Shown here in pieces: positions 1 through 64,000 of a DNA stretch of 64,000 nucleotides (its first letter is position 1; each line of letters opens with the position of its first letter). The stretch is from Halogranum rubrum (lineage in GTDB: Archaea > Halobacteriota > Halobacteria > Halobacteriales > Haloferacaceae), in the NCBI RefSeq assembly GCF_900114455.1, contig NZ_FOTC01000003.1, positions 62,001-126,000 on the forward strand, given 5' to 3'. The notes beneath the pieces are model-generated. The model saw only the letters and a program-made list of their open reading frames with translations. It had not been told where the DNA came from and made no database searches. Both the position numbers and the translations under genes were made by a program.

Positions 1-2853
1 ACGAAGGTCATCACAGCGGACACGTACGACGACGACGGGTACCCCATCGACATGGGGCTGATGGACCCACGGCTGGGCGTCATCGACCCGGGACTGGAGT
101 GCCGTACCTGCGGACAGCACTCGGGGTCGTGTAACGGCCACTTCGGCCACATCGAACTCGCCGCACCGGTCATCCACGTCGGCTTCACGAAGCTCATCCG
201 TCGGCTCCTGCGTTCGACCTGCCGTGACTGTGGTCGACTCGCACTCACGGAGGAAGAACAGGAGGAGTACCACGAGAAGCTTCGCCGCACGAAGGAGCTC
301 GGCGAGGACTGGAGCGACGTGATGAAGGCGGCCGTTCGACAGGCACGGAAGGCCAAACGCTGTCCGTACTGTAGTTCGCCGCAGCACGACATCAAACACG
401 AGAAACCGACCACCTACTACGAGGTCCAAGACGTCCTCTCGGGCGACTACTCGGAGCTCATCGCGCAGGCGATGCAACCCGACCCCGACGACGAGGACGA
501 CGAAGGGATGTCGCCGCAGGCGCTCGCCGAGAAGACCGGCATCGACCTGCAGCGCATCAACGAGATCATGTCCGGTTCCTTCCGCCCGCGGAAGGAAGAC
601 CGCAAAGCGCTGGAGAAGGCGCTCAAGATCGACCTGACCGAGGAGGACATGAACAAGCTGATGCCCTCGGACATCCGCGACTGGTTCGAGGACATCCCGG
701 ACGAGGACCTCTCTTCGCTCGGTATCGACCCGAGCCGGTCGCGACCCGAGTGGATGATTCTGACCGTCCTGCCGGTGCCGCCGGTGACGGCTCGACCCTC
801 TATCACGCTGGACAACGGCCAGCGTTCCGAGGACGACCTGACCCACAAGCTGGTCGACATCATCCGCATCAACCAGCGGTTCATGGAGAACCGCGAGGCC
901 GGTGCCCCGCAGCTGATCATCGAGGACCTGTGGGAACTGCTGCAGTACCACGTTACGACCTTCATCGACAACGAGATTTCGGGCACGCCGCCGGCGCGTC
1001 ACCGCTCCGGTCGCCCGCTCAAGACGCTGTCACAGCGTCTGAAGGGTAAGGAGGGCCGCTTCCGTGGTTCTCTCTCCGGGAAGCGTGTCAACTTCTCGGC
1101 GCGTACCGTCATCTCGCCGGACCCGACGCTCTCGCTGAACGAGGTCGGTGTCCCCGAACGCGTCGCACGCGAGATGACGCAGACGATGAACGTCACCGAG
1201 CGTAACATCGAGGAGGCCCAACAGTACGTCCGCAACGGACCCGAGGGCCACCCCGGTGCCAACTACGTCAAGCGACCCGACGGTCGCCGCCTGAAGGTGA
1301 CCGAGAAGAACTGCGAGGAACTGGCCGAGAAGGTCGAACTCGGCTGGGAGGTCAACCGACACCTCGTCGACGGTGACATCGTCATCTTCAACCGACAGCC
1401 GTCGCTGCACCGGATGTCCATCATGGCGCACGAAGTCGTCGTGATGCCGTACAAGACGTTCCGCCTGAACACCGTCGTCTGCCCGCCGTACAACGCAGAC
1501 TTCGACGGCGACGAGATGAACATGCACGCGCTGCAGAACGAGGAGGCCCGCGCGGAGGCGCGCGTCCTCATGCGTGTGCAAGAACAGATTCTCTCGCCGC
1601 GCTTCGGTGAGAACATCATCGGCGCGATTCAGGACCACATCAGTGGGACCTACCTCCTGACGCACGAGAACCCGCACTTCACGGAGACGCAGGCACTCGA
1701 CCTGCTCCGTGCGACGAGTGTGGACACGCTCCCGGAACCCGACGGTGAGGAAGACGGTGAGCCGTACTGGACGGGTCACTCCATCTTCTCGGAGCTACTG
1801 CCCGACGACCTCTCGCTCGACTTCACGAGTTCGACCGGCGACGACGTCAAAATCGTCGACGGCCAACTCGTCGAGGGAACCATCGACGAGGACGCAGTCG
1901 GTGCGTTCGGCGGCGAGATTGTCGACACCATCACGAAGGTCTACTCGGAGACGCGTGCACGCGTGTTCATCAACGAGATTGCCTCGCTGGCGATGCGCGC
2001 CATCATGCACTTCGGGTTCTCCATCGGTATCGACGACGAGTCCATCCCGCCGGAGGCGAACGAACAGGTCGACGAGGCCATCGAGAACGCCTACGAGCGG
2101 ATTCAGGAACTCATCTCGACCTACGAGGCAGACGAGCTAGAGTCGCTGCCGGGTCGAACCGTCGACGAGACGCTGGAGATGAAGATCATGCAGACGCTCG
2201 GAAAGGCACGTGACTCCGCCGGTGAGATCGCCGACGACCACTTCGGCGACGACAACCCGGCAGTCATCATGGCCCGCTCGGGTGCGCGTGGTTCGATGCT
2301 CAACCTGACCCAGATGGCCGGCTGTGTCGGACAGCAGGCAGTTCGGGGCGAGCGCATCAACCGCGGGTACGAAGAGCGAACCCTCAGCCACTACAAGAAG
2401 AACGACCTCTCCGCCGAGGCCCACGGGTTCGTGGAGAACTCCTACCGTGGCGGTCTCACGCCGCGTGAGTTCTTCTTCCACGCGATGGGTGGTCGTGAGG
2501 GTCTGGTCGACACGGCAGTCCGTACCTCTAAGTCCGGATATCTGCAGCGTCGACTCATCAACGCCCTCTCGGAACTCGAAGCGCAGTACGACGGCTCGGT
2601 GCGCGACACCTCGGGCACCATCGTCCAGTTCGAGTTCGGTGAGGACGGTACGAGTCCGGTGAAGGTCTCGTCGAGCGAAGACGGCGACGTCGACGTCGAG
2701 AGTATCGCCGACCGCATCATCGAATCCGAGTTCGACAGCGAAGAGCAGAAAGAGCGGTTCCTCGGTCGGGTCGAACCGCCGACGAACCTCTCGGAACACG
2801 CCGGTCCCGGCCTGAACAAGGCGATTGGGACGGAGGTGGAATCCGATGACTGA
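1..2853 (+). CDS. rpoA1: DNA-directed RNA polymerase subunit A' (RpoA1), 5' end missing
   Basis: Largest part of the split archaeal counterpart of Rpb1/beta'. It carries the catalytic magnesium site and half of the clamp. The reading frame is open from base 1, so the true start lies upstream; about 30 N-terminal residues are probably missing. Visible marks are the CxxC-x6-C-x2-H zinc site near nt 100-150, a second CxxC pair near nt 220 and 361, and the invariant [10 protein letters not shown] active-site motif near nt 1492-1521. Between the zinc region and the [17 protein letters not shown] stretch lies an acidic linker and a helix-turn-helix-like insert (nt 508-639). The 3' end overlaps the rpoA2 start, so the two subunits are made together. 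Confidence 0.98.
508..639 (+). other. Helix-turn-helix-like insert inside RpoA1
   Basis: This stretch of rpoA1 follows a run of Asp/Glu (nt 481-507) and encodes a segment that begins [12 protein letters not shown] and continues with a predicted recognition-helix-like piece ([12 protein letters not shown]) and a third helix rich in Arg, Lys and Glu. The pattern of small and hydrophobic residues is that of Cro/C1-type (XRE) domains. In methanogen and thermophile A' subunits, as I remember them, the flanking conserved segments sit much closer together, so this looks like an insertion in the clamp. I recall a similar segment in Halobacterium RpoA1, so it is probably a haloarchaeal trait and not unique to this strain. 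Confidence 0.5.
2832..2838 (+). promoter_or_regulatory. Shine-Dalgarno site for rpoA2 inside the rpoA1 end
   Basis: GGAGGTG lies 7 nt before the ATG at 2846, within the last codons of rpoA1. It decides the start of A'' at 2846 over an upstream in-frame start at 2825, and supports translational coupling of the two polymerase subunits. Confidence 0.8.
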
Positions 2854-4114
2854 AGAAGAAAAGAGCGTCAACCAACTCGTCGGTGAGTACGAACACGTCA
2901 CCGAAGACATCGCGCTCGTCGTCGAGGACACCGAACTCCCACGTCGCCTGAAGACACGCGTCTACAACACCATCCAGAACCGGGAAGGGCTTGTGACGCC
3001 CGAGCAGGCGAACGAGATCGCCGAGGCGGTCGAGAACCGTTACATCGACACGCGCGTCGACCCGCTCGACCCTGTCGGCACCGTCTCTGCACAGTCCATC
3101 GGTGAACCGGGAACGCAGATGACGATGAACACGTTCCACTACGCCGGTGTGGCCGAGATCGACGTCACGCAGGGGCTGCCACGACTCATCGAACTCGTGG
3201 ACGCCCGGAAGACGCCGGACACGCCGATGATGACGGTTCATCTCGAATCCGAAGAGCAGAACGAGGCAGACATCCCGTTCGCGACGGACCGCGAGTACGC
3301 ACACGAAGTCGTCTGGGACATCGAGGCGACGAAGATTCTCGCACTCGGTGACGTCTCGACGAACGTCGCGGACATGCTGGTCCAGATCGACCTCAACGAC
3401 GACACGCTGGCCGAGCGGTGGCCGCGTGCGAACAACGTGACCGAGGTCGCCCAAGAGATCGCCGAGACTATCGAGGACGCCCTCGGCGTCAAGACACGGC
3501 AGTCCGGGACCGTCATCGAGTTCGGACCCGACCAGCCGAGTTACCGCCAGCTGCTCCAACTCGTCGAGGAACTGCGCGAGATCACGTTCAAGGGTATCGA
3601 GGAGATCAGCCGCGTCGTCATCCGGAAGGAGAAGATGGACGACGGCGAAGAGGAGTTCGTCCTCTACACCGAAGGGTCGGCCTTCGGCGACGTGCTCTCC
3701 ATCGAGGGCGTCGACGCCTCGCGGACGACCTGTAACAACATCCACGAGGTCTACCGCGAACTCGGCGTCGAGGCCGCCCGTGAAGCCATCATCGAGGAGA
3801 CGATGGACACGCTCAGAGAACAGGGTCTCGACGACGTGAACATCCGTCACCTGATGCTCGTCGCAGACATCATGACGAACCGCGGAACCATCGAGTCTAT
3901 CGGTCGTCACGGTATCTCCGGCAGCAAGGATTCGGTGCTCGCACGAGCAGCGTTCGAGGTCACGGTCAACCACCTGCTGGACGCCGCCATCCACGGCGAG
4001 TCCGACGACTTAGACGGCGTCATCGAGAACGTCATCGTCGGGAAACCCGTCGCCATCGGTACGGGTGACGTCGACCTGAAGATGGGGTCGTTCAGCGCAC
4101 CCTCGGACGACTAG
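2846..4114 (+). CDS. rpoA2: DNA-directed RNA polymerase subunit A'' (RpoA2)
   Basis: C-terminal part of the split Rpb1/beta' equivalent; it supplies the trigger loop and jaw. The 422-aa protein starts [12 protein letters not shown]. It contains the strongly conserved block around [22 protein letters not shown] (residues about 78-98) and [15 protein letters not shown] just after, both hallmarks of the bridge and trigger helix region. Length is typical for archaeal A''. The start overlaps the rpoA1 stop by 8 nt and follows a strong GGAGGTG site. The next gene, nusA, begins directly after the TAG stop, giving an rpoA1-rpoA2-nusA transcription unit. Confidence 0.98.
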
Positions 4115-4534
4115 ATGAAAGTGACCCTGTCGGACGAGGCGATGCGACTCATGGGCCTCTTCGACGAGTTAGCCGAGGTCAGTGCGAAAGACTGCCTCGT
4201 CGACGACGGCCGAGTAGTCATCCTCGTTCCCGCAGGGGAGATGGGGAAGGCAATCGGTCCCGCCGGCAAGACGGTCAAGCAGTTCGAGGACCGCGTCGGC
4301 AAGACGGTCGAACTGGTCGAAGACGCCGACACGCCGTCGGCGTTCGTCGCCAGCGCGCTCGCACCGGCGGCGATTCGTCACGTGACCATCTCGGAGCAAG
4401 ACGACCGGGTCGCCTACGTCGAAGTCGAAGAGGCCGACCGCGGCGTCGCCATCGGCAAAGGTGGGGCGAACATCGAGACTGCTCGCGTGTTGGCCCGCCG
4501 TCACTACGACATCGACGACATCCAACTGACGTAG
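4115..4534 (+). CDS. nusA: NusA-like KH-domain transcription factor
   Basis: Archaeal NusA-family protein of 139 aa, consisting of two KH RNA-binding domains without the bacterial N-terminal and S1 parts. The two GxxG loops are visible: GPAG within AIGPAGKTVKQF (about residues 48-52) and GKGG within IGKGGANIETA (about residues 113-117). In bacteria NusA modulates pausing and termination; the archaeal short form is thought to act in elongation or termination, but its role is less defined. It starts with no gap after the rpoA2 stop, so it is co-transcribed with the polymerase genes. A T-rich tract follows the stop codon. Confidence 0.93.
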   Translation: MKVTLSDEAMRLMGLFDELAEVSAKDCLVDDGRVVILVPAGEMGKAIGPAGKTVKQFEDRVGKTVELVEDADTPSAFVASALAPAAIRHVTISEQDDRVAYVEVEEADRGVAIGKGGANIETARVLARRHYDIDDIQLT

Positions 4535-4547
4535 TCGGCGGCGACCG

Positions 4548-4560
4548 TTCGTTTTTGTTC
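4548..4560 (+). terminator. T-rich candidate terminator of the rpo-nusA operon
   Basis: TTCGTTTTTGTTC begins 14 nt after the nusA stop. Archaeal intrinsic termination typically uses short U-runs without a required hairpin. No stable stem precedes it. Confidence 0.5.
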
Positions 4561-4722
4561 GGCTTTCTGTGTCTGAATGACGTCGAAGACGTCGAGAAAT
4601 CGTACTACGGAGCGAGTGAAGTAGCCAGGTAGGAGTATCCTAATCCCCGTGAACGACGGGTTCACCCGCGAACTCGCGAGGTCGGACGAGCGGTCGTCTG
4701 GAACACTTATTCGATTGATAAC

Positions 4723-4732
4723 TAAGCATATA
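4723..4732 (+). promoter_or_regulatory. TATA box of the small zinc-finger gene
   Basis: The AT-rich run TAAGCATATA is centred about 25 nt ahead of the ATG at 4752, the spacing expected for a leaderless haloarchaeal transcript. The whole 4690-4740 stretch is visibly less GC-rich than its surroundings. Confidence 0.55.
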
Positions 4733-4751
4733 CAGAACGTCGAGTTCGAGT

Positions 4752-4922
4752 ATGTCACAGCCACCAGTCCCCATCTCCTGTCCCTCCTGCGACGCCACCC
4801 TCCCGGCGACGTTGGCGGTGGCCGACGGGGGAGAGCCAGAACTCGGTGACATACTCTACGGTGAACTCGTCACGTGCGACGACTGTACCGCCGAGTTCGA
4901 AGTGCTGTTCTATCTGGACTGA
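4752..4922 (+). CDS. Small CPxCG-type zinc-finger protein (LysW-like fold)
   Basis: A 56-aa open frame that starts MSQPPVPISC and holds two zinc knuckles, CPSC near residue 10 and CDDC near residue 41. The GDILYGELVTC stretch before the second knuckle and the acidic C-terminal half resemble LysW/ArgW carrier proteins. The C-terminal EDWGE tail to which LysX attaches substrates is absent (the protein ends EVLFYLD), so I do not call it an amino-group carrier. Haloarchaea encode many such one-domain zinc proteins, mostly without known function. It sits alone between the polymerase operon and rpsL, with its own TATA-like element, and is followed by a perfect hairpin. The reading frame is short but its composition is convincingly haloarchaeal. 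Confidence 0.8.
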   Translation: MSQPPVPISCPSCDATLPATLAVADGGEPELGDILYGELVTCDDCTAEFEVLFYLD

Positions 4923-4945
4923 ACTATCGTAGCTCGTGTAACTGG

Positions 4946-4987
4946 TCACTCACCCGACCGCACGCTGTCATGCGGTCGGGTGAGTGA
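4946..4987. repeat. Perfect 17-bp inverted repeat with 8-nt loop
   Basis: The arms 4946-4962 (TCACTCACCCGACCGCA) and 4971-4987 are exact reverse complements, separated by CGCTGTCA. It lies 23 nt after the zinc-finger gene. It could be the 3' hairpin of that transcript, a processing or regulatory element, or a trace of a mobile element. No T-run follows, so it is not a classic intrinsic terminator. Confidence 0.85.
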
Positions 4988-5079
4988 TGACTTGCACTCG
5001 TTACAATATCGAGACGGCTTGTGCAGGCCGTTCGTTCCCTCTTCTCCGCTGAGCGCCCGTAACTCGAATTACTAAGACA

Positions 5080-5121
5080 GCCTCAGAATCGAGTAGCGGG
5101 GTGAAAGAAGGTATCTGAGGC
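5080..5121. promoter_or_regulatory. Spaced inverted repeat upstream of the rpsL promoter
   Basis: GCCTCAGA (5080-5087) and TCTGAGGC (5114-5121) are perfect 8-bp inverted copies 26 bp apart, ending about 27 bp before the rpsL TATA box. The position fits an upstream protein-binding site or a long-loop RNA stem. No known haloarchaeal motif is recognised. Confidence 0.35.
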
Positions 5122-5147
5122 CGTTTCGCCCGAGACGAAAAGGGAGG

Positions 5148-5155
5148 CTTAAGTA
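5148..5155 (+). promoter_or_regulatory. TATA box of the rpsL-rpsG operon
   Basis: CTTAAGTA is centred about 29 nt ahead of the ATG at 5181, which fits a leaderless or nearly leaderless mRNA and argues for that start over the ATG at 5172. Confidence 0.6.
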
Positions 5156-5180
5156 GCTCGGTCAGGAACTCATGGTTACT

Positions 5181-5609
5181 ATGGCGAACGGCAAGTACGC
5201 AGCACGCAAACTCAAACAGGACCGTCAGAGCCACCGATGGTCCGACTCGAAGTACGCGCGTCGTGAGCGCGGCCTTCGAAAGAAGTCCGACCCCCTCGAG
5301 GGTGCACCGCAGGCACGCGGTATCGTCCTCGAGAAGGTCGGTATCGAAGCAAAGCAGCCCAACTCGGCGATCCGAAAGTGCGTCCGTGTCCAGCTTATCA
5401 AGAACGGTAAGCAGGTCACCGCGTTCTGTCCGGGTGACGGTGCAATCTCCTTCATCGACGAGCACGACGAAGTCACCATCGCCGGGATCGGTGGCGCGAA
5501 GGGTCGCGCGATGGGTGACCTTTCCGGTGTCAACTACAAAGTCGAGAAGGTAAACGGCGTGTCGATGCTCGAACTCGTGCGCGGTAACGCGGAGAAACCG
5601 GTCCGATAA
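5181..5609 (+). CDS. rpsL: 30S ribosomal protein S12 (uS12)
   Basis: Decoding-centre protein of the small subunit, 142 aa, the usual haloarchaeal length. It starts [16 protein letters not shown] and carries the universally conserved [15 protein letters not shown] block (residues about 60-74), the region altered in streptomycin-resistant bacteria, and the [14 protein letters not shown] segment near the C-terminus. An in-frame ATG 9 nt upstream is less likely, because family members begin at MANGK and the TATA box spacing suits the later start. The stop overlaps the rpsG start (TAATG), showing tight coupling in a str-type operon. Confidence 0.97.
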
Positions 5610-6223
5610 TGTCTGAGAGTGAAGCACCCGAGCCGGAATCCCCGGCCGACAGTGAAGAAGCAGAGTCGAACGCACAGCTCTTCGGCGTCTGGGACGTCAC
5701 CGAAATCGAGTACGCAGACCCGAGTACCCAGCGCTACCTGAACGTGACCCCCATCGCGCACACGATGGGCCGTCACGCCTCGAAGCAGTTCAAGAAGTCC
5801 GAGATCAGCGTCGTCGAGCGCCTCGTCAACCGTCTGATGCAGACGGAAGACAACACGGGCAAGAAGCAGAAGACGCTTCAGATCGTCCGCGAAGCGTTCG
5901 AAATCGTCCACGAGCGCACCGAGGAGAACCCGGTGCAGGTGCTCGTCACGGCCGTCGAGAACGCCGCCCCGCGTGAGGAGACCGTCCGCCTGAAGTACGG
6001 TGGCATCTCCGTCCCGAAGGCCGTCGACGTCGCACCGCAGCGCCGTGTCGACCAGGCCCTGAAGTACATCGCACAGGGAACGAAGTCCGGCTCCTTCAAG
6101 TCGAAGACCAGTGCCGCCGAGTCACTCGCACAGCAGCTCGTCGGTGCGTCGAACTACGACGTCCAGACGTACGCCATCTCGCAGAAAGAAGAGCGCGAGC
6201 GCGTCGCCGCCGCAGCCCGTTAA
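5609..6223 (+). CDS. rpsG: 30S ribosomal protein S7 (uS7)
   Basis: Head protein of the small subunit that nucleates 16S 3'-domain assembly, 204 aa. Archaeal hallmarks include the acidic N-terminal extension (residues 1-20), [17 protein letters not shown], and [21 protein letters not shown] in the first half, and the basic [19 protein letters not shown] block near residue 140. Its ATG overlaps the rpsL stop by one base. A short inverted repeat (GGCGT/ACGCC, 6232-6244) and pyrimidine-rich sequence follow the stop, in the gap to a convergent gene. Confidence 0.97.
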
Positions 6224-6322
6224 TCCGGGTTCGGCGTCTTACGCCTCCGCACCGTCTTCCGATCTTCTCTCTTTCCCCTGTTCGTGAGCGACGCCGTCGG
6301 TTTTCTGTCGACACCGACACCT

Positions 6323-7084
6323 TCAGTCCGCCGCAGGCCACGACCCCGAGTGAACCGCGTAGGCGCGCGTGACGTCGACGAGCGTCTTCCGGTAGTCGCT
6401 CTCGGTCGGGTCGGCGACGAGCGACTTGAACCGCCGTTTGAACGCGTGGAGGTCAACGTCGGGTGCGTCGTCGCCGGCGACTCGTGCGAAGTCGTAGAGC
6501 GGGTGGTCCGAGCCGACGAGGTCGTGTCGTTCGACGAGTGCCAACGCGAAGGCGGCGTTGACGGCGGTGATGTCCGGGTCGGCGGCGGCGGTCAGCCGCG
6601 TCGACTCGGGACGGCCGTCGGTGGTCGGTCGGTCGGCGACGGCGGCCGCGAGTTGCGATTCGAGGAAGGTGAGGAGTTTCGTCGCCGACGTGAGCGAGAG
6701 GGTGATGTCGTCGGCGTAGATGTCTTTCATGTGGTTCGCAATCTGATAGCAGTGAATCAGTTTGTGGCGTTCGACCGAGCGACCAGCGAGTGCGAGAAAG
6801 AGGACCTCCTCTGTCGACTGCGTGTGAGACGGGTGAGACTCCTCGTATCTCGCCATGTGAGCGAACTCGTGGAGTGCGAGTTCACGGGCCATGACGCTCG
6901 TCGCGGCCTGTCGAGAGATGTTCAGCACGTGGTAGTCCTCGTAGTGGCCAGCCCACGTTCGCTCGTCCGGGTCGTCTCTGACGCGGACGCGAACCGGCCA
7001 CTCCAGGTCGTATTCGGTCTCGAACAGGTCCGCCGCACTGAGAAACGGGTCGGGAGCGGCGGCCCCCAGCACACGCACATCCAT
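6323..7084 (-). CDS. DUF5781-type protein with HExxH motif
   Basis: A 253-aa haloarchaeal protein of unknown function, encoded opposite to the surrounding translation genes. The segment LALHEFAHMARYEESH (around residues 80-95) holds an HExxH motif like that of zinc metallopeptidases, and the next His and Glu residues could complete a metal site. No signal peptide or membrane segment is evident, so it is probably cytosolic. I start it at the ATG at 7084; a TTG codon 15 nt upstream is also in frame. The family name is from memory. Peptidase activity is an inference from the motif alone. A long open frame on the plus strand here is its antisense shadow. Confidence 0.8.
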   Translation of the reverse strand: MDVRVLGAAAPDPFLSAADLFETEYDLEWPVRVRVRDDPDERTWAGHYEDYHVLNISRQAATSVMARELALHEFAHMARYEESHPSHTQSTEEVLFLALAGRSVERHKLIHCYQIANHMKDIYADDITLSLTSATKLLTFLESQLAAAVADRPTTDGRPESTRLTAAADPDITAVNAAFALALVERHDLVGSDHPLYDFARVAGDDAPDVDLHAFKRRFKSLVADPTESDYRKTLVDVTRAYAVHSGSWPAAD

Positions 7085-7261
7085 GTGTAATAGTACCAAG
7101 TGACACGGTGGTATGACTCTTGTGCCCTTTCCTCATGGTACGTGAGTTATACCGACGTGAACAGCCCTCGGCTCCCGCTCCATCCCTTTCGCGTGGTACA
7201 TTGCCACACATAGCGACGAGGACGGAGAATTCGGGGGTTTCTCCACCGGCAAAACACTACC

Positions 7262-7268
7262 CTTTTGA
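7262..7268 (+). promoter_or_regulatory. TATA-like element of the EF-2 gene
   Basis: CTTTTGA is centred about 29 nt ahead of the EF-2 ATG at 7295, giving a leader of at most a few nucleotides. If so, the purine-rich GGAAGGA at 7279-7285 would lie upstream of the transcript start and not act in translation. Confidence 0.4.
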
Positions 7269-7294
7269 CCCTCCTACTGGAAGGAATCAGTATA

Positions 7295-9478
7295 ATGGGC
7301 CGACGAAAGAAGATTGTTCAAGAATGTGAGAAACTGATGGACAACCCGGAGCACATCCGGAACATCGCCATCGCCGCTCACGTCGACCACGGGAAGACGA
7401 CGCTCTCCGACAACCTCCTCGCAGGTGCCGGCATGATCTCTGACGAGACCGCAGGCCAGCAGCTCGCGATGGACACGAAAGAGGACGAGCAGGAACGTGG
7501 GATCACCATCGACGCAGCAAACGTTTCGATGACCCACGAGTGGGAAGATCAGAACCACCTCATCAACCTCATCGACACACCGGGTCACGTCGACTTCGGT
7601 GGCGACGTCACGCGTGCGATGCGTGCTGTCGACGGTGCGCTGGTGGTCGTCGACGCCGTCGAAGGCGCAATGCCGCAGACGGAGACGGTGCTCCGGCAGG
7701 CACTCCGCGAGGGTGTCAAGCCCGCACTGTTCATCAACAAGGTCGACCGCCTCATCAACGAGCTTCAGGAAGGACCGCAGGAGATGCAGGAGCGCCTGTT
7801 CGAAGTCATCTCCGACGTCAACGAGCTCATCCGAGGCATGACCGAAGAGAAGGACTACGACTGGACGGTCTCCGTCGAAGACGGTACCGTCGCCTTCGGG
7901 TCCGCGCTCTACAAGTGGGGCGTCTCGATGCCGTCGATGCAGGAGACGGGCATCTCCTTCGGCGACATCATCGACATGGAGCAGAACGACGAGCGTCAGG
8001 AACTTCACGAGCGGACGCCGCTCTCGGACGTCGTCCTCGACATGGTCGCCGAGCACTTCCCGAACCCGCTCGACGCCCAACCCCGTCGTATCCCCGCCGT
8101 CTGGCGTGGTGACTCGGAGTCCGAAATCGCAAAGCAGATGCGCGAAGTCGACGACGACGGCGACGTCGTCTTCATGGTGACCGACATCTCGATGGACCCC
8201 CACGCGGGCGAAATCGCGACCGGTCGCCTGTTCTCGGGGACCATCAAGAAGGGCCAAGAGCTCTACGTCTCCGGGACTGCCAAGAAGAACCGCGTCCAGT
8301 CGGTTGGTATCTTCATGGGTGGCGAGCGCGAGGACCTCGACCGTGGGGTCCCCGCAGGGAACATCGCCGCCGTCACCGGCCTGCGCGACGCAATCGCCGG
8401 TTCGACCGTCTCCTCCGTCGAGATGACGCCGTTCGAGTCCATCGAGCACATCTCGGAGCCGGTCATCACGAAGTCCGTCGAGGCGACGAACATGGACGAC
8501 CTGCCGAAGCTCATCCAGACGCTCCAGCAGGTCGCCAAGGAAGACCCGACCATCCGCATCGAAATCAACGAGGACACCGGCGAGCACCTCATCAGCGGAC
8601 AGGGTGAACTCCACCTCGAAGTCATCACGCAGCGTATCCAGAAGAACCAGGGTATCCCGGTTCACACTGGTGAGCCTATCGTCGTCTACCGCGAGGCACC
8701 GACGCAGGCCTCCCGCGAGGTCGAGGGTGTCTCTCCGAACCGCCACAACAAGTTCTACATCTCCGTCGAGCCCCTGTCGGAGGAGATCGTCGAGGAGATC
8801 CGTCTCGGCAACATCGCCAACGACATGCCCGAACTGGAGCGCCGTGAAGCACTCCAGGAAGCCGGCATGGACAAAGACGCCTCCCAGAACTTCGAGCACA
8901 TCTTCGGCTCGAACATCCTGCTCGACAACACGAAGGGTATCCAGCACCTGAACGAGACGATGGAACTCGTCATCGAGGGGATGGAAGAAGCACTCAACGA
9001 CGGCCCGCTCGCCGCCGAGCCGGTCCAGGGTGCGCTCCTCCGTCTCCACGACGCGAAGCTCCACGAGGACACCATCCACCGTGGTCCCGCACAGGTCATC
9101 CCCGCCGCACGCGAGGCTGTCCACCGTGCACTCATCGACTCGAAGGTCAAGCTGCTCGAACCCATCCAGAACGTCCGCATCGACGTTCCCTCGGACTACA
9201 TGGGCTCGGCCTCCGGCGAGATTCAGGGTCGCCGTGGCCGCGTCGACGACATGTACCAAGAGGGTGACCTCATGGTCATCGAGGGTATCGCACCCGTCGA
9301 AGAGATGATCGGATTCTCCTCGGACGTCCGCTCGGCGACCGAGGGCCGCGCCTCCTGGAACACGGAGAACGCCGGCTTCCGCGTCATGTCTGACAGTCTT
9401 CAGACGGACAAGATCATGGAGATTCGAGAGCGCAAGGGCATGAAGCTCGAACTGTCGCCCGCCATCGACTACATCTAA
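7295..9478 (+). CDS. fusA: Translation elongation factor EF-2
   Basis: GTPase that drives ribosomal translocation, 727 aa, the normal archaeal length. The N-terminal G domain holds the P-loop AHVDHGKT (residues 28-35), the DTPGHVDF switch segment near residue 95, and NKVD near residue 150. Near the C-terminus, DTIHRGPAQ places the diphthamide target at His595, the residue modified by the Dph pathway in archaea and eukaryotes. I chose the ATG that gives [15 protein letters not shown]; an earlier in-frame codon at 7265 lies in the promoter. A T-rich tract follows the stop. The gene stands as a single unit downstream of rpsL-rpsG, separated by the opposite-strand DUF5781 gene. Confidence 0.98.
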
Positions 9479-9502
9479 CTCGCGGCTCTCTCACATTCGC
9501 GG

Positions 9503-9520
9503 TTCTTTCGGTTCTTTTTC
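9503..9520 (+). terminator. T-rich candidate terminator after EF-2
   Basis: TTCTTTCGGTTCTTTTTC begins about 25 nt after the EF-2 stop. It contains several U-runs, the usual archaeal termination signal, and no strong stem. Confidence 0.5.
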
Positions 9521-9611
9521 GACCCGGTCACGACTCGACGAGCGACGGCGTCGCTGACGCAGGGATTTCGTCGTTCGGAAAAAGTGCGTCCTGCGGCGGA
9601 CGTAACTACTG

Positions 9612-11666
9612 CTACTCGTCCGGCGCGAAGCCGACTGGTTCGTCCGCTGCGTAGCTCTCGGCGAGCAGGATGTACATCGCCTGACTCCACTGGAGGTTAC
9701 TGTTCCAGCGAACGTCACCCTCGCCGTCGACCTGCTCGGGGAGGAGTCCGGCGGCCGTCGTCCACTCGGGTGCGTCGGTGAACACGTAGTCCTCGACGGC
9801 GTCGGCGTCGTGCTCACTCTGCCAGCGCACCACGTCGCCGTAGGCCTCACAGAGCGGCCACCCGCCGGCCTCGGGCGACCCCGACGGGGTGTAGTTGTCC
9901 TCCGGATACCGAGCGAGACACCGTGCTCCCTCGGCCGACCACGCCTCGTCGTCGCCGGCGGCGACGGTCGACTGCATCTCGTCGCTGTCGGCGTCGGCGA
10001 CGTTCCACGGCCAGTAAGCCATGAACGTGGCGGCGTCCGGCCGTTCGTTCGGCGAGACGTTGTCGTCGCGTTCGGGGCTGTCGGCGGTGACGTAGTGGTC
10101 GCCGAGGTAGGCGTCCTCGTGGAAGCAGTAGTCGTCGAAGTTGTCGGCCCACGTCTCGGCCTGCTCGCGACAGTCGTCGGCGAACTCGTCGTCACCCTGC
10201 TCGTCGGCGAGAGCAGCCATCGACCGCAGACCGGCGATGGCAGCGGCGACACCTTCGGTGCTGTAGCCCCACACTTCCTCCCACGGGTCCTGATGTTTGC
10301 CCGGGAAGCCCTCACCGTTGTCGTAGTCGAGTAGGAACTCGGCGGCTTGCTCACTCATCTCGTAGTAGGCGTCGACCACGTCGTCGTCCTCGGTTTTCTG
10401 CCAGAGGAGCCAGTGAGCGTAGATGGGGCCACCGACCTGGTCCAGTTGGAGTTCCGTCCAGTGGGACTCGCCGTCGGTGCGATAGTTCTGCCACCACGTG
10501 CCCGTGCGCGGAATATCACGCTCGTCGGCCACGTCGTCGGTAATCTGCGCGTCGTCCAGCCAATCGAGCGCCGCACGCGCCTCGTCGACGGCCCCCGCAG
10601 CGAGCGCCGCCTGGATGAGGATGACCTGGTCGCGCGGCCAGACGTAGCGATACCCTTGGTCGTTGGGTTCGAACGCACCCGCAATCATCGGACCGCGTGG
10701 GTCCTGTGCGCACTTCATGCTCGTCAGCGAGCGCTCGTACATCCCGGTGACGGTGTCGTCGTCGACGGGCGACCCGTCGGTCGATTCGTGCCACGACTCC
10801 CACGCGTCGGTGAACGCCTCGCGCTCTTCGTCGTAGCCGTTGTCGAGCGCCGTCGTCGCCGCGTCGAGGGCGTCTTCCTCGCTCTCGCCGAAGCCGACGG
10901 CCGTCAGCCACGTCGCCGACTCGTCGTCGTCGAGGAAGAGACCGACCCCGACGTCGACGTGTCCCTCGTTGCCGTCGTTGGCGTCGATGTACCCGTCGTT
11001 CTCCTCGTAGATGTCGGTCCACGCGCTCTTGTCCGGTCCTTCTTGCGTATCGACGTGTCCGACGCGCTGGCCGTCGAACTCGGTCTGGTCCGTCTCCGGG
11101 CGTGACTGTGCGAGCGCGAAGTACAGCCCACATCCCTCGTCGTGGGCGACGATGCAGTCGTAGCCCTCGCTCGTGGTGAGATACGCCTCCTCACCACCCG
11201 CGTCGGCCTCGGTGGAGTGAATCGCCGAGTTGAGCACCGTGTAAGCGGTGTGGGTGTTCGCGTTCCCGAACGCCACGTCGCTCTGCACGAGCAGCGCCGG
11301 ACGCTCCGCGCTGACGAGGACGTGTTGGTCCAACTCGGCAGTCGAGTCGTCTGCGAACTCGAATCGGTTCTGCATTCGCACCTCGGGGACGCGACTCGAC
11401 GCGTAGTCGACGTCGCTGTCGACGGCGTCGTTACGGACGTCGAGTGTCTGTTCGAGGTCGGCGTCCCACAGGAGCGTGTGCAGGTCGGTGAACTGCAGAA
11501 TGTCCGCGCGGAACGCCGTCGGTTCTTCGACGAGTGCGCCGTGCCAGCCCTCGTCGCCGGTGCTCGACGGGTACTGGTTGACGGTGGCGAGGATAGAGCC
11601 ACTTTCGTCGGTCGGTGCGCCGAGAATCGCGTCTTTGTCGCTGGGAAGATGATCTTCGGTCAACAT
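9612..11666 (-). CDS. Glycoside hydrolase family 15 protein (glucoamylase-like)
   Basis: A 684-aa enzyme expected to release glucose from the non-reducing ends of alpha-glucans. The N-terminal beta-sandwich (about residues 1-270) precedes the alpha/alpha-barrel, where the GH15 marks appear: GYRYVWPRDQ near residue 340, the catalytic-base region DPWEEVWG near residue 460, and WNSNLQWSQAMYI at the C-terminus. The protein is extremely acidic and lacks a signal peptide, so it probably acts on intracellular or imported glucans. Trehalase activity also occurs in GH15 and cannot be excluded. Downstream genes on the same strand are upstream in coordinates; the nearest neighbour is an FAD oxidoreductase starting at 12938. 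Confidence 0.9.
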   Translation of the reverse strand: MLTEDHLPSDKDAILGAPTDESGSILATVNQYPSSTGDEGWHGALVEEPTAFRADILQFTDLHTLLWDADLEQTLDVRNDAVDSDVDYASSRVPEVRMQNRFEFADDSTAELDQHVLVSAERPALLVQSDVAFGNANTHTAYTVLNSAIHSTEADAGGEEAYLTTSEGYDCIVAHDEGCGLYFALAQSRPETDQTEFDGQRVGHVDTQEGPDKSAWTDIYEENDGYIDANDGNEGHVDVGVGLFLDDDESATWLTAVGFGESEEDALDAATTALDNGYDEEREAFTDAWESWHESTDGSPVDDDTVTGMYERSLTSMKCAQDPRGPMIAGAFEPNDQGYRYVWPRDQVILIQAALAAGAVDEARAALDWLDDAQITDDVADERDIPRTGTWWQNYRTDGESHWTELQLDQVGGPIYAHWLLWQKTEDDDVVDAYYEMSEQAAEFLLDYDNGEGFPGKHQDPWEEVWGYSTEGVAAAIAGLRSMAALADEQGDDEFADDCREQAETWADNFDDYCFHEDAYLGDHYVTADSPERDDNVSPNERPDAATFMAYWPWNVADADSDEMQSTVAAGDDEAWSAEGARCLARYPEDNYTPSGSPEAGGWPLCEAYGDVVRWQSEHDADAVEDYVFTDAPEWTTAAGLLPEQVDGEGDVRWNSNLQWSQAMYILLAESYAADEPVGFAPDE

Positions 11667-11723
11667 GGATGTCGTCTGTGTGGTGTCGGTAGAGTCGTCA
11701 GATGTCGCGTCGTGAGTCGGTCG

Positions 11724-12938
11724 TCACATCTCGGGCCACGCCCGCGCCGCCCGTCGCCACGAGGAAACCGTGCCGAGCCATCGTGCCGAGATAGCCCGTT
11801 TGATGTTCCGGGCGGCGGGTCCGCCGAAGGTGTTGCTGGGGATACCGAGCACCTCGTGGGCGACGGCGGCGTCGCCGATGGAGACGAGCGTTCCCTTGTT
11901 CGTGTACACCCAGTGGGCGAGTTCGCGGCCCTCGGCGTCACGGGCGACGTTCTCGCCGAGATGTTTGCCCGCCTCCCACGCGGCTTCGGCGGTCGGTGGC
12001 GGGACGTCGTCGGTGTCGGGGTTGACGACCGTCTCCCAGAGCGCGCCTTCGGTGAGTGGGCCGTTCTCGTCGTCTTGGTGCATCAACGCCGCGTCGCCGA
12101 TGGCGAAGACACGCTCGTCGCTCGTCTTCAGCGTCGCGTCGGCGTACGCTCGGTTGTGGTCTTTCTCGACGTCGGCGTCGGAGAGCGCGTCCTGTCCGGT
12201 CACGCCACCGGCCCAGACGAGCACGTCGTACGAACGGTCGTCTGCCCCGTCGAGGTGGACCGTCTCCTCGTCTACCGAGGAGATGGCCGTCTCCGTCTCG
12301 ATGTCGACGTCGTGCGCCTCCAGTTGGTTCCGGATGGCTCCCTGGAACTCGTGGTCGTGCCCGGCGAAAATCTCGTCTTCCTCGTCGAGGAGGTGGACGT
12401 CGACTGGCGCGTCGCGTTCGTCACGCCACGCGGCAATCTCGCCGGCGACCTGTATGCCCGTGAGTCCCGCCCCGCCGACGACGACCTGCGCGGGGTCGTC
12501 GGAAGTCCCCTCGCGGGCCGCGACTCGTAACTCCTCGCGGATGCGACGGGCGTCGTCGAGGCTCTTGACCGTGTGGGCGTACTCTCGCAAGCCGTCGACG
12601 TCGAAGAACGCCGTCTGACTGCCGAGACAGACCACGGCGTAGTCGTAGTCGAGGTTCTCTGCGCCGTCGAGTTCGACAGTGCGGTCCTCGACGTCGAGAC
12701 CGGTCACCGCCGCGTGGACGAACGTCGTCTCGTCCGACTTGACCTCCTCGACGGGGACGGTGATGTGGTCGCGGACGCCCGGGTTTCGGATGTAGCGGTG
12801 TACTTCGTGTAAGACGAGATGGTACGGCTCTTTCGAGACCCACACCACCTCTGTGTCCGACTCGTCGAGTTCCGCTTCGAGGCTCTGGACGGCCGCACAT
12901 CCGGCGTATCCCGACCCGAGGACGACGACGCGTGTCAC
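11724..12938 (-). CDS. FAD-dependent NAD(P) oxidoreductase (NDH-2-like)
   Basis: A 404-aa pyridine nucleotide-disulfide-family flavoprotein. The N-terminus MTRVVVLGSGYAGCAAVQSL has the dinucleotide-binding GxGxxG at residues 8-13. A second Rossmann fingerprint, VVVGGAGLTGIQVAGE, lies near residue 160, and the FAD-binding FAIGDAAL segment near residue 285. This domain order fits type II NADH dehydrogenases and sulfide:quinone oxidoreductases. No obvious redox-active Cys pair supports a sulfide role, so a quinone-linked NADH dehydrogenase is more likely. The start codon is GTG, placed right before the Rossmann strand. It is 57 nt upstream of the GH15 gene and may be co-transcribed with it. Confidence 0.8.
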   Translation of the reverse strand: MTRVVVLGSGYAGCAAVQSLEAELDESDTEVVWVSKEPYHLVLHEVHRYIRNPGVRDHITVPVEEVKSDETTFVHAAVTGLDVEDRTVELDGAENLDYDYAVVCLGSQTAFFDVDGLREYAHTVKSLDDARRIREELRVAAREGTSDDPAQVVVGGAGLTGIQVAGEIAAWRDERDAPVDVHLLDEEDEIFAGHDHEFQGAIRNQLEAHDVDIETETAISSVDEETVHLDGADDRSYDVLVWAGGVTGQDALSDADVEKDHNRAYADATLKTSDERVFAIGDAALMHQDDENGPLTEGALWETVVNPDTDDVPPPTAEAAWEAGKHLGENVARDAEGRELAHWVYTNKGTLVSIGDAAVAHEVLGIPSNTFGGPAARNIKRAISARWLGTVSSWRRAARAWPEM

Positions 12939-13071
12939 GGCTGACGCCCCCCGCTACTGGATACGGTCGTCTCCACAGATGCGATAACGGTCGAAGTCGT
13001 CGACAGGTCACACATCTCTCGTTCTCGACTACCCTCGAATCGATGTTAAACGCGCTGGCCGGTTGGCATCT

Positions 13072-13866
13072 TCACTCGTCGTCGAGTACCCGAGCGGCGT
13101 CGTCCTGCGGTTCGTATTCGAGCGTTCGCCGCGTCTCGACGAGCGAGAGCAGTCTGTCTTCGTTCTCCGAGATGGCGTGAGCGACGAGTGGGTTCTCCGG
13201 GAGGTCGGCCGTCGCCGCCTTCAACAGCGCGTCACGACAGTCGCGTGGGCTGAGCCACATCGCGCGAGCGAATCGAACGGCCGCCTCCTCGTACTCCGAA
13301 GAGGGTGGGTCGTCCACCGTCTCGCGGAGTTCGGACTCCGAGAGGAGCCATCCGATTCGGAGGTTGACGACGTCGAGTCCGTGACGGTGTGCGTAGAAGT
13401 TCCCCATCGCCTCGCCGGCCACCTTCGTCACACCGTAGTAGGAGTCGGGTGCGTGACGGTCGTCGGTGAACATCGCGCCGGCGTCGTCTGTCGTCGTCTC
13501 CGGTTCGGTCGGGTCGGCGACGCCCGTCGCGTTGAGTACGTGGTTCGAACTCGCGTAGACGACGCGCGAGAGGTCGTTCTCGACGGCCGCGTGGTAGGCG
13601 TTGTAGACGCCGTCGACGTTGACCCCGCTGAGTTCGTCCCAGTCGGCGTAGGGCGAGGGGTTCGCCGCGAGATGGACGAGCACGTCCGCGTCGTCGGGGA
13701 GTTTCTCGACGAAGGCGTCTCGTTCGGTCACGTCGAGGACGACGCTGTCCATCTCGTCGTTCTCGCTGTGCGTGAACAGTGTGAGTTCGTGCTCCGACTC
13801 CTCGAACGCGTCGGCGGCGACCTGACCGACGTTACCGGCCGCGCCGGTGATTGCGATATGGGACAT
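13072..13866 (-). CDS. NAD-dependent epimerase/dehydratase, Azf-like
   Basis: A 264-aa extended short-chain dehydrogenase. ITGAAGNVGQ at residues 4-13 is the NAD-binding loop; YASSNHVLNA supplies the catalytic Ser region; SYYGVTKVAGE gives the YxxxK pair. The segments YASSNH, RAMWLSPRDC and the C-terminal LEYEPQDDAA match what I remember of Haloferax Azf, the archaeal NAD-linked glucose-6-phosphate dehydrogenase. It could instead be a uronate dehydrogenase or another paralogue. The start is the ATG at 13866 before MSHIAITG; an upstream in-frame codon adds an unlikely hydrophobic stretch. It faces away from the ACT-hom operon. Confidence 0.75.
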   Translation of the reverse strand: MSHIAITGAAGNVGQVAADAFEESEHELTLFTHSENDEMDSVVLDVTERDAFVEKLPDDADVLVHLAANPSPYADWDELSGVNVDGVYNAYHAAVENDLSRVVYASSNHVLNATGVADPTEPETTTDDAGAMFTDDRHAPDSYYGVTKVAGEAMGNFYAHRHGLDVVNLRIGWLLSESELRETVDDPPSSEYEEAAVRFARAMWLSPRDCRDALLKAATADLPENPLVAHAISENEDRLLSLVETRRTLEYEPQDDAARVLDDE

Positions 13867-13991
13867 GGTGGCCGGGAGTTCGACTGCGTCGCCTACATAC
13901 GTGGTGGCCAGTAGAGGCACCCAGTGTCGTCACAGTGTGAGACACGTGGTAACATTCGATGGACGCCGGAGAGAATTGCGACCGACGAAGG

Positions 13992-13999
13992 CTTATACC
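13992..13999 (+). promoter_or_regulatory. TATA box ahead of the ACT-hom operon
   Basis: CTTATACC is centred 27 nt before the ATG at 14023 and about 130 nt before the ACT-protein ATG. The transcript would therefore begin at or next to 14023. Confidence 0.6.
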
Positions 14000-14022
14000 A
14001 CGAGCAACGAGTGGTGCGTAAC

Positions 14023-14130
14023 ATGCAACGGGGCACGCACTACCCGAACTGCATCGGCACGGAACGACGACGCGTTGCGTTCCAGCCGACAACACCGACA
14101 GCGGCGCGTGCCACGGGAGGTGGGCGATGA
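14023..14130 (+). CDS. Possible leader ORF before the ACT-hom operon
   Basis: An open frame of 35 codons starting MQRGTHYPNC and ending with TTPTAARATGGGR. Its ATG lies exactly where a leaderless transcript from the TATA box at 13992-13999 would begin, and its TGA overlaps the next ATG in ATGA. It contains six Thr codons, four of them in the last third. Its basic composition is unlike most haloarchaeal proteins, which argues against a stable product. It may be a translated leader coupling expression of the downstream genes, or merely chance in a 5' untranslated region. I know of no described family. Confidence 0.35.
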   Translation: MQRGTHYPNCIGTERRRVAFQPTTPTAARATGGGR

Positions 14131-14732
14131 GCGAGAACGCCTCGGACACGTTCGATTCGAACGGCGGAGGCGACTCGGAAGTCGACGACGGCGACGGTAC
14201 CGAGACCGACGGTGGCGAACACCCACAGGCGCACACCATCCGTCTCGAACTCGTCGACGAACCGGGACAGCTGCTCGCGGCGCTCAGCCCCATCTCCGAG
14301 AACGGCGGCAATCTCCTGTCGATATTCCACGAACGCGGGAACCTCACACCGCGTGGGCGTATTCCGGTCGAAGTCGACCTCGAATGCCCGCCGGACCGCT
14401 TCGAGACCATCGTCACGGCACTGCGAGACAACGGCGTCAACGTCATCCAAGCCGGTGCAGAGCGGTACGGCGAGGAGTTGACGCTTCTGCTCGTCGGCCA
14501 CCTCATCGACACGGACCTCTCGGACACGCTCCAACGGATACAGCGGTGTGCCGACGCGACGGTGACTGACCTCTCGCTGTCGGCACCGGAAGGAACCGAC
14601 GACGTCTCCAGCGCACGTCTCCGTCTCGCGGCGCGGACGGGCAAGACGGAGCGTGTCCTCGACGCGATTCGCGAGGTGACCGACGGGAAAGACATCCACG
14701 TCGTCGAACCCCTGACGGAGGTGTCGGCGTGA
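14127..14732 (+). CDS. ACT-domain amino-acid-binding protein
   Basis: A 201-aa probable regulator. An acidic, Gly/Asp-rich tail (residues 1-33) is followed by an ACT domain beginning HTIRLELVDEPGQLLAALSPI, with the typical Gly-Asn pair in NGGNLLSIFHER. The second half (from about residue 115) has a similar alternation and may be a degenerate second ACT fold. ACT domains bind amino acids for feedback control. A GGAGGTG site lies 4 nt before the ATG at 14127. The stop overlaps the hom start, so the protein likely regulates homoserine dehydrogenase, probably in response to threonine or methionine; the ligand is inferred from context only. Confidence 0.85.
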   Translation: MSENASDTFDSNGGGDSEVDDGDGTETDGGEHPQAHTIRLELVDEPGQLLAALSPISENGGNLLSIFHERGNLTPRGRIPVEVDLECPPDRFETIVTALRDNGVNVIQAGAERYGEELTLLLVGHLIDTDLSDTLQRIQRCADATVTDLSLSAPEGTDDVSSARLRLAARTGKTERVLDAIREVTDGKDIHVVEPLTEVSA

Positions 14733-15676
14733 GCCTCCGTCTCGCCGTCCTCGGCGCGGGGGCGGTCGGTCAGTCGGTCGTCGAACTGGCGAGCGAGTAC
14801 GGCCACGTCGTCACCGCCGTCGCCGACTCCACGACGGCGACTGTCGACGCCGACGGACTCGACCCGGCGTCGGTGCTGGACCGCAAAGAACGGGAGGGGA
14901 CCGTCGGCGACGCCGACATCGAAGACGTCCTCGCATCCGACTACGACGTCCTCGTCGAGGCGACGCCGACGACGCTCGGCGACGCCGAACCCGGCTTCTC
15001 ACACGTGCGGAGCGCACTCGAAGCAGACCGACACGTCGTCCTCGCCAACAAGGGACCGGTCGCCGAGCGCTACGACGACCTGCGCGCACTCGAAGCCGAC
15101 AGCGCAGGAACCGTCCAGTTCGAGGCTGCCGTCGGCGGCGCTATCCCGGTTCTCTCGACCATCTCGGACTTCGGACCCGACCACATCAACGCCGCACGCG
15201 GTGTCCTGAACGGGACGGCCAACTTCATCCTGTCGCGGATGGCTGCCGAAGGACTCGGCTACGAACACGTCCTCGCGGAGGCCCAGGACCTCGGCGTCGC
15301 GGAGGCCGACCCCTCCTTCGACGTGGAGGGGACCGACGCCGCGCTGAAGTGCGTCATCCTCGCGAACGTCCTCGGCGACGGCGGCTACAGCCTCGACGAC
15401 GCAGAGGTCGAAGGGATACAGAACATCCCCGGTAGTGCACTCGACTTGGCGGCCGAAGACGGCCGAACAGTCCGTCTCATCGGCGAGGCGACACCCAGCG
15501 GCGTTCGCGTCGGCCCGCGACTCGTCCCGCAGAACGGCACGCTCGCCGTGAGCGGCACGCGAAACATCGTCCAACTGGAGACGGAGTACGCTGGGAATCT
15601 CAACCTGAGCGGTCGTGGTGCTGGCGGACCGGAGACGGCGACAGCCGTCCTCTCGGACGTCAGCCGAATCGAGTAG
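14729..15676 (+). CDS. hom: Homoserine dehydrogenase
   Basis: Reduces aspartate semialdehyde to homoserine, the branch-point step to threonine and methionine. The 315-aa protein opens with LAVLGAGAVGQSV (NAD(P)-binding loop), has VVLANKGPVAE near residue 105 and the catalytic-lysine region DPSFDVEGTDAALKC near residue 195-210. The C-terminal ACT domain present in many bacterial enzymes is lacking; an ACT protein is instead encoded by the preceding, overlapping gene. Translation starts at GTG in the GTGA overlap. No thrB, thrC or metX homologue lies next to it here. Confidence 0.92.
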   Translation: MSLRLAVLGAGAVGQSVVELASEYGHVVTAVADSTTATVDADGLDPASVLDRKEREGTVGDADIEDVLASDYDVLVEATPTTLGDAEPGFSHVRSALEADRHVVLANKGPVAERYDDLRALEADSAGTVQFEAAVGGAIPVLSTISDFGPDHINAARGVLNGTANFILSRMAAEGLGYEHVLAEAQDLGVAEADPSFDVEGTDAALKCVILANVLGDGGYSLDDAEVEGIQNIPGSALDLAAEDGRTVRLIGEATPSGVRVGPRLVPQNGTLAVSGTRNIVQLETEYAGNLNLSGRGAGGPETATAVLSDVSRIE

Positions 15677-16004
15677 AGACTGTTCCTGCTCGCGCCTCTT
15701 ACTCACGGTTTTCGAACGGACGCCATCTCGACGGGGTGTCAGCCGTGGCTATTTCAATGGCTTGACGCAACAAGGGTGCTACTCAACCTCTCGGCTCACA
15801 TCGGTTCGTCTTGCACCAGCGAGTGCCAACGGCCCACAGCACACACGCAGGGCAACGGCGTCACGACCTGCCAGTTCGGCGACTCGACGACTGTCCGCAC
15901 TGACGGACGTCGTCGAACCAGTGTGTAGAAAGGACGTGTCGACCGGCACAGAGGGAGACAGCCCGAGCGCACCAGACGCGGCCGAGACCACGACAGACTG
16001 ACCA
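15677..16004 (+). other. Gap after hom without a convincing gene
   Basis: The sequence lacks the codon bias of its neighbours. One plus-strand frame that runs to a TGA at 15999-16001 ends in an acidic, Thr/Ala/Asp-rich tail typical of haloarchaeal proteins and stops 3 nt before the next ATG. Its only nearby start would be the GTG near 15930, giving about 24 residues, so I leave it uncalled. It may be the remnant end of a decayed gene. Confidence 0.4.
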
Positions 16005-16241
16005 ATGTCGAACCTCAAACAGACGGGAACCAGTGGTATCGAGCGGCAATCCGACGACGACGACCCAGAACCGCCGCAGGACGAAGACAGCTGCTACATC
16101 TGCTACCGAGAGCGTACCGACGGAGAGCCGTGCCAACGGCGGATAAACGCCCCGTGGGTGGCTTGTTACGACCACTTCGGAGAACAACCACTGGTCCAGG
16201 ACCGAAACCAGACGAGTGAGGAGGAAGACCGAGGCGAGTAG
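16005..16241 (+). CDS. Small acidic Cys-containing protein, function unknown
   Basis: A 78-aa protein with acidic ends and a central cysteine cluster: CYIC near residue 30, a Cys near residue 44 and ACYDHF near residue 55. The spacing could bind zinc, but it is not a textbook ribbon. Composition (long DDDDPEPP run, EEED tail) is typical for this class of organism, which supports a real gene. No promoter was clear, and the gene converges on the PrsW-like gene 11 nt away. I do not recognise the family. Confidence 0.55.
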   Translation: MSNLKQTGTSGIERQSDDDDPEPPQDEDSCYICYRERTDGEPCQRRINAPWVACYDHFGEQPLVQDRNQTSEEEDRGE

Positions 16242-16252
16242 AGCGGTCGGAA

Positions 16253-17257
16253 CTACTCGAACTCCGTCGTCTCCGACCGGACGACTCGCTCGACGTCACG
16301 GTCGTTCTCGTGGGCGGCGCGGTAGGCGTGCTTGTAGCGACGAATCTTCCGGAAGAGCAGGAGACCGAAGAAGCCGTCGTAGAGGATGATGTAGACGATA
16401 AACGCGAGGATGCCCGGAAGACCGGTGACGGCCGCGATGGCGTCCGACGCGATACCGACCGTGGAGTTGTACGTCGCGTGGATGAACGCCGCGATGAGGA
16501 GTCCCTTGATGACGATAGGGCCGGCGTTCTCGCGGTTGAACTTCGCGAGTCCGAGATAGTAGCCGGCGAACGCGGAGTAGATGACGTGACCCGGTCCGGC
16601 GAGCGCGCGGACGAAGGCGATGCCGTTGCCCGCGCCGATGAGACCGAGACCGAAGTTGACGTCCTCGCCGAGTTGTTGGGCGATGTAGAGGGAGTTCTCG
16701 ATGGTGGCGAAGCCGAGTCCGGCCATCGCACCGTAGACGGCACCGTCGATGACGGCGTCGAAGCTACTGCTTCGGTACGCGTAGAGACGGACGGCGAGCA
16801 ACTTCACCGTCTCTTCGACCGGTGCGACGACGAGGAAGAAGAACAGTATCGACCCGACGACGGCGACGGACCGAAAGATGGGACCGAGGAGGCTGTTCAA
16901 GATGGCGGCGAAGTTCGCGGTCAAGACGCCGAGGAGAAACGTCGCCACGAGTAGCGAGAGCGGTTCGCCCGACGTGGCGTCGCTGTAGTAGACGTACGCC
17001 GCCAGTGCGAAGGCCGGGAGTGCAGACAAGAGGGTGAGCGCACCCGTTTCGAGGTCGGTCAGTGCGGCCAGTCCCCCGATCCCGAGCAGGATGAGCAGTG
17101 CGGCGAGGACGACGATGATGCGAGCGGACCACGAGAGAAATCGATACAGCGCGACGGCCAATCCGTCGAGTGAGGTCCGTTCCTCCCACGTCGAGATGTC
17201 GTAGAGGTCGACATCCGAGTCGGACTCGTTTTGAATCGGGTCGCTTTTCTCTGGCAT
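16253..17257 (-). CDS. PrsW-family intramembrane metalloprotease
   Basis: A 334-aa polytopic membrane protein with about eight hydrophobic segments after a soluble acidic N-terminus of about 45 residues. PrsW marks are visible: the EExxK box in APVEETVKLLAV near residue 160, ATIENSLYI in a later helix, HVIYSAFAGYY and HATYN. PrsW cleaves anti-sigma factors in Bacillus; archaea have no sigma factors, so the substrate here is unknown. I start it at the ATG giving MPEKSDPIQNESD; an in-frame extension of 72 basic residues upstream lacks haloarchaeal composition. A short gap with AATAATTAA-like sequence at 17281-17290 suggests its promoter. Confidence 0.88.
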   Translation of the reverse strand: MPEKSDPIQNESDSDVDLYDISTWEERTSLDGLAVALYRFLSWSARIIVVLAALLILLGIGGLAALTDLETGALTLLSALPAFALAAYVYYSDATSGEPLSLLVATFLLGVLTANFAAILNSLLGPIFRSVAVVGSILFFFLVVAPVEETVKLLAVRLYAYRSSSFDAVIDGAVYGAMAGLGFATIENSLYIAQQLGEDVNFGLGLIGAGNGIAFVRALAGPGHVIYSAFAGYYLGLAKFNRENAGPIVIKGLLIAAFIHATYNSTVGIASDAIAAVTGLPGILAFIVYIILYDGFFGLLLFRKIRRYKHAYRAAHENDRDVERVVRSETTEFE

Positions 17258-17387
17258 GATGGTCAGTATTCGGGCCTGACGAATAATTAACAGGGGTCTA
17301 AGCGGCCAACCTCGCCGGAGGCGCCGACGGGCGTCGGAGTCGGGACAGACGAGGTAGGCTGAAAACCCCGGCAGTCCAAAGAGAGGT

Positions 17388-17762
17388 ATGCACTTCGACC
17401 AACGCACGCAGAAGGCGTTGCGGGAGGTCGGCCTCGACCGTGAACGACTCCGAAAGGCGTCGAAGTTGGTCACCGAGGCCGTCCAGCGCGACGCCGAAGA
17501 GTTGGAAGCGTTCTTCGAGGACGGTGGAACGTTCTACTCGGATATGGAGATGGCTCACAGCGCGAGCGACGTCCAAGAACACGACGTCGAGTTCGTCGAC
17601 CTGTTCACACACGGGGCAGACCTGCGAGGCTACCTTCGGTTCGGTTCGTGGGGTGTCCCCGTCGAAGACGGCCGCATCCTGTCCGACGAGAAAGTGGAAC
17701 TCCGACTAGGGTCGACGGTCAACGCCCGCGTCCGATTCGCTCGCGACGAAGACGCGCTATGA
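17388..17762 (+). CDS. Conserved haloarchaeal protein upstream of FAU-1 (DUF7532-like)
   Basis: A 124-aa soluble protein of unknown function. The N-terminal half is helical and charged (LREVGLDRERLRKASKL), the C-terminal half has short beta-like segments (LRGYLRFGSWGVPVEDG). No catalytic motif is recognised. The stop overlaps the start of the FAU-1 gene in ATGA, so the two proteins are co-translated and may act together, for instance in RNA metabolism. The DUF number is from memory and uncertain. Confidence 0.7.
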   Translation: MHFDQRTQKALREVGLDRERLRKASKLVTEAVQRDAEELEAFFEDGGTFYSDMEMAHSASDVQEHDVEFVDLFTHGADLRGYLRFGSWGVPVEDGRILSDEKVELRLGSTVNARVRFARDEDAL

Positions 17763-19183
17763 CCGAGGGGAGCGTTCGAGCACGTGTTCGTGGCATCTAC
17801 ACCACGTCGCTGACACAACTCCTCCTCGATTCCGGCCACGAGGTGGTACAGGCGTCCGACCCCATCCGAGAGCGGTTCGACGCGACGCTCCCCGACGAGG
17901 ACCACGACGTCGAACTCGCGACGACCGACGACCGACAAGGCGTCGGTGTCGAGGGTGACCCGGACGCCGTCGAGACGGTTCTCGCCCTACTCCGAGACGT
18001 CGGTGTCGACACCCTCGCGTGGTTCGACCCTGCACCGACGGGGTCGGTGTTCGACGGCGTCGTCCGCGAGACGCTCGGCAGCGGTGCCGTCGTCGACATC
18101 GGCGACGGCGGCGAGGGCTTTCTCCCCTTCAGAAACGCCGAGAACCACATCAGCGACGACGACGCGGTTCGAGTACAGGTGACGGAGGCCGCCCCGCCGT
18201 GGGACGACGACCGACCGCTACTAGACACCGAGTTGAAAGCGTTCGCCGGACTCGCGACGCTCGTCCCCGGACAGGAGGGAACTCGTGTCGACACTCGCGA
18301 CGACGCCGCCGGACGCGAACTCGCCGGGATGACGGACCTCCTCGGTGCCGACGTTCCGGACGGATGGGGCGTCAGGTGGTCACACTCGGCGACTGCGGCG
18401 AGCATGGACGCGCTGGGCGACGCACTCACGCGGGCCTCCGAGCGAGCGTCGGCACTCGACGACGTCGTCGGCAGCGAGGTCGGTGAACCGGGGCGAGTCG
18501 CCGCCCCGACGGAGACGGCGTGGTGTTGGTTCGGCCGCGAGTCACGGTTCGCACTCGACGAACACCGCCGAGCGGTGACGCGGACGATGCCCGGTCACCA
18601 CCGCATCAAGGCCGCCCACGAGGCGGCGAGCGCCGGCGTCGACTTCGCGGAGGCACTGTGTGACCTCGGCGGCGACGACGCGGCGTTCCCGTTCGACGTC
18701 GTGACCCGACAGTTCGGTCCCGGCGCGGGCGACACGGTCAGAATCGGCCACGGGAAACCCGACGGCCGACTCATCCTCCTCGGGAGCGGCGACGTCGTCG
18801 ACTACGACGGCGCGGAGGGGACGCTCTCCGTCGAACGACAGATGTCCCCCGGCGGCACCTACGACGCACTCGGAGTACCACGAGAGTCGGGTGACACCGC
18901 CCTGACGAAGTTCCGCGAGGGTCGCTGGTGGTATCCGACGGTCTACCGCGATTCGGAGGGGAATCGGAAGGGAACCTACGTCAACGTCTGTACGCCCGTC
19001 GAGTGTTTCCCGAAGACGATTCGGTACGTGGACCTCCACGTCGACGTCATCAAGCACGCCGATGGGCGAGTCGAACGCGTCGACGACGACGAACTCGACG
19101 ACGCCGTCGAGGCGGGAGAGTTGTCCGAGGCACTGGCCGAGAAGGCACGAGACGTGGCGAGTGCGTTAGAGCGGGCGTTGTAA
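17759..19183 (+). CDS. fau-1: RNA-binding protein FAU-1 (RNase E/G-like, DUF402)
   Basis: A 474-aa protein. The N-terminal part (about residues 1-110) and central VVDIGDGGEGFLPF segment resemble the S1-like RNA-binding region of RNase E/G. The C-terminal third holds the DUF402 hallmark FREGRWWYPTVYRDSEGNRKG near residue 385 and DLHVDVIKHADGRV. FAU-1 from Pyrococcus was described as an AU-rich RNA-binding protein with ribonuclease activity, probably in rRNA processing. The ATG at 17759 overlaps the preceding stop (ATGA). Longer in-frame starts inside the previous gene are rejected because family members begin near here. Confidence 0.88.
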   Translation: MTEGSVRARVRGIYTTSLTQLLLDSGHEVVQASDPIRERFDATLPDEDHDVELATTDDRQGVGVEGDPDAVETVLALLRDVGVDTLAWFDPAPTGSVFDGVVRETLGSGAVVDIGDGGEGFLPFRNAENHISDDDAVRVQVTEAAPPWDDDRPLLDTELKAFAGLATLVPGQEGTRVDTRDDAAGRELAGMTDLLGADVPDGWGVRWSHSATAASMDALGDALTRASERASALDDVVGSEVGEPGRVAAPTETAWCWFGRESRFALDEHRRAVTRTMPGHHRIKAAHEAASAGVDFAEALCDLGGDDAAFPFDVVTRQFGPGAGDTVRIGHGKPDGRLILLGSGDVVDYDGAEGTLSVERQMSPGGTYDALGVPRESGDTALTKFREGRWWYPTVYRDSEGNRKGTYVNVCTPVECFPKTIRYVDLHVDVIKHADGRVERVDDDELDDAVEAGELSEALAEKARDVASALERAL

Positions 19184-19258
19184 CCCGCAGTATAGACTCT
19201 CGTCAAAAGTGGCGTGCCGAATAGAGAGGACGTATGCGGCACGAGGTACTCTCATTTC

Positions 19259-19972
19259 TCATGCCGACGGGTGAGTCTCCTGTTTCTGCTCAGTAGTGTC
19301 TGGGGTGGTCTGTGTACGTCTGAACAAGATACCAATCAGGAGAAACGCGATTGGAGACACGACAGCGTACCCGACAATACCGATGTTTCGGACCTGCATG
19401 TCGGCAAGCGGGACACCGACCAAACCTACGAGACTCAGCACACCGCTCACGAGTAACAGCGTTCGAACTGCCAGTTCCAGTCTCCCACCCGTGAAGACGA
19501 ACGAAGCAAAGAGAAGCGAGAGCGCGAAGAACCAGTCCCACGCCAAGATGTCTAACGCATAGAGTACCGATGGCCACGTAAACGAGATAACCAGTGGAAC
19601 CCACGGCAACCCTGTCGCTTCTAACTGGGGGCCGACAGTCAGAATGACAAAATGGACGCTGGTTGTGATCGCTGCTAGTACGGTCATGAAGACGAGTGCA
19701 GTGAGACTGTATATCTTGGCCGCAGGACGCGCATACGCGTGAATAGCGACCATGGTAACGAGATAGAGTGCTGCCAGCGGGAGGATGAGCAGTTCCATGA
19801 GCGTGACGTAGGGATACCCGATTGGGTCCTGTGGTGACGCTAACGAGAGGAAGCCGAGAGCCGTTACGATGGTGTACGCAACTCCGAAGACGAATACGGA
19901 CAGGGCTGCGAGTTCCCCAACTACCCGATGGCTGGACGTGAACCCTGCTTGGAGATTTCTGTTGAAATTCAT
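19259..19972 (-). CDS. Integral membrane protein, function unknown
   Basis: A 237-aa protein with six or seven hydrophobic segments (for example LSVFVFGVAYTIVTALGFL, LILPLAALYLVTMVAIHAY, LLLVSGVLSLVGLVG) and a short polar C-tail with Gln, Lys and Thr. I recognise no family motif. The coding sequence has fewer G/C at third positions than the flanking genes and the protein is less acidic, as is the next gene. The two mark an island probably acquired later or evolving under weaker constraint. A start at MNFNRNLQ follows an AT-rich leader. Confidence 0.7.
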   Translation of the reverse strand: MNFNRNLQAGFTSSHRVVGELAALSVFVFGVAYTIVTALGFLSLASPQDPIGYPYVTLMELLILPLAALYLVTMVAIHAYARPAAKIYSLTALVFMTVLAAITTSVHFVILTVGPQLEATGLPWVPLVISFTWPSVLYALDILAWDWFFALSLLFASFVFTGGRLELAVRTLLLVSGVLSLVGLVGVPLADMQVRNIGIVGYAVVSPIAFLLIGILFRRTQTTPDTTEQKQETHPSA

Positions 19973-20163
19973 CGGTCGTTATTCGCTCTGTTAGGACATA
20001 GAATCGTCCCCAGTTCTACTCTCTCACGAACCGATAGTGGCTACGCGCGCTAAGTTCAGCACGACCATCGAAACCTCCCCGGATGCTGTCAGAAGATGCG
20101 TGCAACATACAGAGAGTGAATCTATCAGAACACACATTACCGTTGTCTGGAAATTCGTCTCAT

Positions 20164-20595
20164 ATGCCCTCTAATTGGTCTCGACGCCGACTCCTTCAAA
20201 TTGGAAGTTTCTCTGCTGTCGTAGCACTGTCGGGGTGCACCTCACTACCATTCGTGGGAACACTGGGATTCATTCTCCGGAATCACACAAGTGAGGCACA
20301 CGACGCGCATATCGAAATTCAACTCTACGGGCGAACAACGTTTGAGCAGACGTACCAGCTACCCCCTGCACAGGGAGGAAAACCACACGTACGCATCGAA
20401 ACAGATGCAGTCTCAAGTATCCCTGCTGGTGTCACTTACTCTGTGTCTGTTTCCCTCGATGGAGGAGAAGCAGAATCAATCAACGCGACTATGGACTGTA
20501 CAAGTCGAGAGGGCCAGCAGATGGACGAAGAGTTAGACATCAACATCGGGTTTGGGAATTCTCGTGGCGTTCAGATTTCAGAGACTTCCTGTTAG
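20164..20595 (+). CDS. Tat-exported lipoprotein, function unknown
   Basis: A 143-aa secreted protein. Residues 6-12 (SRRRLLQ) form a twin-arginine motif, followed by a hydrophobic stretch and a lipobox LSGC with the lipid-anchored Cys at residue 25. The remainder is beta-rich (HIEIQLYGRTTFEQTY, VTYSVSVSLDGGEA) and may form a small immunoglobulin-like sandwich on the outer face of the membrane. I chose the ATG at 20164 because it places the signal at the N-terminus; an earlier ATG at 20083 would bury it. AT content is higher than in flanking core genes. Confidence 0.75.
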   Translation: MPSNWSRRRLLQIGSFSAVVALSGCTSLPFVGTLGFILRNHTSEAHDAHIEIQLYGRTTFEQTYQLPPAQGGKPHVRIETDAVSSIPAGVTYSVSVSLDGGEAESINATMDCTSREGQQMDEELDINIGFGNSRGVQISETSC

Positions 20596-20740
20596 GTTGC
20601 TCGCCCCGGCGTTTACTCAGAGGAAAAGTGGGAGAGATACATGTTCTATTCAGCACGACCCCAGAAACCTCTCCAGTCGCTGATAGAGATAGTGACGAAC
20701 CGAATTTGTGCACCACATCTCGAACCAGACACTCGTTGTC

Positions 20741-20867
20741 TCACTCTGGTGGTGGCAGGTCCTTTGAACTACTCTCGACTGGCGTCTCCCGAGCGTTGGC
20801 GATGACGCTACAAAGCGAGTTGGGGGTCGAGCAGGCCAGAGGCCCGTTCGACACTCGAAAAGACCGA
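20741..20867 (-). pseudogene. Possible gene-tail remnant
   Basis: On the minus strand a frame reading about 37 residues (including VIANARETPVESSSK) runs to a TGA at 20741-20743 without a start of its own; upstream it passes into the NifU-like gene in another frame. The residue pattern looks protein-like and recalls C-terminal tails of haloarchaeal transposases, but I cannot place it with confidence. It borders the AT-richer island. The 20596-20740 stretch has no recognisable gene. Confidence 0.2.
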
Positions 20868-21194
20868 CTAGAAGTGCTCGGCGGACTCGTTGGAGAACTG
20901 CAGGTCGCCGCCGCGGCCACCCTCGACGGTGCTGCTACCGCTGTCGCCAGTACTGGGGACGCGGACGGTGACGTCTTGGACCTCCTCGAAGTCCATGATG
21001 AGGTCACGTTTAATGTTCTGTGCGGTGAGGTTGCTGATGCCGCACCCCGAACAGGTGCCACCGAGTTCGACGGTGACCTCGCCCGTCTCGGGGTTCGCCT
21101 CGCGGACGACGCTCGTTCCGCCGTGCATCTGGATGATGGGCATCTGTCCGACCATCCAGTTCTCGATGCGCTTCTGGAGGCTTTCCTCGGTCAT
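20868..21194 (-). CDS. NifU-like Fe-S cluster scaffold protein
   Basis: A 108-aa protein of the NifU C-terminal-domain family, which carries a transient [4Fe-4S] cluster and hands it to apo-proteins. The cluster motif CSGC is seen in [18 protein letters not shown] near residues 46-63. The N-terminus ([19 protein letters not shown]) and the acidic, Gly/Ser-rich C-tail are typical for haloarchaeal members. It is a cytosolic single-domain protein. The start ATG at 21194 is clear. It is followed upstream by an unrelated surface protein gene, so it is probably expressed alone. Confidence 0.88.
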
Positions 21195-21266
21195 TACTCC
21201 CCTTTGGAACTGCAGCTATGGGTATGTTGTGGTTTCCACAGCGAGACCAAGACCGTGAAAAACTGC

Positions 21267-22709
21267 TCACTCTCGGCGGCGGTCCGCGAGTCGCCATCCA
21301 GCGAGACCGAGTGCCGTGAGGCCGACGCCGACACCGAATCCGGGCGCGTCGGCGTCGCTCGTGGGCGTCGACTGGGACTCCGTGTCCGATGCGTTCGGTG
21401 TCGGCGTCGCGGTGACGACGTCCGACCCACCGTCCATACTGGTTCCGTTCGTCAGCGACGGTGGGTTCTCTTGGTCGCCCGCGTGGTCGGGGAAGACGTA
21501 GATTTCTGCGCCTTCGCCACGAGGGACGCCCATGTCGCTGGCGACGAACGTCTCACCGGGGACAGCGAGTTGGGCGGTCCAGAAACTCGCCGCGTCGGGG
21601 TCGCGCCACCACGTCAGTTCCTCGGGGTTCGACGGGTCGGAGATGTCGTGTCGCTTGACGCCGCCTTGGTACCACGACGAGTAGAGCCGTTCACCACGGA
21701 ACTCGAAGTTGTGGGCGGTGGTCCAGACACCGCCGTAGACGGGATTGTCTGTGGTCGGTGGTTCGATGGTCGTGAGGCGTTCGGGAGTCGTCGGGTCGGA
21801 GATGTCCCAGAGGTCGATACCGCTCGGCCCGCCAACGAGTCCGTCTTCTTCGGTCTGACGCGCCCACGACTCGCGGCCGACGCCGAGGAGACTGCTGTCG
21901 TCGGTGACGCTGACGAAGTGGTGGTTCCCCGGCGGCGTCATCCCCTGTCGACGTACCTCGCCCTCCGAGAGGTCCAGTAACTCGTCACGAGGAACGCCCT
22001 CGATGTGCGAGAGATAGCTCGGAGCCGTCGGGTCGCTCACGTCGAGGAGCCACGTTCCGGCGTCCCACTCTGCGAGGTAGGCGACGCCGTCGTGGACCCA
22101 CACGTCGTGGGTCGACCGAAGCCACGGCGGGACGTCGCTCCACGCCTCGTCGTAGTCGGGGAGCGACCACCGGGCGACCTCTTCGGGTGAATCGCCAGAG
22201 ACGTCGGCGATTACGATGGGGTTCTTCGCGCCGTTGTTGGCGGTCAGGTAGGCGTAGTCGCCGTCGAGGTAGCAGTTGTGGATAGGGTGGTCCGTCTCGT
22301 AGAAAGCGACCGTCTCGGGGTTCGCCGGGTCACTCACGTCCTCGACGAGCATCCCCGCGAGCGCACCGGGAATGGGGTTGGCTGGGCCGACGACGACGAG
22401 ACGGTTACCGCGGAGTTTGACGTCGTAGATGCCGCGGAGGGGGCCGTTCTCGCGGTCCGCGAGGAGGTCACGTCGGTCGGCGACGACTTCGGGACGGTCG
22501 GCGACGGAGACGTCGACGACGGCGTATCCGGTCGTCGCGGCGACGAAGACGTACTGACCGTCGGGACCGACGACGGCCTCTTTCGCCCCGTCGACGGCGA
22601 CGCTGCCGTATGGGCGGTAGGGACCGGGGTGGGCGGTAGCCGTACTCCCTCCGACGACGGACGCACCGAGTGCGGCCGCGCCGAGACGGAGTACGTCACG
22701 TCTGTGCAT
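21267..22709 (-). CDS. LVIVD-repeat surface protein with Tat signal and PGF-CTERM tail
   Basis: A 480-aa exported protein. RRDVLRLG at residues 3-10 is a twin-arginine signal, with likely cleavage after TATA near residue 26. The body contains repeated VxDVSDPxxP motifs (for example LVEDVSDPANPETV, LLDVSDPTAPSYL, DLWDISDPTTPERL, HDISDPSNPEEL), the signature of LVIVD beta-propeller repeats. A Thr/Pro/Ser-rich linker precedes a C-terminal PGFG, hydrophobic helix and Arg cluster, the PGF-CTERM sorting signal processed by archaeosortase and linked to lipid. It is therefore probably anchored to the cell surface. Ligand or enzymatic role is unknown. Confidence 0.88.
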   Translation of the reverse strand: MHRRDVLRLGAAALGASVVGGSTATAHPGPYRPYGSVAVDGAKEAVVGPDGQYVFVAATTGYAVVDVSVADRPEVVADRRDLLADRENGPLRGIYDVKLRGNRLVVVGPANPIPGALAGMLVEDVSDPANPETVAFYETDHPIHNCYLDGDYAYLTANNGAKNPIVIADVSGDSPEEVARWSLPDYDEAWSDVPPWLRSTHDVWVHDGVAYLAEWDAGTWLLDVSDPTAPSYLSHIEGVPRDELLDLSEGEVRRQGMTPPGNHHFVSVTDDSSLLGVGRESWARQTEEDGLVGGPSGIDLWDISDPTTPERLTTIEPPTTDNPVYGGVWTTAHNFEFRGERLYSSWYQGGVKRHDISDPSNPEELTWWRDPDAASFWTAQLAVPGETFVASDMGVPRGEGAEIYVFPDHAGDQENPPSLTNGTSMDGGSDVVTATPTPNASDTESQSTPTSDADAPGFGVGVGLTALGLAGWRLADRRRE

Positions 22710-22764
22710 ACCGGTTCAAACGGGCGCAGAAAAATAAGGGGCGTGGGTCGTCGAGTCGACTCGA

Positions 22765-24837
22765 TTACGCCGACGCTGGACTCGTCGCCGACGCGTCGAC
22801 TGACTGTGCCTGCTCGTCTGCGGTACCCGAGGTCTCCGAGTCGTCCGACTCGGACTCGCCGGAGACCAGTTTCGCACAGAGGTCCTCGAAGTTCGCCGTG
22901 AAGTCGGCGTTCAGTCGCGAACTCGACCAGTACGCCCGTTCGTAGTCGTCGGAGTCGTACTCGCCGTAGAGTTCGAGTTCACGCTCGTCTGCGCCGTCGG
23001 CGAGTGCGGCGAGTTCAGCCTCGTCGAAGCGGACGACGAGTCGGTTCTCCGCTTCGTCGTACGTGACCTGTTCGGCGGATACCGAGGCTGAACCGGGTCC
23101 CGGCGAGACGACGGAGAACGAATCGGCGTCGACGCTAGTCGTGTTGGCCGGGGCGTCCATCGTGAGCACCATCTTACCCTTCCCGTCGACGGCGACTGTC
23201 GCGTCGTCGACTGTGACCTCCGACGTCACGCGCTGCATCCGGCCTTCCCGTTCGGGGGCGACGGTGCCACGCGCCTGGAGATAGTCGATGACAGTCGTCG
23301 CGAGGAGTTCGTCGGTCGTCTCCACACGAGGTGCGTCGGCCAGCGGATAGCTACTGCCGCCGCCGGCCATGAAGCTGTTGACGGCGACGGTGTACGTCTC
23401 GTTCTCGTCGAGGCGTTCCCAGTTCGGGTCTTCGGTCGGACCGGCGGTGTTCACGTAGATGTCGCGAATCTTCGGGTCGGCGTCTTCCCGGGGAATCCAG
23501 TCGAACCGGACGCCGCTGACCTGCTGGGAGATTTCGGACCCGTACTGCTGGCCGGTCTCACTCTCGACGGTGATGACCTGACTGGCGAGCGTCTCTCGGA
23601 GTTCGCTCCCGGTGAGTTCCACCGAGACGAGGGTGTTGGCGAACGGAAGCGTGTTGAACACGTCGCCGCCGGTAATCGGGCCGGGGCCGTAGACGGAGTC
23701 AGAGCGGATGCCGCCGGCGTTCGTGATGGCGACGTCGGCGTCGACCCGCTCGCGCATCGCGTCGGTGACGAGATTTCCGTACCCCGTCTCGCCGTGGTAG
23801 TTCGCGGCGAACGTCGCGTTCAGTTCGGTCTCCGAGTAGCCAACGGTGGAGTCGAGGTTGACTTCGGAACGGTAGTCGTCGATGGTGGCCGAGGCGTTCT
23901 CGTCTTTCGGGATGTCGTCGGTGACGGTGATGAGTCGTCCGTCCCAACTCGTGACTTCGCCACCCTCGACGATGAGGTTGACTTCACTCAGGTACTCCGC
24001 GCGGGCGACGCCTTCGGTGATGACGGTGTCGGACGTCTCCTGCGGCGGGTACTTTATCTCGTCGTCGCCGACGGCGATGACGTCGATGTTGCCCTCGTCG
24101 GCTTCGGCGAGTTCCTTCGCCTCCGGGACGCCGGTGTGGGCCAGCGCGACGACGACGTCGACGTCCTCCTCACTTTTCAGGTACTCGGCGGTCTGCGGGC
24201 CTTTCTCGCGGAAGTCCTGAACTTCGAGGCCGCGCTCGGAGAAGTTGATGTTCGTCTTGCCGTAGGTCGCGCCCTCGTCGACGACGCCGATGAAGCCGAC
24301 GCGAACGCCGTCGTGTTCGACGATAGTGTAGTTCTCCGTCCCGTCGAAGGATTCGCCCGTGGAGGCGTTCACGAGGTTCGTCGCCAGCCACGGGAACTCG
24401 GAGTCGGCAGTGACGTTCGACATCTGTTCGAGTCCGTAGTCGAACTCGTGGTTGCCGACGACGTCGGCGTCGGGGTCGATCTGATTCAACACGGCGACGG
24501 GTGCACGCCACTGACTCACCGGCGAGAGCGCGTGCGGGCTAATCTGGTCGCCCGCACCGGCGACGACGGTGGGGTTGTCGTGCGCCGCGCGTCGTCGCTC
24601 GATAAGGGTCACCAGACGCGGGAGGTTACCGTCCTCCGCGGCGGCGGTCTGGATGTCGTTGTAGGTTAGGACGGTAAGCGTCGTCGAGTTGTTCTCGGTC
24701 TGTGCGAGCGTCTCTGTCGCGGACGTACTCGCGGGCGATACGGCTTGTGCGGAATCGGTCGTCGGCTGTGCGGTCACGGGGGCGAAGCCAGTCGTGACGA
24801 GACAGACGAGCAGGAAGAGTGTGGTTACGCGTCGCAT
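22765..24837 (-). CDS. Secreted 5'-nucleotidase/metallophosphatase (UshA-like)
   Basis: A 690-aa exported enzyme expected to hydrolyse nucleotides or related phosphoesters outside the cell. Residues 1-23 form a Sec signal ending VTAQ. The metallophosphatase domain shows GDQISPHALS and the GNHEFDYG metal motif near residue 130, and HTG near residue 210; the C-terminal nucleotidase domain shows NAGGIRSD near residue 360 and the substrate-clamp segment NSFMAGGGSSYP near residue 485. The usual first metal motif DxH is NDIQ here, so the His ligand is replaced by Gln. An acidic Ser/Thr tail ends the protein without a PGF motif. Confidence 0.88.
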   Translation of the reverse strand: MRRVTTLFLLVCLVTTGFAPVTAQPTTDSAQAVSPASTSATETLAQTENNSTTLTVLTYNDIQTAAAEDGNLPRLVTLIERRRAAHDNPTVVAGAGDQISPHALSPVSQWRAPVAVLNQIDPDADVVGNHEFDYGLEQMSNVTADSEFPWLATNLVNASTGESFDGTENYTIVEHDGVRVGFIGVVDEGATYGKTNINFSERGLEVQDFREKGPQTAEYLKSEEDVDVVVALAHTGVPEAKELAEADEGNIDVIAVGDDEIKYPPQETSDTVITEGVARAEYLSEVNLIVEGGEVTSWDGRLITVTDDIPKDENASATIDDYRSEVNLDSTVGYSETELNATFAANYHGETGYGNLVTDAMRERVDADVAITNAGGIRSDSVYGPGPITGGDVFNTLPFANTLVSVELTGSELRETLASQVITVESETGQQYGSEISQQVSGVRFDWIPREDADPKIRDIYVNTAGPTEDPNWERLDENETYTVAVNSFMAGGGSSYPLADAPRVETTDELLATTVIDYLQARGTVAPEREGRMQRVTSEVTVDDATVAVDGKGKMVLTMDAPANTTSVDADSFSVVSPGPGSASVSAEQVTYDEAENRLVVRFDEAELAALADGADERELELYGEYDSDDYERAYWSSSRLNADFTANFEDLCAKLVSGESESDDSETSGTADEQAQSVDASATSPASA

Positions 24838-25009
24838 CCGTCTGAACCCTGCCGGAACGAAGTATTAAGTCTAATTGCCAATACGACCAGAGATGATTGA
24901 ACCCGAACTGAGCAGTATATAGCGTGCCGTCGTGTCTGCTTCGCTATCGAACCTGCAGATGCGACCGGTCACCTGTCCCGCCTACGAAGAAACCGCTGGT
25001 CGTCACGGC

Positions 25010-25978
25010 CTACAGCCGTGACCGGTCACCGGTTCCTCCGGTCAACGCACTCGCGACGGCACCCTTCAAGACGACTTCGTCGCCGAGCGTCGTCAACTGG
25101 ATGTCGGGGACGTTGATGAACACCATGTCGTCGATGCGCTCTTTGATGGGTTCGAGGATGAGTTCGGGATTGTTGGTAGCGACGGCACCGCCGATGAAGA
25201 TGACGAGGGGCGCGTACGATTGGACGATGTTGGCGACGCCCATCGTGTTCCAGTGGTTCACTTGGTCGATGACGTAGTCGGCGAACTCGTCTTCGCCGGC
25301 GTGGTCGAAGACGTCGATGGCGTCGAAGTCGGGGTCCTCGATGGGCAACTCCGTCTCCACTGTGTCCTCCTCGTAGATGTACTCGGCGTATTTCGGGATG
25401 TTGTTGCCCGAGCAGTACGCCTCCCAGTGGCCGTCGCGGCCACAGCCACAGCGCATCTCGCCGTTCGGGTCGACGGTCATGTGTCCGACCTCGCCGGCGT
25501 TGCCGTCCCACCCGGAGAGCACGTGCCCGTCGACGCAGACGCCGGCACCGATACCGGAAGAGATGGTAACGTAGACCATGTCGTCGGGGTTGCGGTCGCT
25601 GTAGAAGCGCTCGCCGATGACGCCAGCAGCGGTGTCGTTGTGGAGGTAGATACGGTCGGTGTCGAGGAGTTTCGAGAGCGGGCCGGTGAGGGGGATGCGG
25701 TCGATGGTGTCGGGGAGGTTCGCCGGGTTCTCGACGACGCCCTCCGCGAGGTCGAGCGGACCGATAGAACCGATGCCGGCGGCGACTGCCTGCTCGGGGT
25801 CGACGCCAGCCTCGTCGAACGCGGCGCGGGTGACTTCCAGCACGGCTTCGGTGACCGCGATACCGGTTGGGCCGCGTGGCGTCCCGCGCTTGCTTACTCC
25901 GAGAATCTCTGCGTTCTCGTCGGCGACGGCCGCCCGGACGTTCGTCGCCCCCAGGTCGACGCCCACGTAGTAGGCCAT
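25010..25978 (-). CDS. glk: ROK-family glucokinase
   Basis: A 322-aa sugar kinase. The N-terminal phosphate-binding loop is VGVDLGATNVRAAV (residues 5-18), with the catalytic Asp in LHNDTAAGV near residue 115 and the adenosine loop IFIGGAVATN near residue 265. The ROK zinc motif reads CGCGRDGHWEAYCSG, so the third Cys of the consensus CxCGxxGCxE is His. Size and sequence fit ATP-dependent haloarchaeal glucokinases that feed the modified Entner-Doudoroff or EMP routes. ManNAc or fructose kinase cannot be excluded by sequence. It stands alone, divided from the 5'-nucleotidase by about 170 nt without features. Confidence 0.85.
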   Translation of the reverse strand: MAYYVGVDLGATNVRAAVADENAEILGVSKRGTPRGPTGIAVTEAVLEVTRAAFDEAGVDPEQAVAAGIGSIGPLDLAEGVVENPANLPDTIDRIPLTGPLSKLLDTDRIYLHNDTAAGVIGERFYSDRNPDDMVYVTISSGIGAGVCVDGHVLSGWDGNAGEVGHMTVDPNGEMRCGCGRDGHWEAYCSGNNIPKYAEYIYEEDTVETELPIEDPDFDAIDVFDHAGEDEFADYVIDQVNHWNTMGVANIVQSYAPLVIFIGGAVATNNPELILEPIKERIDDMVFINVPDIQLTTLGDEVVLKGAVASALTGGTGDRSRL

Positions 25979-26091
25979 TGTCTATGTAGCCTCGTGCCCA
26001 CCACTTAACTACACTCGTTCTAAACCTTTCGCAGAGCTGAGTAACACCCCTGCTAAGAGCGGTGTACGCCGACTCCCGTGGGTCTGTACGA

Positions 26092-26778
26092 TTACTGCCC
26101 GCTGCTGCTCGTGTTGCTCGGAAGTTGCGGGATGAGCCACGTGAGGAAGGCGTCTTGACTCCGCGACTGGAGCCACAGTTTTCCGGGGCCGGTGAACTCA
26201 CAGACGAGTCCCTCGCCGCTGAACAGCGTCGACTTCATCCCGCCGACACGCCGCACCTCGAACGTCGTCGACTCCTCGAAGGCGACGATGTGGCCGGTGT
26301 CGACGACGTACTGTTCGCCTTCGGTCAGTTCGACTTCGTGGACCGCACCGTAACTGGAGAGGAAGGTGGGACCGGTCCCCGTCAGTTTCAGCAAGAAGAG
26401 GCCTTCGCCGCCGAAGAAGCTTCGACCGCCGCCGAACTTGGTGTCGAGTTCGACGGTGTCGTCCGCCGCGAGAAACGACCCCGACTGGACGAGCAGTGTC
26501 TCGTCGGTGATGTCGTGACGGACGACGTCACCGGGGAGCGGCGGTGCGAGGGTGATGTGGCCCGGTTCGGTCGCAGTGTAGGTGTTCTGAAAGAAGCTCT
26601 CGCCGCCGAGGACGCTCCGTTTCAGCGACCCCAAGATGCCACCGTTGGCCTTCGTCTCGACGTCGAGTCCTGGCGTGTGACTCACCATCGACCCGGCTTC
26701 GGTTCGGAGGCGCTCGCCGGTGTCGAGGTGGACGGTCAAGAGGGCAAAGGAGGGACGGTAGTCGATTTCGTGCTCCAT
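26092..26778 (-). CDS. AIM24-family (TIGR00266) protein
   Basis: A 228-aa protein built of repeated beta segments, as in the AIM24/TRAP-like double-stranded beta-helix fold. Typical phrases are RTEAGSMVSHTPGLDVETK near residue 24, GGESFFQNTYTA near residue 60, and GGEGLFLLKLTGTG near residue 130. Members occur widely in prokaryotes and mitochondria without an assigned reaction. No signal peptide is present. The ATG at 26778 (MEHEIDYRPSF) is chosen; an AT-rich element about 27 nt upstream fits a leaderless transcript. It diverges from a small His-rich gene. Confidence 0.85.
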   Translation of the reverse strand: MEHEIDYRPSFALLTVHLDTGERLRTEAGSMVSHTPGLDVETKANGGILGSLKRSVLGGESFFQNTYTATEPGHITLAPPLPGDVVRHDITDETLLVQSGSFLAADDTVELDTKFGGGRSFFGGEGLFLLKLTGTGPTFLSSYGAVHEVELTEGEQYVVDTGHIVAFEESTTFEVRRVGGMKSTLFSGEGLVCEFTGPGKLWLQSRSQDAFLTWLIPQLPSNTSSSGQ

Positions 26779-26867
26779 GGTTTCGGTGACGTGAGACGGA
26801 GAGATAACTTCTCGCCCAGAGAGCAGACGCAAGAAGGGCTATGCGTCGCCATGTGCTACGATGACAC

Positions 26868-27266
26868 ATGACAGGCGAACGCGAACGGCCTGACCTCACA
26901 GAGATAGAGCAGAACGCGATGCACGAGGTGGAAGTCGGCGTCGAGTGGATGCTCCGCGCACAGGGGCATCTCCTCGCGTTCCACCACGCTATCGGCCACG
27001 GGATGGACCATCTCGACGCGGCGGAACAACCGTTGCGAGACGCCGGCTATCCAGCCCTCGCGGACCACATTCGCGACGACTTGCTCTCGCGGGGCGTCAC
27101 TGCCGACGACCGCTGGACGTACAGCGTCGTCGAGGAGTTTCAACGGTCGTTTCTCCCCGCACTCACCGAGTTCGAAAGCGAGGCGCGCGAGACGATTACC
27201 GACGGGAGACGACACGTCGCAGAACGGGCACAAGAGAAGACGTGGCGCGAGCGCGCTAATCGTTGA
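26868..27266 (+). CDS. Conserved haloarchaeal protein, function unknown
   Basis: A 132-aa soluble, mostly helical and acidic protein. The middle segment HLLAFHHAIGHGMDHLDAAE is rich in His and could bind metal, and DDRWTYSVVEEFQRSF follows. No family with a known activity is recognised. It starts 90 nt from the divergent AIM24-family gene and converges with the universal-stress-protein gene 43 nt beyond its stop. Confidence 0.65.
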   Translation: MTGERERPDLTEIEQNAMHEVEVGVEWMLRAQGHLLAFHHAIGHGMDHLDAAEQPLRDAGYPALADHIRDDLLSRGVTADDRWTYSVVEEFQRSFLPALTEFESEARETITDGRRHVAERAQEKTWRERANR

Positions 27267-27309
27267 CGTGCTCGGTGAGAGGACGGTCAGAGGACGTAAA
27301 AATCGTCTG

Positions 27310-27768
27310 TTACTTCGTGTCCGCGCGGACGAAGGTCACTGGGCACGGTGCCGAGAGCATGACCTCCTGTGCGACACTCCCGAAGACGGCCTTGCCGGTC
27401 GGGGAGCGCTTTCGGCCGCCGACGACGACGCGGTCGGCGTCGACGTTCTCAGCGAGGTCGACGATGGCTTTCCCGTGGTCGCCGACGGCACCGCGAACCA
27501 CGTAGTCGACACCTGCGTCGTCGAACAGTTTCGTCAGTTCTCGGATGGTCGCGTGACGGGTCGCGACGTCGTCGGGCGAGACATTGTCGGCCGTCGTGTC
27601 GAACTCCAGTTTGTCGAGGGCATCGTCGTACTCGGATTTCGTGAAGACGTGACCGAGGACGACTGTCGAACCGGCCGGTTTGGCGACGTCGATGGTCTCT
27701 TCGGCGAGTCGGTCGATACGGTCGCTGTCGCTCGGACCGATTGCGAGCAGAATCGTGTCTAGTGACAT
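27310..27768 (-). CDS. Universal stress protein (UspA family)
   Basis: A 152-aa single Usp domain. It begins MSLDTILLAIGPSD, has the conserved Asp of the first beta strand region, and ends with the nucleotide-loop variant VVVGGRKRSPTGKAVFGSVAQEVM and CPVTFVR. The loop departs slightly from the GxxG-x9-G(S/T) ATP-binding pattern but matches the usual haloarchaeal form. Such proteins are induced by stress; the partner is unknown. It has its own TATA box 27 nt upstream and diverges from the SDR gene. Confidence 0.88.
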   Translation of the reverse strand: MSLDTILLAIGPSDSDRIDRLAEETIDVAKPAGSTVVLGHVFTKSEYDDALDKLEFDTTADNVSPDDVATRHATIRELTKLFDDAGVDYVVRGAVGDHGKAIVDLAENVDADRVVVGGRKRSPTGKAVFGSVAQEVMLSAPCPVTFVRADTK

Positions 27769-27792
27769 ACGACGATATTGTCGCTTCCTCGA

Positions 27793-27800
27793 CTTAAATA
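27793..27800 (-). promoter_or_regulatory. TATA box of the universal stress protein gene
   Basis: On the minus strand this reads TATTTAAG, a near-ideal archaeal TATA box, centred 28 nt ahead of the ATG at 27768, so the mRNA is probably leaderless. Confidence 0.7.
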
Positions 27801-27902
27801 TGGTGGATATTTACTCAGACTCGAATAAACATTTAGAACGCCGAGGTGCTCCTCACCGTGTGTGTCAATAGCACACTACTTGTACCTTTCCCCGACCGAG
27901 AC

Positions 27903-27910
27903 GATTTTGA
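27903..27910 (+). promoter_or_regulatory. TATA-like element of the SDR gene
   Basis: GATTTTGA is centred about 27 nt ahead of the ATG at 27934 and supports that start over an in-frame ATG-like codon at 27862. Confidence 0.5.
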
Positions 27911-27933
27911 GACGAGCGACCGAGCAGACTTGT

Positions 27934-28674
27934 ATGCTAACACCCGACCTCTCGGGACGGACTGTACTGGTGACGGGAAGTGCGAAGGGAATCGGCCGCG
28001 AACTCCTCCTCGCGACGGCCGAGGCCGGCGCATCGGTCGCCGTCCACTACCACACGAGCGCCGACGAAGCGAGAGCGACCGCCGAGGAGGCTGCCGAACG
28101 TGGCGCACCGGCGACGACGACGGTGCGCGGAAACGTGACCGAACCCGACGCCGTCGACGCCATGTTCGACGCCGTCGAGAAGGAACTCGGCCCCGTCGAC
28201 GTCCTCGTCAACAACGTCGGTGCGTTCGCTCCGGACCACTGGGAAGAGATCGACTTCGAGACGTGGAACACCGTCATGGACACGAACTTCAACGGCACGT
28301 ACCTCTGTTCGAAACGTGCGCTCCCGGCGATGCGCGAGCAAGGATGGGGCCGCATCGTCAACGTCGGCTACGCCGGCAGCGAGAAAGCGCTCGTCTACCC
28401 GAAGAACTTCCCGTACCTCGTCGCCAAGACGGGCGTCTTGATGTTCACGCGGATGCTCGCGCGAGACACTCAGAACGACGGTATCACCGTCAACGCCGTC
28501 TCCCCGTACGTCGTCGAGAACTCCGACGAGTTCCCAGACGACGCCCCCCGTGGTCGGTGGGCAGCGTTCGAGGACCTCCAGCAGGTGTTGCTCTTCTTCC
28601 TCGACGAGGGAAGCGAGTACATCAGCGGTGAGAACATCGAGGTCGACGGCGGGTGGATTCCCGAGCGGTTGTAG
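27934..28674 (+). CDS. Short-chain dehydrogenase/reductase
   Basis: A 246-aa classical SDR, similar to 3-oxoacyl-ACP reductases. TGSAKGIGRE at about residues 13-22 is the TGxxxGxG cofactor loop, NNVGAFAP near residue 90 the NNAG-like motif, and YLVAK near residue 156 the catalytic YxxxK. The C-terminus YISGENIEVDGGW is standard for the family. Haloarchaea lack a bacterial-type fatty acid synthase, so the substrate is probably another ketone or sugar. Two arginines or acidic residues that would fix NADP versus NAD use are not clear. It appears to be transcribed alone. Confidence 0.88.
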   Translation: MLTPDLSGRTVLVTGSAKGIGRELLLATAEAGASVAVHYHTSADEARATAEEAAERGAPATTTVRGNVTEPDAVDAMFDAVEKELGPVDVLVNNVGAFAPDHWEEIDFETWNTVMDTNFNGTYLCSKRALPAMREQGWGRIVNVGYAGSEKALVYPKNFPYLVAKTGVLMFTRMLARDTQNDGITVNAVSPYVVENSDEFPDDAPRGRWAAFEDLQQVLLFFLDEGSEYISGENIEVDGGWIPERL

Positions 28675-28753
28675 ACGGGACGGTGGCGCAGTCGCTCCTG
28701 TCGGGTACTGCGAGACCGAGTGGTCGAGAAGTCGACCTGAGGTGAAGTCGAAG

Positions 28754-29137
28754 TTAGTAATCCGGAGCGTCGTCCTCGACGGTGCGCTTCATCGAGTCAC
28801 GGCGAGACTTGGCGTCGCGACCGGTGGCTTCGAGTAAGAAACTGTTCTTCGCGTTCACGGCGTCGGCGGCGTTGTCGGCGAGACCCTCGGCGATGACCTC
28901 CTCGGCCGGACGCTCTTCGAAGTGGACAGCGAGTTTGTCCTTCTTGCCACTGTACTTGACGGCGCCGGCGACGATCTTCGTGAACACGGGGTTCTTCGGT
29001 TCGCCGACGACGAACAGGTCGCTGCCGTTGAACTCCTCGGTTCCCGTAATCGGGCCGAAGTAATCCTCGATACTTCCTTCGAGGTCGGGCATTCGTTCGT
29101 CGAGCGTCTCTCCGCGGCGCATCTTGTACTCCTTCAT
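28754..29137 (-). CDS. DUF5611-family protein
   Basis: A 127-aa basic-ended archaeal protein that starts MKEYKMRRGETLDERMPDL. A beta-rich middle (DLFVVGEPKNPVFTKIVAGAVKYSGKK is the central run, here divided over about 27 residues) and a Lys/Arg-rich C-terminus suggest nucleic-acid or ribosome contact, but no function is known. The family name is from memory. Its TATA-like GGTAAACC (29160-29167, minus strand) is 27 nt ahead of the ATG, with a CGTTCGAACG palindrome just upstream. Confidence 0.75.
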   Translation of the reverse strand: MKEYKMRRGETLDERMPDLEGSIEDYFGPITGTEEFNGSDLFVVGEPKNPVFTKIVAGAVKYSGKKDKLAVHFEERPAEEVIAEGLADNAADAVNAKNSFLLEATGRDAKSRRDSMKRTVEDDAPDY

Positions 29138-29159
29138 GACAGGCCGTTCGGTAGGGGAT

Positions 29160-29188
29160 GGTTTACCTGTTTCGTCGTTCGAACGGCG
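29160..29188 (-). promoter_or_regulatory. DUF5611 promoter with upstream palindrome
   Basis: The minus strand carries GGTAAACC (29160-29167) at TATA spacing from the ATG at 29137. Next to it, at 29176-29185, lies the perfect palindrome CGTTCGAACG. The 13-mer CGTTCGAACGGCG occurs identically in the geranylgeranyl-reductase-like promoter at 33031-33043. Confidence 0.4.
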
Positions 29189-29289
29189 TGCAGACTGTTG
29201 CCAGCCGTCGAAATCACCGTCGTCGGGATTTCGTACAAAAAGGTTGCTACTGTCGCTACCAGAGAGGGAGAAGTGGACGCGACTGTGGG

Positions 29290-30204
29290 TTACCGTTCGC
29301 GCTCGGTGATGTAGCCGTGTTTACACTCCGGGCAGATGTCGCCTGCGCGCATCGACGACTTGTCCGCGACGCGCGTCATCTCGCAAGCGGGGCAGTAGTA
29401 CTCCGTCTTGAGGTCTGCGGCGTCTTCACGCGAGAGCGTCTCCGTACGGGCGAACCCACCAGACGACCCGCTGTCGTGTGTCGTCGCCTCGTCGGACGCG
29501 TTTCCGATGAACTCGGCGTCGTACCCTTCTTCGGCCGTGTCGTCGCCGAGTTCCGGCGCGAGTTTGTTGCCGAAGTCGACTTCGACGCCCTCGTCGTCGT
29601 CGTGAGGTTCGGCCGCGAACCCTTCGTCTTCGCCCTGTTGTTCCGGCCACGGTGACGACGCATCGCCCGCGACGCTCGCGTCGGTGTCAGAACTGTCGGC
29701 GTCGGCGTCAGTAGTGTCGGCGTCGAGTTGTCCCTCGACCTCTTCGAGCGTCGGCATCCGGTCGGGTTCGCGACCGACGTCGTCCGAGTCGGGCCACTCG
29801 CCCGGTTGTCGGTCCACGGGGTCGTCCTCTTCGTCGTCGTCTTCGAGGATGACGCCGTCGTCTTCTTCGGCGGTCTGCGGCGGTTCGAAGTCGTCCTCGA
29901 CGAACGACGAGTCGTCGCCTGCGGTGGTCTCCTCGAACGACGAACTGTCGGCGTCGCCCCATCCGCTGGCATCCGGGTTTGGTTCGGTCGCCGCGTCGTC
30001 GGTCTCGGCGGGGTCTGGTTCGTCCGACCGGGCCGGACGAATCGACGTCACCTCTTTGTTCTCGCTGAGTATCTGTGTCTGCCCACAGCGTGTGCAGGTT
30101 TTCACCTCACGGACGGTGACGACCATCTCCGCTCCCTCCTCCTCTCGCTCGCGCTCGATCTCGGGGTCAGCGAAATCGTGCCCGAGTAGACACCTAAGTC
30201 CCAT
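29290..30204 (-). CDS. Acidic protein with two terminal zinc ribbons (DUF7093-like)
   Basis: A 304-aa protein. The N-terminal module reads MGLRCLLGHDF and CTRCGQTQIL (about residues 1-45); the C-terminal module reads CPACEMTRVADKSSMRAGDICPEC (two CxxC pairs, shown here as a 24-residue region near residue 270). Between them lie about 200 residues almost wholly of Asp, Glu, Ser, Thr, Ala and Gly, probably disordered in salt. This design suggests a tether or scaffold holding two zinc modules apart. No function is known. Its promoter has a palindrome between TATA box and start. Confidence 0.75.
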   Translation of the reverse strand: MGLRCLLGHDFADPEIEREREEEGAEMVVTVREVKTCTRCGQTQILSENKEVTSIRPARSDEPDPAETDDAATEPNPDASGWGDADSSSFEETTAGDDSSFVEDDFEPPQTAEEDDGVILEDDDEEDDPVDRQPGEWPDSDDVGREPDRMPTLEEVEGQLDADTTDADADSSDTDASVAGDASSPWPEQQGEDEGFAAEPHDDDEGVEVDFGNKLAPELGDDTAEEGYDAEFIGNASDEATTHDSGSSGGFARTETLSREDAADLKTEYYCPACEMTRVADKSSMRAGDICPECKHGYITERER

Positions 30205-30209
30205 TGCAC

Positions 30210-30225
30210 GGACCTTCCGAGGTCC
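30210..30225 (-). promoter_or_regulatory. Palindrome between TATA box and start of the zinc-ribbon gene
   Basis: GGACCT-TCCG-AGGTCC is a perfect 6-bp inverted repeat with a 4-nt centre. On the minus strand the TATA-like GGTTTTAGTTTTGG ends at 30224 and the ATG begins at 30204, so the palindrome fills the space where RNA polymerase would sit. This fits a repressor operator. Confidence 0.45.
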
Positions 30226-30302
30226 AAAACTAAAACCTACCTGCTCTCCGTCTGCCGAGCGTCAGACGCTCCACCCTGCAGGACGTGCAACTCGCCGGTA
30301 AG

Positions 30303-30310
30303 CGTAAAAC
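30303..30310 (+). promoter_or_regulatory. TATA-like element of the winged-helix gene
   Basis: CGTAAAAC is centred 27 nt ahead of the ATG at 30333, which supports that start and a leaderless mRNA. Confidence 0.5.
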
Positions 30311-30332
30311 CGCCGCGCTCGTTGGGAAGAGT

Positions 30333-30632
30333 ATGAGAGCGAAGCGAGAGTATCGGGACCGCGGCGACGTCGAAGTCGCCGTTCTCGATGCACTCGTCGA
30401 CCGCGCAGAAGGAGGGATGACGGTCTTCGAACTTCGCGCTGCAGTCGACGCCGACATCGATACCATCGAACAGGCGCTCGGTGAACTCAAAGATGATAGC
30501 CTCATCACCGTCGAGGACGCAGGTGACCGACTTCGCATCCGCCCGGACGACAGAGTCGTGCCGGACCCCGGCGACGTACAGGAGGACGAACAGGGCCTCT
30601 TCGACGCCGTCCGCGAGCGGTTCGGATTCTGA
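30333..30632 (+). CDS. Small winged-helix protein (DUF6432-like)
   Basis: A 99-aa protein whose middle (VAVLDALVDRAEGGMTVFELRAAV, residues about 11-34, then IDTIEQALGELKDDSLITVED) has the helix-helix-wing order of MarR/ArsR-like winged helices. The C-terminal tail is acidic. It probably binds DNA or pairs with another regulator; no target is known. The start at MRAKREYRDR is set by promoter spacing; a 16-residue upstream extension is unlikely. The YgfZ-like gene follows after 60 nt with its own TATA element. Confidence 0.7.
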   Translation: MRAKREYRDRGDVEVAVLDALVDRAEGGMTVFELRAAVDADIDTIEQALGELKDDSLITVEDAGDRLRIRPDDRVVPDPGDVQEDEQGLFDAVRERFGF

Positions 30633-30660
30633 CTCTCGACCCGAGAGCGAGATGACGGGA

Positions 30661-30669
30661 CGTTTTACC
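30661..30669 (+). promoter_or_regulatory. TATA box of the YgfZ-like gene
   Basis: CGTTTTACC is centred 27-28 nt ahead of the ATG at 30693, which fits a leaderless transcript. Confidence 0.55.
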
Positions 30670-30692
30670 TTCGGGACCCCTATCGCCGAGCG

Positions 30693-31784
30693 ATGACTGT
30701 ACTACGCGACCTCCATGCGGAACACGGCGCGACGTTCGAAGAGCGTGGCGGGCGAGACGTCGTTCGAGACTACGGTCGTCCGGCAGTCGCACACCGGGCC
30801 GTCCGCAACGGCGTCGGGACCATCGAGATGGGGTACGGCGTCGTCCTCGTCGAGGGCGACGACCGCGTCGAGTTCGTCGACAACGCCGTCTCCAACCGAG
30901 TCCCCGACGACGACGGCGAGGGCTGTTACGCCCTTCTCTTAGACCCGCAAGGTCGCATCGAGACCGACCTGTACGTCTACAACGCCGGCGAGCGCCTCCT
31001 CCTCTTCACACCGCCGGCACAGGCCGAACCCCTCGTCGCCGACTGGCAGGAGAACGTGTTCATCCAAGACGTCGAGATTAGAGACGCCTCGGAGGAGTTC
31101 GGCGTCTTCGGCGTCCACGGTCCACAGTCGACCGAGAAGGTAGCGAGCGTGCTCAACCACGCCGGTGCACCCGAGCCACATCTCTCGTTCGTCCGTGGTT
31201 CTATCGCCGACATCGGCGTAACCGTCATCGCCAGTGACGCACTTCCCGGTGAGGAGGGGTACGAAATCGTCTGTTCGGCCGACGAAGCCGGGGACCTCTT
31301 CGACGCCATCCTCAACTACGGCAACGCGGCCGCACCCTTCGGCTACGCCTCGTGGGAGTCGCTGACGCTCGAAGCGGGGACGCCGCTCTTCGAGACAGAG
31401 TTGGAAGGACGACTCCCGAACGTCCTCGGTCTCCGCAACGCCCTCGACTTCGAGAAGGGCTGTTACGTCGGCCAAGAGGTCGTCTCGAAGGTCGAGAACC
31501 GCGGGCAACCGAGTCAGCGACTCGTCGGCCTGCGTGTCGAGGAACTGCCGTCCAGCGAGGCCGCTGTCTTCGCGGGTGACGCCGCAGTCGGCGAGGTGAC
31601 GCGCGCCGTCGACAGTCCGAGTCTCGGCGAACCGGTCGCACTCGCGCTCGTCGACTACGACCTCGACACAGACACCGCGCTCACCGTCCGTGTCGACGGC
31701 GAGGAGGAAGCCGCCGAGCGAACCGAGTTGCCGTTCGTCGAGGGAAGCGACCGGTCGGGGCGAGTTCCGAAGTACCGCGACTGA
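30693..31784 (+). CDS. YgfZ/GcvT-family folate-binding protein
   Basis: A 363-aa protein with the GcvT fold. The conserved segment FEKGCYVGQEVVSKV near residue 253 is the KGCYxGQE motif that defines YgfZ (IbaG/Iba57-like) proteins, which help assemble or repair certain Fe-S clusters in a folate-dependent way. Many databases label such haloarchaeal proteins aminomethyltransferase; the KGCYxGQE motif makes the YgfZ role more likely than glycine cleavage, and no gcvH or gcvP is near. It is soluble and acidic. An Fe-S scaffold gene (NifU-like) lies about 10 kb away, which may be coincidental. Confidence 0.82.
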   Translation: MTVLRDLHAEHGATFEERGGRDVVRDYGRPAVAHRAVRNGVGTIEMGYGVVLVEGDDRVEFVDNAVSNRVPDDDGEGCYALLLDPQGRIETDLYVYNAGERLLLFTPPAQAEPLVADWQENVFIQDVEIRDASEEFGVFGVHGPQSTEKVASVLNHAGAPEPHLSFVRGSIADIGVTVIASDALPGEEGYEIVCSADEAGDLFDAILNYGNAAAPFGYASWESLTLEAGTPLFETELEGRLPNVLGLRNALDFEKGCYVGQEVVSKVENRGQPSQRLVGLRVEELPSSEAAVFAGDAAVGEVTRAVDSPSLGEPVALALVDYDLDTDTALTVRVDGEEEAAERTELPFVEGSDRSGRVPKYRD

Positions 31785-31940
31785 AACAGCGCTCTCCGCG
31801 GCTGAAACGACACTCTACCGATCTGCGACGGTCCTCTCTTCGTGGGGTGAACATCGAGTGCGACTAGTCTCAGGTTCGGGTCGGTGAGCGCAGTTCGCCG
31901 ACGAAGGTGACGGGAGGCCTCGCCACGACCCGTTCGTCGC

Positions 31941-33026
31941 CTACGAGCGAGAGAGCAACTTGCCGATGTGCTCCCGAGAGAAAAACGAGGAGGGTTTGTC
32001 CATGTGGACGCCGATTTCGCCGGCGAGCGTCCCGAGACCGAGTCGCTGGACCGGTTCGGGAAGGGAGTACGCTCGTCGGACGAGGTGACCCAGTCGAATC
32101 TCGCGAGAGAGTTCACTCCGCCACGCTCGTTCGTAGTCGGCGAGCGTCCGGGGATGCTCGGGGTCGATTTTGCGAACGGCGATGTCGGCGGCGGTCATCC
32201 CGTAGAGGATGCCGCCGCCGGTGAACGGTTTGGTCTGGGCGGCCGCGTCGCCGACGAGGAACACCCGTCGCGTCGTCACCGTCTCGGCGGGGCCGATGGG
32301 GATGGCACCCGAACAGAACCGGTCGGTCTCGACGCCGTACGCGTCGGTGAGCAACTCGAACATCTCGTTGACCTCCTTGCCCGGCGGTGCGGCGAGGCCG
32401 TACTCGACACCCGCGTCGCCGCGCGGGATACGCCACGCGAAGAACCGCGGGACGGTGAGGTGGACGCTGACGTCGTCGCCGAAGTCCGGTTCGTCGGTGA
32501 ACGCGAGGACGCCGTGGAGTTTCTCGGCGGGTTCGGGCAGACCGACTTCGCGGCGGGTCCGGGAGATGGGGCCGTCGCACCCGGCAACCATCTTCGCTTC
32601 GAATTCCCGTGTCTCGCCGCTCACGCTGGCGGTCACGGTGACGCTGTCGGCGTGTTCGTCGACGCTGGTGACGGTGTATCCCTCGCGGACGTCGGCACCG
32701 GCCGTGCGGGCCGCGTCGGCGAGCGTCCGGTCGAGTTCGACCCGATCTATGACGTTCGAGACTTCCTCGGATTTGTAGAACCGGTAGGGGTCGCTGTCGG
32801 GGCCACCGACGTGGAAGTTCGCGCCGTAGACGCGATTCTGGAGGAGACGGTCGTGTGCGTCCTCGGGGACGTACTTCCAGATGTCGGTGCTGACGTGCCC
32901 AGAGCAGGCGAGTGGAGACCCAACCTCGCCTTTCTCCAGTGCGAGCACGTCGTATCCGGCCTCGGAGGCCCGGCGAGCGAATCGTGCGCCGGCAGGACCC
33001 ACACCGACCACGACGAAGTCGTACAT
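31941..33026 (-). CDS. Geranylgeranyl reductase-family flavoprotein
   Basis: A 361-aa FAD enzyme. MYDFVVVGVGPAGARFARRA gives the N-terminal GxGxxG. ACSGHVSTDIW near residue 45 is the CxG-type substrate-site motif of digeranylgeranylglycerophospholipid reductases, and FLVGDAAAQTKPFTGGGILYG near residue 275 binds the FAD pyrophosphate. The family saturates isoprenoid chains of archaeal lipids or menaquinone. Which prenyl substrate is used cannot be told here. The ATG at 33026 directly precedes the Rossmann strand, and a TATA box lies 29 nt upstream, so longer frames are rejected. Confidence 0.85.
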   Translation of the reverse strand: MYDFVVVGVGPAGARFARRASEAGYDVLALEKGEVGSPLACSGHVSTDIWKYVPEDAHDRLLQNRVYGANFHVGGPDSDPYRFYKSEEVSNVIDRVELDRTLADAARTAGADVREGYTVTSVDEHADSVTVTASVSGETREFEAKMVAGCDGPISRTRREVGLPEPAEKLHGVLAFTDEPDFGDDVSVHLTVPRFFAWRIPRGDAGVEYGLAAPPGKEVNEMFELLTDAYGVETDRFCSGAIPIGPAETVTTRRVFLVGDAAAQTKPFTGGGILYGMTAADIAVRKIDPEHPRTLADYERAWRSELSREIRLGHLVRRAYSLPEPVQRLGLGTLAGEIGVHMDKPSSFFSREHIGKLLSRS

Positions 33027-33029
33027 ACC

Positions 33030-33058
33030 CCGTTCGAACGGCGCGTTCGGTAAATATC
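33030..33058 (-). promoter_or_regulatory. Promoter with 12-bp palindrome ahead of the reductase gene
   Basis: On the minus strand, TATA box ATATTTAC (33051-33058) is about 29 nt from the ATG at 33026. Between them lies CCGTTCGAACGG (33030-33041), a perfect 12-bp palindrome overlapping the expected transcription start. The core recurs upstream of the DUF5611 gene. Confidence 0.5.
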
Positions 33059-33217
33059 TTCCCGGTTCGAGGCCGTGAAGGTTCAAAGGAGAAGGCGAGA
33101 CCATCGACGGTGTGACCTGACCTTGGTCGCGAAGCGCACAGCGGTCGTACGGCACAGTGCTTCGTGACGCCGCCTGATGCCGCCGCCGTGCCGTCTGTTC
33201 GCCATCTCGCTTATGAA

Positions 33218-34219
33218 CTACTGAACGAGCGCGAGTCCACGGACCGTCTGTGACTCGAACGACGTGGGCCACTCGACGGCGAGTTCTCGCCACGAGTCAC
33301 CTCCATCCGTCGTGTGGAACAGACCACGGTTGTTCGCGGCGTAGAACTCGCCGCCGCCGCCGGCGACGAGTACCGCTCGCGTCACGCCGTCTCCCATCGG
33401 GAGGCCACGTCCGTCGAGTCGTTCCCATGTCTCTCCATCTACCTTCCGGTAGACGTACGTCTCCGCTCGCGAGGCCGAGTGTGCCGAGTACGCACCCGAC
33501 GCCGACGAGACGAGCACCGTCTCGGGGTCGTCGCTGTCGACAGCGACACTCCAACAGTAGCGGTGCCGCAGTTCGTTCTGTGGGTACTGCCACGTCTCGC
33601 CACCGTCGCGTGTCTCTGCGTAACCGTCGCCGGCCGCGGTCCACGCTCGGTCTGGGGCGTCAGGATGTGTCGCCATACTGTGGGTGTCGATTCGTGCCGA
33701 GGGGACGCGGTCCTCCCACGTCTCGCCGCGGTCGTGTGTCTGGACGAGCGCTCCAGCCTCGATAGCGACGTAGAGATGCGCCGGGTCAGTGGGGTCCACT
33801 TCCAGCCATCGGACGTGATGTGTCTCGGGGCGTGGCGGGAACGACCAGTTCGGCGAGGAAGAGAGGTCGGTCAGCCCGGTCTTCTCGGTCCACGTGTCGC
33901 CACCGTCGGTAGAGTGGTAGACTGCACTCGGTTCGGTACCAGCCCATAGTTCGTCGGGGTCGTCCGGGTTCGTCGCGAGCGCTGTGACCATGTCGCTGTC
34001 GACGACGCTCTCGCCGACGCGGTGCCAGGTCTCGCCAGCGTCGTCGCTCCGAAGGAGTCCGGTGTCGGTGGTGCCGCAGACGACTCTGTCCGGTCGGTCC
34101 GGGTGGACTGCGAGACACTCCGGTTCGTGGTCGATGAGTGCCAACGACCGGTGCCAGTCACTGGCGGTCGCAGTAGCAGTGAGGAGAGCATCTTCCATGG
34201 CGACGTAGAGGGCAACCAT
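33218..34219 (-). CDS. BNR/sialidase-type beta-propeller protein
   Basis: A 333-aa protein with repeated SxDGGxTW Asp-box motifs: SDDAGETWHRV near residue 60, STDGGDTWTEK near residue 103, THDRGETWEDR, TRDGGETWQY, and TTDGGDSWREL at the end. These form a beta-propeller like that of sialidases and photosystem II assembly factor Ycf48. No signal peptide is seen and catalytic Arg residues of sialidases are not evident, so it is a binding propeller of unknown ligand. The start is uncertain; ATG codons at 34219 and 34198 and a GTG at 34243 are all in frame. Confidence 0.75.
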   Translation of the reverse strand: MVALYVAMEDALLTATATASDWHRSLALIDHEPECLAVHPDRPDRVVCGTTDTGLLRSDDAGETWHRVGESVVDSDMVTALATNPDDPDELWAGTEPSAVYHSTDGGDTWTEKTGLTDLSSSPNWSFPPRPETHHVRWLEVDPTDPAHLYVAIEAGALVQTHDRGETWEDRVPSARIDTHSMATHPDAPDRAWTAAGDGYAETRDGGETWQYPQNELRHRYCWSVAVDSDDPETVLVSSASGAYSAHSASRAETYVYRKVDGETWERLDGRGLPMGDGVTRAVLVAGGGGEFYAANNRGLFHTTDGGDSWRELAVEWPTSFESQTVRGLALVQ

Positions 34220-34296
34220 AGCGTCTATACGTGCAGAAAACACGAAAAGGCTCCGCCAAAACGGGACAGCGAATCACCGCTACTGACTGGTCCCGA

Positions 34297-37260
34297 TCAG
34301 TCGTCGTCGCCGATAGGTTTCGCCGGTTGGCGCTTGTCGGCGCGTGGACCTTCTTCGTCGACGTCGGGAAGCATGTCACGCAGGTAGCGACCGGTGTAGC
34401 TCTCCTCCGTGCGGGCGACGTCTTCGGGCGTCCCGCGAGCGACGATTTCGCCGCCGTTCTCGCCACCCTCGGGACCGAGGTCGACGACGTTGTCTGCGTT
34501 CTTCACGAGGTCCAGTTCGTGTTCGACGACGACGATGGTGTTGCCGTTGTCGGTCAGTCGCTGGAGCACGTCGATGAGTTTACGCTCGTCTTCCTTGTGG
34601 AGTCCCGTCGTCGGTTCGTCCAGTAGGTACAGGGTCTCACCGGTCTGTTTCTTCCCGAGTTCTTCGGCGAGTTTGATACGCTGTGCCTCGCCGCCGGAGA
34701 GCGTCGTCGACGGCTGGCCGAGCGACATGTAGCCGAGGCCGACGTCCTTCAGCAGTGCGAGACGACGCCGAATCTGGGAGTTCGCCTCGAAGAAGTCGTG
34801 AGCCTCGTCGACTTCCATGTCGAGGACGTCGGCGATGGTGGCTCCCTTGTAGGTGACGTCGAGCGTCTCGTCGTTGTAGCGCGCGCCGCCACACTCCTCA
34901 CACGGGACGTAGACGTCCGAGAGGAAGTTCATCTCGATTTTGACGGTCCCTTGTCCACCACACTCCTCGCAACGTCCGCCCTTCACGTTGAACGAGAAGC
35001 GTCCCTTCTCGTACCCGCGCTGTTTGGATAGCTTCGTCTCGGCGAACAGTTCGCGGATGTAGTCGAAGACGCCGGTGTAGGTCGCCGGGTTGGAACGAGG
35101 TGTCCGACCGATGGGCGACTGGTCGATGAGACGTACCGTCTCGATGCCTTCCAGCCCTTCGATGGAATCGTGCTCACCAGGGTCGACACTCGTGTTGTCG
35201 TTCATCTTCCGGGCGAGCCCCTTGTAGAGGATGTCGTGCATCAACGTCGACTTCCCCGACCCGGAGACGCCGGTGATGGCCGTGAACTGACCGATGGGGA
35301 TGGGGACGTCGAGGTTCTTCAAGTTGTGCTGGCGTGCACCCTTGATGATCAGTTCGTTCCCGGACTCTCGGCGCTCCTCGGGGACGGGAATCACCCTGCG
35401 TCCGGAGAGGTAATCGCCGGTGATGGAGTTCTCGGCCGCACAGACCTCGTCGAAGTCACCTTGGACGACGATTTCGCCGCCGCGCTTGCCCGGACCGGGG
35501 CCCATATCGATGATGCTGTCGGCCCGTCGCATCGTCTCTTCGTCGTGTTCGACGACGATGAGCGTGTTCCCGAGGTCGCGGAGGCCTTCGAGCGTGTTCA
35601 GGAGGCGGTCGTTGTCCCGCTGGTGAAGGCCGATAGAGGGTTCGTCGAGCACGTAGAGTACGCCGACGAGTCCCGACCCGACCTGCGTCGCGAGTCGAAT
35701 CCGCTGGGACTCGCCGCCGGAGAGCGTCGCCGCCTCACGGTCGAGAGTGAGATACTCGAGACCGACCTCGGTCATGAAGCCGAGGCGGGCGCGAATCTCC
35801 TTCAGAATCTCCTCGGCGATGGTCCGCTCGCGGTCGGTGAGGTCCGCCTCGAGTCCTTCGAAGTGTTCGAGCGCATCGCCGATGCTCAGTCGGTTGACCT
35901 CGGTGATAGCCGTCCCGTCGATGAGTACCGACCGGGACTGCGGCTTGAGACGTGTCCCGTCACAGGCCGGACAGGTGGTGACGGCCATGTAGTCCTCGAT
36001 GTGCTCGCGCGTCCCCTTCGACTCCGTCTCGACGTGGCGACGTTCGAGGTTCGGGATGACCCCCTCGAAGCGCTTCTCCTTTCGGCGGGTGCCGTTCTTC
36101 GTCGTGCGCTCGAAGACGACTTCCTCGTCGGTGCCGTAGAGGAACTGTCGCTGGACGTCCTCGTCGAGGTTCTCCCAGTGCGTCTGGACGCTCACGCCGA
36201 AGTGCTTCGCGACCGACTTGATTCGAGTGCGGTAGTACGAGCGCTTGTAGCTCCACGGTTCGAAGACGTGCTTGAGTGGTTGTGACGGGTCTTGGATGAC
36301 CAAATCTTCGTCCACTTCTTTCGTGTTCCCGATACCCTCACACTCGGGACAGGCACCGTGCGGCGAGTTGAACGAGAACGACCGCGTCTCGATTTCGGAG
36401 AAGTCGATGCCACAGTGCGTACAGGCGAGTTCTTCGGAGAACTCGACGACGAGTCGGTCGTCGCTACCTTCGCCTGCGAGGTCACCCGTCGCGCGGGCCG
36501 TCGACCCACCGAGTGCAGTCGCGGCCTCTTCGCTCGGGTCGGGGACGATGACTTTGAGGACACCGCCGGCTTTGTCGAGTGCCGTCTCGACACTGTCGGT
36601 GATTCGTGAACGGGCCTCTTCTGTGACCGAGATACGGTCGACGACGACGTCGACGGTGTGGTCGTAGTTCTCGTCGAGGTCCGGCCGGTTCAGCGTCAGG
36701 TCGTACTGCTCGCCGTCGACTTCGACGCGCGAGTAGCCGTCGGCGACGAGTTCGTCGAACAGGTCCGCGAACGCGCCCTTCTGGTCGCGGACGACCGGTG
36801 CGGCAATCTTCGCTTTCGTCCCTTCGGGGAGTTTGAAGATGCGGCGCACCATCTGCTGGGCGCTCTGCTCGCCGACTTCACGGCCACACTCCGGACAGTG
36901 CGGTGTCCCGACTCTGGCGTAGAGGAGACGGAGGTAGTCGTGGAGTTCGGTGACCGTTCCGACCGTCGAGCGGGGGTTGTTCGCGGCGTTCTTCTGGTCG
37001 ATGGAGATTGCCGGCGAGAGGCCTTCCACCGATTCGACCTGTGGCTTGTCCATCTGCCCGAGGAAGTTCCGGGCGTAGGCGCTCAACGATTCGATGTAGC
37101 GGCGTTGCCCTTCGGCGTAAATCGTCTCGAACGCGAGCGACGACTTCCCCGACCCCGACAGGCCGGTGACGACGGTGAACTGCTCCCGCGGGATGGCGAC
37201 GTCGAGGTCTTTGAGGTTGTGTTCTTCGGCACCTCGAACCTCGATGTAGTCCTTGCTCAT
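34297..37260 (-). CDS. uvrA: Excinuclease ABC subunit A
   Basis: Damage-recognition ATPase of nucleotide excision repair, 987 aa, full length. It has two ABC modules: Walker A GLSGSGKSSLAF near residue 35 and GVSGSGKSTLMH near residue 670, signatures LSGGESQRIRLA and LSGGEAQRIKLA, and zinc sites CPECGRE, CTHCGID with CPECEG, and CEECGGQ with CEECGGARYN. Haloarchaea acquired the bacterial UvrABC system by transfer. uvrB and uvrC are not in this window. The next gene on the strand is sepF, an arrangement also known from Haloferax. Its own promoter probably lies at 37288-37297. Confidence 0.98.
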   Translation of the reverse strand: MSKDYIEVRGAEEHNLKDLDVAIPREQFTVVTGLSGSGKSSLAFETIYAEGQRRYIESLSAYARNFLGQMDKPQVESVEGLSPAISIDQKNAANNPRSTVGTVTELHDYLRLLYARVGTPHCPECGREVGEQSAQQMVRRIFKLPEGTKAKIAAPVVRDQKGAFADLFDELVADGYSRVEVDGEQYDLTLNRPDLDENYDHTVDVVVDRISVTEEARSRITDSVETALDKAGGVLKVIVPDPSEEAATALGGSTARATGDLAGEGSDDRLVVEFSEELACTHCGIDFSEIETRSFSFNSPHGACPECEGIGNTKEVDEDLVIQDPSQPLKHVFEPWSYKRSYYRTRIKSVAKHFGVSVQTHWENLDEDVQRQFLYGTDEEVVFERTTKNGTRRKEKRFEGVIPNLERRHVETESKGTREHIEDYMAVTTCPACDGTRLKPQSRSVLIDGTAITEVNRLSIGDALEHFEGLEADLTDRERTIAEEILKEIRARLGFMTEVGLEYLTLDREAATLSGGESQRIRLATQVGSGLVGVLYVLDEPSIGLHQRDNDRLLNTLEGLRDLGNTLIVVEHDEETMRRADSIIDMGPGPGKRGGEIVVQGDFDEVCAAENSITGDYLSGRRVIPVPEERRESGNELIIKGARQHNLKNLDVPIPIGQFTAITGVSGSGKSTLMHDILYKGLARKMNDNTSVDPGEHDSIEGLEGIETVRLIDQSPIGRTPRSNPATYTGVFDYIRELFAETKLSKQRGYEKGRFSFNVKGGRCEECGGQGTVKIEMNFLSDVYVPCEECGGARYNDETLDVTYKGATIADVLDMEVDEAHDFFEANSQIRRRLALLKDVGLGYMSLGQPSTTLSGGEAQRIKLAEELGKKQTGETLYLLDEPTTGLHKEDERKLIDVLQRLTDNGNTIVVVEHELDLVKNADNVVDLGPEGGENGGEIVARGTPEDVARTEESYTGRYLRDMLPDVDEEGPRADKRQPAKPIGDDD

Positions 37261-37450
37261 CTGGAACTTTGGTACGAGGAGCAGACCTGAAAACTCGTCG
37301 GTTGACGAAGGTCGAGACGGCCAAAACGGCCAAAAGAGCCACCGACCATTACGATACGCGAAAACGCGTCGTGGCGAACCGACTCGGGAGACGAGTTCGT
37401 ATCGGGAACGCTATCGAGTGGAGAAGCGAGGGTGACGAGAAGTCGTCGAG

Positions 37451-37804
37451 TTAGCTCAGTTTCTGTCGAGAGATGGTGACGCCAGTCGGCGCGACGATGA
37501 GTTGGTCGTCGCCCTTCTGGACGATGTCGCCGTCGACTTCGCGAGCGACCTGCTGGAGTTCGTCGATGATGTGTTCGACCGTGCGATCCTGTGTCCGGAG
37601 GCGTGTGATATCTGCGATGACGAAGTCGCCGTCGTAGACGGCGTCTTTGATGGCGACGACGTCCTGCTGACCGCTGATCTCGGCGATGTGGACCGTCATC
37701 CCCGCCTCGCCGCGGGCGGTGTCGAAGTCGTCGAGGTCCAGTTCGACGTAGTCCTCGGTAGTGTGCGTATCGCCACCCGCGAGGAGCTTGTCCATGATGC
37801 CCAT
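37451..37804 (-). CDS. sepF: Archaeal cell-division protein SepF
   Basis: A 117-aa membrane anchor for FtsZ. The N-terminal MGIMDKLLAGGD is the short amphipathic membrane-binding helix; after TTEDYVELDLDDFDTARGE comes the SepF core with VHIAEISGQQDVVAIKDAVYDGDF in the centre and TVEHIIDELQQVAREVDGDI after it. In Haloferax volcanii SepF is essential for division and recruits FtsZ2. Length and sequence match that protein closely. The start ATG at 37804 is preceded by an AT-rich TATA candidate (37829-37839) at the correct distance. It follows uvrA on the opposite side but is probably transcribed on its own. Confidence 0.93.
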   Translation of the reverse strand: MGIMDKLLAGGDTHTTEDYVELDLDDFDTARGEAGMTVHIAEISGQQDVVAIKDAVYDGDFVIADITRLRTQDRTVEHIIDELQQVAREVDGDIVQKGDDQLIVAPTGVTISRQKLS

Positions 37805-37932
37805 AGCATATACACTCACTCTCCCCCCATTAGTTCTTACGTCAGACGACGGGCTGACAGACGCCGCTCTCGACGGACACGACTGTCGCCGACGAGACGA
37901 TACGAGCAGCGAGCGGCCGAGGACGACACGAG

Positions 37933-37961
37933 GGGCTTTTCGTGTCCCACGAGAACAGCCC
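37933..37961 (+). promoter_or_regulatory. Promoter of the DUF1028 gene with imperfect dyad
   Basis: GCTTTTCG lies 27 nt ahead of the ATG at 37965 as TATA element. It is part of an imperfect dyad, with arms GGGCT (37933-37937) and AGCCC (37957-37961) and inner arms CGTG/CACG, spanning from TATA box to transcription start. Confidence 0.4.
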
Positions 37962-37964
37962 GGT

Positions 37965-38636
37965 ATGACCTTCAGCATCTGCGTCCGCGAGGAGTACGTC
38001 GACGACGACGGCGACGACCAGACCCGGTTCGGCGTCGCCGTCACCACCCGTCTCCCGGGGGTCGGCGCGCTCTGCCCGTTCGCCAGCGAAGACGGCGCAA
38101 TCTCCACGCAGAGCGTCACCAACGTCGAACTCGGGCGGCGAGGACTCGACTATCTCGCGGACGGCCTCGCCATCGACGATGCACTCTCAGCGCTCCTGAA
38201 CGCCGACGACGGGCGCGAGACCCGGCAACTGCACGGCGTCGACCACGAAGGGACGTTCGCCTTCTCCGGCGACGAGTGCGGCGACTGGTACGGCCACTAC
38301 GAGGGCGAGAACGTCACCGTCGCTGGCAACCTGCTCGCGGGCGAGAGCGTCGTCGAGGCGACGGCGGCGTCCTACGAAGAGAGCGACCGGGACGAACCGC
38401 TCGCAAAGCGTCTCGTCGACGCCCTCGCCGCGGGCAACGCCGAAGGTGGCGACAAGCGCGAGGACCTGCCCGTCCAGAGCGCGGCGCTGGTCGTGGCGTC
38501 GACGGAAGACCAGGAGTTCGAACCCTACTACAACGACCTGCGAGTGGACGCGACGGAGACGCCGGTTCGGTCTCTCCGTGAGACGTTCCACGAGGCCAAG
38601 CGCGGCTACGAGTTAGCGTTGCAGAAGTACGCGTGA
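37965..38636 (+). CDS. DUF1028 (Ntn-hydrolase-like) protein
   Basis: A 223-aa protein of the DUF1028 family. MTFSICVREEY at the N-terminus and FGVAVTTRLPGVGALCPFAS mark the family; DCGDWYGHYEG-like sequence follows (here ECGDWYGHYEG near residue 105), then NLLAGESVVEATAASY and LPVQSAALVVAS. Structures of the family show an Ntn-hydrolase fold. Substrate is unknown, though peptidase or amidase activity has been suggested from the fold. It diverges from sepF and converges with the PUA gene. Confidence 0.85.
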   Translation: MTFSICVREEYVDDDGDDQTRFGVAVTTRLPGVGALCPFASEDGAISTQSVTNVELGRRGLDYLADGLAIDDALSALLNADDGRETRQLHGVDHEGTFAFSGDECGDWYGHYEGENVTVAGNLLAGESVVEATAASYEESDRDEPLAKRLVDALAAGNAEGGDKREDLPVQSAALVVASTEDQEFEPYYNDLRVDATETPVRSLRETFHEAKRGYELALQKYA

Positions 38637-38679
38637 GACGCGTGAGCGTCGAGAAGCGTGGTGAGCGCGATACGCTCGA

Positions 38680-39159
38680 TTAGACGCTGAACTCGAACAG
38701 TTCGTCGCCGACGTGGTGGACCGACTCGACGACTTTCCCCGAGTCACCGACCATGTCGTCGCCAGCGACGAGTGCACGGCCGATGGCCAGCACCTTCCCG
38801 TGAGTCTCTTCTTGAATCGCGACGAGGTCACCCTCGGCGATGTCGGCGTCGGCTTCGACGATACCGGGGCGCATCACGTCCGCGCCGTTGCTGACGAACG
38901 AGATGGCACCGGCGTCGACGGTGACGACACCCTTCGACGGCGAGTGTTCGTTGGCACCGCGAACCGTGAGGAACGGTTCGTCGTCGACGTAGAGGACGAG
39001 CGGTTCGCCGTCGACGAGGACGACGTCGAACTCGGAGTCGGCCAGTTCGACCAGTTCGTAGCTGTCGCCGTCGAGTTCGACGCCGAGGCTCTCCGACATG
39101 GTGTCTTCGATGTCGCCGACGTCGTCGCTGCGCAGGTGGTGGCGGGATTTGACCTTCAT
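38680..39159 (-). CDS. PUA-domain RNA-binding protein
   Basis: A 159-aa protein resembling the archaeal MCT-1/Tma20 type. The N-terminal half (MKVKSRHHLRSDDVGDIEDTM is its opening) is a small alpha/beta domain; the C-terminal half from about residue 75 is a PUA domain with GVVTVDAGAISFVSNGADVMRPGIV and EGDLVAIQEETHGKVLAIGRAL. In eukaryotes the MCT-1/DENR partner acts in translation re-initiation and ribosome recycling. A role at the ribosome or in RNA modification is likely but not shown. It converges with the DUF1028 gene and seems monocistronic. Confidence 0.85.
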   Translation of the reverse strand: MKVKSRHHLRSDDVGDIEDTMSESLGVELDGDSYELVELADSEFDVVLVDGEPLVLYVDDEPFLTVRGANEHSPSKGVVTVDAGAISFVSNGADVMRPGIVEADADIAEGDLVAIQEETHGKVLAIGRALVAGDDMVGDSGKVVESVHHVGDELFEFSV

Positions 39160-39325
39160 ACACCCACGATACGTCGCACCGTGGATAAATCGCCCGTTCC
39201 GTCACGGTTCTCGCCCGTGCATGGAGAGACGCAGTGTGCTTCTGACTCGCTGCGTCTCTCGTGGTGTCGTGTGGGTCGTTGACACTGTGGTAAACGCTAA
39301 GTGACCGACGTTCTTTGACAGTCCC

Positions 39326-39655
39326 ATGTGGCGCTCCCGGACCAACCGGGGCGGGAAGACGGTCGTCTGCATCGCCTGTGGAAGTTCCCTCTCTCGTGCG
39401 GATGCCCGCGAGTACGACAAAGCGGGGAACCGATGGGAACGACACGGCAAGGAGTTCGAGCATCTCTGTAAGGGCTGCTACCGCGACCTCTGTCACCACC
39501 CCCGAAACGAACTGGAGTCTCTCCTCGGCGACATCGAAGAGCACGGCCTCTCACAGGAGGAGTTCCTCCGCCGGTACCTCGCCGAGGTCGAAGCACGGTA
39601 CGGCCACCTCGGCGAACAGGAAGAACACGGAGAGCACGAAGAACGAGAACGATAA
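39326..39655 (+). CDS. Small zinc-binding haloarchaeal protein
   Basis: A 109-aa protein. CIACGSSLSRADAREYDK near residue 15 and HLCKGCYRDLCHHPRNE near residue 46 give two CxxC pairs and an extra Cys-His-His cluster, consistent with a treble-clef or ribbon. The rest is helical, Glu-rich and ends in a Glu/His/Arg run. No function is known. It starts 42 nt before the GIDE-like membrane protein gene ends its own leader, on the same strand, and could be co-transcribed with it. Confidence 0.75.
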   Translation: MWRSRTNRGGKTVVCIACGSSLSRADAREYDKAGNRWERHGKEFEHLCKGCYRDLCHHPRNELESLLGDIEEHGLSQEEFLRRYLAEVEARYGHLGEQEEHGEHEERER

Positions 39656-39696
39656 GCACACAGTCGTTTTCTTCGACCGCTCCGTCTCTCTCGGTG

Positions 39697-40509
39697 ATGC
39701 AGTTACAGGTCCTCCCGTTTCTCGGTATCCAAACGCTCGTCGCCGTCGCGTTCGTCGCCATCGGCGGCTACGTCGCGTTCAGGTCACTTCGTTACTCACT
39801 TCTCGCGGTTCGCTTGCTTCGCACCACCCAAGTTCCCGTCCGCGAGTTGATGGAAGAGACCGACCGACAGGTCGCGCTCGTCGGCACTGCCGAGGCGGCG
39901 ACAGACCACGACCCACTCGTGGGGCCGTTCTCGGGTCGGCCGTCGCTCGTCGTCGGCTACGAGGTGAAAGAAGAGCGGACGAGCCACGACGCCAACACGA
40001 ACACCACCCGGCGGACGTGGAAGACAATCGACGAGGCGTGGGCGAGTGTCCCGTTCGTCCTCGACGACGGCACGGCGAGCGTCCGCGTCGACCCCTCGGA
40101 GGCGCAGTACTCGATTCGGCTGGACGAGTCGACGCGCGTCGCCGGTGGACGGACTCCGCCCGAACGGATTCGCTCGTTCATCGAGACGAACGAACGCGTC
40201 GACTCCGAAGAAGGCGGATTCGACGTCGGCCCGATTCGGCTCTCGACCGGACGCGACCGGAAGTACGTGGAGTACCGCGTCGAACCTGGTGACGAAGTGT
40301 GCGTCCTCGGAACGCCCCAGCGCGCTCGCGGCGACGTGGGACAGGTGAACGCCGTCGTCGCCGGCGGGTCGCCGTTCGTCGTCGTCGACGACGACCCTCG
40401 GTCGGCCGCCCTTCGGATGGTCGGTGGGTCGTTGCTTCCGGTCGTGTTCGGCGGGTTCTTCGCCGTGGTCGGACTGCTGTTGCTGTTCAGGGGAGCACTC
40501 TTCCTGTAA
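39697..40509 (+). CDS. GIDE/MULAN-like membrane protein without RING
   Basis: A 270-aa protein with one N-terminal transmembrane helix (residues about 8-33) and one at the C-terminus (about 245-268). The region between contains a beta-rich domain beginning RQVALVGTAEAATDHDPL and including LVVGYEVKEERTS, like the GIDE (BAM) domain found next to the membrane in the mitochondrial E3 ligase MUL1 and in prokaryotic homologues. There is no RING finger, so ligase activity is not expected. I start it at ATG 39697; a GTG just before is also possible. It may be co-transcribed with the preceding zinc protein. Confidence 0.65.
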   Translation: MQLQVLPFLGIQTLVAVAFVAIGGYVAFRSLRYSLLAVRLLRTTQVPVRELMEETDRQVALVGTAEAATDHDPLVGPFSGRPSLVVGYEVKEERTSHDANTNTTRRTWKTIDEAWASVPFVLDDGTASVRVDPSEAQYSIRLDESTRVAGGRTPPERIRSFIETNERVDSEEGGFDVGPIRLSTGRDRKYVEYRVEPGDEVCVLGTPQRARGDVGQVNAVVAGGSPFVVVDDDPRSAALRMVGGSLLPVVFGGFFAVVGLLLLFRGALFL

Positions 40510-40554
40510 CCCGACCCCGACACGCATAACTACCTCTCTACCTTTGTCGAAACT

Positions 40555-41877
40555 ATGTCGAACGAAACGACGGACAAAGACGAGCAGGCGCACGCCGGGA
40601 CGGCGGAAGGGCAAGGGCCGGTGCGGGTCACAGAGGAGATTGACCGCCATCTGGCGAACAAGCGCGAGGAACTGTTCGAGGAGTTCGAGATTCGCGACAA
40701 GTTCCCCTCGGTCGTACTCGAGGAGGCCAAAGAGCGAACCAGCGACGTCCAACAGGAGATAGAGGACGAACTGGAGCACCGCCAAGACCTGCGGGACCTG
40801 ACGACGTGGACGACGGACCCCGTCGACGCACAGGACTTCGACGACGCCATCAGCATCGCCGAAGAGGAAGAGCACTATCGGCTCTGGGTCCACATCGCCG
40901 ACGTCACGCACTACGTCCACCCCGGCTCCGAGATGTGGGCCGAGGCGGTCAAACGCGGGAACACGGTCTATCTCCCTGCCTACACCATCCACATGCTCCC
41001 GCCGGCGCTCGCCGAGACGGTCTGTTCTCTGGTCCCCAACGAGGACCGCCTCGCGCACACGGTGGAGATGGCCATCAAGAAGGACACGCTCTCGTTCGAG
41101 AACATCGAGATTTACAAGTCCGTCATCCACTCCGACGAGCGGCTCACTTACACGCAGTGTGAACGCCGACTGGACGAACCCGACATGCCGCTGCACGAGG
41201 AGAACGTCCTCGTCTACGACCTCGCCGAGCAACTCCACGAGCAGCGCAAGGAAGACGGCTCGCTCGTCCTGAACCCGAGTCGTGACCGCGCGCACACCAT
41301 CATCGAGGAGTGCATGCTGAAGGCCAACAAGGCCGTCACGCACGAACTGATGTGGAACCGCGGCGTCGAAGCGATGTACCGCGTCCACCCACAGCCGACG
41401 CCCGACCAGTGGGACAAGGCCCTGAAGGAGATCGCCGAACTCGACGGCATCAACATGTCTGGGGCGTCGTGGGACGACCCGCGGAAGGCGGTCAACCAGG
41501 CGCTGGAGAACGCCAACGGCAAGAACCTCAACAAGGTCCAGCGAGCGGTGCTGAAGGTGATGCCGCGTGCGAAGTACATGAACGACCCATTCGGGGGCCA
41601 CTACGCGCTGAACTTCGACATCTACGGTCACTTCACCTCGCCGATTCGACGTCTCTCGGACCTCATCAACCACTGGATCGTCCACGAGAACGACGTGCCG
41701 GAGGACCTCATCGCGCTCTGTGACCGCGCCTCCGACAAGCAGAAAGACGCCGAGACGGCCGAACGCCTCTACAAGCAGTTCATGGAGGAGATCGGTCTCA
41801 ACCCGTACGACGTCAACAACCGCGGCCTCGAAGTCGTCGAGGACGACGACGAGATAGAGGACGACATCGAGTACTGA
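40555..41877 (+). CDS. rnr: RNB-domain exoribonuclease (RNase R type)
   Basis: A 440-aa 3'-5' exoribonuclease. DPVDAQDFDDAISIAEE near residue 90 holds the catalytic Asp cluster; HTIIEECMLKAN near residue 260 and HFTSPIRRLSDLINHWI near residue 365 complete the RNB fold. The cold-shock domains before and S1 domain after RNB in bacterial RNase R are missing; only an acidic N-terminal and C-terminal tail remain. Haloarchaeal RNase R proteins are known to consist of little more than the RNB domain. Haloarchaea lack the exosome, so this is expected to be a main RNA-degrading enzyme. Confidence 0.92.
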   Translation: MSNETTDKDEQAHAGTAEGQGPVRVTEEIDRHLANKREELFEEFEIRDKFPSVVLEEAKERTSDVQQEIEDELEHRQDLRDLTTWTTDPVDAQDFDDAISIAEEEEHYRLWVHIADVTHYVHPGSEMWAEAVKRGNTVYLPAYTIHMLPPALAETVCSLVPNEDRLAHTVEMAIKKDTLSFENIEIYKSVIHSDERLTYTQCERRLDEPDMPLHEENVLVYDLAEQLHEQRKEDGSLVLNPSRDRAHTIIEECMLKANKAVTHELMWNRGVEAMYRVHPQPTPDQWDKALKEIAELDGINMSGASWDDPRKAVNQALENANGKNLNKVQRAVLKVMPRAKYMNDPFGGHYALNFDIYGHFTSPIRRLSDLINHWIVHENDVPEDLIALCDRASDKQKDAETAERLYKQFMEEIGLNPYDVNNRGLEVVEDDDEIEDDIEY

Positions 41878-41967
41878 GTCGTCTTCGCTGGCGTCACCGC
41901 GACGAGAACGACCGGAAGAATCGCAGGCAAGCGTAGCTTTTTCTCGGTTCCATCGGTCACACCGACC

Positions 41968-42438
41968 ATGCACCCCAGCGCCGAAGAGTTCGTCTCACTC
42001 GCTCGCGAACGCTACGACTTCGAACCCGTGGTAGAGGAGTTCCCCGAAGGCACGAAGACGGCCGCCGACGCCGCCGACGCAGTCGGTTGCGACGTCGCCC
42101 AAATCGCGAGCAGTATCGTCCTCGTCGCCGACGACGAGGTGGTCGTCTCGGTCACGTCGGGCGCGAATCGAGTGGATATGGAGAAGGTGGCCGCACTGGT
42201 CGGGAGTGAGTCGGCGCGGATGGCCGAGGCCGACGAAGTGAAGGAGGCGACAGGGTGGTCTATCGGTGGCGTGCCGCCGATTTGTCACTCTACGGCGGTG
42301 CCGGTGTTCGTGGATGAAACGTTGACGGAGTTCGAGACGGTGTGGGCCGCCGCCGGGACGCCGACAGCGGTGTTCGCGGTTGGGTCCGAGGAGTTGGTGG
42401 AGATGAGTGGTGGGGAGGTTGTGGAGGTGGCTGAGTAG
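41968..42438 (+). CDS. YbaK/EbsC-family aminoacyl-tRNA deacylase
   Basis: A 156-aa trans-editing protein of the YbaK/ProX superfamily. The fold is seen from GTKTAADAADAVGCDVAQIASSIVL-type N-terminal sequence (residues 29-53), then SGANRVDMEKVAALVG and GWSIGGVPPICH, which carries the conserved GGxxP loop; the conserved Lys of YbaK is not certain. Such enzymes hydrolyse mischarged Cys-tRNA(Pro) or Ala-tRNA(Pro). The specificity here is unknown. It lies 90 nt downstream of the RNase R gene and is followed by a tRNA gene on the other strand. Confidence 0.85.
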   Translation: MHPSAEEFVSLARERYDFEPVVEEFPEGTKTAADAADAVGCDVAQIASSIVLVADDEVVVSVTSGANRVDMEKVAALVGSESARMAEADEVKEATGWSIGGVPPICHSTAVPVFVDETLTEFETVWAAAGTPTAVFAVGSEELVEMSGGEVVEVAE

Positions 42439-42467
42439 GAGAGAGAACTCACCGGGAGTTCCGCGAG

Positions 42468-42516
42468 CGAAGCGAGCGGGCCGACGACTGAACGGAGCGA
42501 AGCGAAGTGAAGGAGG
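42468..42516. repeat. Purine-rich GCGAAGCGAG low-complexity element
   Basis: Repeats of GCGAGCGAAGCGAG and GGAGCGAAGCGAAG type occupy the space between the deacylase gene and the tRNA 3' hairpin. They are common in haloarchaeal intergenic DNA and of unknown role. Confidence 0.5.
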
Positions 42517-42532
42517 AGTGCTTTTGGCCGAG

Positions 42533-42573
42533 CTTTTGCCGAGGCTCACCGAAGGTGAGCCGCAGCGCAAAAG
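42533..42573 (-). terminator. Hairpin downstream of tRNA-Ala
   Basis: GGCTCACC (42543-42550), GAA loop and GGTGAGCC (42554-42561) form a perfect 8-bp stem. The outer CTTTTGC (42533-42539) and GCAAAAG (42567-42573) add 7 bp across small bulges. On the minus strand this stem follows the tRNA 3' end by about 8 nt and ends in a short T-run, so it is a plausible terminator or processing signal. A second CTTTTGG copy at 42521 gives an alternative pairing. Confidence 0.5.
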
Positions 42574-42580
42574 GTCGTAG

Positions 42581-42652
42581 TGGACTCGCCGGGATTTGAA
42601 CCCGGGGCCTCTTCCTTGCGAAGGAAGCGATCTACCACTGATCTACGAGCCC
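42581..42652 (-). tRNA. tRNA-Ala (anticodon CGC)
   Basis: The minus strand folds as a complete 72-nt tRNA: acceptor GGGCTCG/CGAGTCC with one G-U pair, D arm with GATCAGTGGTAGATC, anticodon stem CTTCC/GGAAG around loop TTCGCAA, and T arm CCGGG-TTCAAAT-CCCGG. The anticodon CGC reads GCG alanine codons, abundant in this GC-rich genome. The discriminator base is A and no CCA is encoded. There is no intron. A TATA box (42677-42685) lies about 28 nt before the 5' end. It is in line with the rpsJ-EF-1alpha genes but separated by 107 nt. Confidence 0.97.
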
Positions 42653-42676
42653 GCAACAGGACGGAGCCTGCGTGCG

Positions 42677-42685
42677 TATTTAGTA
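42677..42685 (-). promoter_or_regulatory. TATA box of tRNA-Ala
   Basis: The minus strand reads TACTAAATA, centred 29 nt before the mature 5' end, so transcription starts at or near the first tRNA base. Confidence 0.6.
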
Positions 42686-42759
42686 TCTTCTGTTCGATTC
42701 CGCCCTAAAGAGGAAACGGAAATGTAGTGGCGCAAACGCCTTAGCGCCAGTCCCGCGCG

Positions 42760-43068
42760 TCAGTCTTCGAGAACGATCTCGATACTGACGTCGTTGGGCA
42801 CCTGGATGCGCATGAGCTGGCGCAGTGCGCGTTCGTCGGCGTCGATGTCGATGAGACGCTTGTGGACGCGCATTTCCCAGTGCTCCCAGGTCGCGGTCCC
42901 CTCGCCGTCGGGGGACTTCCGGGCGGGCACCTCGAGCGTCTTCGTCGGCAGCGGAATCGGACCGCTGAGTGCGACGCCCGTCTTGTCCGCAATCTCGCGG
43001 ACGTCCGCGCAGATGTCGTCGAGGTCCTCCGGGCTGGTCCCGGCGAGCCGAACGCGAGCCTGCTGCAT
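42760..43068 (-). CDS. rpsJ: 30S ribosomal protein S10 (uS10)
   Basis: Small-subunit head protein, 102 aa, the standard archaeal size. The family signature is in [20 protein letters not shown] near residue 36, followed by [17 protein letters not shown]. The ATG shares its first base with the EF-1alpha stop (TAATG), so the two are translated as a coupled pair, as is usual in archaea. Confidence 0.97.
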
Positions 43069-44336
43069 TATCGCTCGTTGACTTCGAGGACCTTCCCAGC
43101 CGCGATGGTCTGACCCATGTCACGGACTGCGAAGGAACCGAGTTCCGGAATCTCACCCGACGGCTCGATGCTGAGCGGCTTTTGCGGTCGCACGGTCACG
43201 ACTGCGGCGTCGCCGGACTTGATGAAGTCCGGGTTCTCTTCTGCGACCTCACCCGAGGCGGGGTCGAGCTTCTGGTCGATTGCCTCGATGGTACACGCGA
43301 CCTGCGCCGTGTGGGCGTGGAAGACCGGCGTGTAGCCTGCCGTGATGACAGACGGGTGCTGCATGACGACGAGCTGCGCCTTGAAGGTCTCGGCGACCTT
43401 CGGCGGGTCGTCGGCCGGGCCACAGACGTCACCGCGACGGATGTCGTCCTTGCCGATACCGCGGACGTTGAACCCGACGTTGTCACCGGGTCCGGCCTGC
43501 GGCACTTCTTCGTGGTGCATCTCGATGGTCTTGACCTCGCCACCGGCGTCGGACGGCTGGAACGAGACGTTCGCGCCGACGTCGAGGGTACCGGTCTCGA
43601 CACGGCCGACCGGGACCGTACCGATGCCGGAGATGGTGTAGACGTCCTGGATCGGGAGTCGGAGCGGCGCGTCCGTCGGCGGCTCGACTTCCGGCAGGTC
43701 GTTGAGGGCCTCGACGAGGTGCGGGCCGTCGTACCAGGACATGTTGTCGGAGGACTCTGCGATGTTGTCACCCTCGAACGCGGAGATCGGGATGAACGTC
43801 GCGTCGTCCGACTTAAAGCGTACCTGCTTCAGGAGCTTCTGGACCTGCTCTTTGACGTCCTTGTATTTGTCCTCACTGTAGTCGACGATGTCCATCTTGT
43901 TCACGCCGATGATGAGCTCGTTGATACCCAGCGTGCGGGCCAGGAACACGTGCTCTCGGGTCTGCGGCGCGACACCGTCGTCGGCGGCGACGACGAGGAC
44001 AGCGTTGTCTGCCTGCGAGGCACCCGTGATCATGTTCTTCACGAAGTCACGGTGGCCGGGGCAGTCGACGATAGTGAAGTAGTACTTGTCAGTGTCGAAC
44101 TGCTGGTGGGCGATGTCGATGGTGACACCACGCTCACGCTCTTCGGCGAGGTTGTCCATGACGTAGGCGAACTCGAATCCACCCTTGCCCTTCTCCTCGG
44201 CTTCCTCTCGGTGCTGCTCGATGACGTGCTCGGGGACGGATCCTGTCTCGAACAGGAGTCGACCCACGAGCGTGCTCTTCCCGTGGTCAACGTGGCCGAT
44301 GATGGCCAAGTTCTGGTGCGGTTTGTCTTCGCTCAT
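43068..44336 (-). CDS. tef1a: Translation elongation factor EF-1alpha
   Basis: GTPase that brings aminoacyl-tRNA to the ribosome, 422 aa. The G motifs are GHVDHGKS (residues 14-21), the effector segment [11 protein letters not shown] near residue 71, DCPGH near residue 94 and NKMD near residue 150. Domains 2 and 3 follow with the [21 protein letters not shown] block and [13 protein letters not shown] start at MSEDKPHQN; an in-frame upstream ATT/ATG pair lies four residues earlier and is not needed. The promoter element GGTTTTAGG (about 44388-44397, minus strand) would give a leader of about 30 nt. Confidence 0.98.
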
Positions 44337-44680
44337 GGTTGAGTTCACGCGCTAAGGCGCTTCGTGGGGCTTCTTTCGGATGATTCCCCTAAAACCATTT
44401 CGATACGTTGGCTGAGACACCCCGACGCCGTCATGCGGTTATTGGAATATGTGCCATGTGGTGAACCGACATACCCCCGAAATCGAGGGGAGATTCGCCG
44501 GCAGAAACGAGCGGGGTGTTTCGAGCGAACTGACCGACGGCATCGACCCAATCTGCGACCGGAGTTCGGCCGTCCTCGGACGCGCCGCTGAAGCGACTCG
44601 GAGGCCGCGCGCGCACCACTCGAATCGAAGCAGTCACAGACGACGACGCCCGTGACGAACGACGCTACGCACCCGTTCTG
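44337..44680. other. Gap between EF-1alpha and riboflavin synthase
   Basis: Near the EF-1alpha side lies its likely promoter (minus-strand GGTTTTAGG). The rest, about 44440-44680, has no frame with convincing composition: the plus-strand frame 44449-44655 is basic and Arg-rich, and the minus-strand frame lacks a start at promoter distance. No tRNA or stable long hairpin was found. Confidence 0.5.
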
Positions 44681-45268
44681 TCAGCGATAGCCGTCGAGCA
44701 TACTCTCGACGTACTTCGCCACCACGTCGACTTCCAGATGAATCGGGTCGCCGACTTCTTTCGTCGAGAGCGCGGTCAACTCGTACGTCGTCGGGATGAT
44801 GGCGACGGTGAATCGGTCCGCGCGTTTCTCGGCGACGGTGAGGCTGATGCCGTCGAGCGTCACCGACCCTTTGTTCACGACGTACTGCGCGGCGTCCTCG
44901 GGGAGCGCGAACTCGAAGAACCAGTCCTCGCCGACCTGTTCTATCGCCGTCACCTCCGTCGTCGTGTCGACGTGTCCCTGGACGATGTGACCGTCGAAGC
45001 GACCGTCGGCACGCAGTGCGCGTTCGAGGTTGACCGCGTCGCCGACGTCGACCGTTCCGAGGTAGGTCTTCTCGACCGTCTCGGCGGCCAGGAAGACCTC
45101 GAACCAGTCCTCGCCGTAGTCCTCGACGGTGAGACAGACGCCACTCACGCTGATAGACTGCCCGTGCTGGAGTTCGTCGAACGTCGTGCGGAGACGGAGG
45201 CGGCGGCCGCCGTCGGTGTCGGTGACGTCGACGACGGACCCCGTCTCTTCGACGATGCCGGTGAACAT
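44681..45268 (-). CDS. ribE: Riboflavin synthase (lumazine-binding, bacterial type)
   Basis: Dismutates two molecules of 6,7-dimethyl-8-ribityllumazine to riboflavin and a pyrimidine, the last step of the vitamin pathway. The 195-aa protein begins MFTGIVEETGSV, the absolutely typical start, and has two lumazine-binding repeats: GVCLTVEDYGEDWFEVFLAAET and, after the DGHIVQGHVDTT loop, GISLTVAEKRADRFTVAIIP. Many archaea use an unrelated synthase (RibC), so the bacterial type here is in line with lateral transfer into haloarchaea. No other rib gene is near. It diverges from the DUF502 gene. Confidence 0.95.
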   Translation of the reverse strand: MFTGIVEETGSVVDVTDTDGGRRLRLRTTFDELQHGQSISVSGVCLTVEDYGEDWFEVFLAAETVEKTYLGTVDVGDAVNLERALRADGRFDGHIVQGHVDTTTEVTAIEQVGEDWFFEFALPEDAAQYVVNKGSVTLDGISLTVAEKRADRFTVAIIPTTYELTALSTKEVGDPIHLEVDVVAKYVESMLDGYR

Positions 45269-45364
45269 ACCGGCTCTTGCTCTCGACTGCTCGAAAGTGT
45301 TGTGTCTCTCAGTTCTGAGAGCGGCCGCGCAGTTTTTTTGTCACGCTCTCCCCCAGCAGAGAGT

Positions 45365-46003
45365 ATGAACGTACTCGCTCGTGCACGGAACAGTTTCGTC
45401 GCCGGTCTCCTCCTCGTCACCCCACTGGCGGTGACCATCTTCGTCCTCCAGTTCGTCTTCGTCCGCCTCGCGGGGATTCTGGACCCTGTCGTCGCCGCAA
45501 CCGAGTTGACCAACTACACGGCCAACATCGAACTCGTCGCGCAGTTGCTCGCCGCCGTTCTCATCGCGCTGGTCATCACCGTCCTCGGCTTTGTCGCCTC
45601 GTGGAGCCTCGGCCAACGGCTCTTCGGCGGGTTCGAGCGCGCCGTCGGCCTCGTTCCCGTCGTCCGCACCGTCTACTTCGGCGTGCGTCAGGTCTCTGAA
45701 TCCCTCACGAAGCGCGACGACCGCTTCGAGAGCGTCGTCCTCGTCGAGTACCCGAGAGAGGGCGTCTACCGCATCGGCTTCGTCACCAGCGACAGTCCCT
45801 CCTCGTTCGACGACGCGACCGGCGAGGACACCGTCGCCGTCTTCCTCCCGCACAGTCCGAACCCGACGGCTGGCGCACTGGTGATGGTCGCTCCCGACCA
45901 ACTCCACGAAGTCGACATGTCGGTCAGCCGTGGTCTCCGTCTCGTCGTCACCACGGGACTCACCGTCGACGAAGACGAGATTCCCGCGGGCGTCGTGCAG
46001 TGA
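45365..46003 (+). CDS. DUF502 membrane protein
   Basis: A 212-aa protein with two N-terminal transmembrane helices (about residues 12-38 and 55-80) followed by a soluble beta-rich domain. Family marks are GLLLVTPLAVTIFVL, VPVVRTVYFGVRQVSESL, VVLVEYPREGVYRIGFVT and VAVFLPHSPNPTAG near the end. The C-terminal domain may bind near the membrane surface; function is not known, although the plant homologues (COV) affect vascular patterning. A T-run (45335-45342) gives a likely TATA element 27 nt ahead of the ATG at 45365. Confidence 0.88.
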   Translation: MNVLARARNSFVAGLLLVTPLAVTIFVLQFVFVRLAGILDPVVAATELTNYTANIELVAQLLAAVLIALVITVLGFVASWSLGQRLFGGFERAVGLVPVVRTVYFGVRQVSESLTKRDDRFESVVLVEYPREGVYRIGFVTSDSPSSFDDATGEDTVAVFLPHSPNPTAGALVMVAPDQLHEVDMSVSRGLRLVVTTGLTVDEDEIPAGVVQ

Positions 46004-46014
46004 GACTCGGCGGG

Positions 46015-47898
46015 TCAGGGAGGCGTGAGTCCCCAGAAGAACCAGATTCCGAGCGTCGTCACGACGGCGAGCAATAGCTGCAGCGGCGCACCCGCGCGCA
46101 CGTAGTCGGTGAACCGGTAGCCACCCGGACTGTACACCATCAAGTTCGTCTGGTAGCCGACGGGCGTCATGAACGCCGTACTCGCCGCGAACGTCACCGC
46201 GAGGACGAACGCGAAGGCGTTGCCACCGGTACGGAGCGCCGTGTCGACGGCGATGGGCATCAAGAGGACGACGCTCGCGACGGGCGTGATGATGTTCGCG
46301 AGCAACCCCGTCAGCAGATAGAACAGCATCAAGACGACCGGAGCAGGGAGTTGCTCCGCCTCACCGACGACGAACTCTGCGAGCAACGCTGCCCCGCCAG
46401 TCTCCTGCATGGCGAGTCCAAGCGGGATGACGCCTGCGAGCAGAAAGACGACGTTCCAGTTGACCGCGTCGTACGCCTCGTTCGGCGACAGCACGCCGGT
46501 GACGACCATCGCGACGATGCCGCCGAGCGCCGCGATGACGATGGGGACGACGCCGAGTGCCGCCAGCGCGATGACGCTCCCGACGATGAGGAGCGCCGGA
46601 ACCGTCGTCGGACTCAGCCCCCGTTCGCGCTCCCGTTCGAGCATCTCGTCGACGAGTTCGCCGGTGACGAGGAAGTCGTCGTTCTCCGCGAGGTAGTCTG
46701 CGGTCTCTTCTGTCGTCTGGACGAGCAGCGAGTCACCCGCCTCCAGTTCCAACGACCCGAGTCCTTCACGGACCAACTCGCCACCGGCGCGGCGGACGGC
46801 CAAGACCGTCGCGTCGTAGCGTTCTCGCAGACGGGTGCTACCGATGGTGTCGCCGACGAGCGTCGACCGCTGCGGGATGACGAGTTCGACGAGCGTCGCT
46901 CGGTCGGGGTTGTCGAGTTCCGCGTCCGTCACCGTCGCTCGTGGCAGGATACGCAGGTCGACGAGCGTGCAGAACTGCTGAATCGTCTCGGGGTTGCCGC
47001 GAACCGTGAGGATGTCGCGCGAGTCGATGGTCCGGTCGCCCTCGGTAGCGATGAAATGTTGGTCGCCGCGGACCACGTCGAGGATGTCCAGGTCGAGGTC
47101 ACGGTGGGCGTCCTCGATGACGTCCGCGGCGACGGTGCCGACGAGTGGTGAGCGCTGCGTCACGAGCACGCGCGCGAGGAACGGTTCGACCTCGAAGCGT
47201 GCCGTGCGGTCGCCCGGTTGGACGCGTGCCGGGATGAGAACGCGACCAATGGTGAGGAGATAGAGTCCGCCCACGGCGAGAACGAGTACGCCGAGATGAG
47301 TGAACTCGAACATCGAGAAGGCGTGCAGTCCCTGTCCGGGGTTCTCTCGTCCCAACTGCGCGGCCAAGTCGCTGGCGACGAGATTCGTCGCCGTTCCGAT
47401 GAGCGTGAGCGTCCCGCCGAGCATCGAGGCGTACGAGAGCGGGAGCAGTAGTTTCGACGGCGAGATTCCCGCGTCGTCTGCGAGTTCCGTCACCATCGGG
47501 ATGAACACCGCGACGACCGGCGTGTTGTTGATGACGCCCGCGATGGGACCGGTCAGTCCGACGACGGCGACGAGCAGGCGGTTCTCGCTTCCGCGCGTCA
47601 ATCGCGCCACTTCGACACCCAACCGCCGGACGATGCCAGTCTCTTGAATCCCGCGCGAGAGGATGTACATCGCGAGAATCGTCACCGTCGCCGGGTTCGA
47701 GAAACCCGAAAGCCCCTCCGCCGGGCTGATACCAGTCCACGGCTCGAACGCGACGAGTGCGACGATGACGCCGATGGCGGTGATGTCCGGTGGCAGCCAC
47801 TCGGAGACGAAGAGCACCACCGTGAGGAAGATGAGCGTGAAGACGAGGAACGTCCCGGTCGGCATCCCGAGGAATCCAGCGGACTCGGAGACGACCAT
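46015..47898 (-). CDS. SLC13-family permease with RCK_C (TrkA-C) domains
   Basis: A 627-aa integral membrane transporter. About six helices (residues 15-215) are followed by a cytoplasmic insert with two TrkA-C-like domains (about residues 235-320 and 335-410; the second has RYDATVLAVRRAGGEL), then about six more helices. The paired NTP loops INNTPVVAVF near residue 120 and ITPVASVVLL near residue 545 are sodium- and anion-binding hairpins of the divalent-anion:sodium symporter family. Substrates of relatives include sulfate, phosphate and dicarboxylates; none can be fixed here. It converges with the DUF502 gene. Confidence 0.88.
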   Translation of the reverse strand: MVVSESAGFLGMPTGTFLVFTLIFLTVVLFVSEWLPPDITAIGVIVALVAFEPWTGISPAEGLSGFSNPATVTILAMYILSRGIQETGIVRRLGVEVARLTRGSENRLLVAVVGLTGPIAGVINNTPVVAVFIPMVTELADDAGISPSKLLLPLSYASMLGGTLTLIGTATNLVASDLAAQLGRENPGQGLHAFSMFEFTHLGVLVLAVGGLYLLTIGRVLIPARVQPGDRTARFEVEPFLARVLVTQRSPLVGTVAADVIEDAHRDLDLDILDVVRGDQHFIATEGDRTIDSRDILTVRGNPETIQQFCTLVDLRILPRATVTDAELDNPDRATLVELVIPQRSTLVGDTIGSTRLRERYDATVLAVRRAGGELVREGLGSLELEAGDSLLVQTTEETADYLAENDDFLVTGELVDEMLERERERGLSPTTVPALLIVGSVIALAALGVVPIVIAALGGIVAMVVTGVLSPNEAYDAVNWNVVFLLAGVIPLGLAMQETGGAALLAEFVVGEAEQLPAPVVLMLFYLLTGLLANIITPVASVVLLMPIAVDTALRTGGNAFAFVLAVTFAASTAFMTPVGYQTNLMVYSPGGYRFTDYVRAGAPLQLLLAVVTTLGIWFFWGLTPP

Positions 47899-48037
47899 GC
47901 CCCTCAGAGAACGTCAGAGGGCTTAGTGGTTCGTACCCGTCAGTTCGCTCGGTGTCGAATCCGAGCCTCCCGCGCCCGGGGCGACGACGCTCCACAGACT
48001 CGCGGGACTTAACTGCCGAAGTCGTCTATCCTCGGGT

Positions 48038-48289
48038 ATGCGTGCATCGATGGGCATCATGGACACGGTTGGGCTGGCCGCCTCGCTCGTCTTCGCCATC
48101 CCCGTCGCCATCTTCGGCATGAACCGACTCCTCGACGGGCAGCAACTGTTCGGTGCCGGTCTCCTCCTCGTCGCCGCGCTGATGGTCTTGCTTCCACAGA
48201 AACTCACGACGCCGATGGACATCCCACAGAAAGTCGCCGGGAAAGCCGTCGGCAAGGCGGTCAAAGAACCTGACGACGAAAAGAACTAG
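48038..48289 (+). CDS. Small two-helix membrane protein
   Basis: An 83-aa protein with two hydrophobic segments (LAASLVFAIPVAIFGMNRLL and LFGAGLLLVAALMVLLP), then a basic-acidic tail ending KEPDDEKN. It is found in other haloarchaea as far as I recall, without a function. The ATG at 48038 is 27 nt after the TATA-like CTTAAC (48008-48013), but the ATG at 48050 (MGIMDTVG) fits the family better. Its stop TAG overlaps the stop of the convergent M24 gene in the palindrome CTAG. Confidence 0.7.
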   Translation: MRASMGIMDTVGLAASLVFAIPVAIFGMNRLLDGQQLFGAGLLLVAALMVLLPQKLTTPMDIPQKVAGKAVGKAVKEPDDEKN

Positions 48290-49395
48290 GGAGTCAGCGA
48301 CGTCGAACAGTCGGCGAGCAGTTCACAGCCCTCCTCGGTGACGACTGCGAGGTCCGAGAGCGCAATCGTCCCCTTTTCTTCCTCTGTCGCACTCGGTTCG
48401 AGCGCGACGACGGTGCCGACGACGGCGTCGTCTGCGAGCGACGGCGCTTCTCGTCGTGTGAGTCCGACGCCGTGCACTCGGTCGCCCGGCGTCGCCGTCA
48501 GGCCGAACGAGGACGCCTCGGCGACCGTCTCGGAGTGAATCCACCGGAGCGACTCGCCGGGTTCGAGTTCACCCAGTGCGACGCGGCGGGCCGACTCGAC
48601 GCCGACGTGGGCGCGACGCTCCCACCCACCGTCGCTGTCGACGACGACGGTTCGGGTCAACGTCCCGTAGTAGCCGTGTGGCCCGCGCGGCGCGAGCGAA
48701 ACGACGAGCGGGACCCCCACACGGAGTTCGATGGGTGTGTCAGAGCTGTCGGACACGTCAGGACCGCACCGAACCCGCGTGTGCGTCACGTCGACGACGC
48801 CCTCGGCCGCGAGCGTCGCGTTCACCTGTCGCCGCAGGCGCTCCGTCGAGAGGGGGGCGTCCTGCCAGTGGAGTACGTCGTCTCGAACGTCCGCCTCCCG
48901 CAGAATCGACCGCGCACGTTCCATTCCTCTGACGGCCGCCCGCTGGACGGCCCGCAGTCGGTCGAGTTCCCACTCGCTCTTCATCGCCCGCTGCTCTCGG
49001 ACTGCCGGTGTCGACGTGACGGCGTAGCCCGCACGTTCGAGGTAGACGGCCGTGTCGTGTGGGAGATGTCGTGGAACGAGCACCGTCGCCCCGTCAGGGA
49101 CAGTGGACCCGTCGAGGACGGCGACGACGCGCGTGCCGAGTGGGTCCCCGGCGGAGTCGCGACGCACCTCGCCCGTGAACGCCCCGACGCGAGCGTCCTC
49201 CGACACACAGAGCGTCGTCGCGCCGTCCGCGTAGACGAAGCCGTAGTCGGACGAACTCGTGGAACTCGTGGAGACGCGAGTGAGATATCGAAGGTCGGCG
49301 TCGGCGTCGCTTCCGACGTGGACGAACGCGTCGGCGTCCGCCGCGTCGAGCGCATCGGCGAGAAAGCCGTAGTCGGCGGGCGGTTCGGCTGGCAT
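48286..49395 (-). CDS. M24-fold protein with degenerate active site (Xaa-Pro aminopeptidase-like)
   Basis: A 369-aa protein with an N-terminal creatinase-like domain (about residues 1-130) and a C-terminal pita-bread M24 domain. Of the five metal ligands of prolidase/APP, alignment by motif shows both Asp lost (the DxG and SDxTRT motifs read LAPRG and GTLTRTV), the His kept in DRVHGVGL, one Glu kept in ALEPS, and the last Glu replaced (ALSD for the usual IED). The catalytic His of GLEVHE is Arg. A peptidase function is therefore doubtful; a binding role, as in Spt16, is possible. It lies 11 nt after the UvrD-like helicase gene and is probably in its operon. Confidence 0.8.
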   Translation of the reverse strand: MPAEPPADYGFLADALDAADADAFVHVGSDADADLRYLTRVSTSSTSSSDYGFVYADGATTLCVSEDARVGAFTGEVRRDSAGDPLGTRVVAVLDGSTVPDGATVLVPRHLPHDTAVYLERAGYAVTSTPAVREQRAMKSEWELDRLRAVQRAAVRGMERARSILREADVRDDVLHWQDAPLSTERLRRQVNATLAAEGVVDVTHTRVRCGPDVSDSSDTPIELRVGVPLVVSLAPRGPHGYYGTLTRTVVVDSDGGWERRAHVGVESARRVALGELEPGESLRWIHSETVAEASSFGLTATPGDRVHGVGLTRREAPSLADDAVVGTVVALEPSATEEEKGTIALSDLAVVTEEGCELLADCSTSLTP

Positions 49396-49406
49396 CACGC
49401 TGGCGT

Positions 49407-51245
49407 CTACGGTTCGGGTGCGAGCGGTTCCTGTGCCTCCGCCAGCATCTCTTCGAGTGGCTGGTCACGAACCTCGTTGTGCAGGAGGACACTGACGGGC
49501 AGTGTCGGCGCACCGTCGACGAGGTTCTCTAGGAGGACGAGTCGTTCCCGTGCACGCGACATGCCGACGTAGAAGACACGACGCTCGTTGTCCGTCAGGA
49601 TGGGGACGGGGTTCGTCGACTTCGTGAACTCCTCGACGCCCTCGACGTCTTCGTTGTCGATGATGGCGGCCATCTGCTCGACGACTTTCTCGGTGAGGTC
49701 CGTCGCCACGAAGACGTGGTCGGCCTCGCGACCCTTCGCGGAGTGGATGGTGCCGATGCGGACACGACTCGGGTCCATGTCCTTGTAGTCGCCTGCGAAG
49801 TAGGCCTTGATGGTCTTGCGCTGGAAACTGGTGACCTTCCGCACCATGTCGGAGGCGGAGGCTCCGTCGGGCATGAACGGTGCGAAGTTCTTGATCTCGT
49901 CCGGCGTGACCTCGATCTCGGTGAGGTCGTCGGCGCCGGACTCCTCTTCGCGGTCGTCGATGAGGTCGTAGAGGTCGTCGCGTTCGTTGGACCCGAACGC
50001 CGAGTCCTGCAGCATGTCGGCGAGGCGACGCGCCTGTAGGCCGTTGACGTTCTCGCCGCGTTCCATCCGTTCGACGGCGCGGACGTACTGCGTCAGGCGG
50101 TCGGTCCACATCCGCTGGTCGGTGAGCACCTTGAACGGCATCCCCTCACCGATGTACTCGTCGATGAACTGGAACATCTGGTAGCGCGCCCGGAACAGCA
50201 CCATGATGCTGCCGTCGTCCTGCTGGACGGTGTAGCGGACGTTACGGACGAGGTCCAGCATCGAGGGGCTGTTGACGCCTTCGACCGAGCCACCCTCTTT
50301 GCGGGGTTTGAGGTCTTTCTCCTGTCGTTTCTCGATGTGTCGAATCTCGCGGTTGACGACGTTGAGGACGTTCGACGGAAGACGGTAGGAGTTCGGGAGA
50401 ACGACGTCCTCCTGTCGCTCGGCGTCCAAGAGGAGGTTCGGGTCGGCACCCTGCCACGCGTAGACGACCTGGTCGTCGTCACCGGCGATGAGGACGCCCT
50501 CCATGTGCGGTTTCCACTCCTCGTAGACGTCGTACTGCAGTGAGGTGATGTCCTGGAACTCGTCGATGACGAGGTAGTCGACGTTCGGGAGCAGCGAGCG
50601 CTGTTTCACGCGAACGAGCATGTCGGCGAAGCCGACGAGGTCGTTCTCGCCCTTGTAGGCACGCCAGCCACGGATGGCCTCGGGGATGTCGAGTCGGTCG
50701 TCCGAACTCGGCCACGTCGGCGTGTACTTGTTGCCCTCCTGTGCGTTGGGGTCGATTTCGGGTGGGAGGCGAACCTCTTCGACGTTCCACTGGAACGGGA
50801 CGTCGTACCAGTCGGAGACGTCGCGACGGGTTCGTTGGAGCCACTGGCTCGTGGCGATAATCTTGTTCCCGAGCGTCGTCGAGCGGGCGGTTCGGCGGCC
50901 AGCGCCACCGTACTCGTCTTCGTACTCGATACCGAAGTCCTCACAGAACTCCTTTTTGTGTTTCTCGCCGACGACGTCGCCGCGCGAGAGATTCAGGAGT
51001 TCGTAGGCCTTCGCGTGCATGGTACAGACGTTCCCCTGCAGCGACCGAGGGGAGACGTCGAGTCGCTCGGCGAGTCGCTCGCGAACCTCTGCGGCCGCAG
51101 CGCGCGTGTAGGAGACGACGAGAATGTCTCGAAAGTCGACGTCGTCCTGTTCGAGGATTTCCTCGACGCGGTCGAGTAACGCAGTCGTTTTCCCGCTCCC
51201 CGGCCCGCCGAAGAGCCGGGTGATGTGGGCGTCCGAATCGCTCAT
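49407..51245 (-). CDS. UvrD/Rep-family superfamily 1 DNA helicase
   Basis: A 612-aa ATP-dependent helicase. Walker A is GGPGSGKT (residues 13-20), motif Ia is VVSYTRAAAAEVRER, Walker B is VIDEFQDI near residue 230, motif III GDDDQVVYAWQGA near residue 255, motif IV region SYRLPSNV, motif V GTIHSAKGREADHVFV near residue 505 and motif VI FYVGMSRARERLVL near residue 565. These define SF1A 3'-5' translocases. Size is close to UvrD-like proteins, smaller than RecB. The role is probably in repair or replication. The M24-like gene follows 11 nt downstream on the same strand. Confidence 0.92.
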   Translation of the reverse strand: MSDSDAHITRLFGGPGSGKTTALLDRVEEILEQDDVDFRDILVVSYTRAAAAEVRERLAERLDVSPRSLQGNVCTMHAKAYELLNLSRGDVVGEKHKKEFCEDFGIEYEDEYGGAGRRTARSTTLGNKIIATSQWLQRTRRDVSDWYDVPFQWNVEEVRLPPEIDPNAQEGNKYTPTWPSSDDRLDIPEAIRGWRAYKGENDLVGFADMLVRVKQRSLLPNVDYLVIDEFQDITSLQYDVYEEWKPHMEGVLIAGDDDQVVYAWQGADPNLLLDAERQEDVVLPNSYRLPSNVLNVVNREIRHIEKRQEKDLKPRKEGGSVEGVNSPSMLDLVRNVRYTVQQDDGSIMVLFRARYQMFQFIDEYIGEGMPFKVLTDQRMWTDRLTQYVRAVERMERGENVNGLQARRLADMLQDSAFGSNERDDLYDLIDDREEESGADDLTEIEVTPDEIKNFAPFMPDGASASDMVRKVTSFQRKTIKAYFAGDYKDMDPSRVRIGTIHSAKGREADHVFVATDLTEKVVEQMAAIIDNEDVEGVEEFTKSTNPVPILTDNERRVFYVGMSRARERLVLLENLVDGAPTLPVSVLLHNEVRDQPLEEMLAEAQEPLAPEP

Positions 51246-51373
51246 TGTCCACGCTCACGCCCTGCCACGTGATAAAAAGCGTGGCTTGCGCTCAACCCTG
51301 TCAGCGTAGGTGAGAGACTCGAAAAAGAGGTGACAATCGAACGAAACCGATGGTTGGAGGGCGATACGAGTGA

Positions 51374-51532
51374 CTACGTGCGTCTCGTCGAACGGGCCTG
51401 TCGAATCGACCCACCGTCTCGAATCATGTCTTCACAGCGGGGACAGACACGGGGGTGTTCGAGGCCGTCTGGAGCGAAGACCCGGACGTAGTCCACAGTG
51501 ACGAAGGAACCGCAGTTCTGGCATTCGGGCAT
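51374..51532 (-). CDS. Small zinc-finger protein (DUF7563-like)
   Basis: A 52-aa protein, MPECQNCGSFVT followed by YVRVFAPDGLEHPRVCPRCED and a basic tail (SIRQARSTRRT). The CxxC pairs at residues 4-7 and about 30-33 form one zinc ribbon. It is a typical haloarchaeal one-domain zinc protein; function is unknown. I start at ATG 51532 since a TATA-like element (AATTTTGC, minus strand near 51552-51560) lies about 25 nt upstream; a longer in-frame start is not supported. Confidence 0.8.
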   Translation of the reverse strand: MPECQNCGSFVTVDYVRVFAPDGLEHPRVCPRCEDMIRDGGSIRQARSTRRT

Positions 51533-51613
51533 TTTTTCTCCGGTAGAAGGTGCAAAATTGTTTCCTATAGTTCTACCGGAAGGTTTGGGCAAAAGTCGCC
51601 GTCTACTGGTGGT

Positions 51614-51796
51614 TCAGGCGTCCGGATACCATCCGCACACCGAGCACTCTGTCGCGGCATCGTCGTGTAAGCCGCCACAGTCAGGACACTGTTTCTTGTT
51701 GTACGACTGGTCCCATCGTTGCGGTTCTGTCTCGTGTCCGCGGTCGGTGAGGAACTGGTCGAACAGTTCGTCGGTGTCGCTCGGTGCTGAGGCCAT
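51614..51796 (-). CDS. Small zinc-finger protein of the HVO_0416 type
   Basis: A 60-aa protein. The N-terminal half MASAPSDTDELFDQFLTDRG is acidic and helical, the C-terminal half holds KKQCPDCGGLHDDAATECSVCGW, i.e. two CxxC(G) knuckles forming one ribbon. This matches what I recall of Haloferax HVO_0416, for which a family name exists but no function. The ATG at 51796 is preceded by a promoter with an inverted repeat. It sits between another zinc-finger gene and a divergent pyridoxamine-oxidase-like gene. Confidence 0.82.
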   Translation of the reverse strand: MASAPSDTDELFDQFLTDRGHETEPQRWDQSYNKKQCPDCGGLHDDAATECSVCGWYPDA

Positions 51797-51800
51797 GCAC

Positions 51801-51829
51801 GTCATGGTATGGCATGACACTATTTCAAT
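51801..51829 (-). promoter_or_regulatory. Promoter with inverted repeat ahead of the zinc-finger gene
   Basis: GTCATG (51801-51806) and CATGAC (51813-51818) are perfect 6-bp inverted copies around GTATGG. The TATA-like run (TGAAATAG on the minus strand, 51822-51829) lies just upstream and the ATG at 51796 just downstream, so the repeat occupies the transcription start. A related GGCATGATAC half-site is at 51878-51887 in the divergent promoter region. Confidence 0.4.
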
Positions 51830-51938
51830 GTGGTGGCTCGACAGGCCGACCAGTCGAGACGGGCGTATTAATACTGTGGCATGATACCGCCACTCAGTAT
51901 CAATATCTAGGGCCGCGTAGGCTCACCAGGGGGTAGCA

Positions 51939-52382
51939 ATGAGACACATCGACTACACCTACACGGCCGGGATGAGCGACGACGAAATCCACGAGCGACT
52001 GCGCTCACACGAGATGGGTGTCCTCTCGTTGCGACAGGGGGACGATGCACTCGGGTTACCGGTCGCGCATTACTACGACGGCAAACAGCTGTATCTTCGA
52101 CTCTGCGAGCGACCCGGCGGGAGTAAGTCGGACGCCGTCGCGGCGACGGCAGCGGCGAGTTTCGTCGTCACGGGTGGTGAGACGAGCGAGGAGTCGTGGA
52201 GCATCGTCCTCCGTGGTCCACTCGTCGCCGTCGACGATGAGCTATCCGACGCGGTACTCAACGAGTGGTTCGCGCCGGTTCGACTGTTCGACGAAGCCGT
52301 CGAAGACGTTGTTCCGACCGTCTACCGGATGGAGATTCGGAACGTCGGCGGTCGTCGGTCCTGCGGCCCACTGACCGCGTGA
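51939..52382 (+). CDS. Pyridoxamine 5'-phosphate oxidase-fold protein
   Basis: A 147-aa split-barrel flavin-binding-type protein. Family marks are VLSLRQGDDALGLPVAHYYDGKQLYL in the first half, a SDAVAATAAASFVV segment and SWSIVLRGPLVAVDDE. Many haloarchaeal paralogues exist and bind FMN, F420 or heme; the cofactor here is unknown. The TATA-like TATCAATATC (about 51897-51906) is about 37 nt upstream, giving a short leader. A 10-bp palindrome GTATTAATAC lies farther upstream at 51865-51874. Confidence 0.82.
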   Translation: MRHIDYTYTAGMSDDEIHERLRSHEMGVLSLRQGDDALGLPVAHYYDGKQLYLRLCERPGGSKSDAVAATAAASFVVTGGETSEESWSIVLRGPLVAVDDELSDAVLNEWFAPVRLFDEAVEDVVPTVYRMEIRNVGGRRSCGPLTA

Positions 52383-52413
52383 GGGGTCACACTCGCACCG
52401 AGCGCGAGCGGAC

Positions 52414-53940
52414 TTACGCCGAGTCGAGGTCGTAGAGCGTGCCGTACTTCTCGGTGACGTAGTCGAGGAAGTAGTCGGCCGTGAAGTCCTCGCCCGTCGC
52501 CTGCTTCACGAGTTCGTTGGTCTCGTAGCGCTGGCCGTGACGGTGGATGTTCTCGGTCAGCCACTCGTGGAGTGCGTCGAAGTCACCCTCGCGAATCTGT
52601 CCGTCGAGGTCACCGACGTCGTCCTCGGCGGCGGCGTAGAGTTGCGCGGCCATCACGCTGCCGAGCGAGTACGTCGGGAAGTAGCCGAAGTTACCGTAGC
52701 TCCAGTGGATGTCCTGCAGACAGCCTTCGGTGTCCGTCTCCGGCCGGATACCGAGATACTCCTCGTACTTGTCGTTCCACGTCTCGGGGACGTCGGCGAC
52801 GTCGAGGTCACCCGAGATGAGTTCGCGCTCGATTTCGAAGCGGATGACGATGTGGAGGTGGTAGGTCAGTTCGTCGGCTTCGACGCGGATGAAGTTGTCC
52901 TCGTAGACCTGATTGGCGGCCTCGTAGGCTTGCTGCGCCGAGACGCCCTCGGTCTCCGGGAAGTGGTCGGTGAAGGTCGGGAGAAAGAGGTCCCAGAAGG
53001 CCTTCGAGCGGCCGACGTGGTTCTCCCAGAGACGCGACTGCGACTCGTGGACCGAGAGGTCCCGCGACTGGCCGAGCGGCGTGCCGTACTGCTCGTCCGG
53101 CAGACCGAGCGTGTACGTCGCGTGGCCGAACTCGTGAACCGTCGAGAAGAGCGCACCGAGCGGGTCGGACTCGTCGAAGCGAGTCGTCACGCGAGCGTCG
53201 AACATCGTCCCCGTCGAGAACGGATGCGGCGCGACGTCGAGGCGGCCGCGTTCCCACGGGTAGCCGAGCACGTCGAGGGCGTCGCGGACGAGTTCGTCCT
53301 GCTCGTCTTCGGGGAAGGTCCCCTCGAAGGCGTCGACGGCGAGGTCCACGTCGCTCTCGCGAATCTCGTCGATCATCGGGACGAGCGTCGCTTTCACTTC
53401 GTCGAGAATCTCCTCGGCCTGTGAGAGCGAGAGACACGGTTCGAAGTCCTCGAACAGCACCTCGTAGGGATCTCGGTCGGGGTCGATGTGCTCGGCGTAC
53501 TGCTTCTTCAACTCGACTAACTTCTCCAGTGTAGGTGCGAACTTCGAGAAGTCGTCTTCGGCCTTCGCCTCTTTCCACGCCGGGAGCGCCTCGGAGGAGG
53601 TCGACGAAATCTCTTCGACGAGGTCGGTCGGGACGCGAACTTCGCGTTCGTACCCCCGGCGAACCTCGCGGACGACGGCGGCTTGTTCGTCGTCGAGGTC
53701 GGTCGCTTCGAGTTCGTCGAGCAGGTCACCGATGTCGTCGTCGACGAGCAAGTCGTGGGAGATTGCCGAGAGGGCAGAGAGCTGTTTCGAACGAGCGGGC
53801 GTCCCCTCGTCGGGCATCATCACCTGCTGGTCCCAGCCGAGGACGCCAGCGGCGTTCTGGACGTTCGAGATGCGCTGAATCTTCTCCAGAAGGTCGTGAT
53901 AGGCGTCGGGCGCTTCGGTGGCGGGGGTCTCTGTCGACAT
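52414..53940 (-). CDS. M32-family carboxypeptidase (Taq-type)
   Basis: A 508-aa zinc carboxypeptidase that trims C-terminal residues of peptides. The zinc motif HEFGH is in STVHEFGHATYTLG near residue 263; the following conserved ESQSRLWENHVGRS carries the downstream Glu ligand region and the signature of the family. The helical architecture and length of about 500 aa agree with Thermus and Pyrococcus enzymes. There is no signal peptide. The ATG at 53940 (MSTETPATEAP) is taken; a ten-residue in-frame extension is unlikely. Confidence 0.93.
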   Translation of the reverse strand: MSTETPATEAPDAYHDLLEKIQRISNVQNAAGVLGWDQQVMMPDEGTPARSKQLSALSAISHDLLVDDDIGDLLDELEATDLDDEQAAVVREVRRGYEREVRVPTDLVEEISSTSSEALPAWKEAKAEDDFSKFAPTLEKLVELKKQYAEHIDPDRDPYEVLFEDFEPCLSLSQAEEILDEVKATLVPMIDEIRESDVDLAVDAFEGTFPEDEQDELVRDALDVLGYPWERGRLDVAPHPFSTGTMFDARVTTRFDESDPLGALFSTVHEFGHATYTLGLPDEQYGTPLGQSRDLSVHESQSRLWENHVGRSKAFWDLFLPTFTDHFPETEGVSAQQAYEAANQVYEDNFIRVEADELTYHLHIVIRFEIERELISGDLDVADVPETWNDKYEEYLGIRPETDTEGCLQDIHWSYGNFGYFPTYSLGSVMAAQLYAAAEDDVGDLDGQIREGDFDALHEWLTENIHRHGQRYETNELVKQATGEDFTADYFLDYVTEKYGTLYDLDSA

Positions 53941-54011
53941 ACTATCACGGTCGACCCCTCGTATTATCAAGGCGGTGTTTTCGGTTATCGGGACGGCGAC
54001 GGGCCGTTCGA

Positions 54012-54620
54012 CTACGTCTCTCGGCGGTCACGCCACACGGCTTCGGCGTCGCGTGCAGCCGCTTCGTGGTCTTTGTGCCACACGGGAACCTCGTCGAGAT
54101 GCCAGTACTGTACGTCGGTCGTCTCGTGAGAGGTGGTGAGTTCGCCACCTCGTCGTTCACAGAGATAGCGCACGCTGACCAGCGAGTGCGGGCCGAGATG
54201 ACCCGGTGGACGATGGTACACGTCGACGAGTTCGACGGACTCGACGTCGAGTCCTGTCTCCTCTCGCGTCTCTCGCACTGCAGTCTCGGCGGGTGACTCG
54301 TTCGGTTCGACGTAGCCGCAAGGGAGTCCCCACGTTCCGTCGTCGGCACGCTCGACGAGGAGAACTCGCCCCGCGTCGTCGAAGACGGCCGCCCCGCCGC
54401 CGACTTTCGCCGTCGCGTGCCCGACGTCGGCGGCGAGTCGCTCGCGGACCGACTCGGTCGGGAGGTCTAGCAGGTCGCCGTAGCCCTCGCTCGTGAGCGT
54501 TAGCAGTCGGTCGTACCGTTCCCGGTCGTAGGGATTCTCCGCGTATTCGAGGCCGTTCTGCGCGATGACACGGAGTTCGTCGAGGAACGCGAGCGCACTC
54601 GGTTGTGGGTCGTCACTCAT
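54012..54620 (-). CDS. Nudix hydrolase with N-terminal helical domain
   Basis: A 202-aa pyrophosphohydrolase. The Nudix box G-x5-E-x7-RE-x2-EE-x-G is complete in GYVEPNESPAETAVRETREE followed by TGLDV near residue 112. The N-terminal helical domain (residues about 1-65, with NGLEYAENPYDRERYDRLL) is known from ADP-ribose-type Nudix enzymes. Substrate is not defined. Its start overlaps the stop of the M20 peptidase gene by 8 nt, so both are from one transcript. Confidence 0.9.
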   Translation of the reverse strand: MSDDPQPSALAFLDELRVIAQNGLEYAENPYDRERYDRLLTLTSEGYGDLLDLPTESVRERLAADVGHATAKVGGGAAVFDDAGRVLLVERADDGTWGLPCGYVEPNESPAETAVRETREETGLDVESVELVDVYHRPPGHLGPHSLVSVRYLCERRGGELTTSHETTDVQYWHLDEVPVWHKDHEAAARDAEAVWRDRRET

Positions 54621-55707
54621 CGGTCGTCTCGACACCGACTCGCTCTGCCGCGTTCAGATAGAGCCGGTAACACCGGTCGAGCACGTCGAGACTGACGCTC
54701 TCGGTCTTCGTATGGGCCTCACCGGTCTCGGACGCGCCCGCGACGACGCAGGTCGTGCCGGCCTGTGTGAGCCATCCGGCGTCCGTCGCGTGCGGCTTCG
54801 TCGTCAGTTTCGGGTCGCCGTCCTGTGCGTCGCGGGCGGCGGCCAAGACGATGTCCGCGAATGCCTCGTCGTCGCACTCCATCGGCGGCAGGTCCTGGTC
54901 GACGGTCCACTGGACGCCGTCGACGTCTTCGACGGCTTCCAACTCGACGCGCACGCCAGGGACGGTTCGCTCGTCGACGGTCACTTCACACCGGTCGGGG
55001 ACGACGTTCCACGCCGACCCACCGTCGATGCCGGTGACGGCGACGCTCCCGCTGAGTCGTTCGCCGAGCACCTCGGCTTCGGGAAACGGCATCTCGCGGA
55101 CGAGGTCGACCGCGTCGCAAGCGCGGTAGACGGCGTTCTCACCCGACTCCGGGACGCTCGCATGGGCGGCCTCGCCGTGAGCGACGATGGTACTCCCGCG
55201 GCGGCCTTTGTGCGCGACGACGACGTCCGTCACGTCGTCACCCGTGTAGTTCGTCGACCCCTCGCCGACGAGCGCGTAGTCCGGGGCGAACCCGTCGTCG
55301 ATGGCCGCACGAGCGCCGACGCCACCGATCTCTTCGCCGACGAAACTGGCGAAGGCGAGTTCACAGGACGGGTCGGCGTCGCGGAAGGCGCACATCGCGG
55401 CCGCGACAGAGCCTTTCATGTCTGCCGTCCCGCGGCCGTAGAGTCGCCCGTCGCGTTCTTCGACGACGTACGACCCGTCGTCGTCGACCTGCCGGTCTGC
55501 CGGGGGGACGACGTCGTGGTGGCCGACGAGTGCGAGCGAGACGTCGCCGTCGCCACGGCGAGCAATGACGTTCCCCGTCTCGTCTCGGTGGACCGTCGCG
55601 TCGGTCTCTCGGCGAAGCCACGACTCGATTGCGTCGCCGGCGGCGCGTTCGTCTTCGTGGCTAGGAATCGAAACGAGTTCGCGGGTTAGCTCGGCGACGT
55701 CGGACAT
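54613..55707 (-). CDS. M20-family metallopeptidase (ArgE/DapE type)
   Basis: A 364-aa di-zinc amidohydrolase. The metal ligands are seen in order: His in ALVGHHDVVPP near residue 62, Asp in GRGTADMKGSVAA near residue 95, the Glu pair in SFVGEEIGGVGA near residue 125, Glu in LVGEGSTN and His in ETGEAHTKTES near residue 335. A dimerisation domain lies between. It could be succinyl-diaminopimelate desuccinylase, acetylornithine deacetylase or a carboxypeptidase; context with a Nudix hydrolase does not decide. A GTG- or ATG-start upstream is not needed. Confidence 0.88.
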   Translation of the reverse strand: MSDVAELTRELVSIPSHEDERAAGDAIESWLRRETDATVHRDETGNVIARRGDGDVSLALVGHHDVVPPADRQVDDDGSYVVEERDGRLYGRGTADMKGSVAAAMCAFRDADPSCELAFASFVGEEIGGVGARAAIDDGFAPDYALVGEGSTNYTGDDVTDVVVAHKGRRGSTIVAHGEAAHASVPESGENAVYRACDAVDLVREMPFPEAEVLGERLSGSVAVTGIDGGSAWNVVPDRCEVTVDERTVPGVRVELEAVEDVDGVQWTVDQDLPPMECDDEAFADIVLAAARDAQDGDPKLTTKPHATDAGWLTQAGTTCVVAGASETGEAHTKTESVSLDVLDRCYRLYLNAAERVGVETTDE

Positions 55708-55773
55708 GGTCGAACGCTCGCTCCGGTCGCTCTTAACCGTCCGGGATGGGGTCGTCTCCCGATTTAGCAGATA

Positions 55774-55781
55774 TCCTTATC
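55774..55781 (+). promoter_or_regulatory. TATA box of the histidine kinase gene
   Basis: TCCTTATC is centred about 27 nt ahead of the GTG at 55805. This fixes the GTG as start and suggests a leaderless mRNA. A nearly identical box precedes the PIN-ATPase gene. Confidence 0.6.
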
Positions 55782-55804
55782 ACAGTTCGTGGCAAAGTGT
55801 TCAC

Positions 55805-56932
55805 GTGACTCCGGGCAGAGATAAACACGCACAGGACGAGTTGTCCGCGGAACTGCTCGAACAGGTGCTCGAGACGAGTCCGATCAACATCGTCGTCGTC
55901 GACCCCGCTGGAACCATCACGTTGGTGAACGGACGAACAGCCTCCTCTTTCGAGGACGAGACGAGCATGGTCATCGGAGAGAGCGTCTTCGCGCCGAAGT
56001 GGGAACTGACGGACCCGAACGGCGAACCGATAGCGCCGGAGGACCACCCCGTCTCGAGAGCACTCAACGGAGAGGAGACCTACGGGATGCGACTCGCCGT
56101 GACACTTCCGAGCGGCGAACGCCCCGTCGTCCGTACCAACGCCGCCCCGATTTACGACGAAGCGGGCAACGTCGTCTACGCCGTCGCCACGCTCGAAGAC
56201 ATCACCGAGATGAACCGGCGACAGCGCGAACTCGCCGCGAAGAACCGGCAACTGGAGTCGCTCGCGAGCGTACTCTCACACGACCTGCGGAACCCACTCG
56301 CTATCGCGCGCGGCTACACAGACTTGGCACAGGAGACGGGTGACCTCTCGTTGCTCGAAAAAGTCGACGCCGCTCACGACCGGATGGAGGAACTCGTCGA
56401 CAGCCTCCTGTTGCTCGCTCGACGCGGCCACGCAATCGGCCCGAAAGAACCGGTCGCACTCGTCACCTCGGCGTACGCCGCGTGGGAGTCGGTCGAGACC
56501 GAGGGAGCGTCGTTCGACGTCGGGACCGACCTCGAAACCGTCGTCGCCGACCGTATCCGCCTCCAGCAACTGTTCGAGAACCTCATTCGAAACGCCGTGG
56601 AGCACGGCACTACGAGCACTCGGACGGGGAGAGAGGAACTCGCCGACACCGTAGACCACGGCGACGACGAAGCGTCGGTCACTATCACCGTCCGACCGCT
56701 CACGGCGACCGAGGGGTTCTCCGTCGAAGACGACGGCCCCGGCATCCCAGAACTCACTACCCCACGCGAACTCGCCGAGTACATCGACCAGTCGGACGAC
56801 ACGAAGGGACTCGGGTTGAAAATCGTCCACGCTATCGCCGACGCACACGGGTGGACGACAACCATCGGTCCCGGTACGGACGGCGGTCTGCGCTTCGAGT
56901 TCGACGTCAGCGAGGCCCCGGACGAGGACTGA
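55805..56932 (+). CDS. PAS-domain sensor histidine kinase
   Basis: A 375-aa soluble sensor kinase. One PAS domain spans about residues 15-140 (NIVVVDPAGTITLVNGRTAS to YAVATLEDIT). The dimerisation domain has the phosphoacceptor His159 in VLSHDLRNPLA, and the ATPase domain has N263 in LIRNAVEHG, the DDGPG box at 309-313, and GLGL near 335-338. There is no membrane helix, so it senses a cytoplasmic signal such as redox state or light via the PAS pocket. No response regulator lies adjacent, so it is an orphan. GTG is the start. Confidence 0.9.
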   Translation: MTPGRDKHAQDELSAELLEQVLETSPINIVVVDPAGTITLVNGRTASSFEDETSMVIGESVFAPKWELTDPNGEPIAPEDHPVSRALNGEETYGMRLAVTLPSGERPVVRTNAAPIYDEAGNVVYAVATLEDITEMNRRQRELAAKNRQLESLASVLSHDLRNPLAIARGYTDLAQETGDLSLLEKVDAAHDRMEELVDSLLLLARRGHAIGPKEPVALVTSAYAAWESVETEGASFDVGTDLETVVADRIRLQQLFENLIRNAVEHGTTSTRTGREELADTVDHGDDEASVTITVRPLTATEGFSVEDDGPGIPELTTPRELAEYIDQSDDTKGLGLKIVHAIADAHGWTTTIGPGTDGGLRFEFDVSEAPDED

Positions 56933-56953
56933 CTCGTCAACGCCAGTATACAC

Positions 56954-56961
56954 CCTTATCA
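56954..56961 (+). promoter_or_regulatory. TATA box of the PIN-ATPase gene
   Basis: CCTTATCA is centred 27-28 nt ahead of the ATG at 56985, giving a leaderless transcript. Confidence 0.6.
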
Positions 56962-56984
56962 ACGCGCCGACCCAACCGGGAGAC

Positions 56985-58874
56985 ATGAATATTGTGCCGG
57001 ACACGAGCGCGGTCATCGACGGCCGTGTGTCCGAGCGAGTCGACGACGGCACCTACGAGGGCGCGACGATTCTCGTCCCCGAGGCGGTCGTCGGCGAACT
57101 CGAATCACAGGCCAACGCCGGCCGCGACAGCGGATGGGACGGCCTCGAAGAGTTGCAACGACTGACGAACCACGCCGACGACGGGACGATTACGGTCGAC
57201 TACATCGGCCGTCGGCCGAGCAGTGGCGAACAGGACGCCGCCCACGAGGGCGACATCGACGCGCTCATCCGTGACCTCGCGGACGACCACGACGCTACAC
57301 TCCTGACGAGCGACGGCGTGCAGGCGGAAGTCGCGAAGGCGAAGGGACTCGCCGTCGAGTACGTCGAACCCCGCGGTCGAGGGAAAGAGCATCTCGTCAT
57401 CGAGGAGTTCTTCGACGACCAGACGATGAGCGTCCACCTGAAGGTGGGAACGAAACCGAAGGCCAAACGCGGCGAGTTGGCCGACATGCACTACGAGGCC
57501 ATCCGAGAAGAAGTCTCGACGGAAGCGGACCTGAAAGAGTGGGCGCACGACATCGAAGAGAGCGCCCGCTCCAGCCCCGAAGGGTTCGTCGAGTTGCAGG
57601 AACCGGGGATGACCATCGTCCAGTTCCACGACTTTCGGATTGCTGTTGCCCGCCCGCCGTTCGCCGACGCACTGGAAATCACCGCCGTCCGGCCTATCGC
57701 CAAGACGGAGATGGAGGACTACGAGTTCGCCGACGAACTCAAATCTCGTCTCTCCGAGCGCCAGCGTGGCGTGCTCATCTCCGGCGCGCCGGGTGCCGGG
57801 AAGTCGACGTTCGCCCAAGCGGTGGCGGAGTTCCTCAACGACAGCGACTACGCGGTCAAGACGATGGAGAAACCGCGGGACCTGCAGGTCGGCCCCGAGA
57901 TTACGCAGTACACCGCGCTCGGCGGGGAGATGGAGAAGACGGCCGACTCCCTCCTGCTCGTCCGTCCCGACTACACCATCTACGACGAGGTTCGCAAGAC
58001 CAACGACTTCAGCGTCTTCGCCGACATGCGACTGGCCGGCGTCGGGATGGTCGGTGTCGTCCACGCGACGCGCGCCATCGACGCCCTCCAGCGTCTCGTC
58101 GGCCGCGTCGAACTCGGGATGATTCCGCAAGTCGTCGACACCGTCGTCTACATCGAGGCCGGAGAGGTCCATACGGTCTACGACGTGACGACCGAGGTGA
58201 AGGTTCCTGCAGGCATGACCGCCGAGGACCTCGCCCGCCCGGTCATCCAGGTGCGCGACTTCGAGACGAAGAAACCCGCCTACGAGATTTACACCTTCAA
58301 CCGACAGGTCGTCACCGTCCCGCTCGACGGAGACGGCGAGGGTGGCCAAGACGAGTCCAGCGTCGGGCGCATCGCCCGCCAGGAGATAGAGCGCGAGATT
58401 CGCTCTATCGCCCGCGGCCACGTCGACGTCGAGCTACAGGGTCAAAACAAGGCCGTCGTCTACGTCGACGAAGACGACATCTCCTACGTCATCGGCAAAG
58501 GTGGCGGGCGCATCACCGACGTCGAACAGCGTCTCGGCATCGACATCGACGTCCGCACCCACGAGGAGAACCCGAAGATGGGCGACAGCGCCGGCAGCAG
58601 TTCGGGGTCAGTCAGCGGTGCGGGCAGTGCGAGCGGCAACGGACAGATGAGTGACGGAACCGTCGTGACGCCCGAGATAACCTCGCGGCACGTCGTCGTT
58701 CGGATGGACGAACACGTCGGCGAGACGGTCGAAGTCCGCGCCGACGGCGAATACCTGTTCACGGCGACGGTCGGCCGCGGCGGCGACATCCAAGTCTCGC
58801 GCGGCAGCGCCATCGCCGACGAACTCGAAGACGCCATCGACCGCAAGAAACAGATTACGGTCGTCACGGCCTAA
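56985..58874 (+). CDS. PIN-domain, type II secretion-like ATPase and KH-domain protein (PINA-like)
   Basis: A 629-aa protein with three modules. A PIN domain (residues 1-130, with MNIVPDTSAVIDGR as metal-site strand and TLLTSDGVQAEVAKAK) is followed by a VirB11/PilT-like ATPase, Walker A GAPGAGKST near 267-275 and Walker B-like YDEVRKTND near residue 328, and by a KH domain with VIGKGGGRI near residue 502. A Gly/Ser linker (about residues 530-560) leads to a final beta-rich domain. The archaeal homologue PINA in Sulfolobus interacts with Hjc and Holliday junctions. Here both nucleic-acid cleavage and ATPase motor roles are likely. Confidence 0.88.
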   Translation: MNIVPDTSAVIDGRVSERVDDGTYEGATILVPEAVVGELESQANAGRDSGWDGLEELQRLTNHADDGTITVDYIGRRPSSGEQDAAHEGDIDALIRDLADDHDATLLTSDGVQAEVAKAKGLAVEYVEPRGRGKEHLVIEEFFDDQTMSVHLKVGTKPKAKRGELADMHYEAIREEVSTEADLKEWAHDIEESARSSPEGFVELQEPGMTIVQFHDFRIAVARPPFADALEITAVRPIAKTEMEDYEFADELKSRLSERQRGVLISGAPGAGKSTFAQAVAEFLNDSDYAVKTMEKPRDLQVGPEITQYTALGGEMEKTADSLLLVRPDYTIYDEVRKTNDFSVFADMRLAGVGMVGVVHATRAIDALQRLVGRVELGMIPQVVDTVVYIEAGEVHTVYDVTTEVKVPAGMTAEDLARPVIQVRDFETKKPAYEIYTFNRQVVTVPLDGDGEGGQDESSVGRIARQEIEREIRSIARGHVDVELQGQNKAVVYVDEDDISYVIGKGGGRITDVEQRLGIDIDVRTHEENPKMGDSAGSSSGSVSGAGSASGNGQMSDGTVVTPEITSRHVVVRMDEHVGETVEVRADGEYLFTATVGRGGDIQVSRGSAIADELEDAIDRKKQITVVTA

Positions 58875-58903
58875 CCGACAGCCGACGACTTTTCTCCTGC
58901 TTT

Positions 58904-59626
58904 TTACTGCCGTCCAGAGACGTCGACGAACGCGCCGTCTTCGAGTTTCGGCACCACCGTCCGCTCGCTGAAGGCGGTGATGTACTCGGTCAGGTCGCTC
59001 CGTCGCGTCGGATGCGCGTCGGTGAAGTACGCTTCACCCTTCGCCGTCGGAAGATGCTGGCGGAAGATTTCGCGCTCGACGTCCGTCGGCGGGTGGCCCG
59101 CGAGGTGGCGGCCGATGAGCGTCGCACCGATGTGGTCCTCGGTGGCGACGTCGCCTTTCGACCCCGCACTCACCAGGTACGTCGGTCTGTCGTCGTCGCG
59201 GCCACGGAGATGGTCGGCGAGTGCGCGTGCGTTCGTCGTCGACCCGATGAAGAGGTCCACGTCGTCGGGGTTCGATTCGAGGAGTGCGTTCACCGCCCTG
59301 CCGCCGTTGCTCGACGTCATGTAGGCGGGGCGGTCCGTCACGTCGAGGTTCTGGATGTAACTCGGCGAGTTGAAGAAGTCGTAGTCGCCCGCGGCGGTGA
59401 ACTCCTCGGTCCGCTCGCCGCCCGCGACGACCTGCGGGTTCTCGGCTTTGTGTTCGAGCGTCTGTGGCTTCTCGTCGACGACGTGCAGCGACGTCGCTCC
59501 GTGCTCGAACAGTTCGACGACGGTGGTCGAGAAGAAGATGACGTCGATGACGACGTAGTCGCCGGGAGCGGGGTTCTCGGGGATTTCTTCGCAGCGTTCG
59601 ATGACTCGCGACGCGAGCGTTTCCAT
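58904..59626 (-). CDS. comB: ComB-family protein (2-phosphosulfolactate phosphatase-like)
   Basis: A 240-aa protein of the ComB family, whose founding member dephosphorylates (R)-2-phospho-3-sulfolactate in coenzyme M synthesis. The conserved blocks DYVVIDVIFFSTTVVELFEHGAT near residue 22, NSPS near residue 80, SSNGGRAVNAL and SAGSKGDVATEDHIGA are visible. Haloarchaea do not make coenzyme M, so the natural substrate here is open. The ATG at 59626 is supported by TATA-like CGTTAAG (minus strand, about 59651-59657). It converges with the PIN-ATPase gene. Confidence 0.83.
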   Translation of the reverse strand: METLASRVIERCEEIPENPAPGDYVVIDVIFFSTTVVELFEHGATSLHVVDEKPQTLEHKAENPQVVAGGERTEEFTAAGDYDFFNSPSYIQNLDVTDRPAYMTSSNGGRAVNALLESNPDDVDLFIGSTTNARALADHLRGRDDDRPTYLVSAGSKGDVATEDHIGATLIGRHLAGHPPTDVEREIFRQHLPTAKGEAYFTDAHPTRRSDLTEYITAFSERTVVPKLEDGAFVDVSGRQ

Positions 59627-59927
59627 CGGTTCACCATACGGTATCACGGACTTAACGCTTTCTGCCGCCCGAATTCGACCGAGAGACGATACGTCGAGAT
59701 GACACGTAGGGCACTTCGACTCTCGGTCTCGACGACGTGACTGGACGGAAACGGCTCCCGTCGAGCGGTGTCGAGTTGAGTGGCACGTACCACGCACCGA
59801 AATCATCACTCTTCTGCCACCAATTCGTGTGCCAGAGAGTCGTCGCGAGTGTGTAGAGCGTGCCGTGTCCGCGGGTGAACAGCCGCCACGTATCTATGCT
59901 CGGCGCACCAATAGAGGTGGACAATCA
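59627..59927. other. Divergent intergenic region
   Basis: It holds the ComB-family promoter (TATA-like near 59651-59657 on the minus strand) and the leader of the helix-hairpin-helix gene. Frames on either strand are rich in Trp/His or Ser/Arg and look non-coding. No hairpin of note was found. Confidence 0.5.
59914..59919 (+). promoter_or_regulatory. Shine-Dalgarno site of the helix-hairpin-helix gene
   Basis: GAGGTG lies 8 nt before the ATG at 59928 and favours that start over an earlier in-frame codon. It means this mRNA has a leader, unlike most neighbours. Confidence 0.6.
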
Positions 59928-60584
59928 ATGAAAGTCATTCTCGACGACGGCATGACCATCGACTGCGGCGGGTACAAGGCACTCGACAGCGGCATCGTCC
60001 TCACAGAAGACAAAAAGCGAAAACACGTCATCGGCTTCGTCCCTCACGACGAGGTTCGGTTCATCCTCCCCGACGACGTACTGGCCGAGCGTGAACACGA
60101 CGACGGAACGACAGAGTTCGTGTACGTCCCCGACGACGAACGCCAGCGACGCATCGAGGAACTCGAAACCGAAGTCGCGAGGCTGGAAGCCGACGTGGCG
60201 AACGACGAGGCGACGATTGCGGACCTAGAGGCGCAGATGGCCGAGATAGAGGCTGAGCGGGCCGCCGAGACGGAACCGGAAGACCTCACCGTCATCGACG
60301 GTATCGGCCCGAAGTACGCCGAGCGACTCGAAGCGGCGGGTATCACGACGTTCCGGGCGCTCCGCGAGGCGGCAGTCGAAGACGTCGTCGAGGCGACGGG
60401 CGTCTCCGACGAGCGTGCCGAGCGGTGGATCACCGCGACGAAGCGAGGCGAGACGTCGTCCGAGGGGGACGAAGAAGCGGCGGCGGAAGGTGGGAAAGCA
60501 GAGTCCGAGGAGTCGACGGACTCGACAGAGTCGACGGACGCAGCGAAGTCGACAGAGTCCGCGAGCGCCGAAGCGACCGACTGA
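59928..60584 (+). CDS. Helix-hairpin-helix protein with coiled coil
   Basis: A 218-aa acidic protein. A beta-rich N-terminal module (MKVILDDGMTIDCGGYKAL to about residue 70) precedes a coiled coil of about 45 residues (RIEELETEVARLEADVAND and onward), then a helix-hairpin-helix pair with the sequence LTVIDGIGPKYAERLEAAGI near residue 120, as in Rad51- and topoisomerase-associated HhH DNA-binding repeats. The tail is Ser/Thr/Glu-rich and disordered. It probably binds DNA through the HhH; the partner is unknown. It converges with the ATP-grasp gene. Confidence 0.8.
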   Translation: MKVILDDGMTIDCGGYKALDSGIVLTEDKKRKHVIGFVPHDEVRFILPDDVLAEREHDDGTTEFVYVPDDERQRRIEELETEVARLEADVANDEATIADLEAQMAEIEAERAAETEPEDLTVIDGIGPKYAERLEAAGITTFRALREAAVEDVVEATGVSDERAERWITATKRGETSSEGDEEAAAEGGKAESEESTDSTESTDAAKSTESASAEATD

Positions 60585-60606
60585 ATCGGCTCTGTCTCAC
60601 GGTGGC

Positions 60607-61395
60607 TCAGCGTTCGACACGCAAGCGAGGCGGGGCCGTCCGGAGACAGTCGACGATGGAGTCGGTGACGGCGTCGGCCAACTCGGCGTCACGGAAACTC
60701 ATCGTCGGGTTGACGTCGACGGCGTAGTTCGTCCCGTCGGCGACGATTACGTCGACGCCGAGCGCTCGTGCGCCGGTGAGTGCGAGCAGGTGTTCGAGTT
60801 TCGGGAGGACGTCGGGGTCCGGGTCGACGAGGCCGAGACACTCTTTCTCGCCGTACAGTTTCGAGCGGGCCAAGACACAGCGGACGTGCTGTGTGAGGCC
60901 GTCGTCGACGATGTAGTACTTGAAGTCGAACGGTTCGGCGTCGAGGAGCGGTTCGTAGAAGTCGCCTTCGCCCCCGATGGTGGGGACAGCCTGGGTGTGC
61001 CAGTCGAACGCTTCCTTCGCGACGTAGGGGCCGTCTGGTGGCGTGAGAGAGACCGGAGGGACCCGGAACCCCGCTACTTCGAGCGCCTTCTTCGCGACGA
61101 GTCGAGCGTTGAGCAGGAACACTGTCGTCCCGTTCCACGTGGGAATCCCGTGCGTCTCGGCGTACTGGAGCGCACGAAACGAGGCGGGTTCGGTCTTCTT
61201 GTTGACCAAGAGCGCGAGTGGGTCGAGGTCGACGGGGTACAGTTCGACGCCCGGCTGAAAGAACGCCACCTCGTACCCCTGTGACCGAAGTTGGTCGGCG
61301 ACGGGGCCGAACGTCTGGTGGTTCTCGTTGCAGATGATGCCCACCAGTTCCGTGTGGTCGGAGACCGGCGAGCCACAGACTGTCACGGTCGTCAT
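60607..61395 (-). CDS. ATP-grasp (RimK-like) ligase
   Basis: A 262-aa enzyme of the ATP-grasp superfamily. The central segment YVAKEAFDWHTQAVPTIGG near residue 127 has the Lys of the ATP loop, and GVDVIVADGTNYAVDVNPTMSF near residue 230 carries the D-x-N-P magnesium motif. RimK-like enzymes attach Glu or other amino acids to proteins or small molecules (for example LysX, MptN, CofF). No LysW-type acceptor or F420 genes lie next to it, so the reaction is unknown. Its AT-rich promoter element is near 61420. Confidence 0.78.
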   Translation of the reverse strand: MTTVTVCGSPVSDHTELVGIICNENHQTFGPVADQLRSQGYEVAFFQPGVELYPVDLDPLALLVNKKTEPASFRALQYAETHGIPTWNGTTVFLLNARLVAKKALEVAGFRVPPVSLTPPDGPYVAKEAFDWHTQAVPTIGGEGDFYEPLLDAEPFDFKYYIVDDGLTQHVRCVLARSKLYGEKECLGLVDPDPDVLPKLEHLLALTGARALGVDVIVADGTNYAVDVNPTMSFRDAELADAVTDSIVDCLRTAPPRLRVER

Positions 61396-61601
61396 CGGAC
61401 GAAAGATGGTGCGTCGAGAGAATAACTATTTTTTCGGACGAGACCGACTGTCACACCGTTCGTCCAGTCGGACGACTCGGTAGGCGAGTCGAAGAGAATT
61501 GAGAGAATAGTGTCGACTGCCGGTCACCGAAGCGCCCACCGGAGTGGGTCGCGTGTGACGCAGCACAGCCGTAGTGGAAAGTCAGTGCCCGGAGTGGTTC
61601 G

Positions 61602-61880
61602 TTACTCTGCGCAGCAGGCTTCTTTGCCGCCGTCGGCTTGGGCCTTCAGTTCGTTGAGTTGATAGAGGTTTTGACGGGCGTCGGCGAAGTATACGTCTTC
61701 GTCGACCATCCCGATTCCTTCCAATCGTTCGAGCGCGTATCGGACCGTTCGAGCCGACAACATCGACTCCTGAACGATGCCCTTCTGGGTGAGTGGACCG
61801 TTGTATTCGAGCACCTTGAACACCAGTTTCGCGCTCGGTGGGAGATCGTCGAGATTCTCCTCTTCAGTTCCAGCCATCAT
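61602..61880 (-). CDS. Winged-helix transcriptional regulator (MarR/TrmB-like)
   Basis: A 92-aa protein. After an acidic head, PPSAKLVFKVLEYNGPLTQKGIVQES and MLSARTVRYALERLEGIGMVDEDVY form the helix-turn-helix and wing (residues about 14-65). The C-terminus has a Cys pair (EACCAE) that could bind metal or respond to redox state. Two consecutive ATG codons (61880, 61877) are possible starts; the first lies 27 nt after the TATA box. The single-domain form is widespread in haloarchaea; targets are unknown. Confidence 0.82.
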   Translation of the reverse strand: MMAGTEEENLDDLPPSAKLVFKVLEYNGPLTQKGIVQESMLSARTVRYALERLEGIGMVDEDVYFADARQNLYQLNELKAQADGGKEACCAE

Positions 61881-61903
61881 TACGATTCGAAACGCGCCAG
61901 CGG

Positions 61904-61910
61904 CATAAAG
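61904..61910 (-). promoter_or_regulatory. TATA box of the winged-helix gene
   Basis: The minus strand reads CTTTATG, centred 27 nt ahead of the ATG at 61880, a leaderless arrangement. Confidence 0.6.
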
Positions 61911-62076
61911 GTTGATGGCCGAGATTCGTCAGTATTCTCGAAATATTCGGGGTATAGACGCTGAGAACGGAAGAGCCGTCGCTGGCGAGTGGGGGCAATC
62001 GTGCACACCTGCATCCGATGTTAGGGACGAACTCATATCAGCGTGGTGGGTGTCGACGCAGAGAGCAAACGAACAC

Positions 62077-62083
62077 CTTTTCA
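62077..62083 (+). promoter_or_regulatory. TATA-like element of the EMC6-like/RLI operon
   Basis: CTTTTCA is centred 27 nt ahead of the ATG at 62107, so the operon transcript is probably leaderless. It supports the start at 62107 over longer frames. Confidence 0.5.
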
Positions 62084-62106
62084 TTCCTGATACCGCACCT
62101 TCGAGC

Positions 62107-62421
62107 ATGGCTACGGAAACGGCAACCGGCTTCTCCGACCACATGCGGGGGGTGACCGTCACGACGCTCGCCTGTCTGGCTGGCGTCGCCGCGGCAGTTA
62201 CCTCCGGCTTCGTCGTCGGAACGACCGCCGAGGCCGCCCAACAGACCCTCTCGCTGGGTATCCTCGGGGCGTTCATCCTCGGGCAACTCCCCATCTTGCG
62301 GGTCGTCGGTATCGACGTCGAGGGGTTCGGCGTGAAGGACTACCTGTACGTCGCCTTCATGACGTTCACCCTCTGGTTCATCTCCTACGGCATCATGCTG
62401 ACCGCAGAGGTCACGTTCTGA
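62107..62421 (+). CDS. EMC6-like membrane protein
   Basis: A 104-aa protein with three hydrophobic segments (VTTLACLAGVAAAVTSGFVV, LGILGAFILGQLPILRVVGI and YVAFMTFTLWFISYGIML) and a short cytosolic N-terminus. Haloarchaeal proteins of this size and layout are annotated as similar to EMC6, a subunit of the eukaryotic ER membrane insertase; I rely on memory for that link. One nucleotide separates its stop from the RLI start, so both are made from one mRNA, tying a possible membrane insertion factor to ribosome recycling. Confidence 0.72.
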   Translation: MATETATGFSDHMRGVTVTTLACLAGVAAAVTSGFVVGTTAEAAQQTLSLGILGAFILGQLPILRVVGIDVEGFGVKDYLYVAFMTFTLWFISYGIMLTAEVTF

Positions 62422-62422
62422 G

Positions 62423-64000
62423 ATGGCCGACGACAGCATCGCCGTCGTCGACCTCGACCGGTGTTCTCCCGACCGCTGTAACTACGAGTGTTCGAACTTC
62501 TGCCCACCGAACCGGACGGGCAAGGAGTGCATCACGCTCCGCGGCGAGGACACAGAAGAGGGCGACCCGAACCAGATTCGAATCAGCGAAGAGATATGTC
62601 TCGGCGAGACCTGCGGTATCTGCGTCGAGAAATGTCCCTTCGACGCGATCGAGATCATCAACCTCCCCTCGGAGTTGACGGAGGAACCCGTCCACCGCTA
62701 CGGCGAGAACGCCTTCGCCCTCTACGGACTTCCAGTTCCGGAACCGGGCAAGGTGACGGGGATTCTCGGCCCGAACGGTATCGGGAAGTCGACGGCGGTT
62801 CGCTCGCTCGCTCGCGAGATTACGCCGAACCTCGGCGACTACTCGCAGGAACCCGACTGGGACGCCGTCCTCGACCGGTATCGAGGGACGGAGCTCCAGA
62901 ACTACATCGAACGCCTGCTCGACGGCGAGATGACGGTGGCGAAGAAGCCACAGTACGTCGACCAGATTCCCAAGCAGTTCGACGGCAACACCCGGGACCT
63001 GCTCGAACGCACCGACGAGCGAGGCAAACTCGACTACCTCGTCGACGAACTCTCCATCCGGCCAGTGATGGACCAGGACATCGACTCCATCTCCGGCGGG
63101 GAACTCCAGCGCGTCGCCCTCGCGGCCACGCTCGCCCGCGACGCCGACTTCTACTTCCTCGACGAGATTACGCCCTACCTCGACATCGGCCAGCGCGTGA
63201 AGGCCGCACGCCTGATTCAGGAGTTGGCCGAGGACGAGGAGGCCGACCGGTCGATGCTCGTCGTCGAGCACGACCTGGCAATCCTCGACCTGCTCGCGGA
63301 CACGCTCCACGTCGCCTACGGTGAACCCGGGGCGTTCGGTGTCGTCACCGACCCCAAGTCGGTCCGCAACGGTATCAACGAGTACCTCAAGGGCTACCTC
63401 TCGAACGAGAACATGCGGATTCGCCCCAACGCCATCACGTTCGAGGAGCACGCGCCGCGCGAGACGACGAAGGGCGACGTGCTCGTCGACTACCCGGACC
63501 TCGCACACTCGTACGGCGAGGGCGAGTTCTCCCTCGAAGTCGAAGGCGGGTCGATTCACAAGAGCGAGGTGCTCGGCATCGTCGGTCCGAACGGTATCGG
63601 GAAGTCGACGCTCGCGCAGTTGTTCACGGGCGACCTCGAACCCGACGAGGGTGACCTTGACTTCCGACTCGACATCTCGTACAAGCCACAGTACATCGAA
63701 ATCGACCAGCCGATGCGCGTCGACACGTTCCTCTCCTCTATCACCGACGACTTCGGCTCTTCCTACTGGAACACCGAAGTCGCCCAACCGCTCCAGTTGA
63801 AGCGCATCATGGAGCAGCAACTCACCGACCTCTCCGGCGGTGAGCGCCAGCGTGTCGCCATCGCGGCCTGTCTGTCGAAGGACGCCGACCTCTACCTGCT
63901 GGACGAACCGTCGGCACACCTCGACGTCGAACAGCGGGTGCAGGCGACGACGGCCATCCGCCGCTACGCCGAGAACCACGACGCGACGGTGATGGTCATC
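62423..64000 (+). CDS. rli: Ribosome recycling ATPase ABCE1/RLI, 3' end missing
   Basis: Twin ABC ATPase that splits post-termination ribosomes together with aRF1/Pelota. The N-terminal ferredoxin-like domain has eight Cys: CSPDRCNYECSNFC near residue 13 and CLGETCGICVEKCP near residue 60, binding two [4Fe-4S] clusters. ABC1 shows LGPNGIGKSTAV near residue 115 and SGGELQRVAL; ABC2 shows VGPNGIGKSTLAQ near residue 388 and SGGERQRVAI. The frame is open through base 64000 (526 codons), with about 75 residues expected beyond the window. It starts 1 nt after the EMC6-like stop. Confidence 0.97.
   Translation, partial: MADDSIAVVDLDRCSPDRCNYECSNFCPPNRTGKECITLRGEDTEEGDPNQIRISEEICLGETCGICVEKCPFDAIEIINLPSELTEEPVHRYGENAFALYGLPVPEPGKVTGILGPNGIGKSTAVRSLAREITPNLGDYSQEPDWDAVLDRYRGTELQNYIERLLDGEMTVAKKPQYVDQIPKQFDGNTRDLLERTDERGKLDYLVDELSIRPVMDQDIDSISGGELQRVALAATLARDADFYFLDEITPYLDIGQRVKAARLIQELAEDEEADRSMLVVEHDLAILDLLADTLHVAYGEPGAFGVVTDPKSVRNGINEYLKGYLSNENMRIRPNAITFEEHAPRETTKGDVLVDYPDLAHSYGEGEFSLEVEGGSIHKSEVLGIVGPNGIGKSTLAQLFTGDLEPDEGDLDFRLDISYKPQYIEIDQPMRVDTFLSSITDDFGSSYWNTEVAQPLQLKRIMEQQLTDLSGGERQRVAIAACLSKDADLYLLDEPSAHLDVEQRVQATTAIRRYAENHDATVMVI

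Follow-up and report, generated by a model that had tools for sequence, protein, structure and literature searches.

A candidate translated threonine leader upstream of the ACT-homoserine dehydrogenase operon in haloarchaea

The short ORF located immediately upstream of the genes for an ACT-domain protein and homoserine dehydrogenase in Halogranum rubrum is probably a translated, cis-acting threonine leader from which ribosomes would pass by termination-reinitiation to the ACT gene and then to the homoserine dehydrogenase gene. Sequence comparison with related genomes reveals a conserved frame, a conserved terminal overlap and an enrichment of threonine codons, without conservation of the encoded peptide; we infer the coupling of the leader to the ACT gene, the sensing of threonine and its sign, the readout and the refolding step. 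Together with leaders of matching composition that precede ilvB, pheS and a second trpS gene (trpS2), the threonine leader suggests that haloarchaea sense amino acids via leader translation. In bacteria, control by leaders whose rate of translation reports the supply of an amino acid is textbook regulation; to our knowledge, amino-acid-sensing translated leaders are essentially undescribed in archaea. If the interpretation is correct, four such leaders in one archaeal group, acting on leaderless mRNA, would mean that the principle exists in archaea, having either evolved independently or been transferred.

The leader ORF and the two downstream genes are encoded on the forward strand of the window, that is, the whole stretch of 64,000 nucleotides that was analyzed (Table 1). 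A preliminary description of this DNA had recognized a 35-codon frame with a promoter-spaced ATG, its ATGA junction with the ACT gene, the Shine-Dalgarno motif of the latter and a richness in threonine codons, all of which are confirmed; threonine accounts for 6 of the 35 codons (codons 5, 13, 23, 24, 26 and 31). Given the distance between the TTATA element and the leader ATG, a leaderless transcript is expected. The same description connected the leader with the synthesis of both threonine and methionine. The threonine part of this proposal stands, the threonine enrichment being frame-specific, whereas the methionine part lacks support because the sole methionine codon of the leader is the start codon; thus, the amino acid indicated is threonine or, in some genera, threonine together with isoleucine. 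The closest relative of the ACT protein is that of Halogranum amylolyticum (83% identity).

Table 1. Features of the leader region and the downstream genes (positions in the window)
Feature	Position	Strand	Comment
TATA-type promoter element, CTTATACC	13992..13999	+	TTATA begins exactly 30 nt 5' of the leader ATG
Leader ORF, MQRGTHYPNCIGTERRRVAFQPTTPTAARATGGGR	14023..14130	+	35 codons from ATG 14023; frame and terminal overlap kept in 61 loci
Predicted helix P2, 5' arm, GGCACGC	14032..14038	+	Complementarity to the bases after the threonine codons
Predicted hairpin P1, 5' arm, CGGCACGGAACG	14055..14066	+	Position shared by nearly all of 32 leaders
Predicted hairpin P1, 3' arm, CGTTCCAGCCG	14078..14088	+	Ends directly before the ACA codons
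Threonine codon cluster, ACA ACA CCG ACA	14089..14100	+	Codons 23-26; from sequence
Predicted helix P2, 3' arm, GCGTGCC	14106..14112	+	Pairs with GGCACGC
Shine-Dalgarno motif of the ACT gene, GGAGGTG	14116..14122	+	Within the leader ORF; conserved in relatives
ATGA overlap	14127..14130	+	Leader stop TGA 14128-14130, ACT ATG 14127; termination-reinitiation geometry
ACT-domain amino-acid-binding protein gene	14127..14732	+	201 aa; PF01842, 26.5 bits (Pfam cut-off 27)
Homoserine dehydrogenase gene	14729..15676	+	315 aa; PF00742, E 3.3e-50; GTGA overlap with the ACT gene

The comparison covered 66 ACT loci, namely 63 from a single ACT protein scan, the locus of H. rubrum itself and those from two genomes of the same genus. 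The leaderless frame is present in 61 of the 66 fetched loci. These leaders are preceded by TTATA or TTATC 30 nt before the ATG (27-28 nt in two cases), possess the N-terminus M-x-x-G-T or a close variant, and range in length from 34 to 69 codons, the stop codon overlapping or touching the ACT start in every case. The junction is mostly NTGA (ATGA or GTGA), and the rest are TAGATG, TGAATG or GTGATG. The combination of variable length with a constant end at the ACT start implies that insertions and deletions preserve the leader frame. The preliminary description had named a lack of conservation of this frame as evidence against a leader; the opposite is observed, with the TATA spacing, the start, the frame and the terminal overlap all conserved despite varying length and sequence. 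The arrangement is also rare. In 464 kb of the H. rubrum genome (400 kb of which were taken as stretches), 16 short ORFs (10-70 codons) are located 28-32 nt downstream of a TATA-like box; five of these lie directly next to a longer ORF (120 codons or more), and the leader starting at 14023 is the sole one of the 16 that exceeds 20 codons and has both TTATA and an ATGA overlap. A profile search of the genome retrieved the leader at its own locus and no convincing second copy, and comparison of the leader DNA with plasmids produced no match.

Threonine codons make up 16.8% of the leader frame, whereas the two other frames contain 5.3 and 5.6% and shuffled sequences 6.4%, with the qualification, applicable to all threonine and codon counts given here, that about half of the leader sequences come from Halorubrum, so that the counts are partly non-independent and are inflated by relatedness. 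The excess is detectable at shuffle p<0.05 in 46 of 58 leaders. Because conserved RNA motifs could in principle cause such an excess, it was determined separately for the unconserved part of the leader (codon 28 to five codons before the end), where 105 threonine codons are observed against 42 +/- 5.7 expected. Thus, the comparison of threonine codons across relatives, which had been proposed as a check, yields an enrichment that is specific for the leader frame and extends to its unconserved part. Codon 24 encodes threonine in 49 of 56 leaders and is ACA in all 49, and the share of ACA among threonine codons reaches 22% in the leaders against 2.8% in the ACT genes. In some genera, threonine and isoleucine occur together in PITII runs (e.g., SPITIIT, PITIIG), a combination known from thrL of Escherichia coli. 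The leaders of Haloferax are of the types MRKGT..SRTT.. and MRTGT..SPTT..

Two RNA helices are predicted to form in the leader. Hairpin P1 is predicted in nearly all of 32 leaders, including those of the AT-rich Haloquadratum (mean z -1.04), with weak column-wise covariation that is due to pairing in a different register in Haloferax. Helix P2 is suggested by the complementarity between the 5' region of the leader (codons 3-10) and the bases that follow the threonine codons (mean z -1.50 +/- 0.20 in the 32 leaders); the corresponding arms are CGGGCACG/CGTGCCTG in Halorubrum and TCCCGAC/GTCGGGA in Haloferax, and in Haloplanus the pairing extends over 11 base pairs. Since the threonine codons are located between the predicted P1 and P2, a ribosome positioned there would open both. 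Sequestration of the Shine-Dalgarno motif by the 5' end was considered as a general switch and rejected because the signal is weak (z -0.55), the helix pairing with the bases after the threonine codons instead. There is no terminator hairpin with a U-run in the leader, nor any run of four T in 14023-14130, and the covariance models of Rfam (Thr leader, T-box, riboswitches) yield no credible match for the threonine leader.

Under the proposed mechanism, transcription would begin at or beside the leader ATG, and ribosomes would initiate on the bare 5' end, finish the threonine-rich leader at the ATGA, reinitiate at the ACT gene and then, via the GTGA overlap, at the homoserine dehydrogenase gene, so that leader translation would supply the entire operon. 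In Haloferax volcanii, the ACT/homoserine dehydrogenase pair has been found experimentally to be strictly coupled (Huber et al. 2019, PMC6728339): translation of the downstream homoserine dehydrogenase gene is lost when a premature stop is introduced into the upstream ACT ORF, and Shine-Dalgarno motifs do not function in de novo initiation in haloarchaea (PMC6728339). These two properties combined predict that translation of the ACT gene depends on the leader. The cluster of rare ACA codons in the gap between P1 and P2 would make ribosome transit dependent on charged Thr-tRNA, and a ribosome paused at the threonine codons would melt both helices. Increased expression at threonine shortage seems most likely; a paused ribosome could hold open the 5' end or the nascent transcript and thereby allow more ribosome loading or continued transcription. 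Under strict coupling, however, stalling alone would reduce the output of the ACT gene, the opposite of what control by starvation requires, unless a further step such as this opening intervenes.

Among the 27 loci from other haloarchaeal families, the leaderless ORFs that end at the ACT start are 11 to 28 codons long, including ORFs of 11-17 codons (e.g., MTTCGRPRPGGEGNG and MTTTTSQRPAAGGGQNG), and some contain no threonine (e.g., MNRPPKQGAVS and MYAPRLASSIAEVNVR). The sequence MTT at the N-terminus of such short leaders is not taken as evidence of threonine enrichment because it is a common start of haloarchaeal proteins. One family (two loci) seems to have no leader, the ACT gene itself being leaderless. 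Given that the leaders in other families are short, not always threonine-rich and seemingly missing in one of them, the bare relay of ribosomes may be the older role, and the threonine-rich structured form may be a specialization of the family to which H. rubrum belongs.

The main reason to regard the threonine leader as a sensor, rather than as a relay alone, comes from matching leaders at ilvB, pheS and trpS2. A leader element with a run of branched-chain residues at its end is present in all 15 full ilvB loci, which represent several haloarchaeal families; the copy in H. rubrum (contig C16) is leaderless and encodes MTQSVTARGSASTASTAAVQSLIIVGAA, with SLIIVGAA at the end. The stop codon of the ilvB leader is located inside a GGGG-CCCC hairpin, GTAGGGGC-nnn-TAGCCCC. 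The pheS leader was detected in 8 loci with the sequence GFGFFF or similar and is represented in H. rubrum (contig C12) by the leaderless ORF MTSEPDVVRPVRELTTDGFGFFFGVC. The leader of the second, bacterial-type trpS reads WRW in each of 7 loci, with MQSAPDSICWRWWPHAVGADSLSVVDAVA, which includes CWRWWPH, in H. rubrum (contig C9, near 357,300); a consensus fold predicted around and after the tryptophan codons comprises 13 pairs that hold through double changes in the 7 sequences. None of the three leaders is present in Rfam. The match between leader composition and the downstream gene exceeds all 20,000 permutations, the leader sets having been picked by eye after discovery, and upstream regions of thrC, hisG and trpD contain no conserved leader. 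On balance, it appears likely that haloarchaea possess a general class of leaders sensing the matching amino acid (threonine at the ACT-homoserine dehydrogenase operon, isoleucine, leucine and valine at ilvB, phenylalanine at pheS and tryptophan at trpS2), all of them leaderless, with the threonine leader linked to its operon by termination-reinitiation.

It is possible, albeit rather unlikely, that the ORF upstream of the ACT gene is a ribosome relay only, such that a leaderless frame with an ATGA overlap hands ribosomes over to the ACT gene, whereas the threonine codons and the folds have no role in sensing. A role of this kind is assigned to short uORFs in a review (PMC12548453) and agrees with the short leaders of the other families, which end at the ACT start without always being threonine-rich, as well as with the finding that H. 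volcanii does not use Shine-Dalgarno motifs to initiate translation de novo (PMC6728339). What a relay leaves unexplained is the frame-specific threonine excess in unconserved codons, the invariant rare ACA with the flanking helix, and the correspondence between leader residues and genes at ilvB, pheS and trpS2. Alternatively, the region could be a structured RNA, either a riboswitch or a protein-binding element, in which the open frame is incidental. The third codon positions of the leader are indeed unusually conserved, with fewer synonymous changes than expected in codons 11-22, and P1 occurs at the same place in most leaders; nevertheless, this possibility appears improbable given that the frame is retained in leaders of many different lengths, with its end invariably at the ACT start, that the threonine excess is confined to one frame, and that Rfam provides no match.

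The conserved N-terminal motif M-x-x-G-T would be compatible with a functional microprotein, but the C-terminal half of the peptide is unconserved and its length is variable. Furthermore, a search for purifying selection on the peptide detected no synonymous bias between related leaders: the synonymous share of single-base codon changes is 0.25 versus 0.29 expected without selection, whereas for the ACT genes at these loci it is 0.78 versus 0.25 expected. This substitution pattern argues for a cis-acting leader, and the possibility of a microprotein, which is thereby rejected, seems very remote. Finally, open frames of 35 codons are not unusual in GC-rich DNA, and of the 58 leaders, 28 are open in frame +1 and 43 in frame +2, as might be the case for a chance frame without function. 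Frame 0, however, is open in all 58, and the exact terminal overlap at many lengths and the rarity of the arrangement in the genome leave virtually no room for this explanation, which is refuted by conservation.

As a translated threonine leader, the ORF resembles thrL of the Escherichia coli thrABC operon in that a short threonine-rich leader (with isoleucine too in some genera) precedes homoserine dehydrogenase genes; it differs in that the haloarchaeal leader is leaderless, overlaps the first gene with its stop codon, and has neither a terminator hairpin with a U-run nor an Rfam Thr-leader match. Bacterial pheM is a pheS leader attenuator with a run of the matching amino acid, as in the haloarchaeal pheS leader. 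Runs of matching amino acids, as in the haloarchaeal ilvB leader, are also found in the attenuator of ilvBNC in Corynebacterium (PMC11857589). Unlike these bacterial attenuators of pheS and ilvB, the haloarchaeal ORFs are leaderless and, judging by their sequences, putative leaders. The termination-reinitiation pairs of H. volcanii (PMC6728339, PMC10666635) share the ATGA overlap and the internal Shine-Dalgarno motif with the junction described here, but their upstream cistrons are ordinary genes, whereas in the present case an extra threonine-rich leader precedes the ACT gene. The uORF section of Babski et al. 2016 (PMC4983044) describes 16 uORFs located in long H. volcanii 5'-UTRs, similarly short ORFs before normal genes, including those of pheS and tryptophan--tRNA ligase, which fit the phenylalanine and tryptophan leaders found here; the uORF table of that paper does not contain the present operon, and the section does not discuss matching codons or regulation. 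No earlier example of attenuation or of leader peptides in haloarchaea emerged from the literature search, whose coverage did not extend to most subscription papers. The threonine leader precedes the very gene pair of H. volcanii that already serves as a model of coupling, so that the proposal is directly testable in that organism.

Several additional observations pertain to the upstream regions of these and other amino-acid genes. Downstream of the ilvB leader, the sequence up to ilvB appears by eye to be rich in C and poor in G in several genera, which would be expected of unstructured RNA, and stretches complementary to phenylalanine codons follow the phenylalanine run of the pheS leader. 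At the trpD promoter, about 20-100 nt upstream of the gene, 14 loci contain the conserved sequence TTAAGnnGATGTACnnATTTGTACAT...GTACAT, with a GTAC..GTAC palindrome, which is probably a repressor operator. A leaderless ORF of 22-29 codons is located upstream of leuA1 in 14 loci; leuA1 overlaps this short ORF in the +1 frame, and the overlap contains a strongly conserved sequence, CGGCGG(G/A)TCGAGTTCTTCCAGGGCA. No ATG or GTG start was seen in the LeuA frame there, which might point to a non-AUG start or a +1 frameshift. The second leuA/cimA copy is preceded, in five loci from Halogranum and its relatives, by a different conserved leaderless ORF, MSEHTPTDEDRVSRREAAGCEILRVN.
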